From: an uncultured bacterium
Lineage (GTDB): Bacteria; Acidobacteriota; Thermoanaerobaculia; Thermoanaerobaculales; Thermoanaerobaculaceae
DNA length: 64,000 nucleotides
Direction of reading: 5' to 3'
NCBI GenBank assembly: GCA_937924755.1
Contig: CALEVZ010000025.1
Span: 1 to 64,000 of the forward strand
Shown: piece after piece, positions 1 through 64,000 of the stretch
How positions within the stretch are numbered: position 1 is the first letter of the stretch
Layout of the letters: every line of letters starts with the position of its first letter
Program-made: the position numbers and the translations under genes
Notes under the pieces: model-generated
What the model was told of the DNA's origin: nothing
The model's input: the letters and a program-made list of their open reading frames with translations, nothing else
Databases searched by the model: none

Positions 1-35
1 ATAACCACCAATTCCCTCTCCCGGAGCTTGGCCAT
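1..35 (-). CDS. 5' fragment of an unidentified gene leaving the window
   Basis: An ATG at 35 on the minus strand opens a frame beginning MAKLREREL and leaves the window after about eleven codons. It is preceded by a good Shine-Dalgarno (GGAGG, about 7 nt from the ATG). It lies downstream of rluD in the same direction, with about 234 nt between them, so it may have its own promoter. Eleven residues are too few to suggest a function. The call rests only on the ribosome binding site and the open frame. Confidence 0.4.
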   Translation of the reverse strand, partial: MAKLRERELVV

Positions 36-91
36 CGATCTCCCTCCGCCTCTCAGGCGTCTTCTCGAGGAGTATCGACCAGCCCCCGCAG

Positions 92-105
92 TCCAGAAAT
101 CTGGA
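92..105. promoter_or_regulatory. 14-bp palindrome upstream of the left-edge gene
   Basis: TCCAGA-AA-TCTGGA is a perfect inverted repeat with 6-bp arms, about 57 nt upstream of the ATG at 35. The rest of 36-269 holds no convincing gene; the ORF-track entries there are antisense or low-complexity frames. The size and position suit a dimeric repressor operator, but no regulator can be assigned. Confidence 0.3.
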
Positions 106-269
106 TGTCCCCTACGTCACCTTGTAGCCTGGTTTCCTACACCAGCGATGCGGGGGCCGTGCTCCTGCGTGAGGCTGAGGCCGCCGTGGGCGCCGTGCGG
201 CGGCTGGCGGCGTGCTTTGTGGATCACCGCAGCCCCGCGGCGATCGACGGCAGCAGCACGCAGCGCGGG

Positions 270-1238
270 CTACGCGCCGGCCTGGCGGAGGGCGGCGAGG
301 AGGGCGGCGATGTCGGCGGGCAGAGGGGCTTCGAAGGTGATCGGCGCACCGCTTTTCGGGTGGGCGATGGTCAGCCGCCAGGCGTGCAGCGCCTGGCGCG
401 GGAAGGCGCGGCAGGCGGCGGCGGCCGCCGCCGAGGGGAGGCTGCGCCACTGCCGGCCGGCGTACAGCGGGTCGCCCACCACGGCGTGACCGATGTGCGC
501 CAGGTGGACGCGGATCTGGTGGGTGCGGCCGGTGACCGGGCGGCACTCCACCAGCGAGGTGCCCGGCAGTGCTTCGCGCAGCGTCCACAGGGTGCGGGCG
601 GGGCGCCCCCCCGGCACCACGGCCATGCGCTGGCGCTCAATGGGGTGGCGGGCGATGGGGCGGTCGACGACCCCCTCGCCAGCCCCCATGGTGCCGTACA
701 CCACCGCCAGGTAGCGCTTGTCGGTGGTGCGCCAGCGAAAGGCCAACGAAAGGGCGCGGTGCGCGGCGTCGGACTTGGCGGCGATCAGCACGCCGGAGGT
801 GTCCTTGTCGAGGCGGTGGACGATGCCCGGCCGCTCCACGCCCCCCACGCCGGAGAGGTCGCGACAGTGGGCGAGCAGGGCGTTGACCAGGGTGCCGTCG
901 GGGTTGCCGGCGGCGGGGTGGATGACCAGACCCGGCGGTTTGTTCACGGCGATGAGGTACTCGTCTTCGAAGAGGATGTCCAGGGGAATGGCCTGGGGGA
1001 GTAGCTGGGCGGGGGCAATGGGAGGCGGGGTCACCTCCACCACGTCGCCGGCGCGGAGGAGGGCGCCCGGTTTGCTGGGGGCGCCGTTGCGGATGGCGTG
1101 GCCGTCGCGGATCCAGCGGGCCACCTGGGAGCGCGACCAGGCCGGGTTGGCTTCGGCCAGGAAACGGTCCAGGCGCAGCCCCTCCTGCTCGGGGGGAACG
1201 CGCCAGCGGTGGGGAGTGTCTACTTCCTCCGACGCCAT
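270..1238 (-). CDS. rluD: RluA/RluD-family 23S rRNA pseudouridine synthase
   Basis: Converts specific uridines in 23S rRNA (helix 69 for RluD) to pseudouridine. The 322-residue protein starts MASEEVDTPH. It has an N-terminal S4-like RNA-binding segment (LDRFLAEANPAWSRSQVARW, GALLRAGDVV) and then the catalytic domain. The family signature HRLDKDTSGVL contains the catalytic Asp, and GRTHQIRVHL is the typical later motif. The ORF-track version (430 aa) begins inside lgt in another frame; the ATG at 1238 is chosen because the S4 domain starts just after it. It overlaps the lgt 3' end by 19 bases and is the last gene of the ileS-lspA-lgt-rluD run. RluD is the best guess; RluA or RluC specificity cannot be excluded. 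Confidence 0.9.
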   Translation of the reverse strand: MASEEVDTPHRWRVPPEQEGLRLDRFLAEANPAWSRSQVARWIRDGHAIRNGAPSKPGALLRAGDVVEVTPPPIAPAQLLPQAIPLDILFEDEYLIAVNKPPGLVIHPAAGNPDGTLVNALLAHCRDLSGVGGVERPGIVHRLDKDTSGVLIAAKSDAAHRALSLAFRWRTTDKRYLAVVYGTMGAGEGVVDRPIARHPIERQRMAVVPGGRPARTLWTLREALPGTSLVECRPVTGRTHQIRVHLAHIGHAVVGDPLYAGRQWRSLPSAAAAAACRAFPRQALHAWRLTIAHPKSGAPITFEAPLPADIAALLAALRQAGA

Positions 1239-1999
1239 GCCAGAGTCACCAGCGCCAGCCCTGCCGGGATCGCCACCGCGGCGATGGCCTGACTGGTGGA
1301 GAGGGCTTGCCAGAGGACGAACCCGCGGTCGGCGTCGCCGCGAAAGAACTCCAGGATGAACCGCGCCGCCCCGTAGGTGATGAGGTAGGTGCCCAACACG
1401 ATGCCCTCGGCACCCCGCGGCCGATGCGCGAACACCCAGGAAAGAACGAAAAAATTGAGCAGGTTGAAGGCCGCCTCGTACAGCTGCACCGGGTGCAGCG
1501 GCACCCCCAGGGGGGTGCCCGAGATCTCGGCGGCGTGCGGATCGGTGAAAACCACCGCCCACGGCCGCTCGCAGGCGTCACCGTAGCAACAACCGGCGGA
1601 AAAGCACCCCAGCCGGCCGAAAAAGTGCCCCAGCGCAACCGAAGGAGCCAACACGTCAGCGACCGGAAGAAAGGCCATCCGGTGGCGGCGCAAAACGATC
1701 ACCGCGGCCACGACGGCGCCGATCAGGCCGCCGTAAAACACTCCCCCGGCGCGCAGCAGCGACCAGAGACCCTGCAGGGAAGTGAGGTAGGAAGGATCGG
1801 TGATGACCAGCAGCACCTTGCCGCCGGCGAGGCCGCCGAGAACGACCCACAGCCCGGTGTCCACGACGTGGTTGCCGTCCAAGCCCGACCTGGCGGCGCG
1901 CCGGTGGGCGGTGAAGAGGCCGAGGCCGATGCCGATGAGCAGCATCACCCCGTAGGTGGGCAGCTGCAGCGGGCCCAGCTCAACGAGAATCGGATGCAT
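1220..1999 (-). CDS. lgt: prolipoprotein diacylglyceryl transferase
   Basis: Inner-membrane enzyme that moves diacylglycerol from phosphatidylglycerol to the lipobox cysteine of prolipoproteins, the first step of lipoprotein maturation. The 259-residue protein starts MHPILVELGPLQLPTYGVML, as Lgt proteins do, and has several membrane segments. It carries the signature region GHFFGRLGCFSAGCCYG (canonical HGRxGNF is slightly altered, with Cys in place of Asn) and HPVQLYEA. The C-terminal YGAARFILEFFRGD is also typical. The ATG lies inside the lspA stop region (20-base overlap), so the two maturation enzymes are probably translated from one message. The ORF-track N-terminal extension is the lspA sequence read in another frame. 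Confidence 0.95.
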   Translation of the reverse strand: MHPILVELGPLQLPTYGVMLLIGIGLGLFTAHRRAARSGLDGNHVVDTGLWVVLGGLAGGKVLLVITDPSYLTSLQGLWSLLRAGGVFYGGLIGAVVAAVIVLRRHRMAFLPVADVLAPSVALGHFFGRLGCFSAGCCYGDACERPWAVVFTDPHAAEISGTPLGVPLHPVQLYEAAFNLLNFFVLSWVFAHRPRGAEGIVLGTYLITYGAARFILEFFRGDADRGFVLWQALSTSQAIAAVAIPAGLALVTLAWRRRK

Positions 2000-2477
2000 G
2001 TTTCCCCCTGCGGGAGCGCAGCAGCTCCCCCACCACCACCATGCCGGCGCCGGTGGAGATGGCGGCGTCGGCGACGTTGAAGGCCGGCCAGGCCAGTTCG
2101 CCGCTAGCCGTGGTGATGAAGAAATAGAGGAAGTCGACGACCTCGCCGCGCAGCAGCCGGTCAGTGAGGTTGCCGGCCGCCCCTCCCAGCACCAGGGCCA
2201 GCCCGCCACCCACCCAGTGGTCATGGCTGCCCCGGACCAGGTGCACCAGGAGCACCACCACCACCCCCGCCACCAGGACCAGCAGGCCGATCTGCACCAG
2301 CGGTCCGCCGCCGTCGAGGAGGGAGAAGGCAATGCCGCGGTTGCGCACGTGGACGAGGCGGAACACGCCGGCCAGCGCTTCGCCGCGAAAGCCGAGCGGC
2401 AGGGTGCCGACGATCCACGCCTTGGTGAGCTGGTCGGCCGCCCACACGGCGGCGGCCAGCGGCAGTGCCGCCCGCAT
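1980..2477 (-). CDS. lspA: lipoprotein signal peptidase (signal peptidase II)
   Basis: Aspartyl membrane protease that removes the signal peptide of lipid-modified prolipoproteins after Lgt has acted. The 165-residue protein has four hydrophobic segments and all family signatures: DQLTKAW near the N-terminus, RNRGIAFSLL, GNLTDRLLRGEVVDFL with the first catalytic Asp, and FNVADAAISTG with the second. The ATG at 2477 lies 3 bases after the ileS stop codon, which supports it over the much longer ORF-track frame, an antisense-like read through ileS. The ileS-lspA arrangement is common in bacteria, and lgt follows with overlap here. Confidence 0.95.
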   Translation of the reverse strand: MRAALPLAAAVWAADQLTKAWIVGTLPLGFRGEALAGVFRLVHVRNRGIAFSLLDGGGPLVQIGLLVLVAGVVVVLLVHLVRGSHDHWVGGGLALVLGGAAGNLTDRLLRGEVVDFLYFFITTASGELAWPAFNVADAAISTGAGMVVVGELLRSRRGKHASDSR

Positions 2478-2479
2478 CC

Positions 2480-5362
2480 TCACGCCGACTCCAGCGCCAG
2501 CACTACCTCGAGGCAGCGGGGGCACAGCTCGGGGTGGCTCGAGTGGCCGGAGGCAGCGGCGACGATCTGCCAGCAGCGCGGGCAGGCGGTGCCGGCGGCG
2601 CACCGCACCCCCAGGCGCAGGCCGGGGTAAGCCGCCGAGTCGATGGTCGCCTCGCCTTTGGTCACCTGCGAGACGATGAACAGCTCCTCCAGCCGCGCCC
2701 CGGTGTGCGCCGTGTCGGCCTCCAGGGCGGCACGGTCGCCGTCCAGAACCACCGCGGCCTCCAGGGACTTGCCGATCCCCCCCTGGCGGCGCAGCTCCTC
2801 GAGGGCGTGGTTGACCTCGTCCCGCAGCGTCAGCAACCGGTCGAAGGCCTCGTCGGCGGCGGCATCGTCGGGGACGTCGGCGAGCAGCTCGAACTCCTCC
2901 AGGTGCACCGAGTCGCCTGTCCCGGGCAGGTGCTCCCACGCCTCCTCGGCGGTGAAGGGCAACACCGGGGCAATCAGGGTGATGAGGCTGCGGGCGATGC
3001 GATAGAGGGCGGTCTGGGAGGAGCGCCGGCGGGGGGAGGCGGTGGCATCGCAGTACAGCCGGTCCTTGAGGATGTCCAGGTACACCGCCGAGAGGTCCAC
3101 CGCGCAGAAGGTGTTGAGGGCGTGGTAGACGGTGTGGAACTCGAAATCCTGGTAAGCCTTGAGCACCTTCTGGGCGAGCTTTCGGGCCCGCCGCAGGGCA
3201 AACGCGTCCAGACCGTCGAGCCGAGCGAAAGGCACGGCATCGCGCCCCGGGTCGAAGCTGCCCTCGGGCACGGCGTCGGCCAGGGCGGCCAGGAGAAACC
3301 GCACGGTGTTGCGGATCTTGCGGTAGGTCTCGGCGATGCGGGTCATGCTCTCGTCCGAGAAGGGCATGTCCTCGCGGAAGTCCACCGAGGCCGTCCACAG
3401 CCGTAGGACATCGGCGCCGTAGCGCTTGGTCACCTCCATGGGGGAGACGGCGTTGCCCAGCGACTTGGACATCTTGCGTCCGGAGGCGTCCAGCACGTGG
3501 CCGTGGGTGAGGACGGTGCGGTAGGGGGCGCCGCCGTGGGTGATGACCCCCACCAGCAGCGAGGCCTGGAACCACCCCCGGTATTGGTCGTGCCCCTCCA
3601 GGTAGAGGTCGGCGGGCCAGGCGAGCCCGGGGAAGCGGTCGTTGTCGCACACCGCCAGGTGCGAGGCGCCGGAGTCGAACCACACGTCCAGGATGTCGGC
3701 CTCCTTCTCCCACTCCTGGCCGCCGCAGCGGGGGCAGACGAGACCGGCGGGGGCGAAGTCGGTGACCGGCCGGGCGTACCAGGCGTCGGCCCCGTCGCGG
3801 GCGAAGTGCTCCTCGACGCGCGCGAAGAACCGCCGCGCCGCTTCGGGATCCCGGCCGTCCGGCCACACCGCCCGGCAGGCGGGGTTGGCGCACACCAGCA
3901 CGGTGATGGGGGAGCCCCAGCGGCGCTGCCGCGACACGCACCACTCGAAGCGCCCTTCCACCATGCCAGCGATGCGGGGCTGACCCCAGGGGGGGATCCA
4001 GGTCACCTCAGCGATCTGCTCCAGGGCCTTGGCCCGCAGGTCCACCTGCGCGGTGGGGGTGGCATCGGGGGTCAAGGCGATGAAGTACTGTTCGGTGGCC
4101 CGGAAGATCACCGGCTGGCGGCAGCGCCAGCAGTGGGGGTAGTCGTGGGCTCCTTTGCCTTCCGCCAAAAGCGCTTCGGCCTCGGCCAGAGCCGTGTTGA
4201 CACGTGGGTTGGCATCGAAGACCAGGGTTCCGGCGAGCTCGGCCACCTCGTCGGTGTAGCGTCCGCCGTCGTCGAGCGGCGAGACGATGGGTAAACCCTC
4301 TAGTTTGCCGGTGCGGAAGTCCTCCTCCCCGTGGCCGGGGGCGGTGTGCACCAACCCGGTGCCGGTGTCCAGGGTGACGTAGGCGGCGGGGACGATGCGG
4401 TGGACATCCGCACCCTCCGGCACCGCGGCCCGCAGGCCGGGGTTCAAGGGGTGGTGGTAGCGCTGCCCCACCAGGGCCTGCCCGGCGACTTCCCCGAGGG
4501 ACCGGGCGCTGCGTCCGATGTGGGTAAGAAAATCCCTCGCCAGCTTGCCGGCCACCACCCAGGCGCCACCCTCCCCTTCGAGCAACTGATAGGAAGCCTC
4601 CGGATGCACGGCGATGGCCAGGTTGGAGGGGATCGTCCACGGGGTAGTGGTCCAGATGACGAAGGCCACCGGCCCGTCGCCCCCGGCGCCGAAGAGGCGG
4701 CGCACGGCGGCAGAATCAGCGGCGGGGAAGGCCACCCAGATCTCCGGGTCCACCCGTTCGTGGTACTCCAGCTCCGCCTCGGCCAGGGCCGTGCGGCAGT
4801 GCCAGCACCAGCGGATGGCCTTGCGCTCCCGGTACAAGAGCCCCGCCTCCACCACCCGCCCGAGGGCGGCGGCGATGTCCGCCTCGTAGCGGGGGGACAT
4901 GGTCAGGTAGGGGGCCTCCCAGGTGCCGAAGCCGCCCAGGCGGCGAAATTCTTCCCGCTGGATGCCCACGAAGCGCTCGGCGTAAGCCCGGCAGGCGGCG
5001 CGGATCTCCAGCGCTGACATGGAACTCTTCTTCGCCCCCAGCTCGCGGTCCACTTTCTGCTCGATGGGCAGCCCGTGGCAGTCCCAGCCGGGCACGTAAG
5101 GGGCGTCGTACCCCATCATGGAGCGGGAGCGCACCACGAAGTCCTTCAGAATCTTGTTGAGGGCGGTGCCCATGTGGATGTGGTCGTTGGCGTAGGGGGG
5201 GCCGTCGTGGAGCACGTAGCGCGGGCGGCCGGCACGGGCGGCGCGGAGGCGGTCATAAATCCCCTGCGCCTGCCAGCGTTCCAGGCGCTCCACTTCGCGG
5301 CGGGCGGCATCGGCCCGCATGGGAAAGGCGGTTCGGGGAAGGTTAAGCGTATCCTTGTACAT
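2480..5362 (-). CDS. ileS: isoleucyl-tRNA synthetase
   Basis: Charges tRNA-Ile with isoleucine, with editing of valine. The 960-residue class I synthetase starts [19 protein letters not shown], a typical bacterial IleS N-terminus. It shows the HIGH-type motif [12 protein letters not shown], the IleS motif [18 protein letters not shown], and a C-terminal zinc finger with two CxxC pairs (CPRCWQ and CPRCLE). The ATG at 5362 is chosen because GAGAGGGG sits 9-10 nt upstream; the track's 5404 start adds fourteen unlikely residues. No T-box leader can fit in the 60-nt gap to the next gene. It is the first gene of the ileS-lspA-lgt-rluD cluster. Confidence 0.97.
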
Positions 5363-5384
5363 AGGGTAAAACCCCTCTCTCACC

Positions 5385-5400
5385 GCCCCGCCGGCGGGGC
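5385..5400. repeat. perfect 16-bp GC palindrome between response regulator and ileS
   Basis: GCCCCGCCGGCGGGGC is fully self-complementary and sits in the 60-nt gap after the response-regulator stop and 22 nt before the ileS ATG. On the minus strand it could form a strong hairpin. No T-tract follows, so a classic intrinsic terminator is not supported. It could be a factor-assisted terminator, an RNA-stability hairpin or a binding site. Confidence 0.4.
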
Positions 5401-5422
5401 ACACCAGACGATCCCGACAAGG

Positions 5423-5812
5423 CTAGGCACCCTCGGCCGTGGCGTCAAGCTGACGTTGGACCTCCTCCAAGACGGCCTGGAGGGAAAAGGGCTTGGTGAT
5501 GTAGGCCCGCCCCCCCAGCTCGCGCCCTCGCCGCAGGTCCTGGGGCAGTGAGTGGGCGGTCAGGAAAATGATGGGGATGCGGCAGGTGCGCGGGTCGTCG
5601 GCGAGGTGTCGGGCGAAGTCGAAGCCGCTGGTGGGGGTGGCCAGCGACACGTCGAGCACGATGCAGTGCACCGGCGTGGAGGAGAGGATCGCCAGCGCCT
5701 CCTCGCTGGAGGTGGCCTCCAGCGCCACGTAGCCCGCCCGCCGCAGCTTGAAGGCTAGAATCTGCAGGATGTACGGCTCGTCATCGACGATAAGGACGCG
5801 CCGGGTGGCCAC
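5423..5812 (-). CDS. single-domain response regulator (CheY-like receiver)
   Basis: A 129-residue stand-alone receiver domain with no output domain. It has the acidic pocket D10-D11, phosphoacceptor D54 in CIVLDVS, conserved T85 in FLTAH, and K107 in YITKPF, so it should be phosphorylatable. No histidine kinase lies nearby; the partner is elsewhere. The start is GTG (GTG GCC ACC). TATACT lies 6 nt upstream of this GTG and there is no Shine-Dalgarno, which suggests a leaderless message. It precedes ileS in the same direction but is separated by a GC hairpin. Receiver-only proteins usually act by protein-protein contact; the target is unknown. Confidence 0.9.
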   Translation of the reverse strand: MATRRVLIVDDEPYILQILAFKLRRAGYVALEATSSEEALAILSSTPVHCIVLDVSLATPTSGFDFARHLADDPRTCRIPIIFLTAHSLPQDLRRGRELGGRAYITKPFSLQAVLEEVQRQLDATAEGA

Positions 5813-5818
5813 CGTGGG

Positions 5819-5824
5819 AGTATA
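5819..5824 (-). promoter_or_regulatory. -10 element for leaderless response regulator
   Basis: TATACT (minus strand) ends 6 nt before the GTG start at 5812, so transcription should begin at or next to the start codon. No clear -35 is seen at 16-18 nt. Confidence 0.45.
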
Positions 5825-5839
5825 CCCAAAGGGAGGCTG

Positions 5840-6205
5840 TCACCCCTCCAGGATCACCACCGCCACGGCGACGCCGGCGGCGTGGGAAATCGACAGGTGG
5901 GCGCGCTCCACCTTGAGCCCCGAGGCGCGAACGGCGGCGGCGCCGTGCAGGGTCAGCCTCGGAGTACCGGCGGCGTCGCGGGTGACCTCCACGCTGCGCC
6001 ACCCCACCCCCTCCCCCCAGCCGGTGCCCAGCGCCTTGAACGCCGCCTCCTTGGCGGCCAGGATGCCGGCCAGGTGCTCGCAATCGGCGGACCGGCGCGC
6101 CTCGCCGGCGCGCAGGCAGCGTCGCAGGAAGCGCTCCCCGTGGCGCTCCAGCAGTCCCTCCACCCGCGCCACCGCCACCACGTCCACCCCGATTCCGACG
6201 ATCAC
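5840..6205 (-). CDS. acpS: holo-[acyl-carrier-protein] synthase
   Basis: Transfers 4'-phosphopantetheine from CoA to the conserved Ser of acyl carrier protein, activating fatty acid synthesis. The 121-residue protein starts VIVGIGVDVVAVARVEGLLER, the AcpS signature with the Mg-binding Asp. It carries LAGILAAKEAAFKALGTG (the conserved WxxKEAxxKALGTG region) and ends with LSISHAAGVAVAVVILEG. The GTG at 6205 is preceded by GGAGG about 6 nt upstream and overlaps the upstream small gene's stop (GTGA), indicating translational coupling. The track's longer frame runs through the upstream gene out of frame. Confidence 0.95.
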   Translation of the reverse strand: MIVGIGVDVVAVARVEGLLERHGERFLRRCLRAGEARRSADCEHLAGILAAKEAAFKALGTGWGEGVGWRSVEVTRDAAGTPRLTLHGAAAVRASGLKVERAHLSISHAAGVAVAVVILEG

Positions 6206-6450
6206 CGCTTCCTCCCCGCCTCCGCCAGCCACCCCGCCGCCACCGCGAAGTGCAGCACCCCGAACCCCGACAGGGCGCCCCGCACCGCCCCCCGCGACAG
6301 CCAGCGCATCAGCGGCCATGGCGCCGCGGGCACCACCACCTCGGTCCACACCGAGCTCCACGGCACCAGGATGAAGAACCACCCCGCCGCGCACAGGTAG
6401 AACACCATGGCGAAACCGACCACGGTGCGGGCGGCGGGGAGGAAACGCAC
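6202..6450 (-). CDS. small two-helix membrane protein, unknown function
   Basis: An 82-residue protein starting MRFLPAARTVVGFAMVFYLC. Hydrophobic stretches at about residues 8-30 and 58-76 suggest two membrane helices, with a basic C-terminus (EAGRKR). The stop overlaps the acpS GTG start by GTGA, so it is very likely translated with acpS. I recognise no family. Tight coupling to acpS is the main evidence that it is real. Confidence 0.6.
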   Translation of the reverse strand: MRFLPAARTVVGFAMVFYLCAAGWFFILVPWSSVWTEVVVPAAPWPLMRWLSRGAVRGALSGFGVLHFAVAAGWLAEAGRKR

Positions 6451-6483
6451 GGGGGAATTGTACGCGCTCTCGCACCGGGTCTC

Positions 6484-6512
6484 TTGTCACCGCAGTGTTT
6501 CGGCCCTAGAAT
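6484..6512 (+). promoter_or_regulatory. sigma70-type promoter for the 6561 gene
   Basis: TTGTCA (6484-6489), a 17-nt spacer and TAGAAT (6507-6512) form a near-consensus housekeeping promoter. Transcription should start near 6519, giving a leader of about 40 nt that ends with an AGGGAGG ribosome binding site before ATG 6561. Confidence 0.65.
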
Positions 6513-6560
6513 TCTTGCTGGACCAGCATGGCGACAGCAAGAAAAAAGGGAGGCTAGACC

Positions 6561-6989
6561 ATGTCGGCAACACCAAACATCACTGTTCCGGTCACTTTCA
6601 ATCACCAGGCGGGGTGCCCCGAATGCCCACCCGAGAAGGAATGGGTTCATTGTTTCTGGAACCGTCCGGGCGAAGATACGATTCGCTGGACCTTCCATGG
6701 TTTTCCGAAAGAAATCTGCGATGTGGATCTGTTCTTCCTGCCCTTCATCCCTGGTAAGTATCGACAGGGTGTGAAAGGTTTCCTCCGCAACCATCCCTTC
6801 GCCGGAGTCTCCAGGGAAGAGTCCACCAGTGGTTCTCACCTGCCCGACCTGGTGACCTACAACATCCGACGGGCGAGAGGGTATTTTTGCTACGCCCTGG
6901 TGTTTTACGATTCGTCGAGGAACCAGGTGGCGGTGCTGGACCCGGGTGGAACCGTTGATCCCGATCCGCCAGAAAGCGGCCACCCGTAG
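6561..6989 (+). CDS. orphan hypothetical protein, lower GC than neighbours
   Basis: A 142-residue protein with a strong ribosome binding site (GGGAGG, 8 nt before ATG) and a near-consensus promoter just upstream. I do not recognise a family. It has no signal peptide or membrane segment and is rich in aromatic residues and Pro. It has a Cys pair near the N-terminus (CPECPP) and ends VLDPGGTVDPDPPESGHP, a Gly/Pro/Asp-rich tail. The region is visibly less GC-rich than its surroundings, with more A/T-ending codons, which may mean lateral transfer or a lineage-specific gene. It is flanked by minus-strand genes on both sides and is transcribed alone. Confidence 0.7.
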   Translation: MSATPNITVPVTFNHQAGCPECPPEKEWVHCFWNRPGEDTIRWTFHGFPKEICDVDLFFLPFIPGKYRQGVKGFLRNHPFAGVSREESTSGSHLPDLVTYNIRRARGYFCYALVFYDSSRNQVAVLDPGGTVDPDPPESGHP

Positions 6990-6995
6990 CTCTCT

Positions 6996-7008
6996 GCCGC
7001 GACGCGGC
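6996..7008. terminator. short hairpin between convergent genes
   Basis: GCCGC-GAC-GCGGC lies between the stop of the 6561 gene (6989) and the stop of the convergent kinase gene (7028). It could end transcription from either side, but it is short and has no T-tract. Confidence 0.25.
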
Positions 7009-7027
7009 GAAGCCAAAGCCATGGCGA

Positions 7028-9568
7028 TCAACGCGGCCCTTCTAAGAGCGATGCGAATCGTGGGTCGCCGCGCAGCGGTGCAAACTCCGGGCCCGAAAAC
7101 CAGATGGCCGGGGCGTGGAGTTCCCGCGCCTTCCGCGCCCACACCAGCGCCGAGGTGGTGTCCCCCGTGATGGCGAACACCAGGGCAGCCACGAAGCGCG
7201 TCTGGGGCTGCTCGGGATGCTCGGCGAGGGCCTCGTTGATCGCCAGCACGGCCTCGGGGCCGCGTCCCAGGTGGGCGAGGCAACGGGCGCGGGTTTCCAG
7301 CACGTCGTGGCGGCGCAGCCCCAAGGCGAGCTCGGCTTCGGCCAGCTCCAGAGCGGCCAGGTAGGCGGCCTGGGCACCCACCTCGTCCCCCGACCACAGC
7401 AGTGCGTCGGCCAGGTTGGCGCGCGCCAGCGCCATGTTCGGCGCCAGCTCGGCGGCTTTTTCCCACGCCTGCCGCGCCTCGTCGTAGCGCCCCTGGAAGA
7501 AGACGCACATCCCCAGGTTGATGAAATCCCCCGGGGAGCCTCGCTCCTCGGCGAGTCGCCGGAAGATGCGCTCCGCCTCCGGGTGGTTACCGCTGAACAG
7601 CTCCGCCTCGGCCAGGCGCACCAGCGCCAGCAGGTCGTTGGGGTTGGCTGCCAGCAGCGGGGCCAGCAGCTGCCGCGCCCCCACGTAGTCGCCCCGCTGG
7701 ATGCGCGCCGCGATGCGGCTGCGCTGGGTAGCGGGGCTCGGGCGCAGGGACAGCGACCGCAGGTAGGCGCGCTCCGCCTCAGCGTGGCGCTGGGCGCGAT
7801 CCAGGGCGGCGGCGAGGAGGGCCCAGCTGGCGCTGTCCCCGGGGCGCGCCGCCACCAGGGTACGCGCCGTCTCCAGGGCGGCCTCCTCGTCGCCGGTGGC
7901 CAGCGCCAGACGGGCGCGGGCGCGCACCACGCCGGGGTCGCCGGGACGCAGGCGGGCAGCGTGCTCCAGCACCTCCGCGGCGCGCTGGCGGTGGGCGGCG
8001 CGCCGGTCGACTTCGAACAGGTAGCGGTGCAGCTCGGCCAGGGCCACCTGTGCCTCCAGAAAACGCGGCGCCAGTCGCGCCGCTCGCTCCAGCAACTCAA
8101 CCTCCTCCCGCAAGCCGTGTGACACCTGGCCGCCATCGAGACGGGCGCGGTACTCCAAAAAGGCGCGCAGCGCTTCCTCGCTGGCCTCCCGGGGCGGGGT
8201 CTCGGCGCTGAAGCCCAGTCCGCGGTAAGCGTCGGAAAGGGCGGTGGCGATGGCGTCCTGGAGCAGCAGCAGGTCGTCGGTCCCCACCTCCAACGTGGTG
8301 CTCCATAAAACCTTGCCCGTCTGGCCGGCGGCGCGGCTCAACGACACCCGTGCCGGTCCGCCGGCCTCACTCTGGGTGAAAGTGGTCTCGATGAGCTCCT
8401 TGACGCCCAGGGCGCGAGCAACGGCGGTAACGCTGTCATGCTCCCGGGCCGCCTGCCGCGCCTCGCGACCGGTCACCACCTCCAGACGTCCAACGCTAGC
8501 CAGCCGCGCCACGATGGCGTCGTGCACTGCCGCCGCCGCCAGGGAGGAGCCGGGGGGAGCCACCACCTCGGGTGGGAGAACCGCCACGGTAAGGGCGCGG
8601 GGCGGGGCAAAGACCCCCAGCCACACCGCTGCCCCCACCGCCCCGGTGACCAGCAGGGTGATCACCCCCACCAGCGCCCAGCGCCGCACCGGCCGGCGAA
8701 AGGACGACGTCATCCCCGCCAGTTCCAGTGCGCCTGTGAGGGAGCCGGCGGCGATGGGGCGCAGCGCTGCCGCCAGCGCCTGTGCCGAGGGAAAACGGTC
8801 GTCGGGCCTGAGTCGGAGGCAACGTTCAATCACCCGAACGAGTTCGGCGGGGAGATGGGGGGCGGCCTTTTCCAGGGGCTCATGTTCGGCGCGGGCCACC
8901 TTGAGCATGGTGTCCATGGGCGATTCCCCATGGAAAGCGGGACGCCCGGTGGCGCACTCGTAGAGCATGGAGCCCAGGGAGAAGAGGTCGGAGCGACCAT
9001 CCAGCGGCCGGTCGGTGGCCTGCTCCGGCGACATCGCCTTGCTGGTGCCCACCACCATCCCCTCGCTGGTGATGCGCTGGTCGGCGGGCAGCCCCACGGG
9101 CGAGTCCCAGCGGGCGAGGCCGAAGTCCAGCACCTTGACCCGTCCTGAGGAGGTGATCATCACGTTTTCCGTCTTGATGTCGCGGTGGATGATGCCCTTG
9201 GAGTGGGCCTCGGCGAGGGCCTCGGCCACCTCGGCGCCGATGCGGGCGATTTCCGCCGGGGGCAGCGGCCCCTCGTCCACGATGTCGGCCAGGGAACGGC
9301 CGTCCACGTACTCCATCACCACCCACTCCCGTTCCCCCTCGGTGATGATCTCGTAGATGTGAGTCACCGCCGGGTGGCTGAGCGAGGCCACCGCCATCGC
9401 TTCGCGCTCCAAGCGGCGGCGCCGCTCGGGGGTGGGGCGATCATGGAGGAGCCCCTTGATGGCCACCGGCCGGTGCAGCCGTTCGTCGAGCCCCTCGAAG
9501 ACTTCCCCCATGCCGCCGCGTCCCAGGCTGCGAACGATGCGGTAGCGGCCCACGCGTTCAGGGGGCAT
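7028..9568 (-). CDS. membrane Ser/Thr protein kinase with C-terminal TPR sensor
   Basis: An 846-residue Hanks-type kinase. The catalytic domain covers about residues 6-270, with glycine loop LGRGGMGEVFEG, VAIK lysine, HRDIKTEN catalytic loop (about 130), DFG (about 150) and the activation-loop motif MSPEQ. One membrane helix follows (about 293-316). A TolB-N/FlgO-like segment (VHDAIVARLASVGRLEVV) comes next, and then many TPR helices to the C-terminus. Kinase-TM-TPR proteins are common in Acidobacteriota and Myxococcota. By analogy it senses an extracytoplasmic or protein-protein signal and phosphorylates cytoplasmic targets, but neither is identifiable here. The ATG has no clear Shine-Dalgarno; TAAACT lies 9 nt upstream. 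About 100 nt separate it from the acyl-ligase gene. Confidence 0.92.
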   Translation of the reverse strand: MPPERVGRYRIVRSLGRGGMGEVFEGLDERLHRPVAIKGLLHDRPTPERRRRLEREAMAVASLSHPAVTHIYEIITEGEREWVVMEYVDGRSLADIVDEGPLPPAEIARIGAEVAEALAEAHSKGIIHRDIKTENVMITSSGRVKVLDFGLARWDSPVGLPADQRITSEGMVVGTSKAMSPEQATDRPLDGRSDLFSLGSMLYECATGRPAFHGESPMDTMLKVARAEHEPLEKAAPHLPAELVRVIERCLRLRPDDRFPSAQALAAALRPIAAGSLTGALELAGMTSSFRRPVRRWALVGVITLLVTGAVGAAVWLGVFAPPRALTVAVLPPEVVAPPGSSLAAAAVHDAIVARLASVGRLEVVTGREARQAAREHDSVTAVARALGVKELIETTFTQSEAGGPARVSLSRAAGQTGKVLWSTTLEVGTDDLLLLQDAIATALSDAYRGLGFSAETPPREASEEALRAFLEYRARLDGGQVSHGLREEVELLERAARLAPRFLEAQVALAELHRYLFEVDRRAAHRQRAAEVLEHAARLRPGDPGVVRARARLALATGDEEAALETARTLVAARPGDSASWALLAAALDRAQRHAEAERAYLRSLSLRPSPATQRSRIAARIQRGDYVGARQLLAPLLAANPNDLLALVRLAEAELFSGNHPEAERIFRRLAEERGSPGDFINLGMCVFFQGRYDEARQAWEKAAELAPNMALARANLADALLWSGDEVGAQAAYLAALELAEAELALGLRRHDVLETRARCLAHLGRGPEAVLAINEALAEHPEQPQTRFVAALVFAITGDTTSALVWARKARELHAPAIWFSGPEFAPLRGDPRFASLLEGPR

Positions 9569-9669
9569 GATTTTGCTAGTTTACTCGTCTTCAAGCCGCG
9601 TTGCGCCTTCCGCCAGTGCTTGTCCGGCCCGGCGGCGCCCGCACTGGCCCGTCGGTACGCCAGGCAGGC

Positions 9670-11136
9670 TCAGTTCTGACGCGGCGGGGTCAGCAGGGCC
9701 AGGACCCGCTCTCGCTCCACCTTGCCGCGGCCGCTGCGCGGCAATTCCTCGACCAGGACGACGCGGTGCGGCACCTTGTGGGGGGCCAGCTGGGCCCGGC
9801 AGTAGGCGAGAATTCGTTCGGCCGTGAGTTCGGCCGTCGGATCGACGGCCACCAGGGCCGCCACCAGGTCGCCGCGGTGACGCTCAGGCAGACCCACAAC
9901 GACCGCACCGCGAACCCCTGGGAGGCTCTCGATGGTGCGCCGGACCTCCTCCGGGTGGACCTTCTTGCCAGCAACGTTGAGGGCAGCGGTGGCCCGGCCA
10001 GTCAGCGTGAGATTCTGGCCAGGATCGAGCACGCCCACATCGGCGGTGAGGAACGTACGCCCCTGGATTGGGTTCGATCCGGAAACCGGCGGTACCAAGG
10101 CGAGCGCCACGGCGGGGGAGGTCACGCGTACCCGCCCCTCCACCCCGATCGGGCAGGCCCGTCCCCGCTCATCGACAACCTCCACCTGCACCCGCCACAG
10201 CGGCGTCCCCACCTTTCCCTTCTCTGTCACCTCGGTGTCGGTGCGGTCGTAGGTGATGCCGCCGCACTCGGAGGATCCGTAGAAGGCGTGCACCTTGACT
10301 CCGGTGCGAACAAAAAAAGCGGCCGCGTCGTCGGGATGAAGGGGGGCGCCGGCGGAGAGGCAGACGCGCAGGCGGGGCAACACCGGCAGGTCGACCATCT
10401 CCGCCAGGGTGCGGATCATCGCCGGCACGGCGGGGAAGTGGGTGATGCCGGCGCCCTCGAGCGCCGCGGCGAGGGCGCCGGGCAGATGAGACGCGGGAAA
10501 GACCAAAGGCGTTCCCAGCAGCAGCAGCGGCAGCAGGCAGGACCCGAAGCCGTAGGAGTGGGTGAGGGGGATGGCCGCCAGCGTCCTGTCGTCGCTGCGC
10601 AGCCCCATGGTGCGAATGATCTGGACGGCGTCGGCGGTCACCTGACGGACGTTCAGCGCCACTGCCTGGGGCAGACCGGTGGAGCCGGAGGTGAGCTTGA
10701 GCACGGCGGTGGCGGGGGGCAGGGCTACCGGACCGTGCTCGCTTGCCCGCCGGGTGATGGCAACACCGCTGACCACCTGCCCAGGGGCAGGGGACGCGGC
10801 GGCGGTCATGGTGACACCCGCCCCCACGGTGAAGGCACAGCGTTCCAGCTCGTGCGCCGGGGCGCTGGCGTCCACCAGGGCCACTTTGAGCCCCGCCAGC
10901 CGGGCGGCCAGGAACGCCGCCACGCACTCCCAAGAGTTGGGCAGGGACACGATCACCGTCTCTCCCGGCTCCGCCCGGGCCTGCCGCAGTTCTGTGATCA
11001 GCGCCAGGCTGCGCTCGAGGAGCTCATGGCGGGTGAGTACCGGGGTGCCGTCCGGGGCAATGATGGCGGGGGCGGCGGGAGCCTGACGGACAAGGCCGGC
11101 GAAACGCCGGCTCAGGGGGCAAGGCGGCCTAGCCAC
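9670..11136 (-). CDS. AMP-forming acyl-CoA/acyl-acid ligase
   Basis: ANL-superfamily adenylating enzyme. The phosphate-binding loop LKLTSGSTGLPQAV, the acyl-adenylate motif YGSSECGG, the hinge region FLTADVGVLD...LTGRATAALNVAGKKVHPEEV, and the C-terminal catalytic Lys region LPRSGRGKVERERV are all present, so it should be active. The substrate cannot be read from sequence; a fatty or aryl acid is likely. The start is uncertain. GTG 11136 overlaps the upstream stop by 8 nt and fits family length (488 aa). ATG 11178 has a good Shine-Dalgarno but adds residues unlike the family, and the track uses ATG 11193. It is the third gene of a deaminase, cNMP-binding protein and ligase operon. Confidence 0.88.
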   Translation of the reverse strand: MARPPCPLSRRFAGLVRQAPAAPAIIAPDGTPVLTRHELLERSLALITELRQARAEPGETVIVSLPNSWECVAAFLAARLAGLKVALVDASAPAHELERCAFTVGAGVTMTAAASPAPGQVVSGVAITRRASEHGPVALPPATAVLKLTSGSTGLPQAVALNVRQVTADAVQIIRTMGLRSDDRTLAAIPLTHSYGFGSCLLPLLLLGTPLVFPASHLPGALAAALEGAGITHFPAVPAMIRTLAEMVDLPVLPRLRVCLSAGAPLHPDDAAAFFVRTGVKVHAFYGSSECGGITYDRTDTEVTEKGKVGTPLWRVQVEVVDERGRACPIGVEGRVRVTSPAVALALVPPVSGSNPIQGRTFLTADVGVLDPGQNLTLTGRATAALNVAGKKVHPEEVRRTIESLPGVRGAVVVGLPERHRGDLVAALVAVDPTAELTAERILAYCRAQLAPHKVPHRVVLVEELPRSGRGKVERERVLALLTPPRQN

Positions 11137-12004
11137 GCTGGCGCCGCATGCGGGACAGCACCGCCTCGACGGTGGCATGCGCTCTCTCCTCATAGAACCT
11201 CTGGAGCAGGGCGCGCACCTCGGGGTGGGTGGCGGTGATCTGGTCCAGGTCGTCCTTGCTGACCTCGATGACGGTGACGGCGGTTTCCGCCACCACGGTG
11301 GCGGTGCGCGGGCGCCCGGTGAGGACCGAAACCTCGCCGAAGAACTCGCCGGGCCCTAACCGGGCGAGGGGGATGGTAGCCCCGGTGCTGTCGGTGGTGA
11401 GGACCTGCACGGTGCCACCCTCGATGAGAAACATAGAGCGCCCATCCTCCCCCTCTCGTACGAGCACCACCCCCGGCTGGAAGGTGTACACACAGGTGGA
11501 GTTGAGCAACTTCTCCAGGGCGTCGCGGGGGAACGCGCTGAAAAACGCCGCCTCCCCGCCGCGCGCGGGCAGCGGTCGAGTGGCGGGCTCTTCCGTTTCC
11601 CCCTCCGACTCTTTCGGCTGGCGCGGAGCAGGCTTGCCGGGCGGGCGGGTGAGAGATGGCCGCCGCCGCTTCTCCTCCTCCTCCTGGCGTCGAGCAATCT
11701 CGTCGGCGAGTTCGCGGGTCGCCTCGGTACGCGTCGGATCCAGACGCAGGATCTTGCTGTTGATGGCAATGGCGCGGGCATAGAAACCCTCGGCGACAAA
11801 GTGCCGGGCCAGCTTCTGGTACACCTCGATGGCCTCGTCGCGATCGCCGGCCAGCGCCAGGATCTCCGCCTGTCGCAGGAGCACGTTGAAGTTTTCTGGG
11901 CGGCGGCGCAGCTCCTCGGAGATCGCCTGCAGGGCGCCACGGTAGTCCCGCCGCGCCAGGTACTGGTCCAGTTGCTCGAACTTGGACTTGCTACGGAAAA
12001 TCAT
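11129..12004 (-). CDS. TPR plus cyclic-nucleotide-binding-domain protein
   Basis: A 291-residue cytoplasmic protein. Residues about 5-110 form TPR-type helices (ALQAISEELRRRPENFNVLL, AIEVYQKLARHFVAEGFYAR). A charged Pro/Lys/Glu-rich linker follows. Residues about 155-270 are a cNMP-binding beta barrel with the phosphate-binding cassette GEFFGEVSVLTGRPRTATV, which includes the Glu and Arg that contact cAMP or cGMP. There is no DNA-binding or catalytic domain, so it probably transmits a cNMP signal by protein contacts. ATG 12004 is chosen because it overlaps the upstream deaminase stop as ATGA; the track's 12010 start is GTG. Confidence 0.88.
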   Translation of the reverse strand: MIFRSKSKFEQLDQYLARRDYRGALQAISEELRRRPENFNVLLRQAEILALAGDRDEAIEVYQKLARHFVAEGFYARAIAINSKILRLDPTRTEATRELADEIARRQEEEEKRRRPSLTRPPGKPAPRQPKESEGETEEPATRPLPARGGEAAFFSAFPRDALEKLLNSTCVYTFQPGVVLVREGEDGRSMFLIEGGTVQVLTTDSTGATIPLARLGPGEFFGEVSVLTGRPRTATVVAETAVTVIEVSKDDLDQITATHPEVRALLQRFYEERAHATVEAVLSRMRRQRG

Positions 12005-13332
12005 GACCACCCCAGCCGTGCCGCCACCCGCGCGGCACTGGCGCGGGCGCGCCGGCGGATCTCCTCCGCCGGAGCGGTGAGCAGGGTGCGATCCCTCACC
12101 ACCAACTGGCCGTCCACGATGACGTGGCGAACCGCCTCAGGACCGGCGCCGAAAACGATCGCCGCGGCCGGGTCACCTCCCGGCTCCATGGCCCAGGGGG
12201 AAGACTCCAACACCACCACGTCGGCGGTCCAGCCAGGCTCGAGTCGTCCGACCTGATCCAACCCCATCGCCTGGGCCCCCCGCCAGGTGGCCAGCTCCAG
12301 CACCGTCCAGGGATCGATGGCTCCAGCTCCGTGCCGCAGGGTGTGCAGGGTGCCTGCCAGCGCCATCTCGTGGAAGATGGACAGGCGGTTGTTGCACGGC
12401 GGTCCATCGGCCCCCAGGCCGACCCTCACCCCGCGGGCCAGCAAACGGGGCAGATCAGCGATACCGGAGGCAAGTTTCAGGTTGGCCCCCGGGCAGTGGG
12501 CGACTCCCGTGCCCTGCTCGCCCAAAAGCGCGAATTCCTCCTCGTCCAGGTGAACGCAGTGGGCGAGGACGGCGCCCGGTCCGCCGATGCCCAGCTCGGC
12601 CAGGAAGGCGACGTTCCCCTTCCCCGTCCGCTGGCGCACCAGCTCGGTTTCACGGCGATTCTCGGCGGCGTGGGTGTGCAGTAGCCAGCCGTGCCGCTGG
12701 GCCAGCGCCACGGCGCCGGTCAGCAGCGCCGGCGTGCACGACAGCACGAAGCGGGGGGCCACGGCGTAGCGCAGGCGCCCCCCGGCGGTGCCGTGCCAAC
12801 GTTGTCCCAGCACCTCCGCCTGGGACAGCGAGGCCTCGGTGTCCTCGTGCAGCCGCGTCGCTACCCCGAGACCATCATCCATGTGGCACTTGCCCGAGGT
12901 GAACCGGATCCCCAGCTGCTCGGCCGCCGCGAAAACCTCGTCCTGGGAGTGGGTGGTCCCCATGTCCAGCGCGCTGGTGGTACCCCCGGCAAGCAGCTCG
13001 GCGATGCCCAGGCGGGCGGCATCGAAGACCTCCTCCGCGGCAAGGGCCGCCTCGTACGGCCAGATGCGCTGGGTGAGCCAGTCCAGAAGCTCCAGCCCGT
13101 CGGCGCGGTGCCGGGCGAGGGCCTGCACCACGTGCACGTGGGTCTGGACGAAGCCCGGCAGGATGAGGCAGCCGGAGGCATTCAGCTCCTTCTCGTCGGC
13201 TTGCAGCGCCAGGCGCTCCCCCACTTCGACGATCCGGCCGGCGGCCAGACGCAGGTCTCCGGCGAACCACTGCCCACGCTCACTCATGGGCAAGAGGGTG
13301 CCGCCGCGGATGAGCATGCCGGTTTCTCGCAC
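12001..13332 (-). CDS. amidohydrolase of the TrzA/AtzA/MtaD deaminase family
   Basis: Metal-dependent deaminase, most like 5'-methylthioadenosine/S-adenosylhomocysteine deaminases. MLIRGGTLLPM is the usual N-terminal beta strand. GFVQTHVHVVQ gives the HxH metal ligands, HTHAAEN the third His, LAHCVHLDEEE a further His, and GLGADGPPCNN the metal-binding Asp. In MtaD the product would be S-inosyl-homocysteine or methylthioinosine; guanine or triazine-type substrates remain possible. The GTG at 13332 sits 8 nt after a strong promoter -10, so translation may be leaderless; ATG 13317 is the alternative. It is first in a three-gene operon. Confidence 0.88.
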   Translation of the reverse strand: MRETGMLIRGGTLLPMSERGQWFAGDLRLAAGRIVEVGERLALQADEKELNASGCLILPGFVQTHVHVVQALARHRADGLELLDWLTQRIWPYEAALAAEEVFDAARLGIAELLAGGTTSALDMGTTHSQDEVFAAAEQLGIRFTSGKCHMDDGLGVATRLHEDTEASLSQAEVLGQRWHGTAGGRLRYAVAPRFVLSCTPALLTGAVALAQRHGWLLHTHAAENRRETELVRQRTGKGNVAFLAELGIGGPGAVLAHCVHLDEEEFALLGEQGTGVAHCPGANLKLASGIADLPRLLARGVRVGLGADGPPCNNRLSIFHEMALAGTLHTLRHGAGAIDPWTVLELATWRGAQAMGLDQVGRLEPGWTADVVVLESSPWAMEPGGDPAAAIVFGAGPEAVRHVIVDGQLVVRDRTLLTAPAEEIRRRARASAARVAARLGWS

Positions 13333-13340
13333 CCTGCCCG

Positions 13341-13369
13341 ATTGTCAAAAATGCGCCGCAGGATGTCAA
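13341..13369 (-). promoter_or_regulatory. sigma70-type promoter for the deaminase operon
   Basis: On the minus strand, TTGACA (13369-13364), a 17-nt spacer and GACAAT (13346-13341). The -35 is a perfect match and the -10 matches 4 of 6. The -10 ends 8 nt before GTG 13332, so the transcript has almost no leader. Confidence 0.6.
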
Positions 13370-13556
13370 CACGGCTCCCTAGCGGGGATTGCCGGGACGC
13401 AGCGGTCAGGATTGTCCGGGTAACACCGCGCTGGTATGACTTCCAGCGCCTCCCCCCCGCTTGCCCTCGGCCGAGTGCGGCCCTTCCTTGAAGGTGCCAC
13501 CTCGCGCTACGATGGGGTAGCCAATGGAAGACGAGACTTTTGGAGGAGGGCCGGCT

Positions 13557-14012
13557 ATGTTTTCCAAGATTCTCGTGCCTCAGGACTTCACAAATCTGGC
13601 CCGGCGCCCACTGGAACTGGCGAGAGACTTGGCGGCGGTCACGGGTGCAGAGGTCGTGGTGCTGGCAGTGGTGGACGATTCGTTCCCCAACCCGGACGTC
13701 TTCTCGTTCCAGATGCCGTGGGCGGATTACCACCGCCACCTGCGGGAGCTGGCGACGAAGAAGCTGAACGCGCTCGCGGAGCAGGTGGGGACGCCGCAGG
13801 TGAGGGTGCAGGTAGTGCGCGGCAAGCCGGCGGCCAAGATCGTCGAGTACGCCAGTGAAGAGCGCTGCGACCTCATCATCATGGCAACCCAGGGGACGCG
13901 CGGGCTGCGTCAGGCGCTGCTGGGTTCAGTGGCGCGCCGGGTGGTGCACGAGGCGCCTTGCCCGGTGATGCTGATCAGGCTGGCCGGGGAGGAGAGGGGC
14001 GAAGGGGAGTGA
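13557..14012 (+). CDS. universal stress protein, UspA family
   Basis: A 151-residue single Usp domain. It starts MFSKILVPQDFTNLARRPLE and contains the ATP-binding motif MATQGTRGLRQALLGSVARR (GxxGxxxxxxxGS) and then APCPVMLIR, so it should be of the nucleotide-binding type. The ATG at 13557 has a very good ribosome binding site (GGAGGAGGG); the track's 13524 start adds eleven residues before it. It stands alone, divergent from the deaminase operon and convergent with the enoyl-CoA hydratase. Usp proteins are usually induced by starvation or stress. A TACGAT hexamer near 13509 may be a -10, but no -35 is well placed. Confidence 0.93.
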   Translation: MFSKILVPQDFTNLARRPLELARDLAAVTGAEVVVLAVVDDSFPNPDVFSFQMPWADYHRHLRELATKKLNALAEQVGTPQVRVQVVRGKPAAKIVEYASEERCDLIIMATQGTRGLRQALLGSVARRVVHEAPCPVMLIRLAGEERGEGE

Positions 14013-14041
14013 GACCGGGCTCATGGCCCCGGCCTCGTCTC
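14011..14041. terminator. bidirectional hairpin between convergent uspA-like and hydratase genes
   Basis: GAGAC and GTCTC form the outer arms and CCGGG and CCCGG the inner arms around a short loop, spanning the two facing stop codons. This fits a shared terminator for two convergent genes. There is no T-tract on either side. Confidence 0.4.
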
Positions 14042-14837
14042 ATTCCCCCCCCTCGTCCATTTCAGTCGTGCTCCAATCCGGCGGACGCTGGCGGGCCAGA
14101 AAAAAGCGGACCCCCTGCACGCATTCGGGGGTGCCCCGCTGCTCGGCGTTGACCCCGGCCGCGTAGGCGAGCTGCTGATCTAGATGGGGTAACGTCAGTT
14201 TCAGAGCCAGTCGCTTGGTGGCGGCCACGGCACTGGGCGCCGCCGCCGCGGCGACGGAAGCGGCGCGAGAAAGGGCGGCACCCAGGGGGTCTTCGCTCAC
14301 CTCGTCCACCAGGCCGGCGACGCGGGCCTCCTCGCCCGACAGAGGGCGCGGATCGAGGAAGAGCGCCATCAGGCGAGAGACCGGCAGGCGACGGGGGAGG
14401 AACACCGAGATCAAAGCCGGGACGAAGCCCAGTCGCACCTCGGAAAACATGAAGCGAGCCGTGGGCGAGGCGATGACCAGATCGCAGGCTCCCGCCAGGC
14501 CGGCTCCGCCACCGTAGGCAGCGCCGTGGACGGCGGCCACGGTGAGCAGGGGGCAGCGCAGGATGGCGGCGTACAGGGCAGCTAGGTGCTGGGCTTCGGC
14601 GACCCGCGCCGCAACCGGTGCCGTGGCGCCGGCGAGCAAGCCCCGCAGGTCAGCCCCGGCGCAGAAGTGCTTCCCCTCGCCGATGAGCACGATGGCGCGC
14701 GCTCCCCGACCTGGCGCTTCCACCACGGCGCGGGTGAGGTCGGCGATCAGCTCCTGGTCGAGGGCGTTGCCGCTGGCCGGGCGATCGAGGCGCAGGATGG
14801 CGGTGGCACCGCTGTGGCTGACCCGGACCGTGGCCAT
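14040..14837 (-). CDS. enoyl-CoA hydratase/isomerase family protein
   Basis: A 265-residue crotonase-fold enzyme. It has the oxyanion-hole motifs GKHFCAGADLRGL and HGAAYGGGAGLAGACD, and EVRLGFVPA in the region that often holds a catalytic Glu. It is probably a CoA-thioester hydratase or isomerase in fatty-acid or amino-acid breakdown, perhaps of the methylglutaconyl-CoA hydratase type; the exact substrate is unknown. TAGGAT lies 6 nt upstream of the ATG, overlapping the stop of the next gene, and there is no Shine-Dalgarno. A second paralogue lies at the right edge of the window. Confidence 0.88.
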   Translation of the reverse strand: MATVRVSHSGATAILRLDRPASGNALDQELIADLTRAVVEAPGRGARAIVLIGEGKHFCAGADLRGLLAGATAPVAARVAEAQHLAALYAAILRCPLLTVAAVHGAAYGGGAGLAGACDLVIASPTARFMFSEVRLGFVPALISVFLPRRLPVSRLMALFLDPRPLSGEEARVAGLVDEVSEDPLGAALSRAASVAAAAAPSAVAATKRLALKLTLPHLDQQLAYAAGVNAEQRGTPECVQGVRFFLARQRPPDWSTTEMDEGGE

Positions 14838-14843
14838 GCCGTC

Positions 14844-14849
14844 ATCCTA
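14844..14849 (-). promoter_or_regulatory. -10-like hexamer 6 nt before the hydratase ATG
   Basis: TAGGAT on the minus strand ends 6 nt before ATG 14837, in keeping with a leaderless start. No -35 can be seen in the GC-rich upstream sequence, so the call is weak. Confidence 0.3.
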
Positions 14850-15959
14850 CCACTCGAGGGTCAGCCGGCCGCCGGCCGGCTCCAGACTCCAGCCGCACGT
14901 CTGGATGTCTTGCAGGTGCTCTGCGACTGCCGCCAGCCGGGCGCGGGGGGGCAGGCCGGGCAGGCGGTCCAGGAGCGGCAGGGCGTTGGCCAAGGCGTGC
15001 GCCACCTCTTTCCCCCTTAGACACGCCCACTCACTCCCTAAAGCCGGCGCCGGCAGGCGCTCCAGCAGGGCGGGGTCGGTGGCGATGGCCGGTGCAGGCC
15101 CGCGGGACAGGTAGAACCTGCCGAAGGGGCTTTCCCAGGAGGCGAGAGGCGAATCGCCAACCGCGTTTCTTTGCCCGACCAGCGCCTGCAGTGTCCGTTC
15201 CACGGGGTTGCCCGGTGCCCCGCCGAGGCGCCCCGCCCAGCTGCCGTCGGGGGTGACCAGCAGGCTACTCGCCAGCACAGTGGGGGCGGAATACCCCGTC
15301 AGCAGTTGGGCGAGGCGAGTGGAGACGACGATGGTTTCCCCGCCGCACTCCGGCAGGCTGGGGGGCACGCCGGATTCTGCTTCCAGGCTGGAGCGAGCCA
15401 ATCGCAGGCGCCACCACCGGCCGTGCAGCCTAGTCAAGGCGGACCACGATCCCTCCAGGGGCGGCGGAGTGTGCTGGGAGGACTCCTGCCGGGGAGGAGG
15501 GGCACCGCGGAAAACCCAAACGCGGACGGCGTCCCCTTTCATCCGTTCCTCGGCCCAGCCGAGACCCTTTAGAGCGGCCAGGTGGCGCACGCCGACCACG
15601 TCGGTGGGAGAGACGGAGGCTGAGAAACCGCTGTTGTTCTTCCCCCACCAGGCCGCCAGGGGCCCCCGGGCGGTGCGCATCAACGGGGGCAACACCGACC
15701 GCAGCGGCTCGAAAGCGGAGGAGGCGTCGGGCGCCACCGCCAGCGCCAGGATGGCTACGGCGGGGCGGCGGGCGAGCCAGCGAGCCAGGCGCAGCGGCTC
15801 GGCGACGACGAGTACCCCCTCGGCCTCTGGCGGCACCGCCTCGGCGGCGGCGGCCAGGTCGGCTCCCCGGCCGCGGGGCGGCGCGGTCCACCACCACCAG
15901 CTCGCCGCGGCCACGCCGACAGTCAGCGCCGTAGCGACAGGGAGGAGCACTCGTGACAC
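14847..15959 (-). CDS. membrane-anchored hypothetical protein
   Basis: A 370-residue protein I do not recognise. It starts with GTG. Residues about 4-25 (VLLPVATALTVGVAAASWWWW) form a signal anchor, so the bulk should be periplasmic or outside. Repeated Leu/Ala-rich and beta-type segments follow, with PPEAEGVLVVAEPLRLARWL near the N-terminus and CGWSLEPAGGRLTLEW at the end. That pattern resembles DUF3352-like secreted proteins only loosely. The GTG at 15959 overlaps the divergent glycosyltransferase start (15953) on the other strand; GTG 15950 would avoid the overlap. TACACT lies 7 nt upstream. Confidence 0.7.
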   Translation of the reverse strand: MSRVLLPVATALTVGVAAASWWWWTAPPRGRGADLAAAAEAVPPEAEGVLVVAEPLRLARWLARRPAVAILALAVAPDASSAFEPLRSVLPPLMRTARGPLAAWWGKNNSGFSASVSPTDVVGVRHLAALKGLGWAEERMKGDAVRVWVFRGAPPPRQESSQHTPPPLEGSWSALTRLHGRWWRLRLARSSLEAESGVPPSLPECGGETIVVSTRLAQLLTGYSAPTVLASSLLVTPDGSWAGRLGGAPGNPVERTLQALVGQRNAVGDSPLASWESPFGRFYLSRGPAPAIATDPALLERLPAPALGSEWACLRGKEVAHALANALPLLDRLPGLPPRARLAAVAEHLQDIQTCGWSLEPAGGRLTLEW

Positions 15960-17284
15960 GGCCGATAGTGTACCCTTGGCGCCGCATGGGCCATCGCCTG
16001 GCGGTCACCGCTCGCTTCTTCGGCCACGTGCTCCGGGATGTGTTGGGGACGCTGCGCGCCCGGCTGGTGCGCTGGTATCGCCGGGTGGTCGAGGGCCACA
16101 ACGTGCTGGTGGTGGGGGTCGACATCTTTCCCTTCTTCGAGAAGATGACAGGCGTCGGCTGGTACGAATGGAATCTCCTCGCCCACCTCCCGGAGGTGGA
16201 TTCGGACCTGGAGCTCAACCTCTACGCCCACGCCTTCGCGGCCCCCGATGAACCGTCTCCACCGCCGCTTCCCGTCGCCGGGCCCCGGGCTCGCTTTCGC
16301 TTCCATCACATGCCGGAGGGCTTTTTGCTCCCCCCCGGAGCGACCATTCGCGCCCTGCGCGCCATCCTGGAACCGCTGCTGATGTTCTTAGACGGCAATG
16401 ACGTGTATTTCGCGCCCAACTTTTTCGTGCCGCGCCGTCACTGGCCGGCGGTCCGCCGGCTGGTGGCCACCGTGCACGACCTGGCGTTCGTGCGGCTGCC
16501 GGAGACGGTGCGGCAAGAGACCCTGGACAACCTGCGCCGCCACCTGCCGGGAGCCCTGTTTGCGGCGGATGCCCTGATTGCGGTTTCCCAGGCCACCGCG
16601 GAGGATCTGGCGGAGCTCGAGGGGGTGGCTCGCCGACGCATCCATATCATCCACGAAGGGGTAGACGCCACCTTCCTGGACGGTACGCCACCCGCGCCGC
16701 CTGCCGGTCTGCCCGCCCGCTACCTGCTCTTCGTGTCGACCCTGGAACCACGCAAGAACATCGTCGGGGTGCTGAGGGGCTTCGCCGCTGCCGCTAGAGC
16801 CGGCTATCCCGGCGCCCTGGTGCTGGTGGGACGTTGGGGGTGGCGCACGGAGGCGGCGCGGGCGGAGCTGGCCGCCTCCCCGGTGCGCGAGCGCATCTTC
16901 CACCTGGATTACGTGGATCGGGCCGAGCTCCGGGCGGTGCTGGCCGGTGCCGAGGCGTTGCTCTTTCCCTCCCTGCTCGAGGGTTTCGGCCTGCCGGTGG
17001 TGGAGGCCATGGCGTGTGGCGTGCCGGCGATCGTCTCCCGGGTCTCGTCGTTGCCCGAAGTGGCGGGCGAGGCGGGGGTATACGTAAATCCCTCAGATCC
17101 TCAGGACATTGCCCGCGCCATCCTGGTGGTCACCGGCGACAGGGGGGAACGGTGGCGCCTGGCAAACCTCGGCCGGGCGCGGGCGGCGCAGTTTTCCTGG
17201 CGGCGGGCGGCGGAGGCAACGGCGACGGTCTTCCGCCGGGTTGCCGGCCTCCCTCTCCGGTACGCGGATGCGTATCGGGTTTGA
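15953..17284 (+). CDS. GT4-type glycosyltransferase 1
   Basis: A 443-residue GT-B-fold glycosyltransferase, first of four in a surface-glycan cluster. The N-terminal acceptor domain has DIFPFFEKMTGVGWYEWNLL. The donor domain has FVSTLEPRKN and the EX7E motif region EGFGLPVVEAMACGVPA, typical of retaining GT4 enzymes that use nucleotide sugars. The GTG start at 15953 has an excellent ribosome binding site (GGGAGGAG, 5-6 nt away). The N-terminus is long, with about 45 basic residues before the first strand (VLVVGVDIF). It overlaps the next gene by 17 bases. The sugar cannot be predicted. Confidence 0.9.
   Translation: MTRPIVYPWRRMGHRLAVTARFFGHVLRDVLGTLRARLVRWYRRVVEGHNVLVVGVDIFPFFEKMTGVGWYEWNLLAHLPEVDSDLELNLYAHAFAAPDEPSPPPLPVAGPRARFRFHHMPEGFLLPPGATIRALRAILEPLLMFLDGNDVYFAPNFFVPRRHWPAVRRLVATVHDLAFVRLPETVRQETLDNLRRHLPGALFAADALIAVSQATAEDLAELEGVARRRIHIIHEGVDATFLDGTPPAPPAGLPARYLLFVSTLEPRKNIVGVLRGFAAAARAGYPGALVLVGRWGWRTEAARAELAASPVRERIFHLDYVDRAELRAVLAGAEALLFPSLLEGFGLPVVEAMACGVPAIVSRVSSLPEVAGEAGVYVNPSDPQDIARAILVVTGDRGERWRLANLGRARAAQFSWRRAAEATATVFRRVAGLPLRYADAYRV
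15967..15972 (-). promoter_or_regulatory. -10-like hexamer 7 nt before GTG 15959
   Basis: TACACT on the minus strand ends 7 nt before the GTG of the membrane-anchored protein. It lies inside the first codons of the divergent glycosyltransferase gene, so the promoter would be embedded in coding DNA. Confidence 0.4.
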
Positions 17285-18467
17285 CGCCCGTCCGCTGGTC
17301 GGCCCACGCACCGGCGTGGGTGCCTGGCTCGAGGGGCTGCTGGGCGCTCTTGTCGCCTCGACCGATTGGAGCTTCGTCGGCTTTCTGCCGCGGCGAACTG
17401 AGATCGAGGTACCCGCCCCGGTGCGGCAGCGACTTCGGCTCTCCTCGCCCCCGCTGCCGCTGCCCGGGACGGTGTGGTTACACACCCTCGCCGCCGCCCA
17501 GATCAAGGGGAGCTGCGTCGATGTGTTTCTCGGCACCCTGGCCATCCTGCCGCGCCGGCTGGCAGTGCCCGGGGTGGCCGTGGTGCATGATCTCACCCCA
17601 CGCGCCCATGCCCGCCACCACACGGTGGCCAACCGCTTCTGTTTTAACGCCTACCTGGAGGAGTCGGTGCTCGCCGCCGACTCCGTGGTCTGCATCTCCC
17701 ACGCCACCCGCGCCCGCCTGGGCGAGGTACTGCCCGTCCAGGCGCGGGCCGCGGCGGTCATCCCGCCGGGCGTGGATCCCTTCTTTTTCCTCCCGGTGGT
17801 GACCCCCAGGCAGGCGACCCGGGGGCGCTTCTCCGGCGGAGCGCCCTTTCTCGTGCAGCTGGGCACCCTGGAGCCGCGCAAGGGGGTGGTCACGCTGCTG
17901 GAGGCCCACGGCCGACTCCTGCAGCGACACTCGACCTGCCCCGATCTGGTGCTGGCGGGGGGGCGAGGGTGGGGTGGAAACTGGCTGGAGAAGGCCCTGG
18001 CTCGCCACCCTGCGCCGGGGCGCGTGCACCTCCCGGGCTACGTGACAAGAGAGGAGGCTCGCGCCCTTCTTGCCCACGCCGAGGTGGTGGTGGTGGCGTC
18101 CGAGGAGGAGGGCTTCGGCTTGCCGTTGGCGGAGGCAATGGCCTGCGGGGCGGTCTGCGTGGCCAGCGATTCCCCGGCCCTGCGAGAGGTGGCTGGCGGG
18201 GCGGCCCGGCACTTTCCCCGGGGCAATGCCGAGGCCCTCGCCGCCACTTTGGAGGATGTGCTGCATTCCCCCGCGAGAGCCGAGCTCTCTGCCCATGCGA
18301 GGCAGCAAGCGCGCTGCTGGCTCTGGGAGGCCATCGCCCCCGCCTGGCGATCGCTCCTGATCGGAGTCGGCCTTGCGGGGCGGCACGCCAGTGGCGGCGG
18401 TTGCCTCCACCGGTCTTCGCCCGCAGCGAACTCGACCGCTCGCCGGGTCGGCTCACCGCCCCGGTAG
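17268..18467 (+). CDS. GT4-type glycosyltransferase 2
   Basis: A 399-residue GT4 enzyme starting MRIGFDARPLVGPRTGVGAWL, the classic strand with a glycine loop. It has VAVVHDLTPRAH, QLGTLEPRKGVVTLLEAH and EEGFGLPLAEAMACGAVCVA (EX7E). The ATG lies inside the 3' end of the previous gene (17-nt overlap), so translation is probably coupled. The long track entry begins in a shadow frame of gene 1. The last 35 or so residues are Gly/Arg/Ser-rich without structure. It should act in the cytoplasm at the membrane on a lipid-linked acceptor. Confidence 0.9.
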   Translation: MRIGFDARPLVGPRTGVGAWLEGLLGALVASTDWSFVGFLPRRTEIEVPAPVRQRLRLSSPPLPLPGTVWLHTLAAAQIKGSCVDVFLGTLAILPRRLAVPGVAVVHDLTPRAHARHHTVANRFCFNAYLEESVLAADSVVCISHATRARLGEVLPVQARAAAVIPPGVDPFFFLPVVTPRQATRGRFSGGAPFLVQLGTLEPRKGVVTLLEAHGRLLQRHSTCPDLVLAGGRGWGGNWLEKALARHPAPGRVHLPGYVTREEARALLAHAEVVVVASEEEGFGLPLAEAMACGAVCVASDSPALREVAGGAARHFPRGNAEALAATLEDVLHSPARAELSAHARQQARCWLWEAIAPAWRSLLIGVGLAGRHASGGGCLHRSSPAANSTARRVGSPPR

Positions 18468-18481
18468 AATGGGTTGGCGTC

Positions 18482-19597
18482 ATGAAGCGCTTGGGCATTG
18501 ACGCGCGCAAGCTGCCTGACTACGGCATCGGCACCTACCTGCAGGGACTTCTCGGGGGTCTGACGGCCCATGGGGATCTGGGGGAGGTGGTGGTCATGGT
18601 AACCCCTGCCGGCCGCAGGCTCTTGCCCGCCTTGCCGCCTTCTTGGCGCGTCGTCGAGGTGGAGGCCCCGGGGTATTCGATCAAGGAGCAGCTGGTGGTC
18701 CCGCTCGCCGCGGTGCGTGCCGGAGTAGGGGTACTTCACGTTCCCCACTACGTGATTCCCCTCCTGTATCCGGGCCGGCTGGTGGTGACCGTACATGACA
18801 TCATCCACGTGTTGTTTCCGGAGTTCCTGCCCTCGCGCCTGGGTCTTCCCTACGCCCGAACCATGATTCGCTGGGCAGTGCGGCGGGCGCGCCATGTCAT
18901 CGCCGCCTCGCAGACCACGGCGAATGACCTCAAGCGCTTTTTCGGCGCCGGTGAAGACCGGCTGAAGGTGGTTCCCAACGGGGTGCTGCCGGTGTTCTCG
19001 CGCCCGGCTGACCCGGCGGCCGAGGCGGCGCTGCGGGCGAGGCTCGGGGTGGCCGGGGAGTACCTCCTGCATGTGGGCAACCACAAACCCCACAAGAACG
19101 CGGAGGGGGTGCTGAAGGCCTACCAGATGCTGGTCCACGAGAAGCGCCAGGGAGTTCCGCCCATCCTTTTCGTCGGGGGTTTTCGCCCCGACGGGGCGCT
19201 CGCCAACCGCGCCCGCGCCATGGGCCTGGGATCGCTGGTTCGCTGTCTAGGGCATGTGGACTACGAGGAGCTGGCCGCCCTCTACCGCGGTGCCCGCTGC
19301 TTCGTGTACCCGACCCTGTACGAGGGGTTCGGGCTGCCAGTGCTGGAGGCAATGGCCAGCGGCACGCCGGTGCTGGCTGGGGACGTGGCGGCGGTGCGCG
19401 AGGTGGCCGGGGATGCGATCTTGCGGGTCAATCCCCGCGATACGGTGGCGCTGGCGGCGGCCATGCGCCGGCTGATCGAAGACGGAGAGCTGTGTGCAAC
19501 GCTGGTGGACAAGGGGCGGCGGCGCGCCGCGGCCTACCGCTGGAGCGAGGCGGCGGCGGCCACCGTAGCGCTGTACCGTTTGGCGAGGAAGGAGTAG
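18482..19597 (+). CDS. GT4-type glycosyltransferase 3
   Basis: A 371-residue GT4 enzyme starting MKRLGIDARKLPDYGIGTYL. It has VTVHDIIHVLFPEFLPS, AASQTTANDLKRFFG, HVGNHKPHKNAEGVLKAY and TLYEGFGLPVLEAMASGTPV (EX7E), the pattern of mannosyl- or rhamnosyltransferase-like enzymes. The ATG at 18482 is 14 nt after the previous stop. TAGAAT at 18465-18470 overlaps that stop and lies 11 nt before the ATG, so an internal promoter is possible. The track's 542-aa version begins in a shadow frame. Confidence 0.9.
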   Translation: MKRLGIDARKLPDYGIGTYLQGLLGGLTAHGDLGEVVVMVTPAGRRLLPALPPSWRVVEVEAPGYSIKEQLVVPLAAVRAGVGVLHVPHYVIPLLYPGRLVVTVHDIIHVLFPEFLPSRLGLPYARTMIRWAVRRARHVIAASQTTANDLKRFFGAGEDRLKVVPNGVLPVFSRPADPAAEAALRARLGVAGEYLLHVGNHKPHKNAEGVLKAYQMLVHEKRQGVPPILFVGGFRPDGALANRARAMGLGSLVRCLGHVDYEELAALYRGARCFVYPTLYEGFGLPVLEAMASGTPVLAGDVAAVREVAGDAILRVNPRDTVALAAAMRRLIEDGELCATLVDKGRRRAAAYRWSEAAAATVALYRLARKE

Positions 19598-19600
19598 TGG

Positions 19601-20695
19601 ATGCGGGTGGCGCTGGTGCACGACTGGCTGACGGGGATGCGCGGCGGGGAGGCGGTACTGGCGGAAATCGCGACGTTTTTCCCCCAGGCGCCGATCTACA
19701 CCCTTTTTGTCCGCCCCGGCGCCATCGAGGGTGAACTGACCTCGCACCCGATCATCACCTCGTACCTGCAGCGGCTCACCCTGGGCGGGCGCTTTTACCG
19801 CGGGCTGCTCCGCTTGATGCCCGCGGCGGTGGCCGAGTTCAAGCTGGATGAGTACGATCTCATCGTTTCCTCCAGCCACTGCGTGGCCAAGGGGGTCATC
19901 CCCCCGCCGGAGGCGGTGCATCTGTGCTACTGCCACACGCCCATGCGCTACGCCTGGGACCAGCGCGAGGAGTACCTGCGACGGGTGCCGTTCTTTGCCC
20001 GCTCCCTGGTCCGCACACAGCTGGAGCGGCTGCGCACCTGGGACGTGATTTCCTCGGCCCGGGTCGACCACCTGGTGGCCAACTCCCAGCTGGTGGCGCG
20101 CCGCATCGAGCGCTACTGGCGGCGGCAGGCGGACGTGGTGCCGCCACCGGTGGATGTGGAGTTCTTCACCCCCGGCGGCAGCCGCGGCGGGCACCTGTTG
20201 ATGGTTGCCGCCCTGGTTCCGTACAAGAGGGTGGACGTGGGCATGGCGGTGGCGGCACGGCTCGGGCTACCCTTAAGGATCATCGGGGAGGGACCGCTCC
20301 GGCGGGAGTTGACCTGGCGCGCAGCGAGAGGCGTTACTTTCCTAGATCGGGTCAGCCGCGAGCGCCTGCGCGATGAGTACCGCAGCGCCGGTCTGCTCCT
20401 GGTTCCCAACGTGGAGGACTTCGGCATGGCGGCCGTAGAGGCCCTGGCCTGCGGGACCCCGGTGGTGGGTCTCCAGCACAGCGGCACCGCCGATGTGGTG
20501 GTCCACGGGCGTCACGGCGAGCTGACCCCCGACGGCTCGGTGGAGGCGCTGGCGGCGGCGTGCCGGCGGGTGCTGGCCAGCAGCTGGGACGCGGCGACCT
20601 TGCGGGCGCGAGCCGAGAGTTTTTCCCGCGAGCGTTTCCGCCGCCGCTTTCGTTACCTGCTGGAGCGCGTCGTGCCAGCGCGCCGGACCATCTGA
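19601..20695 (+). CDS. GT4-type glycosyltransferase 4 (WbaZ-like)
   Basis: A 364-residue glycosyltransferase starting MRVALVHDWLTGMRGGEAVL, the hallmark N-terminus of WbaZ-like O-antigen or exopolysaccharide enzymes. CYCHTPMRYAWDQREEYL and the donor-site motif VEDFGMAAVEALACGTPVVG are also typical. It begins 3 nt after gene 3 and its stop shares one base with the start of the next gene (TGATG), so the series is one operon. By family it adds a mannose-type sugar to a lipid-linked oligosaccharide; that is inference. Confidence 0.9.
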   Translation: MRVALVHDWLTGMRGGEAVLAEIATFFPQAPIYTLFVRPGAIEGELTSHPIITSYLQRLTLGGRFYRGLLRLMPAAVAEFKLDEYDLIVSSSHCVAKGVIPPPEAVHLCYCHTPMRYAWDQREEYLRRVPFFARSLVRTQLERLRTWDVISSARVDHLVANSQLVARRIERYWRRQADVVPPPVDVEFFTPGGSRGGHLLMVAALVPYKRVDVGMAVAARLGLPLRIIGEGPLRRELTWRAARGVTFLDRVSRERLRDEYRSAGLLLVPNVEDFGMAAVEALACGTPVVGLQHSGTADVVVHGRHGELTPDGSVEALAAACRRVLASSWDAATLRARAESFSRERFRRRFRYLLERVVPARRTI

Positions 20696-22098
20696 TGATC
20701 GGCGACAAGCTTCGCTTCAATCGGGCGTTGCTGGTGGTGGTCGATCTCCTTGCCACCTACGGGGCGTTGCTGTTGGCCTTCTACCTGCGTTTCGAACTGG
20801 AAGTGATGCCGGTCACCAAGGGGGTACCGCCCTTTGGGCCTTACCTCGCCCTGTTTCCCATCATCGCGCTGATCTGGCCGGTGGTGTTTTACTTCCGCGG
20901 TCTTCTCCAGGGCCGGCCGTCGCGCTCCCGGGTGGAGGAGGTATTTGCCGTGGCCACCGCGGTGTTGGTGGCCATGCTGGTGCTGGCGGCGGGGCTGGGG
21001 TTTTATCGCGAGTTCACCTACTCGCGACTCACCCTGGGGCTGTTCGCGGTGCTCGACGTAGTGCTGGTGAGCTTGGCGCGCCTCACTTTTTGGTCCGTGA
21101 TGGCGCGGGTGTGGGCGTCGCCGCGCCATCGCCAGCGAGTGCTCATCGCCGGCGCCGGAGAACTGGGGCGGGTGGTGGCGGAGAAGCTCGCCGGCCAGCG
21201 GGCGTTGGGCCTGGACGTGGTGGGTTTTTTGGACGATGACCCCGGCAAAGCCCACTCGGTCTTCCAGGGCTTTCCGGTGCTGGGAACACTGGACGAGCTG
21301 GACAGGGTGGTGCGCGAGCACAACGTGGGGGTGCTGTACATTGCCTTACCGCTGGGCACCCAGCACAAAGTCGTCAAGCTGCTCAAGCGTGCCGAACCCC
21401 TCATCCTGGACGTGCGGGTGGTCCCGGACCTGTTGCAGTATTACGTCCTGCGCGCCGGCGTCGAGGACCTCGATGGCTTGCCGGTGATCAACCTCAACAG
21501 CATTCCGCTGGAGGGCTGGAGCACCCTCATCAAGCGTCTGATGGACGTTTCCCTGGCGGGTTTGGCGCTGGCGCTCCTGTGGCCCCTGCTGACCATCGTC
21601 GCCATCGCCGTGTTTCTCGAGGACCGCGGTCCGGTGTTCTACCGCCAGCTGCGCATGGGACTAGACGGCAAGCCATTTCTCATCCTAAAGTTCCGCACCA
21701 TGATCCCAAACGCGGAGGCGGACACCGGCCCGCGCCTGGCGGCTCGCCGCGACCCCCGGGTGACCCGCGTGGGCGCCGTGCTGCGCCGCTTCTCTCTGGA
21801 CGAGCTGCCGCAGCTGGTCAACGTGCTGAAGGGAGAGATGTCACTGGTGGGGCCGCGACCGGAGCGCCCGGAGTTCGTCGCCCGCTTCCGCGAGCGCTAC
21901 CCCGAGTACATGGCCCGCCACCGCGTGCGCGCCGGCCTCACCGGCTGGGCGCAGGTGCACGATCTGCGCGGCCAAAGCTCCCTGCGCCGCCGCATCGCCC
22001 ATGATCTCTACTACATCGACAACTGGTCGCTGGCGCTGGACGTGAAGATCCTCTGGCTCACCCTGCTGCGCTTCTGGCGGCACCGCCACGCCTACTGA
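20695..22098 (+). CDS. polyprenyl-phosphate sugar-phosphate transferase (WcaJ/WbaP type)
   Basis: Inner-membrane enzyme that starts glycan synthesis by moving a sugar-1-phosphate onto undecaprenyl phosphate. The 467-residue protein has four N-terminal membrane helices (from about residue 10), a Rossmann-like CoA_binding_3 domain (VLIAGAGELGRVVAEKL), a further helix at about residues 285-310, and the Bac_transf catalytic domain with FRTMIPNAEADTGPRLAARR, FSLDELPQL and SLVGPRPERPEF. It starts at ATG 20695, overlapping the previous stop by one base. The initiating enzyme is last in the cluster; no flippase or polymerase is present in the window. Confidence 0.93.
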   Translation: MIGDKLRFNRALLVVVDLLATYGALLLAFYLRFELEVMPVTKGVPPFGPYLALFPIIALIWPVVFYFRGLLQGRPSRSRVEEVFAVATAVLVAMLVLAAGLGFYREFTYSRLTLGLFAVLDVVLVSLARLTFWSVMARVWASPRHRQRVLIAGAGELGRVVAEKLAGQRALGLDVVGFLDDDPGKAHSVFQGFPVLGTLDELDRVVREHNVGVLYIALPLGTQHKVVKLLKRAEPLILDVRVVPDLLQYYVLRAGVEDLDGLPVINLNSIPLEGWSTLIKRLMDVSLAGLALALLWPLLTIVAIAVFLEDRGPVFYRQLRMGLDGKPFLILKFRTMIPNAEADTGPRLAARRDPRVTRVGAVLRRFSLDELPQLVNVLKGEMSLVGPRPERPEFVARFRERYPEYMARHRVRAGLTGWAQVHDLRGQSSLRRRIAHDLYYIDNWSLALDVKILWLTLLRFWRHRHAY

Positions 22099-22445
22099 TC
22101 GTTCTGGGAAGAGATGGCACGGCAGGCCTCGCAGGGGCAGGCGCGGCGCAGCCAATCCAGTCGGTAAATTCCGTACTGGTGGCCATCACCCCAGTGAACC
22201 TGCATGCCGTAGTTGCCGACCAGGCTCGCCGCGACGGGGTGGAATGCGCCCTCGGCGTAGGGCTTCAAGGTGGGCAAGGTGGCGCGCCCGAACAGGTGCC
22301 GCTCTCCCTGGCAGGAGGCGCAGGTGCAGGCGCGCCGGAGGTCCTCGCCACGATAGTACGATTCGTGCCCATCTCCCCACACCACCGCCACTTCATCACC
22401 CACCGCCACGAGGTTGGTCACCTGGAAGCGAGGATCCGCGGCCAT
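22092..22445 (-). CDS. DUF971 (GBBH-like N-terminal) protein
   Basis: A 117-residue small cytoplasmic protein. It contains two related halves with VWGDGHESYYRGEDLRRACTC and VHWGDGHQYGIYRLDWLRRAC, giving paired Cys clusters (CTCASC and CPCEAC). Stand-alone DUF971 proteins resemble the N-terminal zinc-binding domain of gamma-butyrobetaine hydroxylase and are linked in some genomes to iron-sulfur proteins; the role is not settled. The ATG at 22445 is preceded by GGGGAGGGGAG; the track's longer start is TTG. Its stop overlaps the end of the convergent transferase gene by 7 nt. Confidence 0.85.
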   Translation of the reverse strand: MAADPRFQVTNLVAVGDEVAVVWGDGHESYYRGEDLRRACTCASCQGERHLFGRATLPTLKPYAEGAFHPVAASLVGNYGMQVHWGDGHQYGIYRLDWLRRACPCEACRAISSQNDQ

Positions 22446-22532
22446 CGCGTGCTCTCCCCTCCCCACTGACAAGGCAGCGGCTTAATCGCCTATTCCTGCC
22501 GGCATTCCCGCCTCCGAGCGAGCTATTCTGAC

Positions 22533-23180
22533 ATGGTGGGAAGATGGGTGATCGTCGCCAATGCGCCCTGGCGTTGGCAGCAGTGGTCGGTGCAGCTGGT
22601 CCGCGCCGCCGACGGGGTGGTCGCCGCCGACGGCGGCGCCAATCACCTCGCTCGCATCGGCGTGCGACCCACGGCGGTGGTAGGGGATCTGGATTCCATC
22701 CGGGCGGGGGTGCGAGAGTGGATCGGCGCCGACCGGATGGTTGTCCGGATCGATCAAGATTTTACGGATCTGCACAAGACCCTCGCCTATGCGGTGGATG
22801 AACTCCATGTGCGGCGCGCCCTCATCCTTGCCGCCACCGGCGGATGCCAGGACCACGCCCTGGAGGCGCTGGGGGTGGTGGCGCGGTGGGCACAGCGGAG
22901 ATCGATCGAGCTCGTGGACGACAACTGCAGGATCGTGCCCCTTCTCGGGCGGCGAGTCTTTGCCACCTGGCCCGGGCAAGTGGTATCTCTCTTGCCCTGG
23001 GGTCGCTGCGAGGGGGTGTCCACCACTGGGCTGCACTGGGGGCTCGCCGGCGAACCCCTCGATCTCATGGAGAGAACAGGGGTATCCAATCGGGCCGTGG
23101 GCCGTCGGGTGGTGATAGAAGTTGCCTCGGGTACCCTGCTGGTGTTCCTGCATCGGGCCAAGGGGCAGGGGAGGCGCTAG
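22533..23180 (+). CDS. thiN: thiamine pyrophosphokinase
   Basis: Makes thiamine diphosphate from thiamine and ATP. The 215-residue protein has the family motifs VVAADGGANHLARIGVRPTA, VVGDLDSI, DQDFTDLHKTL and TGGCQDHALEAL. Two usually conserved residues differ: Glu in DxEKAL is His here, and Arg in GGRxDH is Cys. Family assignment is firm, but substrate preference may have shifted. It is divergent from DUF971. The acyltransferase gene starts 9 nt after it but seems to have its own -10 at the end of this gene. Confidence 0.88.
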   Translation: MVGRWVIVANAPWRWQQWSVQLVRAADGVVAADGGANHLARIGVRPTAVVGDLDSIRAGVREWIGADRMVVRIDQDFTDLHKTLAYAVDELHVRRALILAATGGCQDHALEALGVVARWAQRRSIELVDDNCRIVPLLGRRVFATWPGQVVSLLPWGRCEGVSTTGLHWGLAGEPLDLMERTGVSNRAVGRRVVIEVASGTLLVFLHRAKGQGRR

Positions 23181-23183
23181 AAT
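23178..23183 (+). promoter_or_regulatory. -10 element before the LpxL-like gene (leaderless)
   Basis: TAGAAT, overlapping the thiN stop codon (TAG), ends 6 nt before GTG 23190. No Shine-Dalgarno lies between, so the message would start at the GTG. A -35 is not clear. Confidence 0.4.
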
Positions 23184-23189
23184 TCCCGC

Positions 23190-24122
23190 GTGCAAGCGCG
23201 GATGGCGGGCTCCCCTCGCCTCGTCCAGGTGTTCTACCGTCTATACTTCGGGTTCTGGATACCGACACTGGTGTGGGCCTCGACCCGCTGGCCGGTGGAG
23301 CTGATGTACTGGATGGCGCGCTGGCTGGTGATTGCCCCTTTCGTCCTGCTGCGGCCCAAGTACATGCGGGCCGTGCGAGGAAACTGCGCACGCATTCTCG
23401 GCCTGCCGCGGGCGCATCCGGATGTCCGCCGCACCGCCTGGCGCATGATGTTCGAACACGCCTACCACTGGATCGACTTCTTCCGCTGGTCGCAGCAGCC
23501 CGCAGAAACGCTCTCCGAGGCGGTGGCGGCCGTCGAAGGGGGTGAGTTCTACGAGGCAGCCCGCGCCAGCGGCCGCGGAACGCTGCTGCTCACCGCCCAT
23601 TTTGGCAATCCGGAGGTGGGGGCGGTGGCCCTGGGAAAGACCAGAGAGCCAATCGCGGTGCTTTACTGGCGCGATCGTTTCGCCACCGCCGAGGAGTTTC
23701 GCGCCCGCATGCGGGCGCTGGGTCGGGTAAAGGGCATTCCGGTAGATGCCTCGCCATTCTCGGTGGTGCCAGCCCTGCGAGTGCTTCGCGAGGGAGGGGT
23801 GCTGGCGGCCCACGGCGATCGGGATTTCAACAACACCGGCTGGGCGTTGCCCTTTTTCGGCGAACCCGCGCGCTTCCCACCGGGACCGTTCCTGCTCGCC
23901 TCCCGGGCCAACGCGGTGATCGTGCCGGTATTCTTTGTGCTCGAGCCGGATCGCCGCTTTCGGGTGGTCTACGAGCCGCCCATCGTGATCGATGGCGAGG
24001 AGGGGGAAGAGGAGAATGTACGGCGGGCGATGGCGCGCTGGGTGAACGTGCTCGAGCGCCGCGTGGCCCAATTGCCGCATCAGTGGTACTGCTTCTACCC
24101 CTTCTGGGAGCCGGCGCCGTGA
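23190..24122 (+). CDS. LpxL/HtrB-family lysophospholipid acyltransferase
   Basis: A 310-residue inner-membrane acyltransferase related to late lipid A acyltransferases. It has an N-terminal membrane segment (about 15-45) and the HX4E catalytic motif in LLTAHFGNPEVG. The acyl-binding region HGDRDFNNTGWALPFFGEPA and the C-terminal HQWYCFYPFW are also typical. It supports a diderm cell envelope with a lipid-A-like glycolipid, or it may act on another acyl acceptor. The GTG at 23190 matches the leaderless spacing from TAGAAT; ATG 23202 is a possible alternative. Confidence 0.88.
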   Translation: MQARMAGSPRLVQVFYRLYFGFWIPTLVWASTRWPVELMYWMARWLVIAPFVLLRPKYMRAVRGNCARILGLPRAHPDVRRTAWRMMFEHAYHWIDFFRWSQQPAETLSEAVAAVEGGEFYEAARASGRGTLLLTAHFGNPEVGAVALGKTREPIAVLYWRDRFATAEEFRARMRALGRVKGIPVDASPFSVVPALRVLREGGVLAAHGDRDFNNTGWALPFFGEPARFPPGPFLLASRANAVIVPVFFVLEPDRRFRVVYEPPIVIDGEEGEEENVRRAMARWVNVLERRVAQLPHQWYCFYPFWEPAP

Positions 24123-24133
24123 CGTCAGCGCCG

Positions 24134-25357
24134 TCAGTACTCGGCCAGCAACCACCACGCCTCATCGCAGGCAGCGTCCATCTGCAGGGCGCGCTTGAGA
24201 TGCGCCACCATCCGCGGGCGCCAGCGCTCGTGCTGGATTGCCCAGCGCGCCAGGTCCACCTGTACCGCGGCGGAGGGAGCCAGGTTGGCGGCGCGGGTGA
24301 GGAGTCGCTACGTCACCTTTTCGTCCTCCCCCTCCGCCAGTATGCGCAGGGCCGTGCGCCGGAAGGACTCTCCCTTGCGGCGGTTGAAGGTCTCTCTCGG
24401 CTGCGCCGAAGCGCCGGAGTATCTGGCCATGGCCTCGAGCTCCACCTCTTCCAGGCGAGCCAGCAACTCCTTCACGCGGGGGCTGGCCGGCGGCAGAACC
24501 CGGGCGCTGGCGGGGCCGGTGGCGGCGGGCGGGGACTGCGCATGGATCGCCGTATCGACCACCGATGACGGCTTTCGTTGTGGTGCGGCCAGCTCCGTGG
24601 CGACCAGCACCGCCAGCGCCCGCACGGTGTCGAGGAACTGATCCGGTGCCAGGGCGCGAAGAGCATCGAGGGTCGTGGCCGGGGTCAGCTGGTCGAGCAC
24701 GAATCGTTCCAAGCCGCCGGGCTCGAATCCCTTGTCGATCCCGACGGTGGCCGGCACGGCTTCCCAGCGGGCTCCGCCGCCCAGGAGTCGTTTCAGTACC
24801 TCCACGTCGGGCACCCGACGCACCCCGGCGGCGAAGAGGGCGCGCAGAGAGCGATCCACGGTTTCCCTGCCCGCCGGCACGGCCGGGCCCGTTGTCGCCG
24901 CGAAGCTTCCGTCAGCGACGACAATCCTGGCGGCCAGGGCCAGGCTCAGCTCCTCCAGTTCCACCTGCAGGCGCAGGGGATTGAGCTCGCCGCTGCGAAC
25001 CAAAGCGGCACCCAACGGCTCGCCCTGCGCACGGGAGTTGAGGGCGGGGGCGAGCACCGGTCCGCTCACCAGTCCCCCTGGTGAGGAGCCAGGTGCCAAG
25101 GCGGCCCCTCGCCGCTGCGAAGAACCGGTGCAGCTGCTTCTCTCGACAGCATGCCGCTTGCAGCGTGGACACCCCCCGTGGCGGCGCGGTTCAGCGACAG
25201 TCGGCGGAGGCCGCTTCTCCAGCCGCCATCGCGGACGTGTCGGGCCCCGGCAAGACTGCCGCGGGCAACCCCCTTTCGCCGTCAATCCTACAGCCTGGCC
25301 GGAGCGGGACGCGCACGGGCTTTGCTTCAACCTGCCGGTTCTGCTGGCAAGCTTCAA
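24134..25357 (-). pseudogene. decayed PATAN (DUF4388)-like plus TPR gene with in-frame TAG
   Basis: The track lists 24308-25357 (349 aa, TTG start). From about residue 110 the frame resembles a PATAN/DUF4388 domain: GGLVSGPVLAP, PLGAALVRSGELNPLRLQVE and SLRALFAAGVRRVPDVEVL. It stops at TAG 24310-24308. The same frame then continues for 57 codons as good TPR sequence (RLLTRAANLAPSAAVQVDLA, HLKRALQMDAACDEAWWLLA) to a TGA at 24134. The first 110 residues are Arg/Pro/Cys-rich and do not look coding, which suggests a frameshift or lost 5' end. I infer a pseudogene with a nonsense change and a damaged start. A sequencing error or stop-codon readthrough are the alternatives. PATAN proteins are common in Acidobacteriota and Deltaproteobacteria. 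Confidence 0.5.
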
Positions 25358-25397
25358 ACGATGCGAACCTTGGCGCCAGGACTGCGGGCGGGCGCAG

Positions 25398-27032
25398 CTA
25401 ATTCTTGTGAATCTCGAACACCCTCAAAGATCCCGGCGTTGTCCGCCCATCGGAGGACATGACGACCAGGCCTTTGCCGCCGCCAGCGAGGGGAACCAGC
25501 GCGAAATCATTGATGTAGGCATCCCCGAATTCCAGCTCTGCGGCCCGCTCCCGGTAAAGAGTCCCATCGGTTCCCTGTAGGTAGATGTCCATTCCTCCAT
25601 TCTGCCGGCCGAGCACGAGATCGAGGCGGCCGTCGCCGTCCAGATCGAGAAGCCGAGCGGTCGTGAAACGGTCGAAATCGGCATGCTCGGCGTGCAGCAG
25701 GTCGCGACTCACCACCACGTCGTCCCCCTGCTGGGAGATGCGGAAAATGGCCACCGCGTTCATGGGGTGCTGGCGTCCGCCGGAGCGGGGGCTCTGGGCA
25801 AAACCGACCACCGCCTCGTCGCCCTCCTCGCCATCCAGGTTTCCGGCGGCCACTGCCAGGCCATAGGCCAGGTAGGGGAACTCCGGGCTGGACACCGGGC
25901 GGAAGGTGCGGCCGTCGCCCGAGTTGAGATAGATCCAGTAGGGAAACACGTTCTTGTGGGACGAAACGAGGATGTCCGGGGCTCCGTCACCGTTGAAATC
26001 CCCCACCGCCACCTTGTCACCGTAGAGGTTGGGCGTGGACCCGGAGACGTCCACATTGACCCACCCATCGGCACGGTTGAGAACCACCTGCAGCAGCCCG
26101 TTGGCAAGCCCCTGGCTGGTCCCGAGGTCGATATCCAGTTCCGCCAAGAGCGCCACATCGGTGCGACCATCGCGGTCGAAGTCGGCCAGCGCCAGGGCCC
26201 GCGACGACACCATCATGTTCGCCCGCGGCAGCTCCACGAAACGAGTGAAGTCGCCCTTGCCGTTGCCGTACATCACCCAGGCGCGCTTGAAGTGGCTGGT
26301 GAGGACGATGTCCAGGTGGCCGTCGCCATCGAAGTCAGCCACGCCCACGTCGCCGTAGTCCATGGAGATGGATGGCCAGCGCGCCTCTCGCCACAGGCGC
26401 CACCCGGTTTTCGTCTGCAATGCCACCGAAGGCCGCCCGTCACCGAGACGCGGTGGCGGGAGCACCAGGTCGGCGAGCCCGTCGCCGTCGAGGTCAGCGA
26501 CCGCCAAGCCCATCTGCCAACGCCCCTCCTTGGGCAGCCCCTCGCTGCGCTCGACAAAGCGCAGCCGATCGGTGAAGGGCGGCGGCACGTACACCTCGGA
26601 AACGTTGAGGACGAAGTTGGCGTCGCTGTGTTCCTTCTGCATGATCGCCATGGCTTCCATCTGCTCCCGCGCCAGCCAGGCGTTGTGGGCGCCCGATTCG
26701 GGATCCTCGATGGGTAGATTGCGGAGATAGAGGAACTCCTCGTCCTCGTCGACGACCTCCATCTTGATCTTTATCACCGGATGGGGCCAGGCAAACTGCT
26801 GCGACAGACGGATTGCCTTGGCCTTGGGGACCTTGTGGACGTTGTAGTACTCCTTCATGAACTCTGCCCACTCGTCGACCACGGGGGCCTCGGCCGCAGG
26901 CGTGGGGGTGGCAGGAACCGGCATTTGTGGCAACGGCATGGGCGGCCGCGGTGCTGGCGGCGGCGATTGCGCTCCCGCCTGCGTAGCGACCACCACGAGC
27001 CCTGCAAGTAGCACGAAGGTACGAACCGACAT
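25398..27032 (-). CDS. secreted FG-GAP/VCBS repeat protein
   Basis: A 544-residue exported protein. It has a signal peptide (MSVRTFVLLAGLVVVATQAGAQ) and then a Pro-rich spacer. An alpha-rich region follows (EWAEFMKEYYNVHKVPKAKA). From about residue 165 come FG-GAP/VCBS repeats with Ca-binding loops: ADLDGDGLADLVLP, ADFDGDGHLDIVLT, ADFDRDGRTDVALL, GDFNGDGAPDILVS and LDLDGDGRLDLVLG. These should form a seven-bladed beta-propeller resembling integrin alpha chains. The ATG at 27032 has AAGGAGG about 6 nt upstream; the track's longer frame runs into the permease gene out of frame. It lies 35 nt downstream of the ABC-2 permease and is probably cotranscribed. The role may be adhesion or scaffolding on the surface. 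Confidence 0.85.
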   Translation of the reverse strand: MSVRTFVLLAGLVVVATQAGAQSPPPAPRPPMPLPQMPVPATPTPAAEAPVVDEWAEFMKEYYNVHKVPKAKAIRLSQQFAWPHPVIKIKMEVVDEDEEFLYLRNLPIEDPESGAHNAWLAREQMEAMAIMQKEHSDANFVLNVSEVYVPPPFTDRLRFVERSEGLPKEGRWQMGLAVADLDGDGLADLVLPPPRLGDGRPSVALQTKTGWRLWREARWPSISMDYGDVGVADFDGDGHLDIVLTSHFKRAWVMYGNGKGDFTRFVELPRANMMVSSRALALADFDRDGRTDVALLAELDIDLGTSQGLANGLLQVVLNRADGWVNVDVSGSTPNLYGDKVAVGDFNGDGAPDILVSSHKNVFPYWIYLNSGDGRTFRPVSSPEFPYLAYGLAVAAGNLDGEEGDEAVVGFAQSPRSGGRQHPMNAVAIFRISQQGDDVVVSRDLLHAEHADFDRFTTARLLDLDGDGRLDLVLGRQNGGMDIYLQGTDGTLYRERAAELEFGDAYINDFALVPLAGGGKGLVVMSSDGRTTPGSLRVFEIHKN

Positions 27033-27067
27033 CACATCCTCCTTCCACGATACGAACGCCATTTTGG

Positions 27068-27871
27068 TTACACGAGATCGCGGACCGCTGCGGCGCGGCG
27101 GGCGAAGACCGTTGCCCCCATCAGCAGGCCCGCAAAAGAGACTCCCAAAAACGTTCCCAGCCGCGGCAGCGACACGCTGGACCCCATGGTGGCAGCGCGG
27201 AAAACCTCCACCATTCCAGTGAGCGGGTTGAGGAACAACCAACTCGCCCAAGGGCCGGGCACCACGCTCTCCGGGTACAGCACCGGGGTGGCGAAGAGCA
27301 TTACCATCATGCCAAGGCCGACCACCCGGCCGAGATCCGGAAGGAACGCCCCCGCCGGCACCAACACCAGGGCGCCGCCGAAGCTTCCGAAGAGAAACGT
27401 CATTACCCCCAGCATGAGCCAGCCCACTCCGCCCACGACCGCCGGAGTACTCACCACGGCGTACGCCACCACCAGCGCCAGCGCAATCCCGTAGCGCGCC
27501 ATCACCGCGAGGTGCGTCCCCGCCAACATCACCTCCAGTGGCACGCTGACGTGTCGCACCAGCTGCGCCTGGGCGCGGGCCAACTCCACCGCCCTTCCCC
27601 ACACCTCTTGCAGGGCGAGAAACGGCACCAGTCCACTGACCAGGTAGAGACCGAAACCTGCCACCCCCGGCCTTCCTTCAAGACGCATGCCAAGCAGCAC
27701 CGAGAACACGGTGAGATAAAGACCGAACTGGATGACCGGTTCCAGCACCGCCCAGGCTGCCCCCAGCGCCGAGCCCGCGTACCGAACCTTGAACTCGCGC
27801 CACGCCAGCTGCTTCACCAGCCTGCGCCAGCGCCACAGGTTCCCCAGCACTCGAACGAGGTGCACGTTCAT
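27068..27871 (-). CDS. ABC-2 type permease (polysaccharide-export-like)
   Basis: A 267-residue membrane protein of the ABC-2/Wzm type. The N-terminal amphipathic stretch LVKQLAWREFKVRYAGSALG and then WAVLEPVIQFGLYLTVFSVL are typical of O-antigen or capsule export permeases, as are the six membrane segments and LNPLTGMVEVFRAA near the end. No ATP-binding subunit is encoded beside it, so it would need one from elsewhere. ATG 27871 has GGGAG directly against it; GTG 27865, with spacing of about 6 nt, may be the true start. The next gene downstream encodes a secreted FG-GAP protein. A natural role would be exporting the glycan made by the 16-22 kb cluster, but that is inference. Confidence 0.85.
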   Translation of the reverse strand: MNVHLVRVLGNLWRWRRLVKQLAWREFKVRYAGSALGAAWAVLEPVIQFGLYLTVFSVLLGMRLEGRPGVAGFGLYLVSGLVPFLALQEVWGRAVELARAQAQLVRHVSVPLEVMLAGTHLAVMARYGIALALVVAYAVVSTPAVVGGVGWLMLGVMTFLFGSFGGALVLVPAGAFLPDLGRVVGLGMMVMLFATPVLYPESVVPGPWASWLFLNPLTGMVEVFRAATMGSSVSLPRLGTFLGVSFAGLLMGATVFARRAAAVRDLV

Positions 27872-27914
27872 CTCCCGACCGGCCGGGGGCCATCCCGCTC
27901 GACGCCCACGACCC

Positions 27915-27943
27915 TTGACACCCGCCCCATGCGAACCTAGCAT
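27915..27943 (+). promoter_or_regulatory. strong sigma70-type promoter for the XRE-TPR operon
   Basis: TTGACA (27915-27920), a 17-nt spacer and TAGCAT (27938-27943). The -35 and spacer are ideal and the -10 matches 4-5 of 6. Transcription should start near 27950, just where the inverted repeat at 27951-27986 begins. Confidence 0.65.
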
Positions 27944-27950
27944 AAGAACA

Positions 27951-27986
27951 GGCTTCCGAGAACCGTCGCAGCAGGTTGCGGAAGCC
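27951..27986. promoter_or_regulatory. operator- or leader-like inverted repeat
   Basis: GGCTTCCG (27951-27958) and CGGAAGCC (27979-27986) are perfect inverted repeats; AACC and GGTT inside extend the symmetry imperfectly. The element starts at about +1 of the XRE promoter and ends about 11 nt before ATG 27998. It may be the binding site of the XRE protein (autoregulation) or a hairpin in the 5' leader. Confidence 0.5.
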
Positions 27987-27997
27987 GCTAGGTAGTG

Positions 27998-28357
27998 ATG
28001 AGTCAGGCGACAATGCCCCTCATGCCCGCCTCGGCGGTTGGACGGCGTATCCGACAGGAGCGCCTGGAGCGGAACCTCACCCAGACGGAGCTGGCGCGCC
28101 AAATCGGCATTCAACAGTCCGATCTGTCGCGCATGGAAAAGGGGGAGTACCGCGTCCCTCTGGACGTTCTCTTCCGCATCCTGCAGACGTTCCAGATCTC
28201 CTTTTCCGAGTTTTTCGAGGACGGGCGGCGGGGCTTGACGGAACGGGAATCAGCGCTGCTACGCTCCTTTCGTATGCTCAGCGAGGATGCACAGGCAGAA
28301 GTCGAGGCCTTCGTGGAGTTCAAGATCGCCCGTGAGTCGGGTGGGAGTGCCCGCTAG
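27998..28357 (+). CDS. XRE-family HTH transcriptional regulator
   Basis: A 119-residue DNA-binding protein. Residues about 15-75 form a Cro/CI-type helix-turn-helix: RRIRQERLERNLTQTELARQ, then IQQSDLSRMEKGEYRVPLDV. The C-terminal tail (LTERESALLRSFRMLSEDAQ, AEVEAFVEFKIARE) is helical and may dimerise or contact a partner. Start choice is uncertain: ATG 27998, 28013 and 28022 are all in frame, and the track's 27995 is GTG. The stop TAG is directly followed by the ATG of the TPR gene with no base between. A strong promoter and a large inverted repeat lie just upstream, suggesting autoregulation. Confidence 0.9.
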   Translation: MSQATMPLMPASAVGRRIRQERLERNLTQTELARQIGIQQSDLSRMEKGEYRVPLDVLFRILQTFQISFSEFFEDGRRGLTERESALLRSFRMLSEDAQAEVEAFVEFKIARESGGSAR

Positions 28358-29254
28358 ATGGCTCCGACGGAACGTTATCTGCGGCTGACCGCCCTGGCTC
28401 AACGCGCCTTCTCCCGTGGACGGCTCGAGCGCTCGCTGCGCCTGTTCGAGGCGGCCGAGGCGGAGGCGAGGCGAGGCGGCGACCGGGAGCTGGTCGACCG
28501 GGCCTTCTGCAACCGCTGCGTCGTCCTCGCCGAGCTGGACCGACTGGATTCGGTCTCGGTCGAACTCAAGCACATCCTCATGCGCAGCCGCGATCCCTTC
28601 ACCGCCTGGATGGCTGCCTACTACACTTCCCAGGCGTACGAAGCGGAGGGCGTCCTTTCGCGCGCGCTGGCCTACGCCCGCCGCGCTTCCGAGCTGGCCG
28701 AGATCTGCGGACAGCCCCGCAGCCTCGCCGCTTCGGGCAACCAGCAGGGCGTGCTGGCGCTCAAGGAGTCAAAGTTCGCCGAGGCGGCGCAGTGCTTCGA
28801 AATGGTCCTCCGGCTCGAGGCCGAGCACTCGGAGGATGTTATTGGCAGCGCCATTACCCGCGATAACCTGGGGTATTGCCTGATGTGCACCGGGCGGGTC
28901 AGCGAGGGCATGGCGCTGTGTTGCGAGGCCGCCGCGGCGATCGAGAGCGTCGGCGCCCGCCAGTATCTTCCCGAAATCTATCAGGACATCTGCTACGGTG
29001 CATTGCAGCTGCAGCGGTACGCCGAGGGGCGTATGTGGGGTGAGAAGGCCCTGGCTCTGGCGCGCGAGTACAATCACCAGGGAGTGGAACGGAACACCCT
29101 CATGCTGCTCGCCGACGCTGCCATGGACGAGGGGGACGAGGAGGCCGGGGAGAAATACCTCGACCTGCTCGCCAGCCATTACCCCGACCTCAAGGGCATG
29201 AAGAGCTTTTTCGCCGCCTTCAATGTCCGCGAGGTCATCAACCTGAAGGCGTGA
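28358..29254 (+). CDS. TPR-repeat protein paired with the XRE regulator
   Basis: A 298-residue all-helical cytoplasmic protein made of about seven TPR-like repeats (ERYLRLTALAQRAFSRGRLE, AMAYYTSQAYEAEG-type, AITRDNLGYCLMCTGRVSEG, EKALALAREYNHQGVERNTL). It has no signal peptide or catalytic motif. It starts at the base after the XRE stop codon, so the two are translated together. In RRNPP regulators (Rap, PlcR, ComR) an XRE-like HTH and a TPR peptide receptor are fused or act together; here they are separate but adjacent. Binding to the XRE protein and modulating it is a reasonable inference. The next gene encodes an exported protein. Confidence 0.85.
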   Translation: MAPTERYLRLTALAQRAFSRGRLERSLRLFEAAEAEARRGGDRELVDRAFCNRCVVLAELDRLDSVSVELKHILMRSRDPFTAWMAAYYTSQAYEAEGVLSRALAYARRASELAEICGQPRSLAASGNQQGVLALKESKFAEAAQCFEMVLRLEAEHSEDVIGSAITRDNLGYCLMCTGRVSEGMALCCEAAAAIESVGARQYLPEIYQDICYGALQLQRYAEGRMWGEKALALAREYNHQGVERNTLMLLADAAMDEGDEEAGEKYLDLLASHYPDLKGMKSFFAAFNVREVINLKA

Positions 29255-29262
29255 GGCCAGCG

Positions 29263-30282
29263 ATGCGAAGACTGCTGTCAGTGGTCGCGCTTGGGGTCGC
29301 GGTTGCCGGCACTGGCTGGGCGGCGACGCCCTTTTACCTGGACCGCAGCGGCGTGCTCTGGAAAGCCACCGCCGAACCCACGGGCCTGGTCCTCAGCGCC
29401 GAGCGCGGCGGCGTCAACCTCCTCACCAGCACGGTTCCTTTCATCGTGGGCATTCCCGGGTCCAACGACACCGAGATCCAGGTGGCGGCCGACGAGGTGA
29501 CCGGCAAGGTCGCCGTGGTCTGGCAGCGCAACTGGGGCGAGGGGCTTTCGGAAATTCTCGCCGCGGTGTGGCACGGTGGGGAGTGGGAGCAGCTGGTGCG
29601 GCTGTCGGGCGACTTCTGGACCAATCCCCGCTTCCCGACCATCCGCCTTTCCCAGGTGACGACGGTCGTTGCCGACCCGGAGGATCCCGAAGCCACCGTC
29701 ACCATTCGCGACAGCTTCCTGCACGTCATGTGGTGGGAAGGGCTCGGCGAGGCGCAGGACGCCTCCTACGCCCTGCTGCGCCTCACCGCCGAGCCGGCCG
29801 AAGACGATCGCCTGCGCACGCGCAACCTCGGCGAATTTGCCGCCTCCAGGATTCCCTGCGAGATCGATCCCCCTGCCAGCGTCGTCGAACACCCACTGTT
29901 CGCCTCCCAGCCGACCCACGATCGCGCCCTGCTGTTCTTTGCCACCCCCCGGGTTTGCCTGTTCCATCTTGTGGAGGTGGGATTCGAGCTGGAGCCTCCT
30001 CCCAACGGCGAGGGCGGCTTGGTGGGCACGGTGCAGCGCCGCCGACATCGGCCGGTTTTCGGGGTTCGTACCGTCTTCCCCACCCCTGGGGCCATCTCCC
30101 TGGCTGGGGCGCGGGTGGTTCTGGGCCCCAACCTCTCCCCGGTTGCCTACCGCGTGGTCGGGAGCGAGCTGGAGTACATCGTGGCGCGGCCCCAGGGATG
30201 GAGCGAGAAGAGGACACTCCAGCTCGCCCATGGACTGACCATCGACCAGGCGATTCCCCTGGTGGAGAACCTGGCCCGCTAG
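29263..30282 (+). CDS. secreted hypothetical protein, third gene of the XRE-TPR operon
   Basis: A 339-residue exported protein with signal peptide MRRLLSVVALGVAVAGTGWA. The mature part is beta-rich with repeated short segments (VAADEVTGKVAVVWQRNW, SFLHVMWWEGLGEAQDASYA), which resemble the blades of a propeller or sialidase-like fold. I recognise no family. ATG 29263 is 8 nt after the TPR stop and has AGG upstream; the track's 29251 start is GTG within the overlap. It could be a regulated output, or the source of a signal for the XRE/TPR pair. It ends 27 nt before the convergent DnaJ gene. Confidence 0.75.
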   Translation: MRRLLSVVALGVAVAGTGWAATPFYLDRSGVLWKATAEPTGLVLSAERGGVNLLTSTVPFIVGIPGSNDTEIQVAADEVTGKVAVVWQRNWGEGLSEILAAVWHGGEWEQLVRLSGDFWTNPRFPTIRLSQVTTVVADPEDPEATVTIRDSFLHVMWWEGLGEAQDASYALLRLTAEPAEDDRLRTRNLGEFAASRIPCEIDPPASVVEHPLFASQPTHDRALLFFATPRVCLFHLVEVGFELEPPPNGEGGLVGTVQRRRHRPVFGVRTVFPTPGAISLAGARVVLGPNLSPVAYRVVGSELEYIVARPQGWSEKRTLQLAHGLTIDQAIPLVENLAR

Positions 30283-30309
30283 TGCGCGGCCTTCAATCCT
30301 CACCTTTCA

Positions 30310-31299
30310 TCAACTACGAGACTCGAGCGAGCGCGGCAAGCCGCTGCGGGGATCTTGGCTGTACAGCTCGGCCACCCGGCGAGCGACCTCCCTGCCGGCC
30401 GGTGAGACCACCTTGGGCACCACCACCTTTACCGTGTAGTAGTGGTCGCCGTTGACCCCGGTGCGGACGTTGCGAATGCCCTTGCCTCGCAAGCGAAAAC
30501 GTTGCCCCGATTGAGTTCCCGGAGGGATGCGGGCACGCACCGGCCCGTGTACCGTACCGATCTCGATCTCGCTGCCCAAGTACGCCTCGCTGAAGGTCAC
30601 TGGCACCTCGGTGTAGATGTCATCGCCCTTGCGATCGAAATAGGGGTCGGGCCTCACCCGCACGGTCACCGACACTTCTCGACCAGCTCCGTCCTTCACC
30701 CGCACCCGGTCGCCGTCCCCCACCCCCTGGGGCAGGCGCACCCGCAGTCGATCGGTGCGAATGAGTATCCCGGTGCCGCGGCAGCGCGGACACGCCTCGC
30801 CGTTACGCACCCCACCCCCGGCGCACTCCTCGCACTCCACCTCGGTGCGCACCGGCACCACGACCGTCGCACCCGCCACGGCCTGCGCCAGGTCGAGCTC
30901 CGCCACCGCCTCGGCCGGTGGCCGACTGCGGCGGCGCGAGGCGGTGGAAAAGCCGCGGAAAACATCGCCGAACAACTCGCCCATGTCGGGGAATCCGGCG
31001 AAGGACCCACCATCGAAGTGGAAGCGGACGCCCCGCGAAGATCTCTGGCGACGCACCCGCTCTTGGTGGGCGGCCAGCTCCGCCTCGTCCACGGTGCCGA
31101 ACTGGTCGTACTGTGCCCGCTTGGTCGGGTCTGAGAGAACCGCATAGGCCTCCTGGATCTCCTTGAAACGCTTCTCCGCCGCCGGGTTGCCGGGGTTGAC
31201 ATCGGGATGGAAACGGCGCGCCAGCTTGCGGTACGCCTTCTTGATCTCCTCCGGGGAGGCGTTCTTGCTGACCCCCAGCGCTGCGTACAAGTCCTTCAT
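30310..31299 (-). CDS. DnaJ-like co-chaperone with a single zinc centre
   Basis: A 329-residue Hsp40. The J domain (residues 1-70) starts [20 protein letters not shown] and contains the HPD motif that stimulates DnaK ([13 protein letters not shown]). A Gly/Phe-rich region with [18 protein letters not shown] follows. The zinc region has only two CxxCxGxG repeats (CEECAGGG and CPRCRGTG), where canonical DnaJ has four. The substrate-binding domain ([18 protein letters not shown]) completes it. It sits between full DnaJ and CbpA types. ATG 31299 is preceded by GAGG; the track's MRSC extension is unlikely. An upstream promoter has features of a heat-shock promoter. No dnaK or grpE lies nearby. Confidence 0.92.
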
Positions 31300-31333
31300 G
31301 CACGACCTCACGTGGCGAAAACCGCCGAGACAA

Positions 31334-31362
31334 AATATGAGCGACTTCTAATAAACTTTCAA
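31334..31362 (-). promoter_or_regulatory. promoter for the dnaJ-like gene, sigma70 or sigma32-like
   Basis: Minus strand TTGAAA (31362-31357), a 17-nt spacer and CATATT (31339-31334). The same sequence reads GTTGAAA-15 nt-CTCATATTT, close to the heat-shock (sigma32) pattern CTTGAAA...CCCATAT. An AT-rich spacer stands out in this GC-rich genome. No CIRCE element is seen. Confidence 0.5.
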
Positions 31363-31429
31363 CCCCCTCCGCAGGGCTCTTTCAAGCGTCTCTGCTTTGC
31401 CTGCGGTCGCCTCCCCGCTGCCGGCCCGC

Positions 31430-31435
31430 TAGAAT
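31430..31435 (+). promoter_or_regulatory. -10 element 6 nt before the TPR-kinase ATG
   Basis: TAGAAT ends 6 nt before ATG 31442, with only TACAAA between and no Shine-Dalgarno, so a leaderless message is likely. No -35 is evident. Confidence 0.45.
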
Positions 31436-31441
31436 TACAAA

Positions 31442-33907
31442 ATGGTCCACGCGCCGGTGGTGCTCCTCGTCCCGGTCGTGCTGCTCCTGTCCCGCGGAGG
31501 GCGAGCCATGCTGGGCCTTCTCGGTGGGGTGCTGCTGGCCTGGATGAATCTCTGGTGGGTGTTGCCCCTCCTCGAGGTGCCCATCCAGCCCTCGGCGTGG
31601 TTTGTCCTCATGGATTTGCCGCGGCAGTGGTGGGTCAACTCCCTCATCTACCCGGCTGCTCTTCTGGCGCTGCTGGCGGCGCTGGGCGTCTTTTCACCGG
31701 CCGTCGGCAGTCTCGCTCACCAGGCCGCCCAGGCGGCCCGGCGCGGCGACCATTTCGCGGCCGGCGAGCTGCTCCTGCAGGCGGGGCGCCCGCGCCGTGC
31801 TCTGCGTCACTTCCTGCGCGCCCGGGCCTGGGAACGCGCTGGAGAGGTGGCCCGCAGTCTGGGGCACACCCGCCGCGCCGCTGAGATGTTCAAGCGGGCC
31901 GGCGGATCTGCCCTGGCCCAGGCCGCCCAGGCCATGAGCCGGCTGGGAGACACCCACCAGGCGAACCAGTTGTGGCTGCGCTACGGCCAGCATCTGGTGG
32001 AGTCGGGGCAACCCGAACTGGCGATTGACGCTTTTCTCAAGGGCAATGACCCGCGGCGCGCCGCTCGCGCGGTGGAACTGGCGCTGCGCGCCCAGAGGCT
32101 CTCCCCGCCGCTGGCCGATACGGCGCTCCGGGCGGCCAGGCTCGCCCATTCGCCGGATCTGGGGGCCCAGGTGGCCCTGGCCTGCGGGCGCCTGCGCGAG
32201 GCGGGGGACCTCTTCCTGGCTGCCGGCCAACCGGAATCGGCGGCGCGGGCGTTCGAGCGCGCCGGCGAGCCGCTCCGGGCCGCCGACGCCTTGCGCCAGG
32301 CGGGTCAAGGCAAGCAGGCGGCGAGGATGCGAGGTCGTTACCTGGAGTCCACCGGCCAGTTCGAGGCCGCCGTTTTGGAGTACGAACAGGCAGATCTCCA
32401 CGCCGAGGCAGCCGTTGCGCTGGTCCACCTCGGCCGCTGGCAGGAGGCCATCGAGCGCTTTCGCGCCGCCGGTATGGTGGCCGACGCCGCCCAGGTGGCG
32501 CGTACCAGCGGCGATGTGCGCCTGGCCGCCGAGCTCTACCAGGAGATCGAAGAGTGGGAGCTGGCGGGCGAGTGCTGGCTGGCCGCCCGCGAGTACGGTG
32601 CGGCGGCGCAGGCCTTCGAACGCTGCGGGGACTACGAGCGAGCGATGGAGATGCTGGCGCGGGGCGGGCTCACCGAGCACCGCGCCCACCTGATGGCGCG
32701 CCTCGGCCGGGTGGAAGAGGCGCTCGCCACCCTGGTCCATGCAGGCCATCTGGAGGCTGCCCATGAGATGCTACGCCGCTTTGGCGGCTCCTTCCCGCAC
32801 CTGGCGGAGGAACTGGCGCGCATCAGCGACTGGCTGCAGAGCGCCGGCGAAACCACCAGTGCCATTGCCGTCCTGCAGCGGGCCACCGCCGGAGCGCCGG
32901 TGACCAGGGAGCTGCTGCCCGTGCTGTATCGCCAGGGGGTGCTGCTGGAGCGGCGCGGCGACCTCCGCAACGCCGAGATCGTCTTCCAGCGCGTGGCCGA
33001 TTTCGACTACGCCTACCGCGATGCCGCCGAGCGCGCGCAGCGCCTGTCGGCACGTCGCACCTCCAAGGCCGCGGACGACGTCCATCCCCCCTCGCCGGAG
33101 GCCAGCGACGCCGCCAGCCGCTACATCCTCGAGGAGGAGCTGGGCCGGGGGGGGATGGGCGTGGTGTACCGCGCCACCGACCTGCGACTGCGACGCACCG
33201 TCGCCATCAAGATCTTAAACCCCCTCCAGCACACCGAGGAGGCCATGGCGCGCTTCGAGCGCGAAGCGCGCGCCGCTGCCGTTCTATCCCATCCGGGGAT
33301 CGTGCACATCTACGACTTCTCGAAAGGCTTCGGTTCGACCTTCATCTCGATGGAGTTCGTCGAGGGGCACACCTTAAACCACCTGCTGCGCACCGACCCC
33401 GATCTGGTGCGCGAGCAGCTCCTGCCGTTCATGCTGCAAATCGCTGACGCTGTCGGCTATGCCCATGCCCGCGGTGTGATCCACCGGGATCTCAAACCGG
33501 CCAACATGGTGGTCTCCCAGCAGCGGGTGGTGAAGATCCTCGACTTCGGCATCGCCCGTCGGCTCGACGACGTCGAGCCTGACCTTTCCGGCGCCACCGG
33601 CACGCCCTACTACATGGCCCCCGAGCAAATCCTCGGCGAGCCGCCGGACCAGCGCAGCGACATCTACTCCCTGGGGGTGACCTTCTTCCAGATGGCGACT
33701 GCCGTGCTCCCCTTTACCACCGGCAACATCCTGCGCGCCCACATCGAGCAGGAGCCGCCCGACCCGGCCGCCTTGAACCCCGCCCTGCCGCCCGCCCTTG
33801 CGGCTCTCATCCGGCGCTGCATGGCCAAGGACCCGGCCGCCCGGCCTGCCGATGGGACGGCCCTGTACGCCGCCCTGGCGGCGGCGGCGCGGATCGACGC
33901 GCCATGA
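31442..33907 (+). CDS. membrane TPR protein with C-terminal Ser/Thr kinase domain
   Basis: An 821-residue protein with reversed domain order. Residues 1-85 hold three hydrophobic segments (VVLLVPVVLLLSRG, LGLLGGVLLAWMNLWWVL, LIYPAALLALLAALGV). About 90-540 is a long array of short helical repeats, TPR-like (AGELLLQAGRPRRALRHFLR, AAELYQEIEEWELAGECWLA). The kinase domain occupies about 560-815: LGRGGMGVVYRATD, TVAIKIL, HRDLKPANM (about 680), DFGIARR (about 700) and MAPEQILGE. All catalytic residues are present. A cytoplasmic kinase tethered by a TPR arm to the membrane is implied. Its stop overlaps the next start (ATGA). Substrates are unknown. Confidence 0.92.
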   Translation: MVHAPVVLLVPVVLLLSRGGRAMLGLLGGVLLAWMNLWWVLPLLEVPIQPSAWFVLMDLPRQWWVNSLIYPAALLALLAALGVFSPAVGSLAHQAAQAARRGDHFAAGELLLQAGRPRRALRHFLRARAWERAGEVARSLGHTRRAAEMFKRAGGSALAQAAQAMSRLGDTHQANQLWLRYGQHLVESGQPELAIDAFLKGNDPRRAARAVELALRAQRLSPPLADTALRAARLAHSPDLGAQVALACGRLREAGDLFLAAGQPESAARAFERAGEPLRAADALRQAGQGKQAARMRGRYLESTGQFEAAVLEYEQADLHAEAAVALVHLGRWQEAIERFRAAGMVADAAQVARTSGDVRLAAELYQEIEEWELAGECWLAAREYGAAAQAFERCGDYERAMEMLARGGLTEHRAHLMARLGRVEEALATLVHAGHLEAAHEMLRRFGGSFPHLAEELARISDWLQSAGETTSAIAVLQRATAGAPVTRELLPVLYRQGVLLERRGDLRNAEIVFQRVADFDYAYRDAAERAQRLSARRTSKAADDVHPPSPEASDAASRYILEEELGRGGMGVVYRATDLRLRRTVAIKILNPLQHTEEAMARFEREARAAAVLSHPGIVHIYDFSKGFGSTFISMEFVEGHTLNHLLRTDPDLVREQLLPFMLQIADAVGYAHARGVIHRDLKPANMVVSQQRVVKILDFGIARRLDDVEPDLSGATGTPYYMAPEQILGEPPDQRSDIYSLGVTFFQMATAVLPFTTGNILRAHIEQEPPDPAALNPALPPALAALIRRCMAKDPAARPADGTALYAALAAAARIDAP

Positions 33908-34488
33908 AACTGGCGTTGATCGGCACCCACGGGGTGGGCAAGACCACCCTGTGCTTCGAGCTCGCGGCTCGGCTGAAACGTCGCGACGTGGATGTGGAGC
34001 TGGTGCGCGAGGTGGCCAGGCGCTGCCCCCTCCCCATCAACCGGGACACCAGCCGGGACGCCCAGGCGTGGATCCTGCACACCCAGATGGCGTGGGAGCT
34101 GGAGGCGCAGGCGACCCACGCGGTGGTGCTGTGCGATCGCTCCGTGCTCGACAACTTTTGCTACCTGCTGTACGCGGCAGGGCCGCAGCCGGCCTGGGAG
34201 CCCCTGCTGGCCGCCTGGTTGGCCACCTACGACGTGCTGGTCAAGGTGCCCCTGTGGACCACTCCACGCTGGGACGGCGTGCGCGACACCGACGTCCTGT
34301 TTCAAAAGGCCATCGACGACCTGCTGGACGAGCAGCTCCGGCGGCGGGGGCTAGCGCATGTGGCCCTCGACCCGGCCCGGCGGGACTGCTGGGGGGAGCA
34401 GGTCCTCGCCCTCCTGGAGCCGCGCCTTAGTCCCATGCCCCTCCTGTTTCCCGACCCCGAGCCGGAGGCCGGGCCGGGTCGGGGGTGA
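33904..34488 (+). CDS. AAA_28/NadR-type P-loop NTPase
   Basis: A 194-residue small NTPase. MKLALIGTHGVGKTTLCFEL holds a Walker A loop (GTHGVGKTT, residues 7-15), and VVLCDRSVLDNFCYLL holds the DRS-type Walker B region seen in AAA_28, NadR kinase and TTD14 proteins. These families phosphorylate or bind small ligands such as nicotinamide riboside or phosphoinositides, so a nucleoside-kinase-like activity is possible. The acidic, Pro-rich C-terminus (PDPEPEAGPGRG) is unstructured. ATGA overlap with the TPR kinase shows cotranslation, which suggests they share a process. Confidence 0.82.
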   Translation: MKLALIGTHGVGKTTLCFELAARLKRRDVDVELVREVARRCPLPINRDTSRDAQAWILHTQMAWELEAQATHAVVLCDRSVLDNFCYLLYAAGPQPAWEPLLAAWLATYDVLVKVPLWTTPRWDGVRDTDVLFQKAIDDLLDEQLRRRGLAHVALDPARRDCWGEQVLALLEPRLSPMPLLFPDPEPEAGPGRG

Positions 34489-34490
34489 AC

Positions 34491-35546
34491 CTACCCGGGC
34501 TGCGCCGCACCACAGGACGGGCAGAATCGCGCCCCGGCCGGCAGCGGCTGCCCGCACGCCGAACAGGAGGCGGCAGCCACCGGCGCTCCACACGTCGGGC
34601 AGAAGCGGGCTTTCGCCGGCAAAGCGCCGCCGCAGGCGGAACAGAACCCCGCCCCGGCCACCCCACCACCGGCCCCCGCCGGCGCCGAGCCGCCGCGCAT
34701 TGTCTGCGCCACCGCCGAGGCCATCTGTGCGCCGAAACCTGCTCCCAGACCGACTCCCAGGCCGGCGGCGGCGCCACTTCCCCCCTCGCCGGCGCTGGCC
34801 GCATCCCCCAGCGCCACCGCCGCCTTGAAACGGGTGTAGGCTTCCAGATTACCCACCGCGCCCATGCCCGCCCGCTCGTCCAGGCGCGCCAGCACCTCCT
34901 CGGGAGGTGTAATGGAGGTAATGTAGAAATCCGAGAGATCGGCGCCGTACTTGCCGAAGTCCTCCACCAGCCGCGACCGCACGAGCCCGCCCAGCTCGTC
35001 GTACAAGGCGGGTAAATCCAAAATGGAGGAGAGGTTTTCGCCCAGCACATCGTTGAGCCGGCTGATGATGACGTCGCGGTAGAAGTCCTCCAGGCGCTGC
35101 GTGTCGAACTGGCCCAGGGAGCCCACCACAGCGTTGACAAAGGTGCGGGAGTCGCTGATCCGGTACGCGTACGAGCCGAAGGCGCGCAGTCGCACCACGC
35201 CCAGCTCGCGGTCACGAAACACCACCGGCTCCCGCGTCCCCCACTTCTGATCCAGGAAAGTGCGTTTGGAGACAAACACCACCTGCACGCGGAAGGGGGA
35301 GGTGAACCCGAAGGGCAAGGAGAGCGCCTTGGTCAGCAAAGGGATGTTCTGGGTAGTGAGGGTATGACGGCCGGGGGGAAAGACGTCCAGCCCTCGCCCG
35401 TCCCGGTAAAACACCGCCTCCTGCGCCTGATGGACGATCAGCTGGGCGCCCAGCTTGACCTCGGCCGACCCCACCGGCGGCAGTCGATAGGCGATCTCCC
35501 GTCCGCTCTGGTCGTAGTGCTCCAGAACTTCCAGGAACTGGCTCAT
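34491..35546 (-). CDS. SPFH-domain protein with C-terminal double zinc ribbon
   Basis: A 351-residue protein. An SPFH/virion-core-like domain covers about residues 20-245 (QEAVFYRDGRGLDVFPPGRH, REPVVFRDRELGVVRLRAFG, YGADLSDFYITSITPPEEVL). A low-complexity Gly/Ala stretch follows. Two zinc ribbons end the protein: CSACGGALPAKARFCPTCG and CSACGQPLPAGARFCPSCG. There is no membrane helix, unlike flotillins. Such SPFH-zinc-ribbon proteins form oligomeric assemblies; the biological role is unclear. ATG 35546 has GGGAGGAG upstream and overlaps the previous stop (ATGA). It is convergent with the AAA_28 gene, only 2 nt apart. Confidence 0.85.
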   Translation of the reverse strand: MSQFLEVLEHYDQSGREIAYRLPPVGSAEVKLGAQLIVHQAQEAVFYRDGRGLDVFPPGRHTLTTQNIPLLTKALSLPFGFTSPFRVQVVFVSKRTFLDQKWGTREPVVFRDRELGVVRLRAFGSYAYRISDSRTFVNAVVGSLGQFDTQRLEDFYRDVIISRLNDVLGENLSSILDLPALYDELGGLVRSRLVEDFGKYGADLSDFYITSITPPEEVLARLDERAGMGAVGNLEAYTRFKAAVALGDAASAGEGGSGAAAGLGVGLGAGFGAQMASAVAQTMRGGSAPAGAGGGVAGAGFCSACGGALPAKARFCPTCGAPVAAASCSACGQPLPAGARFCPSCGAAQPG

Positions 35547-36052
35547 GCGCTCCTCCCGGCATTCAGCACGTCGCGAACCACCCCTAGCCGCGCCTCGATC
35601 GCCTGTCGCAACCGCTCCGCCAGGCGCTCGGCCTCCCCCTCCCACCCCTCCTTCCGACCTTCCATCACCGCCACCAGCTCCTCGGCGGTTTCGGCAAGGT
35701 CCAGATCCACGGCGTAGAGTTGCTCCAGCTGTTCCTCCTTCACCTTGAAGGCGTCGAAGAGTCCGGCGTAGCCGGCCCCCGCCGCGCGCAGCCGCTGCGC
35801 CAGGCTATCGAGGCGCATCGCCAGGGCGTTGAGCTGCGTCACCTTGGTGCTCTCCCGCAAGGTCAAGGCAGCGACCCGGGTGGCCACCTGCCGCCGCGCC
35901 ACATCGAGGCGATCCGCCACGTGGCGACGGAGAAGCTCGTCCACCTCCCGGCGCAACTCGCGGTCCAGGTACCCGGACAACCCCGGAATGCGAGATCCCA
36001 GCCGCTCCAGCAGGGAACGCGCCCGTCGTGCTCGATCCACCGCCCCGCTCAT
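35543..36052 (-). CDS. coiled-coil protein partner of the SPFH protein
   Basis: A 169-residue helical protein with heptad-rich segments throughout (REVDELLRRHVADRLDVARR, VKEEQLEQLYAVDLDLAETA, EGEAERLAERLRQAIEARLG). It has no signal, membrane or catalytic motif, and I recognise no named family. It is translated directly before the SPFH gene with ATGA overlap, so the two products probably interact. An alternative reading as a DNA- or membrane-associated scaffold cannot be tested from sequence. Confidence 0.75.
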   Translation of the reverse strand: MSGAVDRARRARSLLERLGSRIPGLSGYLDRELRREVDELLRRHVADRLDVARRQVATRVAALTLRESTKVTQLNALAMRLDSLAQRLRAAGAGYAGLFDAFKVKEEQLEQLYAVDLDLAETAEELVAVMEGRKEGWEGEAERLAERLRQAIEARLGVVRDVLNAGRSA

Positions 36053-36124
36053 CGCCCACCTCCAGCCGTGCCTCAGATGCTACCTCTTACGAGCCGGGGA
36101 CGAAAGAGTTTCCCTCTCCTCTGC

Positions 36125-36130
36125 CATACT
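36125..36130 (+). promoter_or_regulatory. -10 element before folK
   Basis: CATACT ends 7 nt before the GTG start at 36138. There is no ribosome binding site, in keeping with the leaderless pattern elsewhere in the window. Confidence 0.35.
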
Positions 36131-36137
36131 GTCGGCC

Positions 36138-36632
36138 GTGCTGCTGCTGCTCGGTCTGGGCGGGAACCTCCCCAAAACACCCGAGGCGTTCGTAGGGGTG
36201 ATCCATCACCTTGAGCACCACGCCCACCTGCGGGCCCTGTCCCGGGTGTGGTGCACCCCGGCGGTGGGCCCCCCGCAGCCCGAGTACCTCAACGCCGCGG
36301 CCGTGTTGGAGGTGAAGACCCACCCTCTGGTGCTCCTGCGGCTGTGTCAGCGGCTCGAAGCCCTGGCGGGACGGGATCGCAGCAGAGAGCAGCGCTGGGG
36401 GCCGCGGGTGTTGGACTTGGATCTCCTCCTGGCACCGGGAGTGGTTCTCCAGCACCCCGAACTGGCGTTGCCCCACCCGCGCCTGCACCAGCGCGCCTTT
36501 GCCCTCGCCCCGGCGTGCGAGGTGGCGGCCGGATGGCAGCACCCCCGTCTGTTCCTCACCCTGGCGGAGCTGCTCCGTACGGTGGACGCTGGCGGATGCT
36601 CACCGGTCCAGCTCCCGGGCTGGCCGGGCTAG
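36138..36632 (+). CDS. folK: HPPK, 2-amino-4-hydroxy-6-hydroxymethyldihydropteridine pyrophosphokinase
   Basis: Transfers pyrophosphate from ATP to 6-hydroxymethyl-dihydropterin in folate synthesis. The 164-residue protein starts VLLLLGLGGNLPKTPEAFVG. It has the family motifs LNAAAVLEVKTHPLVLLRLC, RWGPRVLDLDLLL (Mg-binding Asps) and LPHPRLHQRAFALAPACEV. The start is GTG 36138, placed by homology (LxLGSN strand right at the start) and by the -10 spacing; the track's 35829 start lies in the divergent coiled-coil gene. It is monocistronic, convergent with the acyl-CoA synthetase gene (9-nt gap). Confidence 0.9.
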   Translation: MLLLLGLGGNLPKTPEAFVGVIHHLEHHAHLRALSRVWCTPAVGPPQPEYLNAAAVLEVKTHPLVLLRLCQRLEALAGRDRSREQRWGPRVLDLDLLLAPGVVLQHPELALPHPRLHQRAFALAPACEVAAGWQHPRLFLTLAELLRTVDAGGCSPVQLPGWPG

Positions 36633-36641
36633 GGCCCCCAG

Positions 36642-38726
36642 CTACGGCGCCAGCCGGAGGCGAACATCCACGGCCACGCACCCTCGCCCCTGGTCGAGCA
36701 CGAACAGGGGGTTGATATCACCTTCGGCGAGCTCGGGAACCGCCGCCGCCAGGGCCCCCAGCCGGGCGGCCGCCGCGGCCAGAGACGCCACGTCACCGGC
36801 CGGCCGGCCGCGGAATTCGCCCAGAAGCGGCGCACCCCGTAGCGCCTCGATCATCTCCCGAGCCTCCCCCGTCGTCACCGGGGCCGGCCGGAAGACCACG
36901 TCCTTCCACACCTCCACGGCGATCCCTCCCAGCCCCACCATGAGCAGGGGACCCACCGCCGGATCTCGGTTCACCCCCAGGATCACCTCCCGGCCGCCCG
37001 GCACCAGCCGCTGTACGATGAAGCCGTCCAGCTGCAATCCAGCCGCGGCCAAGCGATCCGCCATCCCCAGGGCGGCCTGCCGCACCGCCGCCGGCGAGGA
37101 CAGGTTCACCTGCACGGCCCCCATTTCGCTCTTGTGCACCAGAGCTTTCCCCTCTCCCTTGAGCACCAGCGGGAAACCGAGTTCCTCGGCGGCCTGCACC
37201 GCTGCCTCGAGGTCTGGGGCGAAACGCCATGGTGCCACCGGGAGGCCGATCTCCTCCAGGACCGCGAACGCCTCGGCCTGGGGAAGATAGCCCCAGCGCG
37301 CGCGGGCAACGGCCCCCTGGAGAGTGGGCGAAGCAACAACGGGAACCTCGCCCTCCCGCTCATGCCGGCGTTCACTGTGGCGCACCAGCGCCGCCAGGGA
37401 GCGCACCCCCCACTCGGGGTAGCGGTACACCGGCGGCATGCCGGGGACGCGGTGGGCCTGGGGGTAGAAGTGGGCCGCGGTCATGAACACCGCCACCACG
37501 GGCTTGGCACATTCACGCGCCTGGGAGGCGATGGCCTCCGCCACCTCCAGCGCAGAGCCCTGGGGCGGAGTTACCGCAATGGCCACCACCGCGTCCACCC
37601 CCTCGTCGGCCAGCACTGACCCCAACGCTCGACGATAATCCTCCGGGCGCGCCGAGGGCAGCATGTCCACGGGGTCTCGCACCGCCGCTTCGGCCGGTAG
37701 GAACGAGCGGATCTCCGCCTGGGTCGCAGCCGTCAAGGGAGCCAGCTCCAGACCGTGGGTCGCCAAGGCATCGGCCGCCACGATGGCCGGCCCGCCGGCG
37801 TTGGTCACCACCGCCACGCGCCTGCCCCGGGGGGCGGGGCAGCTCTGCGCCGCCAGCGCCACGTCGAACATCTCCTTGAGGGTGGTGACGCGCAGCACGC
37901 CGGCCTGGGCGAGGAGGGCATCCACCGCCGTGTCAGCCGCCGCCAGCGCCCCCGTATGGGAGCTGGCGGCGCGCTGCCCGGCCGCGGTGCGGCCCGCCTT
38001 GAGGGCGATCACCGGCATCCGCGCCGAAAGGCGCGAGGCCACCTTTAGGAACCGTCGCGGCTCGTCCAGCGACTCCAGGTACAGCATCACCGCGCGGGTG
38101 CGCTCATCGTGCTCCCAATACTCCAGCACATCGTTGACGTTGACATCGGCGCTGTTACCCACCGACACGAACTGGGAAAAGCCCAGGCCAGCCTCCGCCG
38201 CCGCCTCCAGTACCGCCACCCCCAGCGCCCCCGAGTGCGAGGCAAAAGCGACCGGTCCAGGCAGTGCCGGGGTAGGGGAAAAGGTGGCGTCCAGCCGCAC
38301 GTCAGGGGCGGTGTTGATCACTCCCATGCAGTTGGGCCCCACCATGCGCACGCCGCCGGCGCGCAACCGGGACACCAGCTGCCGCTCCAAACCCGCCCCC
38401 TCTTCACCCCCCTCGCGAAACCCGGCGGTGATCACTACCACCCCGCCCACGCCCGCAGCCAGACACTCCTCCACCGTGGGGATCACCAGGTCTCGGGGCA
38501 CCATCAGCACCGCCAGATCCACTGGGGCGCCGATGGCCGTCACCGAGGGGTGGCAGGGCAGCTCCCGAATGGAGCCGGCGCGGGGGTTGACCGGGTAGAT
38601 CTTGCCCGTGAACCCCGCAGCGAGGAGGTTGTCCAGCAGCTTGATCGACAGGGAGTCGGGCCGGGAGGAAACCCCGGCCAGGGCAATAGAGCGCGGTGCG
38701 AGAATGGGCTTCAAGGACGCTGTCAC
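36642..38726 (-). CDS. ADP-forming acetate/acyl-CoA synthetase (fused alpha-beta)
   Basis: Interconverts acyl-CoA + ADP + Pi with acid + ATP + CoA. The 694-residue protein has a CoA-binding domain (PILAPRSIALAGVSSRPDSL), the succinyl-CoA-ligase-like domain with the phosphohistidine motif AASSHTGALAAADTAVDALL, and a C-terminal ATP-grasp domain (FPLVLKGEGKALVHKSEMGA, FIVQRLVPGGREVILGVNRD, GDINPLFVLD). There is no GNAT domain, so it is not a Pat acetyltransferase. GTG 38726 is chosen because GGAGG sits 6 nt upstream and it matches the family N-terminus. It may provide substrate-level ATP from acetyl-CoA or branched acyl-CoAs. Confidence 0.9.
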   Translation of the reverse strand: MTASLKPILAPRSIALAGVSSRPDSLSIKLLDNLLAAGFTGKIYPVNPRAGSIRELPCHPSVTAIGAPVDLAVLMVPRDLVIPTVEECLAAGVGGVVVITAGFREGGEEGAGLERQLVSRLRAGGVRMVGPNCMGVINTAPDVRLDATFSPTPALPGPVAFASHSGALGVAVLEAAAEAGLGFSQFVSVGNSADVNVNDVLEYWEHDERTRAVMLYLESLDEPRRFLKVASRLSARMPVIALKAGRTAAGQRAASSHTGALAAADTAVDALLAQAGVLRVTTLKEMFDVALAAQSCPAPRGRRVAVVTNAGGPAIVAADALATHGLELAPLTAATQAEIRSFLPAEAAVRDPVDMLPSARPEDYRRALGSVLADEGVDAVVAIAVTPPQGSALEVAEAIASQARECAKPVVAVFMTAAHFYPQAHRVPGMPPVYRYPEWGVRSLAALVRHSERRHEREGEVPVVASPTLQGAVARARWGYLPQAEAFAVLEEIGLPVAPWRFAPDLEAAVQAAEELGFPLVLKGEGKALVHKSEMGAVQVNLSSPAAVRQAALGMADRLAAAGLQLDGFIVQRLVPGGREVILGVNRDPAVGPLLMVGLGGIAVEVWKDVVFRPAPVTTGEAREMIEALRGAPLLGEFRGRPAGDVASLAAAAARLGALAAAVPELAEGDINPLFVLDQGRGCVAVDVRLRLAP

Positions 38727-38767
38727 CGAGACCTCCGGCGGGCATCGGTCGGCCACGCCGGGGGATG

Positions 38768-39691
38768 CTAACACGCCCGTGACACCGCCATGGCCTCCGT
38801 CATCACCGGCTGCGGGCCTGCCGGCGGCAGCACCCACAGGCGTTCTCCCGAGGCCCGCGCCACCACCGGCAAATACCCCACCGCATCGCCATCCAGCTGG
38901 TAAGGGACTTCTTCGCGTGCCTGCAGTTTCACTTCGGCGGCGAGGAAGCGATTCACCCCGGGGCGAGCGAGGTGTCTCCCACTGGGAATGGCGAAGAAGA
39001 ACGGCACCACGTGTCGCCGTCCGTGTCTGGTCAGGACCACTGCCTCCAGCCCCGGCGAGAAGGGGTCGGCGCCGGGGGTGGCGGCGAACGGACCGCCGTA
39101 GTAGCGGGAGTTGCCGACGATGCACCACGCCGCCGAGTGCTCCACCCCGTTCACAGCCACCTGAAAGCGGGGCAGGCGGCCGTGGAAAAACTCCAGCACC
39201 GCCTGCACGGTGACGCCTACCTTGCCGGCGTAGCGTTTCCAGCTCTCCGGCAGCTTGGCGAGGATGGTGGAATCGGGCCCGGCCGAGAGCATCAGCAAGA
39301 AGAGCTCCCCCCGATCGGTGCGGGCCAGGGACATGGCTCGCCGCCTCGCCTGCAGTTGGCTTGCCAGTGCTCCCACCGGGTCCCGCGGCACCCCCAGCTC
39401 GTAGGCCAGCACCGAGGTGGTGCCTCCGGGCAGCAGCAGCATGGCCGTCTCGGTGTCAACCAGCCCTCGCGCCGCCTCGTTATAAGTACCATCCCCGCCC
39501 CACACCGCCAGCACCGGGCACCCATCCCGGGCAGCCCGGCGAGCCAGCTCCTGGGCGTGACCGGGAGCGGCCGTCTCCCACCACTCTAGGGTCACTCCCA
39601 GCTCCCGCCCAACTCGTTCCAGTTGTCGCCGGGGCGGGTGACATCGACCGCCCCGCGCCACCGGGTTGTAAATCACCGGCAATCGGCTCAT
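38768..39691 (-). CDS. diacylglycerol-kinase-family lipid kinase
   Basis: A 307-residue soluble lipid kinase of the DagK/YegS type. It starts [15 protein letters not shown] and has the nucleotide-binding motif [15 protein letters not shown] and [16 protein letters not shown]. The C-terminal domain holds [20 protein letters not shown] and [13 protein letters not shown], the usual substrate-domain motifs. It phosphorylates diacylglycerol, a sphingosine-like base or another lipid; which one is not decided by sequence. The ATG overlaps the ruvB stop (ATGA), so the two are cotranscribed. Confidence 0.9.
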
Positions 39692-40716
39692 CCCTCGTCC
39701 ACCCCGAACAGCGACCCCTGTCGACAGTCCCCGAACCCCAGGTGGCGCCGGGCCAGTGCGGTGGCCACCCTCCCCCGCGGGGTACGCTGCAGGAAGCCGT
39801 GCTGCAGCAAGAACGGCTCGTAAATATCTTCCAGCGTCCCCTGATCCTCGCCCAGGGTGGCGGCCAGCGCCTTCAGGCCCACCGGCCCGCCCCCGTAGTG
39901 CTCGATGACCGTGATCAGCAAGCGGCGATCCAGATCATCGAGGCCGTAGGAGTCCACCTCCAGGCGCTCCAGCCCCCACCGGGCGGCGTCCACGGTGATG
40001 CGCTCCTCGCCGCGCACGTGGGCGAAATCGCGCACCCGCCGCAGCAGCCGGTTGGCAATGCGCGGCGTGCCGCGCGCCCGGCGGGCCAGCTCGGCGGTGG
40101 CGTCCGGGTCAATGGCCACCCCGAGGATGCCCGCCGAGCGATCGACGATGCGCTCCAGGGAGGGCGGATCGTAGAAGTCCAGGCGGTGCACGATGCCGAA
40201 GCGGTCGCGCAGCGGCGGCGGCAACAAACCGGCGCGGGTGGTGGCGCCCACCAGGGTGAAGCGCGGCAAGGCCAGGCGCATGGTGCGCGCCGCCGGTCCC
40301 TGGCCAATCACCAGGTCCAACGCGAAATCCTCCAGCGCCGGGTAGAGAACCTCCGCCACCGTCGCCCCCAGGCGGTGGATCTCGTCGACGAACAGCACCC
40401 CCCCTGGCTCCAAATTGGTGAGAATGGCCGCCAGATCGCCGGGCCGCTCCAGCACCGGTCCGGAGGTGACCTGGATCGGCGCCCCCATTTCTGCGGCAAT
40501 AATGTGCGCTAGCGTGGTCTTGCCCAGCCCCGGCGGCCCGAACAGCAGCACGTGGTCCAGCGCCTCGCCGCGCGCCCTCGCCGCCTGGAGGAACACCGCC
40601 AGGTTGGCCACCACCTTCTCCTGGCCGATGTACTCGGACAACCGGCGGGGGCGCAGGCTCTCCTCGAAGGGAGCCTCGTCGGGCCCACGCTGGGGGAGAA
40701 GCACGTGATCGGCCAC
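39688..40716 (-). CDS. ruvB: Holliday junction branch-migration ATPase RuvB
   Basis: AAA+ motor that drives branch migration with RuvA during recombinational repair. The 342-residue protein has [19 protein letters not shown], Walker [13 protein letters not shown], Walker [11 protein letters not shown], sensor [19 protein letters not shown] and the C-terminal winged helix ([12 protein letters not shown]). The GTG start ([11 protein letters not shown]) is chosen from family alignment; the track's earlier start is a shadow of ruvA. It lies 37 nt after ruvA. ruvC is not present. Confidence 0.97.
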
Positions 40717-40753
40717 GGCCCTATTGTAGGCGCCCCGGCGCCGGGCTGGCGAG

Positions 40754-41320
40754 CTACCGGACGAGGGCCTTGAGGGCGCGGGGGAGCAGTTCGGTGAGGG
40801 ACAGAGTGGGGTCCTCCCGCAGCACCGCCGCCACCACCTCCTCGGCGGCGCGCGGCGAGTACCCCAGGTTGACCAGCGCCGACACCGCATCCTCGCGGGC
40901 GGGGGCCAGCGGTGCTCGAGGGGCCGCCAGCGAGCCCTTCAGCTCGACGATCAGCCGCTCCGCCGTGCGCTTGCCGATCCCCGGGAGGGCGGCCAGCCGC
41001 CGCCACTGCCCGCCCTCCACGGCCTCGGCGATCTCCCCGGGCGTCAAGCCGGAGAGCACGGCGACGGCGGTGCGCGGACCCACTCCGGCCACGCCGATGA
41101 GGGAGCGGAAGGTGTCGCGCTCCACCAGTGAGGGAAAGCCGTACAGGGTGATCTGGTCCTCGCGCACGTGGGTGTGAATGTAGAGCGAGACCTCCTGGTG
41201 CCCGCTGAGGAGGCGATAGGCGGACAACGGCACGCGCACCTCGTAGCCGACGCCACCCACCTCCAGCAGGACGACGCCTGGCTGCACCGCCAGCGGCCGG
41301 CCCGTGAGGTGCCCGATCAT
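40754..41320 (-). CDS. ruvA: Holliday junction DNA helicase subunit RuvA
   Basis: Tetrameric protein that recognises Holliday junctions and loads RuvB. The 188-residue protein starts [20 protein letters not shown], the standard OB-fold N-terminus. It has two HhH motifs ([19 protein letters not shown] and [20 protein letters not shown]) and the flexible C-terminal domain that binds RuvB ([20 protein letters not shown]). Its start overlaps the ppiD-like stop (ATGA). The order chaperone-ruvA-ruvB-lipid kinase suggests one transcript from the 43.3-kb promoter. Confidence 0.97.
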
Positions 41321-43266
41321 CCCCGCCGCGGCTTGTAGCGGTCCACCACCTCGGCGTTCACGGTCACCTTGTGATTCCGGCGGGCCTGCGCCACGAAGGA
41401 CGAGATGACTTTTTGAACCTCGTCCTGCAGCATCGACTCGCGCAGGCTGCTCTTCTCGCGGGCAAACGCCTGCGGATCGATCTCTTTCTTGGAGTTCACC
41501 CGGGCAAAGGCCACCCCGCGCTCGCCGATGGCCACCACCGGCGTGACGCCACCCACGGGAGTCGCGAACACCGCCTCCTCCAGAGCCGGCGCCATCCCCA
41601 CACCGGGAATCGGCGCCCCACGCCGATGATCGGTGACCGCCTGCACCCGCCCGCCCAGGCGGGCAGCAACGGCCGCTAGCCCGTCTCCAACGACGCCAGT
41701 GGTCGCCTCGGCCACCCGCTGGCGCAGCAGCGCCACCGCCTGGCGGCGGCGCACAGCCTCCATCGCGCTCTCCTTGGCTTCTTCGAAGGGCAGCACGCCG
41801 GCCTTGCGCACCTGCGACACCCGATAGACGATCCAGCCCCGACTGGAGCGCCGCGGCCCGCCAACGAACCCCTCCTTGGCCATGCTCACCTCGGCCAGGA
41901 GCTCCGGATCGCGGCCGAGGCCGGGAATCATCGGGTCGGTGACGCCGAACAGCGGGGTGACGTTGGAAGACACCACCTCATCGGCCACTGCCAGTTCCTG
42001 CCACTGCTCGGCGGTCTTCAGCTTGGCGGCATCGATCTTCTCCCGCAGGGCCTGGGCGCGACGACTGCCCTCGCCCTCCGCCAACCCCTCGGCGAGGCGC
42101 TGGCGGATGATCTCCCGCACCTCCTCCAGACTCTGCTGGCCGGCGCCGCGCCGATCCGTGAGCTTGATGACGTGAAAACCGAACTGACTCTCCACCGGCT
42201 GCGACACCTCGCCGACCTTGAGGGCGAACACCGCCTCCTCGAACTCCTTGACCATGCGACCGCGGCCGAACCAACCCAGGTCTCCGCCGCTGTCCTTGCT
42301 GCCGGGATCATCCGAGGCCTCCCTGGCCAGGGCGGCAAAGTCAGCCCCGGGGGCAATCGCCCGGGCGTACAGGGCGCGAGCACGAGCGGCGGCCGCCCGC
42401 CTTGCCTCCTCGCCCTCGCCCGCGGGCCCCACCAGGATATGGCTCGCCCGGACCTCCTCGGCGCGCTGGAACTCATTGGCGTGGGCGGCGTAGTACTCGG
42501 CGATCTGGGCATCGCTGATGGTCAATGCCCGGCGCAGGCGAGCGTCGTCGACCAGCAGGTACTGCAGCGCCCGTTGTTCGGGTCGGTCGAACTCCTGCCG
42601 GTGCTCGTCATAGTAGCGGCGTACGTCGGCGTCCGAGACGCTCACCTCATTGATCACCGTCTCGATACCCACGAACCCCACCTCGAAGTTGGCGCTTTCG
42701 TTGCGTTTGCGGTACTCGCGCTCCACCTCGGCGTCGGGGAGGCTGATGCCGGCGGTGAATGCCTGCTGCAGCTTCTCGATCAGCATGTCGCGGCGCAACG
42801 AGGCCTCGAACTCCTCGGGTGAAGTGTTGTTGACGCGGAGGATGCGATTGTACAGCTCCTCACCGACAAAGGACCCGTCCTCGCGGCGAAACACTTCAAA
42901 GGACAGAATGCGGTCCAGCACTTCTTTGTCGCTCACCGCCAGGCCCATGGCCCGCGCCTTCTTGACCAGTAGCTCCCGATCGATGAGGTTCTGCACCGTC
43001 AGGGTGGCGAAGTCGATCTGATCGCGAACCGTTTCGAACTGCTGGCCGTACATCTGGCGGTAGCGATCCTCGGTGCTGCGTAGCTCCTTGAGGAACTGCG
43101 CCTCGGTAACGATCACATCCCCCACCTGGGCCGCGAAATTGGCCATGCCGCGGCCGCTTTGGCGGCCCGTACCCCAGTCGACGAAGATCAGCAGGACAAA
43201 AACGACCACCACGAACCACAGGACTATCTTGAGATTCTTGAACTGATCCCGCATCAATTTCAGCAC
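41317..43266 (-). CDS. membrane-anchored PpiD/SurA-type peptidyl-prolyl isomerase chaperone
   Basis: A 649-residue periplasmic folding factor held by one N-terminal helix ([20 protein letters not shown]). A SurA_N_3-type chaperone region follows ([20 protein letters not shown]). A parvulin/rotamase domain comes next, with [56 protein letters not shown] and [14 protein letters not shown], so isomerase activity is likely. A second, degenerate rotamase-like region and a helical C-terminus complete it. GTG 43266 ([11 protein letters not shown]) is preferred to ATG 43254 because GGGGAGG sits 6-7 nt upstream and the MLKLMR start is typical. It probably helps outer-membrane and secreted protein folding. 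Confidence 0.92.
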
Positions 43267-43307
43267 CGAACGCCTCCCCCCGCACCCCCTCGTGCAGGGC
43301 GCCGTGG

Positions 43308-43336
43308 ATTGTAGCCCACTTGGTGCCGGTGAGCAA
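43308..43336 (-). promoter_or_regulatory. promoter for the ppiD-like/ruvAB operon
   Basis: Minus strand TTGCTC (43336-43331), a 17-nt spacer and TACAAT (43313-43308). The -10 matches 5 of 6; the -35 matches TTG. Transcription would begin near 43300, about 35 nt before GTG 43266. Confidence 0.5.
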
Positions 43337-43355
43337 GTTGAGACGCTAGCTGGCG

Positions 43356-43385
43356 TTGCACTGCACCTGAGGGGGGTGCTATAAG
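43356..43385 (+). promoter_or_regulatory. promoter for the FecR-mre-rod operon
   Basis: TTGCAC (43356-43361), an 18-nt spacer and TATAAG (43380-43385). The -10 matches 5 of 6. The transcript would start near 43392 with a leader of about 10 nt that still holds GGAG before ATG 43402. It is divergent from the ppiD-like promoter. Confidence 0.5.
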
Positions 43386-43401
43386 AGCTGATGGAGTAGA
43401 C

Positions 43402-44853
43402 ATGCCTTCCGTACCCCCGCGACCATCCGCCCGCCGTTTCGAAATTGACTGGGTGGTGGTGTCGCTGGAGGGGATGCGGCGGTGGGGACTGCGGGCATTC
43501 CTGCTGGTGGTGGCGGGCGGCGCCCTGCTCGTCGGCCTGTACCTGCTGCACGAACCGACCGAGCGTCGCGCCGAGCGGGCGCTGCGCCGGGCGACCGCGC
43601 TGCAGAGCACCCTGCGCAACGCCGGCTTGCCATCGGGGCTGTTCCAGGAGTTCGAGCTTGCCTCCAACATCCTCGCCGAGGCGCGAGTGCACTTCGAACG
43701 GCGCGATTTCTCTCCCTCCCTGATGCGGGCCGAAGATGCCCTGCGCCGCTTCGAGCTGCTCGCCGGCCTGGCCAACCAGGAGTTCGTGGGCTCCGGTCAA
43801 ATCATCTCGGTGGAAGGCCGGGTCGAGGTCCAGCGGACGAACCAGACCCGCTGGGAGCGGGCGCGGGAGAAGCAGCCTCTGTATAACGGCGACTTCGTCA
43901 AAACCGGCAGCGACGGCAGCGCGGAGATCATGTTCGCCGACGGCACGGTGTTCCGGGTGGCACCCGACTCGCTGCTGGAGGTACACCGCGAGGCTCGCGG
44001 CAGCGGCGCCTCCGCCCCCGGTGAAGTGCGCGTCAAGGTGGGCCAGGTGAACGTCTACACCGCCAGCCAACCTTCTCTGGTCGTCACCGACGCGGTGCGG
44101 GCCGATGTCCAGCGCGACAGCCGTGTGGGCGTGGAGGTAGCCGAGGATTCTTCCACCACCGTTGCCACCTATACGGGGCGCGCCTCGGTCTCTTCGGCGG
44201 CAGGTGGCCGGGTGGAACTCACCTCCCGGCAGGCAGTGATCTCCTCTCCGCAGGGCACCCTGGGGCCGCGCCGGCCCGTCCCGGAACCGCCGGTCCTGCT
44301 CGCCCCCCCCTCGGGGCACGCGGTCAACCTCGACGAAACCGATCGCCTCGCCATCTCATGGCGACCGGTGCCGGGCGCACCCTCGTACATTCTGCAGGTC
44401 AGTCGCTCGCGCCTCTTCAAGGCCGGCACCATCGACCTGGAAACCCCCCCCCGCGCCACCACCCAGGCCAACCTGCGAGTCGTCCTTCCCGGCTCGTACT
44501 TCTGGCGGGTCGCCGCCCTGAGTGAGGGGGGCATCCGGTCAGAGTGGAGCGCTGCCCGCTCCTTTCGTGCCACTTACGGCATCGGCATGGAAGAACTGGC
44601 CGACACCACCCCGCCCCGCCTGGAGGTCCAGCGCGCCACCCAGATGGGCAACCTGGTGCTAATCCAGGGAGTCACCGAGCCGGGCGCGACGGTCACCGTG
44701 CACGGCGAGGGGGTGGAGGTTGCCGCCGACGGGCGCTTCATCAAGACCGTTGCCATCGGTCAGGAGGGACGGACTACAATCGTCATCCGCGCCATCGACC
44801 CGGCCGGCAACGTCACCGAGCACCGAGAGACGATCGTGTTGGAAGTTTTTTAG
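43402..44853 (+). CDS. membrane-anchored FecR-domain and Ig-like protein upstream of mreB
   Basis: A 483-residue envelope protein. It has a short cytoplasmic N-terminus and one membrane helix ([20 protein letters not shown], about residues 30-50). A helical segment follows (about 55-130). The FecR domain is at about 135-290, with [40 protein letters not shown] and [18 protein letters not shown]. Next is a fibronectin-like domain ([36 protein letters not shown]), and then a bacterial Ig-like domain at the end ([20 protein letters not shown]). It starts an operon with mreB 7 nt downstream. By position it may link the cell wall to MreB-directed growth; that is inference. Confidence 0.85.
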
Positions 44854-44860
44854 GAGGCAT

Positions 44861-45886
44861 ATGGCCTTGACATCGATTCTTTCGCTCTTCTCCTCCGACC
44901 TCGCCGTCGATTTGGGCACGGCAACGACGCTGGTGTTCACCCGCCCGCGGGGGATCGTGGTGTTCGAGCCCTCCATCGTGGCCGTCAACCGCGTCCTCAA
45001 CCGCGTCGAGGCGGTGGGAGCCTCAGCCAAGGAAATGCTCGGCAAGACGCCGGGCAACATCGTCGCCATCCGACCCATGAAAGACGGCGTCATCGCCGAT
45101 TTCGAAGTCACCGAGAAGATGCTCGAGTACTTCATCCGCAAGGCCCACGGTCGCAGCTTCCTGGTACGCCCCCGCATCGTCATCTCGGTGCCGTCGGAGA
45201 TCACCCCGGTGGAAAAGCGGGCGGTGCGCGACTCCGCCCTGCGCGCCGGTGCCAGCGAAGTCTACCTCATCGAGCAGGCCATGGCCGCGGCCATCGGCGC
45301 CGGCCTGCCCATCACCGAACCGACCGGCAACATGATCGTGGACATCGGCGGTGGCACCACTGACGTGGCGGTCATCTCCCTGGCCGGCATCGTCTTCGCG
45401 CGCTCGGTTCGCGTCGCCGGCAACGAGATGGACGAAGCGATCATTTCGTACATCAAGCGCAAGTACAACATGTTGATCGGCGAACGAACCGCGGAGGCGA
45501 TCAAGATCGAGCTGGGCAACGCCTGGCCAGCCGATACCATCACCACCATGGAGGTGAAGGGCCGCGACCTGGTGGAAGGGGTGCCGAAGACGCTCACCAT
45601 CACCGACGAGGAGATCCGCGAGGCCCTCGCAGAGACCGTCAACGTCATCGTGGACACGGTTCGCACCGCTCTCGAGCGGACCCCCCCGGAGCTCTCCGCC
45701 GACATCATGGACAAAGGGATCGTTCTGGCCGGCGGCGGTTCCCTGCTCAAACGCCTCGACCAGCGACTCCGCGAAGAGACCGGTATTCCCGTGTCCCACT
45801 GCGAGGACCCAGTTTCGGCGGTGGTGCGGGGCACCGGTACCATGCTCACCAACATGGCGCTGCTGAGGCGCATTTCCCTCGATTGA
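44861..45886 (+). CDS. mreB: rod shape-determining actin homologue MreB
   Basis: Membrane-associated actin-like ATPase that directs lateral wall synthesis. The 341-residue protein has the phosphate-1 motif DLAVDLGTATTLVF, phosphate-2 MIVDIGGGTTDVAVISL, the connector region (GNEMDEAIISYIKRKYNMLI) and the adenosine motif KGIVLAGGGSLLKRLDQ. The ATG at 44861 has an AGGAGG ribosome binding site 5 nt away, better than any other in the operon. The next gene, mreC, starts 1 nt after the stop. Confidence 0.97.
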   Translation: MALTSILSLFSSDLAVDLGTATTLVFTRPRGIVVFEPSIVAVNRVLNRVEAVGASAKEMLGKTPGNIVAIRPMKDGVIADFEVTEKMLEYFIRKAHGRSFLVRPRIVISVPSEITPVEKRAVRDSALRAGASEVYLIEQAMAAAIGAGLPITEPTGNMIVDIGGGTTDVAVISLAGIVFARSVRVAGNEMDEAIISYIKRKYNMLIGERTAEAIKIELGNAWPADTITTMEVKGRDLVEGVPKTLTITDEEIREALAETVNVIVDTVRTALERTPPELSADIMDKGIVLAGGGSLLKRLDQRLREETGIPVSHCEDPVSAVVRGTGTMLTNMALLRRISLD

Positions 45887-45887
45887 C

Positions 45888-46694
45888 GTGGCCACGCTGC
45901 GGGTACGGCCGGGAGTCTCCCTCGCGTTCGCCTGCCTGGCCCTTTACCTTGCCGCAGCCGCCCAGATCCGCCACCCGCAAGGATCGTCGCTGAGCGTGGC
46001 GGTGGCCTCCCTGGCCCGGCCGGCGTACCGGGCCACCGAGGCGATGGGCACAGCCCTGGCCGCCCTGCGCGAGGGCTGGCGCGACGCCGCCGCCACCCGC
46101 GTCCAACTCCGCCAGGCGCAGGCAGAAATCGAGGAGCTGCGCCGGGTGAACCAACTCCTCGCCGTCGAGGTCACCGTCTTGCGCGAATCCGATCGGCTCA
46201 TCGCCAGCCTACCGCCCACCGTCGACCGGGTGGTTCTGGCCCGGGTGGTGGCGCGCGATGCGGTGGGAGAACACGTCGCCATCATCGATCGTGGGCGGCG
46301 CCACGGGATCGTCCGCGACGCCCCCGTGCTGGCTGCCGCAGGGGTGGTGGGACGGGTGGAACGGGTTGGCGAGGAGGTCGCGCGGGTGCAACTCCTGTCC
46401 CACCCCCAGGCGGCGGCGGCGGCGCGGGTCAACGGCAGCGAGCTGGAGGTCCTGCTCACTGGCGGCCACTGGCCGACAATCACGGGCCTGCCGGCAGGAA
46501 CGGTCCTCGCCGACGGCACCCCCATCTTCACCACCGGGGCGGAGGGGATTTACCCTCCCGGGCTACTGCTTGCCTTCACCCGCGCGGTGACGGTGGAGAG
46601 CGTGCTCACGCCGATACCCATTCAGCTGGCCGTTCGCGCTGTGGGGGTGACGGTGGTGGCGGTCCTGCCACCGCCGCCCCGGGGTCGGCCGTGA
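45888..46694 (+). CDS. mreC: rod shape-determining protein MreC
   Basis: Bitopic inner-membrane elongasome protein linking MreB, MreD and PBP2. The 268-residue protein has one N-terminal helix (VSLAFACLALYLAAAAQI). A coiled coil follows (TRVQLRQAQAEIEELRRVNQ), then the periplasmic beta-barrel domain with VVLARVVARDAVGEHVAIID, GIVRDAPVLAAAGVVGRVER and GIYPPGLLLAFTRAV. The start is GTG 45888. Its stop overlaps the mreD start (GTGA). Confidence 0.93.
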   Translation: MATLRVRPGVSLAFACLALYLAAAAQIRHPQGSSLSVAVASLARPAYRATEAMGTALAALREGWRDAAATRVQLRQAQAEIEELRRVNQLLAVEVTVLRESDRLIASLPPTVDRVVLARVVARDAVGEHVAIIDRGRRHGIVRDAPVLAAAGVVGRVERVGEEVARVQLLSHPQAAAAARVNGSELEVLLTGGHWPTITGLPAGTVLADGTPIFTTGAEGIYPPGLLLAFTRAVTVESVLTPIPIQLAVRAVGVTVVAVLPPPPRGRP

Positions 46695-47194
46695 CCCTCG
46701 CCCTCGCCGTCGTCGCCGCCGTCGTCGCCCATCTGATGGTGCGCAGCGCCTCCATCTGGTGGCTGCTGGGAGCCATGCAGCCGCTGCTGCTGGTGGCCGC
46801 GGCCGGAACCCGCCGGCTGCCACCGGCCCGCGCCGGCTGGCTGGGGCTGGGGTGCGGACTCCTCATCGATGCCTTAAACGGCGGTCCGATCGGGCCCGCC
46901 GCCATTGCCGTCGCGGCTGCCGCCGCCATCGTGGCCGCCGTCGTGGCGCGTCTGGAGCTCACCGGTCCCCTCTTCTGGGTAGCATCGACCCTGCTCCTTG
47001 CCGCCCTCTTCGAAACGCTCCTGCTGGCCATCGTGATGTCCCTCGGCGCAACCCCGAGCCATGCCCTGTTGGGAGTTCTGGCGGCGGTGGCGACGGCCGG
47101 CGTGGGCGGGCTGGCGATTGCCGTTGGTGAACGTCTGTGGCACTGGTGGCGCTCCCCCGAGCGAAGGCGTCGGCGGGCTCTCCGGAGGCGCTGA
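46691..47194 (+). CDS. mreD: rod shape-determining protein MreD
   Basis: A 167-residue hydrophobic protein with five to six membrane segments (LALAVVAAVVAHLMV, LLLVAAAGTRRLPPARAG, WVASTLLLAALFETLLLAIV) and a basic C-terminus (SPERRRRRALRRR). Sequence conservation in MreD is low, but position between mreC and mrdA, size and topology make the call safe. The GTG start overlaps the mreC stop as GTGA. Confidence 0.88.
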   Translation: MTLALAVVAAVVAHLMVRSASIWWLLGAMQPLLLVAAAGTRRLPPARAGWLGLGCGLLIDALNGGPIGPAAIAVAAAAAIVAAVVARLELTGPLFWVASTLLLAALFETLLLAIVMSLGATPSHALLGVLAAVATAGVGGLAIAVGERLWHWWRSPERRRRRALRRR

Positions 47195-47247
47195 GAGACT
47201 GTGAAGCGCTCCGACCGGCCCTGCACTGCCGCCGCGCCCGCCCTCTT

Positions 47248-47287
47248 TGACCCCGGCGGTCGCCAGCGCCGGGAGCGCGAGGGGTCA
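47248..47287 (+). promoter_or_regulatory. hairpin that may hide the mrdA ribosome binding site
   Basis: TGACCCC (47248-47254) and GGGGTCA (47281-47287) can pair. The right arm contains the GAGGGG ribosome binding site and the A of the mrdA ATG. A competing inner hairpin (CCGGCG 47253-47258 with CGCCGG 47267-47272) would free it. It lies in the 92-nt gap after mreD, the longest in the operon. Confidence 0.4.
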
Positions 47288-49143
47288 TGACGCTCGTTCG
47301 GGATGACCTGCGGCCCGTGCAGCGGCGCACCGCCATCCTGCTGGTCCTCTGCGTGGCAGCCTTCTTCGCCCTGCTGGCACGGCTGTGGGTCTTGCAGGTC
47401 ATTCAAGGAGACCGCTGGCAGAAGCTCGCCGAATCCAACCGCCTGCGCCGTCTACCGCTGGAGGCGCCGCGCGGCGAGATCACCGACGTGCACGGTGAGC
47501 CCATCGTGAGTAACCGTCCGGCGTTCCAGCTCCTGCTGTTCCCGGAAGAAATCCGCGATCAAGAGGAGTCGATCCGCTTTCTCACCAACCTCGGCATCGC
47601 CGATGAGGCGGCGGTGCGGGAACGAGTGGCACGGGCCATGCGCACGTCGCATCTCCCCGCAGTGATCGCCGACAACCTCTCGTGGGCGCAAATGGCCGCG
47701 GTGGCTGCCCACCGCCTGGAGTACCGGGAGCTGGAGGTGCACCAGACCACCCGGCGCAGTTTTCCCCTAGGACCGGCCGCCGCCCACCTGGTGGGCCAGC
47801 TCGGCGAGGTGGGGCCGGAGCAGCTCGGTCGCGACGACAACCTCAGACCCGGCCAGCTGGTCGGACGGTCCGGGCTGGAGAAGACGTACCAACACATTCT
47901 CGGCGGCACCATGGGCAACCTGGTGGTCATGGTGGATGCCCTCGGCCGACAGGTCTCCAAGCTCTCCGAAGAGAAACCGTTGCCGGGCAAGCCGCTGCGC
48001 ACCTCCATCGACGCCGCCGTCCAGCGCGCCGCCGCCGAGGCCATGACCGGCCAGGTGGGCGCGGTGGTGGCGCTGGATCCCCGCAGCGGGGCGGTGCGCG
48101 CCCTCCTCTCGTACCCGGCTTTCGATCCGGAACGGTTCGCTGGTTTCCTGGAGCCCGCCTACTGGCGGCAGCTCGTCGCCGATCCTCTCCACCCCTTGAC
48201 CAATCGCGCCGTGCAGGCGCTCTACCCCCCCGGCTCGACGATCAAACCGCTGCTGGCCGCCGGCGCCCTGGCCGACGGGTCACGAGCACCCGGCGACTCC
48301 GTCTACTGTACCGGCCAGGTGCAGATCTACGGGCACCCCTACCGCTGCTGGCGGGCCAGCGGCCATGGCCGGGTGGATGTGGAGGCCGCCATCGAGATGT
48401 CCTGCGACTCCTACTTCTATTACCTGGCCCGGGACGTGGGGCTGGAGCGGTTGACCGCGTGGATGCGCACCTTTGGCCTGGGTCGACCGACCGGCATCGA
48501 CCTGCCGGGGGAGGCAGCCGGGCTGGTCCCCAGCGACGAGTGGAGCCGTCGCGTGCGGGGACAGAAGTGGTATGCCGGCGAGACAATCTCGGTTGGCATT
48601 GGCCAGGGGCCCATCCTCGCCACCCCCATTCAGCTCGCCGTCGCCTACGCCGCCCTGGTCAACGGTGGTTTCCTGGTGCGCCCCCACCTGGTCCCCGCTG
48701 CCGCGCAGCCGCCCCGACCCACCGGCCTGCCGGCCACTGCCCTCGCCCGGGTACAGGCGGGAATGCTAAAGGTCGTCCACGGGGAGCGGGGAACCGCCCG
48801 CCGCTTGGCTGCCCAGGCGCCGCCCATCATGGCTGGCAAGACCGGGACGACCCAAGTGGTGCGCAAACGGGAAGGGGTGCGCTGGCAAGATTTGCCCTGG
48901 GAGCAACGGCACCACGCCCTCTTCGTTGGTTACGCACCGGCGGAGCGACCGGAAATCGTCGTCGCCGTGGTGGTGGAACACGGCGGCGAGGGCGGCTCGG
49001 TGGCCGCCCCCATTGCCGGCAAGGTGCTGGCCGCCGCCCTCGGCGGGGCAGCGGAGGGCTTAACACCCGCCGGCATGTCGGAGGAGGCGGGCGAGCCTCC
49101 TTCCCTTCCCCCTGCCGAAATGGTCGGAGGGCGCCAAGAATGA
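47287..49143 (+). CDS. mrdA: penicillin-binding protein 2, elongasome transpeptidase
   Basis: Class B PBP that cross-links peptidoglycan during elongation with RodA. The 618-residue protein has an N-terminal helix (TAILLVLCVAAFFALLARLW) and the pedestal region (APRGEITDVHGEPIVSNRPA, GRSGLEKTYQHILGG). The transpeptidase domain has the active site SxxK in PPGSTIKPLLAAGAL, the SxD motif SCDSYFYYLARDVGL (PBP2s often have Asp here instead of Asn), and KTGT in MAGKTGTTQVV. The Cys pair YCTGQVQ/YRCWRASGHG is typical of PBP2. The stop overlaps rodA (ATGA). Confidence 0.95.
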   Translation: MTLVRDDLRPVQRRTAILLVLCVAAFFALLARLWVLQVIQGDRWQKLAESNRLRRLPLEAPRGEITDVHGEPIVSNRPAFQLLLFPEEIRDQEESIRFLTNLGIADEAAVRERVARAMRTSHLPAVIADNLSWAQMAAVAAHRLEYRELEVHQTTRRSFPLGPAAAHLVGQLGEVGPEQLGRDDNLRPGQLVGRSGLEKTYQHILGGTMGNLVVMVDALGRQVSKLSEEKPLPGKPLRTSIDAAVQRAAAEAMTGQVGAVVALDPRSGAVRALLSYPAFDPERFAGFLEPAYWRQLVADPLHPLTNRAVQALYPPGSTIKPLLAAGALADGSRAPGDSVYCTGQVQIYGHPYRCWRASGHGRVDVEAAIEMSCDSYFYYLARDVGLERLTAWMRTFGLGRPTGIDLPGEAAGLVPSDEWSRRVRGQKWYAGETISVGIGQGPILATPIQLAVAYAALVNGGFLVRPHLVPAAAQPPRPTGLPATALARVQAGMLKVVHGERGTARRLAAQAPPIMAGKTGTTQVVRKREGVRWQDLPWEQRHHALFVGYAPAERPEIVVAVVVEHGGEGGSVAAPIAGKVLAAALGGAAEGLTPAGMSEEAGEPPSLPPAEMVGGRQE

Positions 49144-50222
49144 TCCTTCGCCGCCTCGACCCCTGGCTTTCCGCTGCCTTCGCCGTGGTCGCCGTGTGCT
49201 CCTATCTGGCCCAGGACTCCACCGCCCAGGCTCTGGACTCTCCGGCCTACTCCAGCCGGCAACTGGTGTGGCTCCTCCTCGGCGCCGCCACCATGGTGGC
49301 GGTAGGGTTCTCGGACTATCGCGTCTGGGCGCGCCTTGCCCCTGCCCTCTACGGACTTTCCCTAGTCGTTCTCCTGGGCATGCTGGTGCTCGCTCCGGTG
49401 CGCGCCGGCGCGCGATCCTGGATCGGTATCGGCTCCTTCGGAGGTCAACCCTCGGAGCTGGTCCGGGTGGTGGTGATCCTCCTGGTTGGACTGCTGGCCG
49501 CCGAACACCGCCAGCGCCGGTCCGATCTGGCCGGCGTGCTTCGCCTCTCCGCCGTCGTCGCGGCCCCCATGGCGCTCATCGCCCTGCAGCCGGACCTCGG
49601 CGTGGCGCTCACCTTCCTGCCCGCCCTGCTGGCAGCCCTGTGGCTGGGGGGACTGCCGTGGCGCCTGTGGACGGCACTCCTGCTGGCCGCCCTGGCCCTG
49701 GCGGGTGCCGGCTGGGCCTGGTACCTCAAGCCCTACCAGCGGGAACGGATTCTCACCTTCCTGGACAGCGATCGCGCCCCCCTGGCCGCCGGCTACCAGC
49801 AACGGCAGTCCCGCATCGCCGTGGGCGCCGGCGGTCTCACCGGCCGCGGCCTGAAATCCGGGACGCAGTCCCAGCTTCGCTTCCTGCCCGCCCAGCACAC
49901 CGACTTCATCTTCGCCGTGTGGGCCGAGGAGACCGGCTTTGTCGGCGCCACTCTCCTGCTCGCCGCCTACGCCGTCCTGCTGATCCGTCTCTTCCTCATC
50001 GCCCTGGCCGCCCGCGATCGGCTCGGAGCGGTGGTGGCCGGGTGCATCGGCGCCTGGCTGAGCGCTCAAACAGTCTTCAACTTGGCCATGGTCTTGGGGC
50101 TTGCCCCCACCACCGGCATCACGCTCCCGCTGCTCTCCTACGGTGGCTCCTCCATTCTTGCCACCTCCATCGCCCTCGGTCTGGCCCAGAGCGTGTGGCG
50201 CTTGCGCTTTGCCAACGTCTGA
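49140..50222 (+). CDS. rodA: SEDS peptidoglycan glycosyltransferase RodA
   Basis: Polymerises lipid II into glycan strands with PBP2 as partner. The 360-residue protein has about ten membrane helices and the SEDS signatures GARSWIGIGSFGGQPSELV, ALQPDLGVALTFLPALL, YQQRQSRIAVGAGGLTGRG and LPAQHTDFIFAVWAEETGFV; the last contains the catalytic Asp region. The C-terminus has TTGITLPLLSYGGSSILATS. The ATG is in the overlap with the mrdA stop (ATGA). The long track frame is an mrdA shadow for its first half. Confidence 0.95.
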   Translation: MILRRLDPWLSAAFAVVAVCSYLAQDSTAQALDSPAYSSRQLVWLLLGAATMVAVGFSDYRVWARLAPALYGLSLVVLLGMLVLAPVRAGARSWIGIGSFGGQPSELVRVVVILLVGLLAAEHRQRRSDLAGVLRLSAVVAAPMALIALQPDLGVALTFLPALLAALWLGGLPWRLWTALLLAALALAGAGWAWYLKPYQRERILTFLDSDRAPLAAGYQQRQSRIAVGAGGLTGRGLKSGTQSQLRFLPAQHTDFIFAVWAEETGFVGATLLLAAYAVLLIRLFLIALAARDRLGAVVAGCIGAWLSAQTVFNLAMVLGLAPTTGITLPLLSYGGSSILATSIALGLAQSVWRLRFANV

Positions 50223-50350
50223 CGGGGAGGACGTGGGGAGCGAGGAGTTGGCCCCCTTTCAGCGCCAGCCGCGGCGACGATGAAGTCCGCCTCCTGGACA
50301 ACGTAGGATGGGATGGGCACGGCGGTGGTTGCGGGAGCAGGAGGGCGGCA

Positions 50351-51085
50351 ATGGCGATCTGGCAAGAAACCTTCACGGCACGTTCGTTCGACGTCGACGG
50401 GCGCGGCAGCCTCACCCCCCTGGCGCTGCTGGCGTGGATGCTGGAGGCGGCAGGCCGCCACGCCGTCGCGCTCGGGTGGGGGATTCACGAGCTGCACCAA
50501 CGGGGAATGACCTGGATGCTGTCACAACTCCGCCTGGCCGTCGCCGCTCTCCCGGGCTGGGGCGCAACGGTCAGCATACGCACCTGGCCGTCAGGGGTCG
50601 ACCGCCTCTTCGCCCTGCGAGAGCTGGAGCTGCTCGACGGCGATGGGGGGGTGCTGGCCCACGCCCGCACCGCCTGGCTCCTGCTCGACCTCGGCACGCG
50701 GCGCCCCCTGCGCCCCGGCGCCGAACTGGCATCCCTGAGCGAGGCCACCTCCAGCCAGAGGGAGCACGGTGCCGCCGAGGCGCTCCCCCACCTGGCGGCG
50801 GCCGGCGGCGCGTCCACCTTCCTGGCGCGCCCCTTCGATCTGGACGTCAACGGTCACGTCACCGCCGCCACTCTGGCCAGATGGGTGCTGGAAAGCCTGC
50901 CCGCCCCCACCCTCACGGGCAGCCGCCTGCAATCCCTGGATCTGGATTTCCGCGCCGAGGTACTGCTGGGCGACGAAGTGGTCGGCGAGTACGAAAGCCG
51001 TGGGAGCTTCCACCTGCATCGCCTGCGTCGCACCGGCGACGGCCGCGAGGTGCTGCGCGGCCGCAGCTGCTTCGCCCCGATCTGA
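50351..51085 (+). CDS. acyl-ACP thioesterase (FatA/FatB-like)
   Basis: Releases fatty acids from acyl carrier protein. The 244-residue protein has two hot-dog folds. The first has ARSFDVDGRGSLTPLALLAW, and HELHQRGMTWMLSQLRLAV. The second has the substrate and catalytic region ARPFDLDVNGHVTAATLARW, where bacterial and plant enzymes have the catalytic Asp/Asn/His (DxNxH). All three are present. ATG 50351 is preceded by AGGAGGGCGG. It lies 128 nt after rodA, on the same strand, so it may be a separate transcript; TAGGAT near 50308 could be a -10. Confidence 0.88.
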   Translation: MAIWQETFTARSFDVDGRGSLTPLALLAWMLEAAGRHAVALGWGIHELHQRGMTWMLSQLRLAVAALPGWGATVSIRTWPSGVDRLFALRELELLDGDGGVLAHARTAWLLLDLGTRRPLRPGAELASLSEATSSQREHGAAEALPHLAAAGGASTFLARPFDLDVNGHVTAATLARWVLESLPAPTLTGSRLQSLDLDFRAEVLLGDEVVGEYESRGSFHLHRLRRTGDGREVLRGRSCFAPI

Positions 51086-51091
51086 GAAATT

Positions 51092-51106
51092 CCCCCCGAC
51101 AGGGGG
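51092..51106 (+). terminator. GC hairpin after the thioesterase gene
   Basis: CCCCC-CGACA-GGGGG lies 6 nt after the stop codon at 51085. No T-tract follows, so it may need Rho or only protect the 3' end. Confidence 0.35.
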
Positions 51107-51173
51107 CAAGGTATGCTAGATCGGGCAGACGGCGACGGCACCGGGAAGTGATGTGCGCCGTGGGGAGGCGAGG

Positions 51174-51956
51174 ATGGCCGTGTTTATCGTCCACGGACGT
51201 GACCGCAAGGGCGAAGCTTTCCGCCGCCGCTTCGAGGCGCCGTCCGAAACCGACCTGACCATGTTCCTGGCCGCCCGGTCGCTGCACCCCACCTCGGTGA
51301 GGGCGCTGCCCCTGTCGTCCTGGCCGTTCTCGCGGATCCCTTTCGTAATGATGATCTTCCCCCTCTTTGCCTGGGGAGTGATCAGCTTCGGCGGCGCGTT
51401 GGCCAGCGCCGGCCTGACCCTGGCGCGCGAGAGGGACAACCAGCAGGTGTACGAGACGCTGGCGCAGGAAGGCATCGCCGCAGAGGGCCGCGTGACGGCT
51501 CTGCGGGAGCTGCCGCAACGCCGGGGAAAACCCCTGCTGGTCATCGAATACCAGTACCGCGACGGGGACGGCTGGGTGCACCACGGGGAACTCGCCGCCC
51601 GGCCCGGGCATGCCCGGAAAGGAAGGCACGACCTCTCACTACTCCCGGCCACGGAGCTGGCGGAAGGTGATCGGCTCGAGGTGGTCGTTCACCCCCGGAC
51701 CCCCCTCCTGCACGCCCCGTTTTCCCTCGACGAGGAGTTCCTCGCCCGCCACCAGGCCTTGCTCGAGGGCCGGTTGCGGACGCTGCTGCTCTCCCTGGCT
51801 GGGTTTCTGGTCTGCGGGTGGCTGGTGTGGAACGTGAGCCTGCGGCTCGGATCCCAAATCGAGCACTCCAGCGATCCGCGCATCGTCGAGATCGCCTCCG
51901 GGCGCTCGGTGCTCGCCGAGGAGACCGAGGAGGAACCGGCCGAGGCGGCGCATTAG
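51174..51956 (+). CDS. DUF3592-like membrane protein
   Basis: A 260-residue protein with one hydrophobic region at about residues 55-85 (IPFVMMIFPLFAWGVISFGG) and another near residue 205-225 (LLLSLAGFLVCGWLVWNVSL). The part between them, ARERDNQQVYETLAQEGIAAEGRVTAL...VIEYQYRDGDGW, resembles the DUF3592 beta domain, including the run G-V-A-x-G-x-V. An acidic C-terminus (AEETEEEPAEAAH) follows. The ATG at 51174 has GGGAGGCGAGG upstream. Function is not known. It is convergent with the PD40 kinase gene (12 nt apart). Confidence 0.72.
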   Translation: MAVFIVHGRDRKGEAFRRRFEAPSETDLTMFLAARSLHPTSVRALPLSSWPFSRIPFVMMIFPLFAWGVISFGGALASAGLTLARERDNQQVYETLAQEGIAAEGRVTALRELPQRRGKPLLVIEYQYRDGDGWVHHGELAARPGHARKGRHDLSLLPATELAEGDRLEVVVHPRTPLLHAPFSLDEEFLARHQALLEGRLRTLLLSLAGFLVCGWLVWNVSLRLGSQIEHSSDPRIVEIASGRSVLAEETEEEPAEAAH

Positions 51957-51968
51957 GGTTAACCGGCG

Positions 51969-54602
51969 CTACCAGCGCCGGGGATCGGCGCCCGAGAAGA
52001 GCATCAACTCGCCGTAGAAGCCGCGGTGGATGAGCACCAGCTCCCCGGTGGTGGGGTCGACGCTCAGCGGCAGGTGCTCGGCGTGCACGGCGGGAGCGCC
52101 GGGAAGCGGAATCGCTCCCAGACGACGGAACTGCCACTCCCCTGGTGCAGCGGACCACAACTCCAACCCCGTTGGCCCCCGCCGTACCTGCCACAGCGCC
52201 TCGCCCCGGGGAGCCCAGGCCAGGGCGGTGGGGACGCTCGCTACCTGGCGCGGCTTCCCCCCCGCCGCCGGCACCACCCAGGCTCCCTGGGCGGGATCGG
52301 CGACGTCGGTCCACACCACGTAGGCGATCCAACGGCCATCGGGGCTCCACACGGGGTAATCACCCCCCGCGGTGGTGACCTGCCGCGGTGACGCCCCCCC
52401 CGCCGACACCACCCACACATTCACCGGGTCGCCGGCGGCGTAGGCGACGAAACGGCCGTCCGGCGACCATGAAGGCAACTCCGCAGGTTCGACGCCCTCC
52501 GCCAGCAGCACCGATTCGCCGCCGGTGACGGCCACGGCGCGCAGCTCCGTGCCCGTTACCGTCTTCACCAGATAGGCCACCCGGAACCCGTCGGGGGAGA
52601 ACGACGGACAGGAGGCGTCCTCCCCGGCCGGGGAGAGAAAGCTCTCCTCCCCTCCCGGCCGGCGCAGCACCAGCCGCCGTGACTGTCCGTCCTGGCGGCG
52701 ATAGGCGATCGCGCCCCCGGGTCCGACGCTGCCCCAGCCGGCGTTGCGCACGCCGCAGAGGACGCAACGGACATCGCCGCGCCCCGGCGAGAAGGCCACC
52801 AGGTCAGTCTGCGCCTCCCGCCGCGTCCAGGCTATGGTTCGCCCATCGGGCGATAGCGCCGCACCGCCGATGGGTGTCACCTCGGGCAACAGAGGGTGCG
52901 ATCTGCCGTCCCGCAACAGGTGCAGCTGGCCGCCTATGGACGCCACCATGGCCCTTCCATCGGGAGTCCAGGTGTAGCCGGTCACCGGCCGGGGCGCCGC
53001 CGTCCATGGGCGGGGATCCCCGCCCGCAGCGTTCATCACGAACACCCGCACGGCTATGTCCGAGGCCCCCCCCAGGAGGGCCAGGCCGCCACCTGGGCGG
53101 GGCTTGGCCTCCCACCAGGAAACGTCCCCGCCGGGCATCACGAACTGCTCCTCGACCCCGCTGGCCAGGTGTAACACCCAGATGGCGTTGCGCGCCCCCG
53201 CGGGACGGGTGAAGAGGACTCTCTGTTCATCGAGCCAGGTGGCATGGTCGGCGCCGGGGATGCTGGCCAGCACTGCTCCCCCGGTTGCCGGAAGGATCCG
53301 GACCTCCTGGGTTCCAGCGGCGATAAAGGTGAGCGCCAGTCGCCGCCCGTCGGGGGAAAACCGCGGCCTGGCCAGCACCGCCCCCTCCCCCGCACGGGCC
53401 ACCACCCGGGGTGTGGGGTCGGCCAGTTCCTGCACCAGGATTTCCGCCATCTCCCCGTGGTTGCGCTCGAAGGCGAGGGCAGTCCCGCGACGATTCCAGT
53501 CTGGAGCCTGCACCCATCCGGGCCCCCCGAAGAGCTGCCGCACCTCCCACCTTCCCGGGTCGGGTCGTTCTCGCTCCCAACCGATTCGGCCCAGGTATAC
53601 CCCCAGCGAGCCCATGAGGGCAGTCAATCCCGCTGCCATCGCGGCCCAGGTGAGAAACCGGCGCCGACGTCGGTGCCGCAGCGCCCGCACCGAGGCCCGG
53701 GTGAAGCTGCGGGTCGGCGACAGGGATGTCGCCACCTCCAGCTCCTCTCGCAGCCGCACCAGCTCGTCATGCAGGGCGGCACCATCCCGGTACCGCCGCT
53801 CGGGATCGCGGGCGAGACACTGGTCGACGACGGCGGTCAGGGCCGGTGGAACATCCGACATCACCTCGCCGAGAGGGGTGTAGCGCCCATTGGCCACCCG
53901 GCGCAGCACCGCCACCGGGTTCGGCCCCTCGAAGGGCTTCACCCCGGCCAGCGCCTCGTACAGGATGACGCCGCAGGAAAAGACGTCGCTGGCGGGCACG
54001 GCGCGATCACCGCTTGCCTGCTCCGGGGCCATGTAGGCGCACGAACCCAGCACCGCCCCCGAGGTGGTCAGCGACTCCAGGCTGCGCCACACCCCCTCCC
54101 GCTGCAGCAGGCGAGCCAGCCCGAAGTCCACCACACTGACGTGGTCTTCCTCACCGATCAGGATGTTGGAGGGCTTGAGGTCGCGGTGCACCACGCCGGC
54201 GCGATGGGCGGCGGCCAGCGCCCGCGCTACTTGCTCCAGCACCGCCACCGCCCGCCGCGGCGGCAGCGGCCCGCGCCGCACCTCCTCGGCGAACGATCTC
54301 CCCCGCACCAGCTCCATGACCAGGTAGGGGACCTCCTCGCCGCTGGGGCTACTGTAACTTCCCACATCGTACACCTTGACCACGTTGGGGTGGGCCAGGC
54401 GCGCCAGCACCAGCGCCTCGCGCCGGAAGCGCTCCCGCCCCTCGTCGTCCAGCCCCCCCAGCTGCGACGCCACCTTGACCGCTACCTCCCGCTCCAGGGA
54501 GCTGTCCAGTGCTGCCCACACCTCACCCATGCCGCCCACCCCCAGCCGCCGCACCAGGCGGTAACGGCCCAGCAGCACCCCGGGACCCAGGTTCAGTGCC
54601 AT
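51969..54602 (-). CDS. Ser/Thr protein kinase with C-terminal PD40 propeller
   Basis: An 877-residue kinase. The catalytic domain covers about residues 12-285: LGVGGMGEVWAALD, VAVKVA, HRDLKPSNI (about 137), DFGLAR (about 159) and MAPEQASG. A membrane helix follows at about 315-337 (FLTWAAMAAGLTALMGSLGV). The extracytoplasmic part has WD40-like PD40/TolB repeats (ARPRFSPDGRRLALTFIA, AALSPDGRTIAWTRRE, PSWSPDGRFVAYAAGD, PVWSPDGRWIAYVVW), which should form a beta-propeller. This is the typical Acidobacteriota kinase layout. It lies 15 nt downstream of the SDR gene on the same strand. Confidence 0.93.
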   Translation of the reverse strand: MALNLGPGVLLGRYRLVRRLGVGGMGEVWAALDSSLEREVAVKVASQLGGLDDEGRERFRREALVLARLAHPNVVKVYDVGSYSSPSGEEVPYLVMELVRGRSFAEEVRRGPLPPRRAVAVLEQVARALAAAHRAGVVHRDLKPSNILIGEEDHVSVVDFGLARLLQREGVWRSLESLTTSGAVLGSCAYMAPEQASGDRAVPASDVFSCGVILYEALAGVKPFEGPNPVAVLRRVANGRYTPLGEVMSDVPPALTAVVDQCLARDPERRYRDGAALHDELVRLREELEVATSLSPTRSFTRASVRALRHRRRRRFLTWAAMAAGLTALMGSLGVYLGRIGWERERPDPGRWEVRQLFGGPGWVQAPDWNRRGTALAFERNHGEMAEILVQELADPTPRVVARAGEGAVLARPRFSPDGRRLALTFIAAGTQEVRILPATGGAVLASIPGADHATWLDEQRVLFTRPAGARNAIWVLHLASGVEEQFVMPGGDVSWWEAKPRPGGGLALLGGASDIAVRVFVMNAAGGDPRPWTAAPRPVTGYTWTPDGRAMVASIGGQLHLLRDGRSHPLLPEVTPIGGAALSPDGRTIAWTRREAQTDLVAFSPGRGDVRCVLCGVRNAGWGSVGPGGAIAYRRQDGQSRRLVLRRPGGEESFLSPAGEDASCPSFSPDGFRVAYLVKTVTGTELRAVAVTGGESVLLAEGVEPAELPSWSPDGRFVAYAAGDPVNVWVVSAGGASPRQVTTAGGDYPVWSPDGRWIAYVVWTDVADPAQGAWVVPAAGGKPRQVASVPTALAWAPRGEALWQVRRGPTGLELWSAAPGEWQFRRLGAIPLPGAPAVHAEHLPLSVDPTTGELVLIHRGFYGELMLFSGADPRRW

Positions 54603-54617
54603 CGTCCAGCTGCCAGT

Positions 54618-55325
54618 TTACCTGTCAGCGTTGGGCCGGATCTCCAGTTGCAGCAGCCGCCCGCGGGGGGAGCGCGTGGCGGCGAAGAGCAAGGCGTGGC
54701 CGATCTCCTCCGGATCCACCCAGAGCTTGGGATCCACCCCCGGCATTTCGGCGCGGTTCCTCGGAGTATCGACGGGCCCGAAGGGGTACACCACGGCCAC
54801 GTGGATCCCTTCCTTCCCCACCTCCGCCTCCACGGCGCGCAAGTAGGCGGACACCGCCCCTTTGGCCGCCGCGTACAAGGCCATGCCGGCGCCACCTCCG
54901 GTGAGAACCACCGAGGACGAAATCCCGGCGAGAAACCCAGAGCGGCGCGCCAAAAGCTCCGGGAGCACAGCCCGCACGGCACAGAAAAGGGTGCGCAGGT
55001 TGACGTCCAGCATGAGGTCGAAGTGCACCATGTCGGCGCGGTGGGCGGCGGTCATGGCGAAGCCGCCGGCGGTGTGAATGAGCCCGTCCACTTGCCCGTA
55101 CAGCCCGGCGGTCTCCGCCACCATGCGCTCGGCGCCTCCCAGGGTGCCCAGGTCGGCCTCCACCGCCTGCGCCCCCAACTCCACCGCCCGTCGCGCCACC
55201 GAGCTTTCCGGCAGATCGGCGAGTACCACCCGCGCCCCCGCCTCGAGGAACACCCGGGCAATGGCTCCGGCAATGGCTCCGGCGCCGCCGGTGATGATGA
55301 AAACCCCATCGGTTCGGCACTCCAT
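54618..55325 (-). CDS. short-chain dehydrogenase/reductase
   Basis: A 235-residue NAD(P)-dependent oxidoreductase. It has FIITGGAGAIAGAIARVFLE (TGxxxxxG), VLADLPE with an acidic residue at the end of beta2 that favours NAD, HTAGGFAM in place of the NNAG motif, a catalytic Ser in GISSSVVLTG, and YAAAKGAVSAYLRAV (YxxxK). Catalysis should be intact. ATG 55325 has GGAGGAGAG about 8 nt upstream. It may be cotranscribed with the downstream kinase. The substrate is unknown. Confidence 0.9.
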   Translation of the reverse strand: MECRTDGVFIITGGAGAIAGAIARVFLEAGARVVLADLPESSVARRAVELGAQAVEADLGTLGGAERMVAETAGLYGQVDGLIHTAGGFAMTAAHRADMVHFDLMLDVNLRTLFCAVRAVLPELLARRSGFLAGISSSVVLTGGGAGMALYAAAKGAVSAYLRAVEAEVGKEGIHVAVVYPFGPVDTPRNRAEMPGVDPKLWVDPEEIGHALLFAATRSPRGRLLQLEIRPNADR

Positions 55326-55369
55326 GGCGATCTCTCCTCCTCGCCCCAGCAACCCCTGGCGGCCTCGAG

Positions 55370-56611
55370 CTATGCCGGCGTTTTCTCGACCACGCCCGAG
55401 GCCTCGGTACAGATGCGGTTACGGCCGGCCGCCTTGGCCCGGTACAGCGCCGCGTCGGCGGCGCGGACCACGTCCAGGGCGCTGCGCTTCGCCCCCCGCT
55501 CCGCCGCCGACACCCCCATGCTTACCGTGACCGGTACCTCAGCCGCCCCCCCCTGTCTGGGCGGCACCTGCCGGGGACGGCGGCGGGGACGGTCAGCGCC
55601 CCGGACGCGAAACGGGGTTGAGGCGATCGCCCGATGAACCGCTTCCAGAAACGGCAGCGTGGTGCTCAAGGTGCGGTTCGCGAACAGGATCAAGAACTCC
55701 TCGCCGCCCCAGCGGAAGGCCCGCCCCCCCCCGCCCACCTCCGCCAGTCTGGCCGCCACCAGGCGCAGGACCTGATCCCCCGTGGCGTGGCCGTGTCGGT
55801 CGTTGATGCGCTTGAAGTGGTCGATGTCCACCATGGCGATGGTGAACTCCTCCCCCAGCTGGGTGATGGCCTCCTCCCCCGCCCGACGGCCGGGCAACCC
55901 CGTCAGCGCATCGCAAAACGCCCACCGGGCCGAGGCCGACACCAGCGACACCACCACCGCCAGGGCGGCAGCGGCCAGCCACAGCTGCATCGTCGCCGAC
56001 TCTGGCCCCCCCGTCAGAGCCCAGAAGGACGCCACCAGAGCGAACAGCACGCCCCCGTCTAAGGGGTCGCCACCCCGGGCGACTCGAATCGACAGCACGA
56101 GGAACGCCAAAGTGAACGCCACCGGGGAGGCGTCCGGCAGTCGCCCCGAAAACGCCCAGTCAACAGAAAAGATCGTCGTCCACGGCAAGGAGAAGAACCC
56201 GGGCAGGTAGGCATGCCAGGCGAACACCGCCAGGAGCGGCTGGCCTACGACCAGCGCCACCCCCGCCAGTCCCGCTATCGACCATGGGGAGCGCTCCCGG
56301 CACACCCCCAGCGCCAGGAAGTTGGCCGGCAGCAGTACGGCCGTGACACCCACCGCCGAACGGGCCAGCTCCTCGTCGGCGGCGCCGGCCAGCCGCCCCG
56401 CCCAGGTCGCCACACCCACGATCAGCAGGGCGTACAGCGCGCGCCGGCGGCGGTAGACGAGGGCCAGCAGCGCCCCCACCCCGGTGAGCAGAAACGGGTA
56501 GGCGACGAGAAAGGCCGCCACCGACTCCCGCACCGCCGGCAGCAGTGCCGCCGCCAGCGCCGCCAGCAGCGCCGAGGCACCCGGGAGCAACGCTGTGGTC
56601 AGGTATCCCAC
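55370..56611 (-). CDS. membrane diguanylate cyclase (GGDEF)
   Basis: A 413-residue protein making c-di-GMP. The N-terminal 220 residues hold about seven to eight membrane segments (TALLPGASALLAALAAALLP, LYALLIVGVATWAGRLAG, AFTLAFLVLSIRV). The GGDEF domain starts at DALTGLPGRRAGEEA (about 232) and has DIDHFKRINDRHGHATGD and WGGEEFLILF (GGEEF, about 302), which is catalytically competent. An insertion rich in Arg/Pro (RPRRRPRQVPPRQGG) interrupts the later part, and VTVSMGVSAAERG completes it. GTG 56611 is a likely start; the track's 56662 is also GTG. Confidence 0.88.
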   Translation of the reverse strand: MGYLTTALLPGASALLAALAAALLPAVRESVAAFLVAYPFLLTGVGALLALVYRRRRALYALLIVGVATWAGRLAGAADEELARSAVGVTAVLLPANFLALGVCRERSPWSIAGLAGVALVVGQPLLAVFAWHAYLPGFFSLPWTTIFSVDWAFSGRLPDASPVAFTLAFLVLSIRVARGGDPLDGGVLFALVASFWALTGGPESATMQLWLAAAALAVVVSLVSASARWAFCDALTGLPGRRAGEEAITQLGEEFTIAMVDIDHFKRINDRHGHATGDQVLRLVAARLAEVGGGGRAFRWGGEEFLILFANRTLSTTLPFLEAVHRAIASTPFRVRGADRPRRRPRQVPPRQGGAAEVPVTVSMGVSAAERGAKRSALDVVRAADAALYRAKAAGRNRICTEASGVVEKTPA

Positions 56612-56714
56612 GTCAGCAGCTGGATGATACCGCGGTCGGACCAACCGATTACGGCACCGCACCGCACCCGGCGATCCTTCACGGCGACGCCCCTGGCGCC
56701 GCGGTTTCCCTTTC

Positions 56715-57533
56715 CTACTGCACCACCGGCCTGGCTCCGGAGGAGCCCACCTCCACCAGGGGCGGCCGCGTGAACCGCACCAACCCCCAGCCCAGCAGCA
56801 AACCCAGCACCCCCTGCAGCACGCCTCCCGCCACCACCGCCACGCCGAGCTCGCGCGAGGTCGCCAGGTGCGGAACCACTCCCCCGGCGATGGCCAACAG
56901 CGCTCCCACCCCCGCGCCGTTCTTAACTCGTCGCCCGAACAAAGAGAAAGCCAGAGGCGCCGCGCAGGCCACCATCAGGGCTCCCCGCCCCATCCCGCTG
57001 GCCAGCAGCACCCCGACCCCCGGTGATTCTGCGTCCCGGTAACTCATACCAGCCCTGGTCAGCGCGGCCACCACACCCGTGTAGCCCAGGGCGTAGGCCA
57101 GCGCCAGGGCGCCCGCCGTCGGCGCCGCTACCAGCGACTCCCGCCACCCGAGGCGCGAGGGAGACCGCTGCCAGTTTCGCGCCAGCGCCACGATGAGGAC
57201 AGTCCCGGCGAGCAGAAGACCGCCTTCGATGGCGAGAGGCGGCACCAACCCGACTGGCGAAGCCCCCAGGAGGGCGCGCTCCCACCCCTCGGCCAGCACG
57301 CGCGCCCCGCCAGCCGCCAGCGCCGCCGCCAGCGCCAGCCACCACCCGTCCAGCGCCGAGCGCAGGACCAGGAACGCCAACGGCAACAACACCGCCAGGT
57401 GAGACAGGAAAAGCACCGCCAGGCTGGCGGTCTCGGACCGCAACGGAGGAGTGGCACCTGCCATCGCCGCCCCCACCGATAGGAGCAGCGCCACGAACAT
57501 CAACTCGATCCACAACCCCCGCAGCCAGCGCAT
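56715..57533 (-). CDS. integral membrane protein, unknown function
   Basis: A 272-residue protein with about seven hydrophobic segments (LWIELMFVALLLSVGAAMAG, AVLFLSHLAVLLPLAFLVLR, LLLAGTVLIVALARNWQ, AGALALAYALGYTGVVAALT, VGALLAIAGGVVPHL, VVAGGVLQGVLGLLLGWGL). I recognise no family. ATG 57533 is chosen because GGAGG is 6 nt upstream; the track's extra N-terminal residues are Arg-rich and unlikely. Its promoter should lie in the 175-nt gap to the divergent exonuclease gene. Confidence 0.7.
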   Translation of the reverse strand: MRWLRGLWIELMFVALLLSVGAAMAGATPPLRSETASLAVLFLSHLAVLLPLAFLVLRSALDGWWLALAAALAAGGARVLAEGWERALLGASPVGLVPPLAIEGGLLLAGTVLIVALARNWQRSPSRLGWRESLVAAPTAGALALAYALGYTGVVAALTRAGMSYRDAESPGVGVLLASGMGRGALMVACAAPLAFSLFGRRVKNGAGVGALLAIAGGVVPHLATSRELGVAVVAGGVLQGVLGLLLGWGLVRFTRPPLVEVGSSGARPVVQ

Positions 57534-57619
57534 TCGTGCCTCCGCGCCACTTCGCTCCCCAAAAAGGAGCTTTCGCGGACCCCGCCCCCGCCATCTAGGC
57601 AACCGATCCTTGGCGGCAA

Positions 57620-57655
57620 GCACCGACGACGGTAGCGCAGCCGCCCCGTCGGTGC
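57620..57655. repeat. inverted repeat between divergent genes
   Basis: GCACCGACG (57620-57628) and CGTCGGTGC (57647-57655) are 9-bp perfect arms around an 18-nt loop; CCTTGG and CCAAGG nearby extend the symmetry with a bulge. It lies about 54 nt upstream of ATG 57709 and 87 nt upstream of the divergent ATG 57533, so it may serve as a shared operator. Confidence 0.4.
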
Positions 57656-57708
57656 CAAGGCGGAGGCCAACGGGCGTGCGCTACCATGCCGCCTCGAGGG
57701 ACCTCGGC

Positions 57709-58476
57709 ATGCGCATCGCCACTTGGAACGTCAACTCCGTGCGGGCCCGCCTAGAGCGGGTGGTGGCGTGGCTCGGCCGCCAGCGCCCGGACGTGGTATG
57801 CCTGCAGGAAACCAAGGTGGAGGACGCGCTCTTTCCGACCGAAGCGTTTACCGAGCTGGGGTATCGCTGCCTCAGCTACGGCCAGAAGACCTACAACGGC
57901 GTAGCCATCCTCTCCCTCGCCGAGCCCCGGGAGGTCGTCCGCGGGTTTCCAGGAGAGGCCGTCGAGCCGGGCAAGCGGCTGCTGGCCGCGCGCCTCGCCG
58001 GGGTGCGGGTGGTCAACGTCTACGTCCCCAACGGCGGCGAGGTGGGGTTGCCCGCCTATCACGCCAAGCTGGCGTGGCTCGAGGCCCTGCGGCAGTGGCT
58101 GGCGGCCACCGCCGACCCTGCGGAAGAACTGGCGCTGTGCGGCGATTTCAACGTGGCCCCCGAGGACCGCGACGTCTGGGACCCGGAGCTGTGGCGCGAC
58201 CGCATCCTCTTTTCTCAACCGGAAAAGCAGGCGCTCGCCCGCCTCATCGCTTGGGGTCTGGTGGACACCCTGCGGCTGCATCATCAGGAAAGCGGCATCT
58301 TCACCTGGTGGGACTACCGGGCCGGGGCGTTCCATCGGGGCTGGGGGCTGCGCATCGACCACGTTTTCGCCACGGCACCCCTGGCGGCGCGCTGCACGGA
58401 GGTCGTCGTGGACCGCAACGAACGGAAGGGAGACAAGCCCTCCGACCACGCCCCGGTGATCGCTACCTTCGCTTGA
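57709..58476 (+). CDS. xthA: exodeoxyribonuclease III / AP endonuclease
   Basis: Base-excision repair nuclease. The 255-residue protein starts MRIATWNVNSVRARLERVVA and shows LQETKVEDALFP (metal-binding Glu), YVPNGGEVG, CGDFNVAPEDRDVWDP (catalytic Asp/Asn) and RIDHVFAT, then KPSDHAPVI (catalytic His). All active-site residues are present. The track's longer frame reads through the divergent intergenic region. Its 3' end overlaps the convergent Nramp-like gene by 14 nt. Confidence 0.95.
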   Translation: MRIATWNVNSVRARLERVVAWLGRQRPDVVCLQETKVEDALFPTEAFTELGYRCLSYGQKTYNGVAILSLAEPREVVRGFPGEAVEPGKRLLAARLAGVRVVNVYVPNGGEVGLPAYHAKLAWLEALRQWLAATADPAEELALCGDFNVAPEDRDVWDPELWRDRILFSQPEKQALARLIAWGLVDTLRLHHQESGIFTWWDYRAGAFHRGWGLRIDHVFATAPLAARCTEVVVDRNERKGDKPSDHAPVIATFA

Positions 58477-59752
58477 CGTTCGCCGCTCGCGCCACCGCCA
58501 CCCCCACTCCCGCTACCACCACCAGGAACACGGCCACCACCACCCCCGGCGATGGGGGGGGACGAGACAGCGCCCAGGCCACGGCGCGCAACATCCCGGT
58601 GACACCCAGCAGCACCGCCACCGCCGTGGCCACGGCCATGGCGGCGTTGCTCCAGGCACCGTTGCGACCCGCCTCCCCCACCACCTCCGGATCGTTGACC
58701 ACCACCAGCAGAAACGCCGCCACCAGGGGCAGCAGCACGCCGTTGAACGCCTGCGCTGCAATGATGGCGGGAACCGGCGGCACTCCGGCCACCCCGAACC
58801 CCACCCCCACCGCCATGACCCCGGTCCAGACGGCGCGAAAACGCCCTTCCCCCTCCCCCCACCCGCCGCTGGCGCCGAACAGGCTGCGCGCCGTCAGGGC
58901 GGCGGCCAGCGGGGCGGTGATGGCCGAGGTGAAGCCGGCGGCGAAGAGGCCCACCGCGAACAGCGTCCTCGCCCACCCCCCGAGCCGCCCTCCCAGCAGG
59001 TCGGCCAGGGCGTGGTAAGAAAACTCTCCGGGAAGCGCCGCACCCACCACCAGGATGGCCATCGACACCAACCCGCCCAGGCCCACCGACACCGCCAGGC
59101 CGAAGCGCACCTCGCCCAGGCGCTGGCCACCGGCCAACCCCGAGCCCAGGAACAGGTTGTAGGGCACCACGGTGGTACCCACTAGGGCCAGCGCCAGCAG
59201 CCCCCCGCCGGCGGGAACCACGGGCACCAGCGCCCCGCGCAGCAGCTCGGCCAGGGGAGGTCGTACCAGCACCGCGGTGAGAAGAAACGCCACCCCCATC
59301 ACCCCCACCAGCGCCGACAACACCCTCACCGCCCCCCGCACCCGCCCCACCCCCAGCACCAGCGCCGCTGCGCCGCCCACCAGCAGGGCCAGCCACGGAC
59401 CAGGGACGCGGACGACCAGCGCCGCCCCGGCCACCGCCCCGAGAATGTTCCCCGCCTGGTAGGCCGCACACCCCAGAATCACGGCCCCCAGCACCAGCGC
59501 CGTCACTGCCGCCCCCGCCACCCCGCCGGCGAATCGGCGCCGCAGCGCCTGGCCCAGGGTGAGGCCCGAGGTCACCGTCACCCGCGCCGCCGCCTCCTGC
59601 AGCGCCAGACACGCCAGGGTCGAGAAGGTGAGGGCCCACAGCAGGGTCGGTCCAAACGCCGCACCTGAAGAGGCGCAGCTCGTTACCGTGCCCGGGCCGA
59701 TGAAGGCAGCGGCGATCACTGACCAGAGGGCCACCGCGGCCAGGCGTTTCAC
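58463..59752 (-). CDS. Nramp-like transporter lacking canonical metal ligands
   Basis: A 429-residue protein with about eleven membrane helices in the LeuT fold. Helix 1 aligns with Nramp but reads GPGTVTSCASSGAAFG, where canonical members have DPGN; helix 6 reads GTTVVPYNLFLGS, where they have MPH. The Asp, Asn and Met metal ligands are therefore replaced by Gly, Thr and Val. GTG 59752 overlaps the oxoprolinase stop as GTGA. In Bacillus subtilis an Nramp-family protein (YcsG) is likewise encoded with 5-oxoprolinase genes. I infer a non-metal or altered substrate, perhaps 5-oxoproline or a related amide. Confidence 0.88.
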   Translation of the reverse strand: MKRLAAVALWSVIAAAFIGPGTVTSCASSGAAFGPTLLWALTFSTLACLALQEAAARVTVTSGLTLGQALRRRFAGGVAGAAVTALVLGAVILGCAAYQAGNILGAVAGAALVVRVPGPWLALLVGGAAALVLGVGRVRGAVRVLSALVGVMGVAFLLTAVLVRPPLAELLRGALVPVVPAGGGLLALALVGTTVVPYNLFLGSGLAGGQRLGEVRFGLAVSVGLGGLVSMAILVVGAALPGEFSYHALADLLGGRLGGWARTLFAVGLFAAGFTSAITAPLAAALTARSLFGASGGWGEGEGRFRAVWTGVMAVGVGFGVAGVPPVPAIIAAQAFNGVLLPLVAAFLLVVVNDPEVVGEAGRNGAWSNAAMAVATAVAVLLGVTGMLRAVAWALSRPPPSPGVVVAVFLVVVAGVGVAVARAANVKRR

Positions 59753-62700
59753 GTGCTCTCCGGCGGCCACCCCCAGCCGCCGCCCCCCGGGGTCTCCAGC
59801 ACCAGGGTGTCTCCGGGTTCCACCCGCCGCTGGTCGATGGCGGCCAGCTCCTCGACCCTGCCATCCGCCCGTCGCAACAGCTGTCGTCCGGGAGCACCGG
59901 GACACCCGCCGTTGGCCCCGTAGGGCCCCTCCCGCCGGTGCTGGGTGAGGAGCGACAGCTCCAGCGGCGCGAGAAAGGTCAGCTCGCGCACCGCGCCGTT
60001 GCCGCCGGGGTGGCGACCCCGCCCCCCCGAGCCCCGGCGGATGGCGAACCGCTGCACCCGGACCGGATGGCGCAGCTCCAGCACCTCGGCATCGGTAATG
60101 CGGGTGTTGGTCATGTGGGAGTGCACCGCGTCGGCGCCCGCCCAGGTAGGCCCGGCCCCGGAGCCGCCGCCCACCGTCTCGTAGTAACTGCTCTCAACGT
60201 CCCCGAACACCACGTTGTTCATGGTCCCCTGGCTGCAGGCGGCGAGGCGCAAGGCCTTCAACAGCGTGTCCACGAGGCGTTGGCTGGTCTCCACGTTGCC
60301 GCCCACCACCGCCGGCGCCAGCGTCGGATCGGCCGGGAAAGGCGGATTGAGCAGGCCGGAAGGCAGGATGATGCGAATGCTGTCGAGCATCCCTTCATTG
60401 AGGGGGAGGTCCTCGTTGAGCAGCAGGCGCAGCACGTACAGCACCACCGAGCGCACGATGGCCGGGGTGGCGTTGAGGTTGCCGGGATGCACCCCACCGC
60501 TGCCGCTGAAATCGACGATCGTCTCGCCACCCGCACGCCGCACGGCAACTCGCAACGGTGTGCCGTCATCCAGCTCTTCCGCCGCCTCCCAGGGACCCGG
60601 CCCCAGCCGGCCGAGCGCCTCGGCCACCCGCCGGGCCGAGAGGTCCACCAGTCCCGCCATGGCCAGAACGATCTCCGCCGCCCCGTGCATCCGGGCCAGC
60701 GAGATCAGCGCGTCGGCACCGTGGCGATTGGCGGCCAGCTGCGCGCGCACGTCGGCGAGGTTTTCGGCCACCGCCCGGGAGGGGTAGGGAGCCCGCTCCA
60801 GAACCCGATGAAGATCGTCCCACCGAGCCTCGCCGTCGCGCACCAACAGCATCGGCGGGATCACCACCCCCTCCTCGGCCAGGCAGCGGGCGGCCGGGGG
60901 CATGGAGCCGGGGCGAATCCCCCCAAGCTCGGCGTGATGGGCACGGCTGGCCACGTACCCCAGCCGTCGGCCGTCCGCCGTGTCCACCGCGGTGACGACC
61001 GTCACGTCGGGCAGGTGTGAGCCACCGTAGGCCGGGTGGTTGGTCACCACCGTGTCTCCCGGCTGCATCGGGAGGGCCTCGATTATCGCCCGCACACACT
61101 CCCCCAGGGACCCCAGGTGCACCGGGATGTGCGGCGCGTTCACCACCAAACACCCCTGGCCATCCAGCAGGGCACAGGAGAAATCCAACCTCTCCTTGAT
61201 GTTGGTGGAAATGGCGGTGCGCCGCAGCAACTCGCCCATCTCGGCGGCAATGGCCTCCAGACGGTTGGAGAACAGCTCGAGGCGAACCGCCAGCGGAGGC
61301 GGGGCGGTCGGCCCACCCCCCGGACGATTCCGCTTTAGAATCAGGGCCCCGCCCTCGTGCAGCATCGCCCGCCAGCTTTCCTCCACCAACGTGGTGGTGT
61401 GCGCCTCCACCACCAGCGCCGGACCATCCACCCGCCACCCTGGCGCCAGCGTCTCCCGGCGGAACACCGGGAGCGAACACCACCGCCCCCTGAGATACAC
61501 GGGTCGCTGGCTCACCGCACCACCGGGCGCGGCAGGAGGTGCGAGGCGCATTCCCTTCACCGGCCGGGGCCGGCTGGAGGCCACCACCCGGATGGATTCC
61601 AGCTCGACGTCGCGAGGCGGTGGCCGGTAGCCGTACTGCGCCTCGTAGGCGCGCGCAAACTCCGCCTCCAGGTTCGCCCCGGGCCGCCAGCACACCTCCA
61701 GCGTCGATTCCTGACCCAGAAACCGCAGGAAGGCGAGCCAGCGGCGGATGTCGATCTCGTCTCTGCAGGTCCCTTCGGCCTCCACCGCCCGGCGCGCCTG
61801 CGCCGCCAGCTCCGCGAACCAGCCCGGCAGATCGCTCTCGCTCTGGCGCAGCGGCCGCAGCACCTGGCGCTCGGCGAAGCGCTCCACCACCGCCTGCCCG
61901 AGGCCCAGGGCGGAGAGCAGGCTGGCGTCGGCGGGTACGATGACGCGGGGAATCCCCAGCAGCGTCGCCACCGCACAAGCGTGCTGGCCCCCGGCGCCGC
62001 CAAAGGCCACCAAGGCGTACTCCGCCGGGTCGTAGCCGCGCCGCACGGAGATGCGCCGGATGGCGTCCGCCATCCGCTCGTTGGCAATGTCCACGAACCC
62101 CTGCAGCAGCGCCTCCCGGCTGGCTGCCTCCGGCCCCTCCGCGCCGAGACGGGCCAGCACCGCGGACAACGCCGCCTCCGCCGCCGCGAGATCCACGGGG
62201 ATCTGGAAACTGTGGGGATCCAGCCGGCCCAGCAGCAGGTTGACGTCGGTGATGGTGAGCGGACCACCGACACCGTAGCAGGCCGGACCCGGCACGGCTC
62301 CGGCGCTCTCCGGACCCACCCGCAAGCGCACCCCGTCGCACGAGCACACCGAGCCGCCGCCGGCGGCCACGCTCTCCACCGCCAGCGCCGGTGCCTTCAG
62401 GAGGGCATCGCCGACCCGGTGCTCGAAGACGTACTCGTACTCGCCGTCAACCCGCGCCACATCCGTGGAGGTGCCCCCCATGTCGAAGCTGATCACCCGC
62501 TGCCTCCCGGCCAGCCGACCGGCCAGGGCGGCCCCCACCACGCCCCCGGCGGGCCCGGAGAGGAGGGAGTCCTTGGGCACGAACTCGCGGTCGCGCACCA
62601 GCCCCCCGGCCGAGGTCATGACGTGCAGCGTCCCGCCGTTCAGGCCTTCCCTCACCCGCCTGAGATAGGCCGCGACGATCGGCGCCAGGGTGGCGTCCAC

Positions 62701-63555
62701 CACGGCGGTATGTGCCCGCGACAGAACCCCGATGGTGGGGGACAGGAGCGCCGAGCATGAGACGTGGAGGAATCCCACCCGCCGCAAGGCCGCTGCCACC
62801 AGCTCTTCGTGGCGGGGGTTACGGTAACTGTGCAGCAGCGCCACCGCCGCCGTCGTCACCCCCTGCGCCACCAGCGCCGCCGCCGCCCGCTCCACACGCG
62901 CCAGGTCGGGTGCCCGGAGCACTCCCCCGTCGGCGGCCAGGCGCTCGTCCACCTCCAGCACGTGGCAGTAGAGAGGCCGCGGTTTGTCGATGCGCAGTCG
63001 AAAGAGGTGGGGACGCTGCTGGGTGCCGATGCACAGCAGGTCGGCAAACCCCTTGGTGACGCACAGCAGCGTGGGAGCCCCGGTGCCCTCCAGCAGGGCG
63101 TTGGTGCCGCGCGTCGTCGCCAGGCGCAGCGCCAGGGGCGGCAGCGCCGCGCCGGCTGGCGTCCCGGTCACCAATCGCGCCGCCAGGATCGGCGCCTCCT
63201 CCGGCGAGGCCAGTTCGCACCAGGTGCCCACCGCCACACCCTCCGGTGCATCGACGCCCAGCAACAGTTCGCCGTTGCCGTCGTCGGCGGTCACGATGAG
63301 TGACCCACCCTCCCGGCCGACCGTCAAGGAAAAGCCCTCGAAAAAACCGGGAGGGGTCGCCTGCGCCACGCTGACGGCCAGCCGCCGCCGTTCGAGCACC
63401 CCCCTCACGCGGCCGCGCAGGGCCGAGGAGGACAACACCTTGGCCCGGCGTACCCCGCCGCCGGGATCCACCGCCACACAGTCGGTGAAGGTCCCGCCGG
63501 TATCCACCCACACCTGCCACATCGCCGGGCCGTCAGCGCCGGCAGGGGCACTCAC
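59749..63555 (-). CDS. fused HyuA-HyuB 5-oxoprolinase/hydantoinase
   Basis: A 1268-residue ATP-dependent cyclic-amide hydrolase, with both subunits in one chain as in eukaryotic 5-oxoprolinase (OPLAH). HyuA occupies about residues 10-735: WVDTGGTFTDCVAVDPGGG, LATTRGTNALLEGTGAPTLL, FDMGGTSTDVARVDG, AGGGSVCSCDG and AFGGAGGQHACAVA. HyuB occupies about 750-1265: RLEAIAAEMGELLRRTAIST, NHPAYGGSHLPDVTVVTAVD, GSGAGPTWAGADAVHSHMTN and ETPGGGGWGWP. Substrate may be 5-oxoproline, hydantoin or N-methylhydantoin. GTG 63555 has GGGGAGG 7 nt upstream. Coupled to the Nramp-like gene downstream. Confidence 0.92.
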   Translation of the reverse strand: MSAPAGADGPAMWQVWVDTGGTFTDCVAVDPGGGVRRAKVLSSSALRGRVRGVLERRRLAVSVAQATPPGFFEGFSLTVGREGGSLIVTADDGNGELLLGVDAPEGVAVGTWCELASPEEAPILAARLVTGTPAGAALPPLALRLATTRGTNALLEGTGAPTLLCVTKGFADLLCIGTQQRPHLFRLRIDKPRPLYCHVLEVDERLAADGGVLRAPDLARVERAAAALVAQGVTTAAVALLHSYRNPRHEELVAAALRRVGFLHVSCSALLSPTIGVLSRAHTAVVDATLAPIVAAYLRRVREGLNGGTLHVMTSAGGLVRDREFVPKDSLLSGPAGGVVGAALAGRLAGRQRVISFDMGGTSTDVARVDGEYEYVFEHRVGDALLKAPALAVESVAAGGGSVCSCDGVRLRVGPESAGAVPGPACYGVGGPLTITDVNLLLGRLDPHSFQIPVDLAAAEAALSAVLARLGAEGPEAASREALLQGFVDIANERMADAIRRISVRRGYDPAEYALVAFGGAGGQHACAVATLLGIPRVIVPADASLLSALGLGQAVVERFAERQVLRPLRQSESDLPGWFAELAAQARRAVEAEGTCRDEIDIRRWLAFLRFLGQESTLEVCWRPGANLEAEFARAYEAQYGYRPPPRDVELESIRVVASSRPRPVKGMRLAPPAAPGGAVSQRPVYLRGRWCSLPVFRRETLAPGWRVDGPALVVEAHTTTLVEESWRAMLHEGGALILKRNRPGGGPTAPPPLAVRLELFSNRLEAIAAEMGELLRRTAISTNIKERLDFSCALLDGQGCLVVNAPHIPVHLGSLGECVRAIIEALPMQPGDTVVTNHPAYGGSHLPDVTVVTAVDTADGRRLGYVASRAHHAELGGIRPGSMPPAARCLAEEGVVIPPMLLVRDGEARWDDLHRVLERAPYPSRAVAENLADVRAQLAANRHGADALISLARMHGAAEIVLAMAGLVDLSARRVAEALGRLGPGPWEAAEELDDGTPLRVAVRRAGGETIVDFSGSGGVHPGNLNATPAIVRSVVLYVLRLLLNEDLPLNEGMLDSIRIILPSGLLNPPFPADPTLAPAVVGGNVETSQRLVDTLLKALRLAACSQGTMNNVVFGDVESSYYETVGGGSGAGPTWAGADAVHSHMTNTRITDAEVLELRHPVRVQRFAIRRGSGGRGRHPGGNGAVRELTFLAPLELSLLTQHRREGPYGANGGCPGAPGRQLLRRADGRVEELAAIDQRRVEPGDTLVLETPGGGGWGWPPEST

Positions 63556-63582
63556 CGTGGTACCTCCCCCCGCACCGCCGCC

Positions 63583-64000
63583 CTACCGCGCCAGAAACGC
63601 CGCCAGCCGCGTCCGCATCTCCTCCGAGGCCAAGCGCGCCAGCACCGCCTCGCGCTCCCGACGCATCGCCTCCTCCAGAGCCGGCAGCAGGTGGGCGTCC
63701 AGCAACCCTTTGGCGGCGTCGAGGGATCCCGCCGGCAACCCCGCCAGACGTTGCGCCAGCTCCCGAGCACGAGTCCTGACCTGCTCGTCGTCGCACACCT
63801 CGTTGACCAGCCCCCAGGCGAGCGCCCGCTCCGCGGCCACCGGGGCATCTAGGAACAGCATCTCGGTCGCCCGCGCCACGCCCACTAGGCGTGGCACCAG
63901 CCAGCTCCACCCCCCGTCTGGGGCCAGGCCGATCTCGGTGTAGGCGGCCTTGAAGGTGGCCGAGCGGGCCGCCACCCGCAGGTCGCAGGCGGCGGCCAGA
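63583..64000 (-). CDS. enoyl-CoA hydratase/isomerase family protein, 5' end outside window
   Basis: The frame is open to the window edge (LAAACDLRVAARSATFKAAY and on), so the start lies to the right. The part seen is the second half of a crotonase: CDLRVA, then YTEIGLAPDGGWSWLVPRLV with the catalytic Glu-type region, AERALAWGLVNEVCDDEQV and a helical C-terminus. The track's M start at 63975 is an internal GTG. It lies 27 nt upstream of the oxoprolinase gene and is probably cotranscribed. A paralogue is at 14040-14837. Confidence 0.88.
   Translation of the reverse strand, partial: LAAACDLRVAARSATFKAAYTEIGLAPDGGWSWLVPRLVGVARATEMLFLDAPVAAERALAWGLVNEVCDDEQVRTRARELAQRLAGLPAGSLDAAKGLLDAHLLPALEEAMRREREAVLARLASEEMRTRLAAFLAR

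What the first reader, a model, noticed from the sequence alone, without database searches (positions are those of the whole stretch)
24134..25357. PATAN/TPR gene with an in-frame TAG and intact reading frame beyond it
The frame stops at TAG 24308-24310, but the same frame goes on for 57 codons as clear TPR sequence before a TGA. The 5' third is also unlike coding DNA. This looks like recent decay of a PATAN family gene, or an assembly error, or less likely suppression of TAG.
Basis: seen in the sequence. Interest (0 to 1): 0.55.

Follow-up and report, generated by a model that had tools for sequence, protein, structure and literature searches.

The report
Decaying PATAN/TPR gene, truncated both ends
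This is the damaged remnant of an ordinary bacterial gene that relatives still carry intact: its beginning is out of frame and unrecognisable, its end is missing, and a stop codon interrupts what is left, so it is routine gene loss, not a new genetic code or a new system.

Summary
On the minus strand a frame runs from 25357 to TAG 24310-24308, then continues 57 codons to TGA 24136-24134. All 21 homologues read through the TAG column, with variable residues (V, L, H, I, A, Y), and run 35-52 residues beyond the window's TGA. That TGA is therefore premature too. At the 5' end homology stops being in frame near 25075; nine more residues match in another frame, and nothing is recognisable upstream. 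One homologue (G002) is convergent with the same acyltransferase gene, so it is the same gene by position. The copy is a decaying PATAN (DUF4388)/TPR gene of a Thermoanaerobaculaceae (Acidobacteriota) genome. Decay is uneven: after the TAG it keeps 14/23 conserved residues (orthologues 22-23/23; p=4e-5), before it 21/29 (orthologues 22/29). This suggests that the C-terminal end was lost first, and that a shortened protein ending at the TAG may still be made or was made until recently. TAG suppression is unlikely: release factor 1 is present, none of 44 tRNAs reads TAG, and the tail is the least constrained part. A single assembly error cannot explain lesions in three places. Ordinary; low interest.

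The parts
24137..25075 (-). recognisable body of the decayed PATAN/TPR gene (313 codons including the TAG)
   Evidence: 30-35% identity to intact homologues in G002, G005, G008; coding-like GC by codon position
24308..24310 (-). in-frame TAG
   Evidence: 21 homologues carry V/L/H/I/A/Y there
24137..24307 (-). 57 codons after the TAG: first TPR, poorly conserved (NPxW motif lost)
   Evidence: 14/23 conserved residues kept against 22-23/23 in orthologues
24134..24136 (-). second premature stop (TGA); the last 35-52 residues of all homologues are missing here
25077..25103 (-). remnant RLGTWLLTR in another frame, colinear with RLGSWLVAR of G002; the frame changes near 25075
   Evidence: 1 of 20000 shuffles reaches the score at this place
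25104..25397 (-). stretch where about 60 N-terminal residues are expected; no recognisable homology
   Evidence: 422 of 500 shuffles score as high; non-coding composition
24308..25069 (-). possible shortened frame: GTG 25069 to TAG, 253 aa, with AGGGGG 4 bases upstream of the GTG (use not shown)
   Evidence: sequence; conserved residues kept normally before the TAG
23190..24122 (+). intact convergent neighbour, lipid A acyltransferase-like (PF03279); marks the position shared with G002
25398..26987 (-). FG-GAP repeat protein upstream of the relic; not next to the orthologue in G002

Best explanation
The locus is a decaying copy of a PATAN (DUF4388)/TPR gene that stands intact at the same place, convergent with the same acyltransferase gene, in a related genus. 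Three damages are shown: the first 60-70 residues are gone or out of frame, a TAG interrupts the frame, and the last 35-52 residues (second TPR) are missing next to the acyltransferase stop. Inferred: the C-terminal side was lost first (3' deletion and/or TAG), the TPR remnant then drifted, and the 5' end broke later. No intact copy of this orthologue was found elsewhere in the genome, so the full-length function has been lost here.
For: Homologues read through the TAG and past the TGA in 21 of 21 cases. Synteny: G002 carries glycosyltransferase, sugar transferase, GBBH-like, TPK-like, acyltransferase and then the intact gene in the same convergent arrangement. Colinear remnant RLGTWLLTR in another frame, 1 of 20000 shuffles. 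Nothing recognisable upstream. Branch of this copy 2.13 against 0.67 for G002, while the neighbouring acyltransferase gives 0.42 against 0.28. Near-invariant NPxW motif lost after the TAG; conserved residues after the TAG 14/23 against 67/69 in three orthologues, p=4e-5. The only other match in the genome is a weak paralogue.
Against: Before the TAG the copy keeps conserved residues as well as intact orthologues do (21/29 against 22/29), has no other stop or frame change over 255 codons, and keeps a coding composition. So the middle part may not be dead. The genus has only this one genome among those held, so the lesions could not be confirmed in a second genome, and reads could not be seen.
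Confidence: 0.72

Rival explanations
1. The gene was trimmed at both ends but still works: a protein of about 253 aa is made from GTG 25069 to the TAG, which is now its normal end, and only the sequence after the TAG is debris.
For: Conserved residues before the TAG kept as in intact orthologues, those after it lost; no stop or frame change over 255 codons, coding composition; AGGGGG 4 bases before GTG 25069; orthologues in genus g4 have also lost part of the N-terminal domain.
Against: It would lack the PATAN core and both TPRs, the only recognisable domains; no Pfam family in the remaining part. Absence of stops is not strong evidence: at 0.1 substitutions per site, 30% of neutral simulations show none. 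No promoter-like site by a simple scan.
Confidence: 0.2
2. Assembly or sequencing error in an intact gene.
For: The genome is an 86-contig draft; single-base errors can create a TAG or a frame change.
Against: It would need independent errors at the TAG and near 25075, plus loss of about 60 N-terminal residues and of the 3' end beside an intact neighbour; residue-level decay after the TAG is not an assembly effect.
Confidence: 0.05
3. TAG is read through or decoded by a suppressor tRNA.
For: 57 homologous codons in frame after the TAG.
Against: Release factor 1 present at 514 bits; 44 tRNAs, none with anticodon CUA; the sequence after the TAG is the less constrained part and ends at a second premature stop.
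Confidence: 0.02

Closest known systems
Intact orthologue in G002:C83 (JACQZW010000017.1, Acidobacteria bacterium NC_groundwater_1577), ORF L046:6575-7972, 465 aa
   Same: Same convergent position beside the acyltransferase gene; 32-35% protein identity over the body
   Different: No internal TAG; complete N-terminal part; second TPR present; its stop overlaps the acyltransferase stop
PATAN domain proteins (Pfam PF14332, DUF4388), first described in PatA (Makarova et al. 2006, cited in PMC7690835)
   Same: Orthologues of this gene score as DUF4388 (G005 35 bits)
   Different: The window copy has lost the domain core and scores with no family; the cyanobacterial PATAN proteins described there are CheY-like response regulators linked to type IV pili
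Bacterial pseudogenes with frame changes and premature stops (surveyed in PMC3711429)
   Same: Frame change, premature stop and truncation in one lineage only
   Different: Nothing beyond the unequal decay of the two parts

Membership tests
Bacterial pseudogene | Intact homologues extend beyond the interruptions on both sides | tested here: met
Bacterial pseudogene | More than one inactivating lesion | tested here: met
   TAG, 3' truncation, frame change near 25075 with loss of the N-terminus
Bacterial pseudogene | Loss of constraint on the protein sequence | tested here: inconclusive
   clear after the TAG (14/23, p=4e-5), not seen before it (21/29 against 22/29)
Bacterial pseudogene | No functional product | not testable with these tools
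   needs transcripts or proteins
PATAN (DUF4388)/TPR family | DUF4388 domain match | tested here: not met
   window copy: no Pfam family; orthologue G005 35 bits, over the cut-off; G002 22 bits, just under it
PATAN (DUF4388)/TPR family | Descent from a member, by sequence and position | tested here: met
Recoded or suppressed TAG | tRNA with anticodon CUA | tested here: not met
   none among 44 tRNAs of a 96.9% complete genome
Recoded or suppressed TAG | Constraint kept after the TAG | tested here: not met

The most novel reading that the evidence does not exclude
A PATAN/TPR gene cut at both ends lives on as a short protein made of its middle domain alone, with an in-frame TAG taken over as its normal stop; the middle would then be a separate functional domain without a Pfam family.
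Probability: 0.2. Interest if true: 0.25.

Novelty: new member of a known kind. Interest (0 to 1): 0.1.

Why it matters
Little beyond annotation. It shows a stepwise loss of one gene in one lineage of Thermoanaerobaculaceae, beside a conserved envelope-gene block, and gives a clean case in which decay after a premature stop runs ahead of decay before it. It also removes a candidate for TAG recoding in Acidobacteriota.

Tried and rejected
TAG suppression: rejected on tRNAs, release factor 1 and loss of constraint after the TAG. A natural end at the TAG or at the TGA: rejected, since no homologue ends at either. Remnants of the PATAN core upstream of 25103: a gapped match (HRF...) looked tempting but 422 of 500 shuffles score as high. 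The remnant RLGTWLLTR is not significant in an open search (21 of 300 shuffles), only where colinearity demands it. A second, intact copy in the genome: not found. A nearer relative of the same genus: none in the collections searched.

Full report
What is there. The finding lies on the minus strand. From TTG 25357 the frame is open to TAG 24310-24308 (349 codons), and the same frame continues for 57 codons to TGA 24136-24134. The window is bases 1-64000 of contig C25 (72,132 bases) of a draft genome of 3.35 Mb, 86 contigs, 96.9% complete. Its relatives are Acidobacteriota of the family Thermoanaerobaculaceae, judging by record titles.

Homologues. Read through the TAG, the frame finds matches in 21 of 60 related genomes. 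The three best (G008, G005, G002; E 2e-31 to 6e-28) align from about residue 94-105 to residue 407, across the TAG. In an alignment of 21 homologues and paralogues the TAG column holds V 11, L 3, H 2, I 2, A 2, Y 1, and all 21 carry 35-52 more residues after the window's last codon. So neither stop is the natural end. The missing piece is the second TPR. The TGA lies 11 bases from the stop codon of the convergent acyltransferase gene (23190-24122), which is intact and ends like its orthologues in genus g4 (PFW plus a few residues).

Same gene by position. In G002 the block glycosyltransferase, sugar transferase, GBBH-like, thiamine pyrophosphokinase-like, acyltransferase is followed by the intact 465-aa gene in the same convergent orientation. 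There the two stop codons overlap. In genera g4 and g6 the gene is at other places, and no copy was found beside the acyltransferase in the other relatives' loci. On the other side the order differs: the window has an FG-GAP gene upstream of the relic, G002 does not.

The 5' end. Homology in frame starts near 25075. Upstream, codon-position composition is not that of a gene. In another frame the nine residues at 25103-25077 (RLGTWLLTR) match RLGSWLVAR, which in G002 directly precedes the first in-frame residue. In an open search that match is not significant (21 of 300 shuffles); at the place where colinearity requires it, 1 of 20,000 shuffles and 2 of 20,000 random places reach its score. Farther upstream nothing is recognisable (422 of 500 shuffles as high). 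About 60 N-terminal residues, with the PATAN core, are therefore lost or unreadable.

Uneven decay. The copy's branch is 2.13 against 0.67 for G002, while the adjacent acyltransferase gives 0.42 against 0.28. Split at the TAG: before it, relic 1.66 and G002 0.71, conserved residues 21/29 against 22/29 in each of three orthologues; after it, 2.25 and 0.45, 14/23 against 22-23/23 (Fisher p 4e-5). The NPxW motif, present in 20 of 21 homologues (NPLA in G003), is lost. These counts say the tail lost its constraint earlier or more fully than the middle. The order, 3' end first and 5' end later, is inference. A shortened protein from GTG 25069 to the TAG is possible but not shown. Neutral simulation does not exclude simple recent death, because a GC-rich sequence stays free of stops for long (30% of runs at 0.1 substitutions per site).

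Other explanations. Release factor 1 is present and none of the 44 tRNAs found has the anticodon CUA. Together with the loss of constraint after the TAG this makes suppression unlikely. One assembly error cannot explain a TAG, a frame change with loss of the N-terminus, and a lost 3' end, but reads were not available.

What the intact gene does. The orthologues combine a weak to clear DUF4388 match with C-terminal TPRs. PATAN response regulators in cyanobacteria are thought to act on the type IV pilus apparatus (PMC7690835), and PATAN-domain proteins also occur in Myxococcus xanthus (PMC11580455). A similar adaptor role here would be extrapolation. In this genome the full-length function is gone, and no second copy was found.

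Verdict. It is an ordinary decaying gene; pseudogenes of this sort are common in bacteria (PMC3711429).

Noticed in passing
L046:7969-7972: In G002 the intact gene and the convergent acyltransferase gene share the palindrome CTAG as overlapping stop codons.
   Followed up: partly
L049:7103-8278, L051:6785-7948: In genus g4 the orthologue lies divergent from gltX and has lost about 40 residues of the N-terminal domain; G003 no longer scores as DUF4388 though the frame is intact.
   Followed up: partly
window 25398-26987 (-): FG-GAP repeat protein, also scored by the model TcdB_toxin_midN (E 7e-8), probably only through the repeats; no sign of a toxin.
   Followed up: no
window 27995-29254 (+): Cro/C1-type HTH gene followed directly by a TPR protein gene, possibly a regulator pair.
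   Followed up: no
L022:1261-2799 and similar loci in genus g5: Paralogues of 512 aa carry a DnaJ domain between the DUF4388 region and the TPRs.
   Followed up: no
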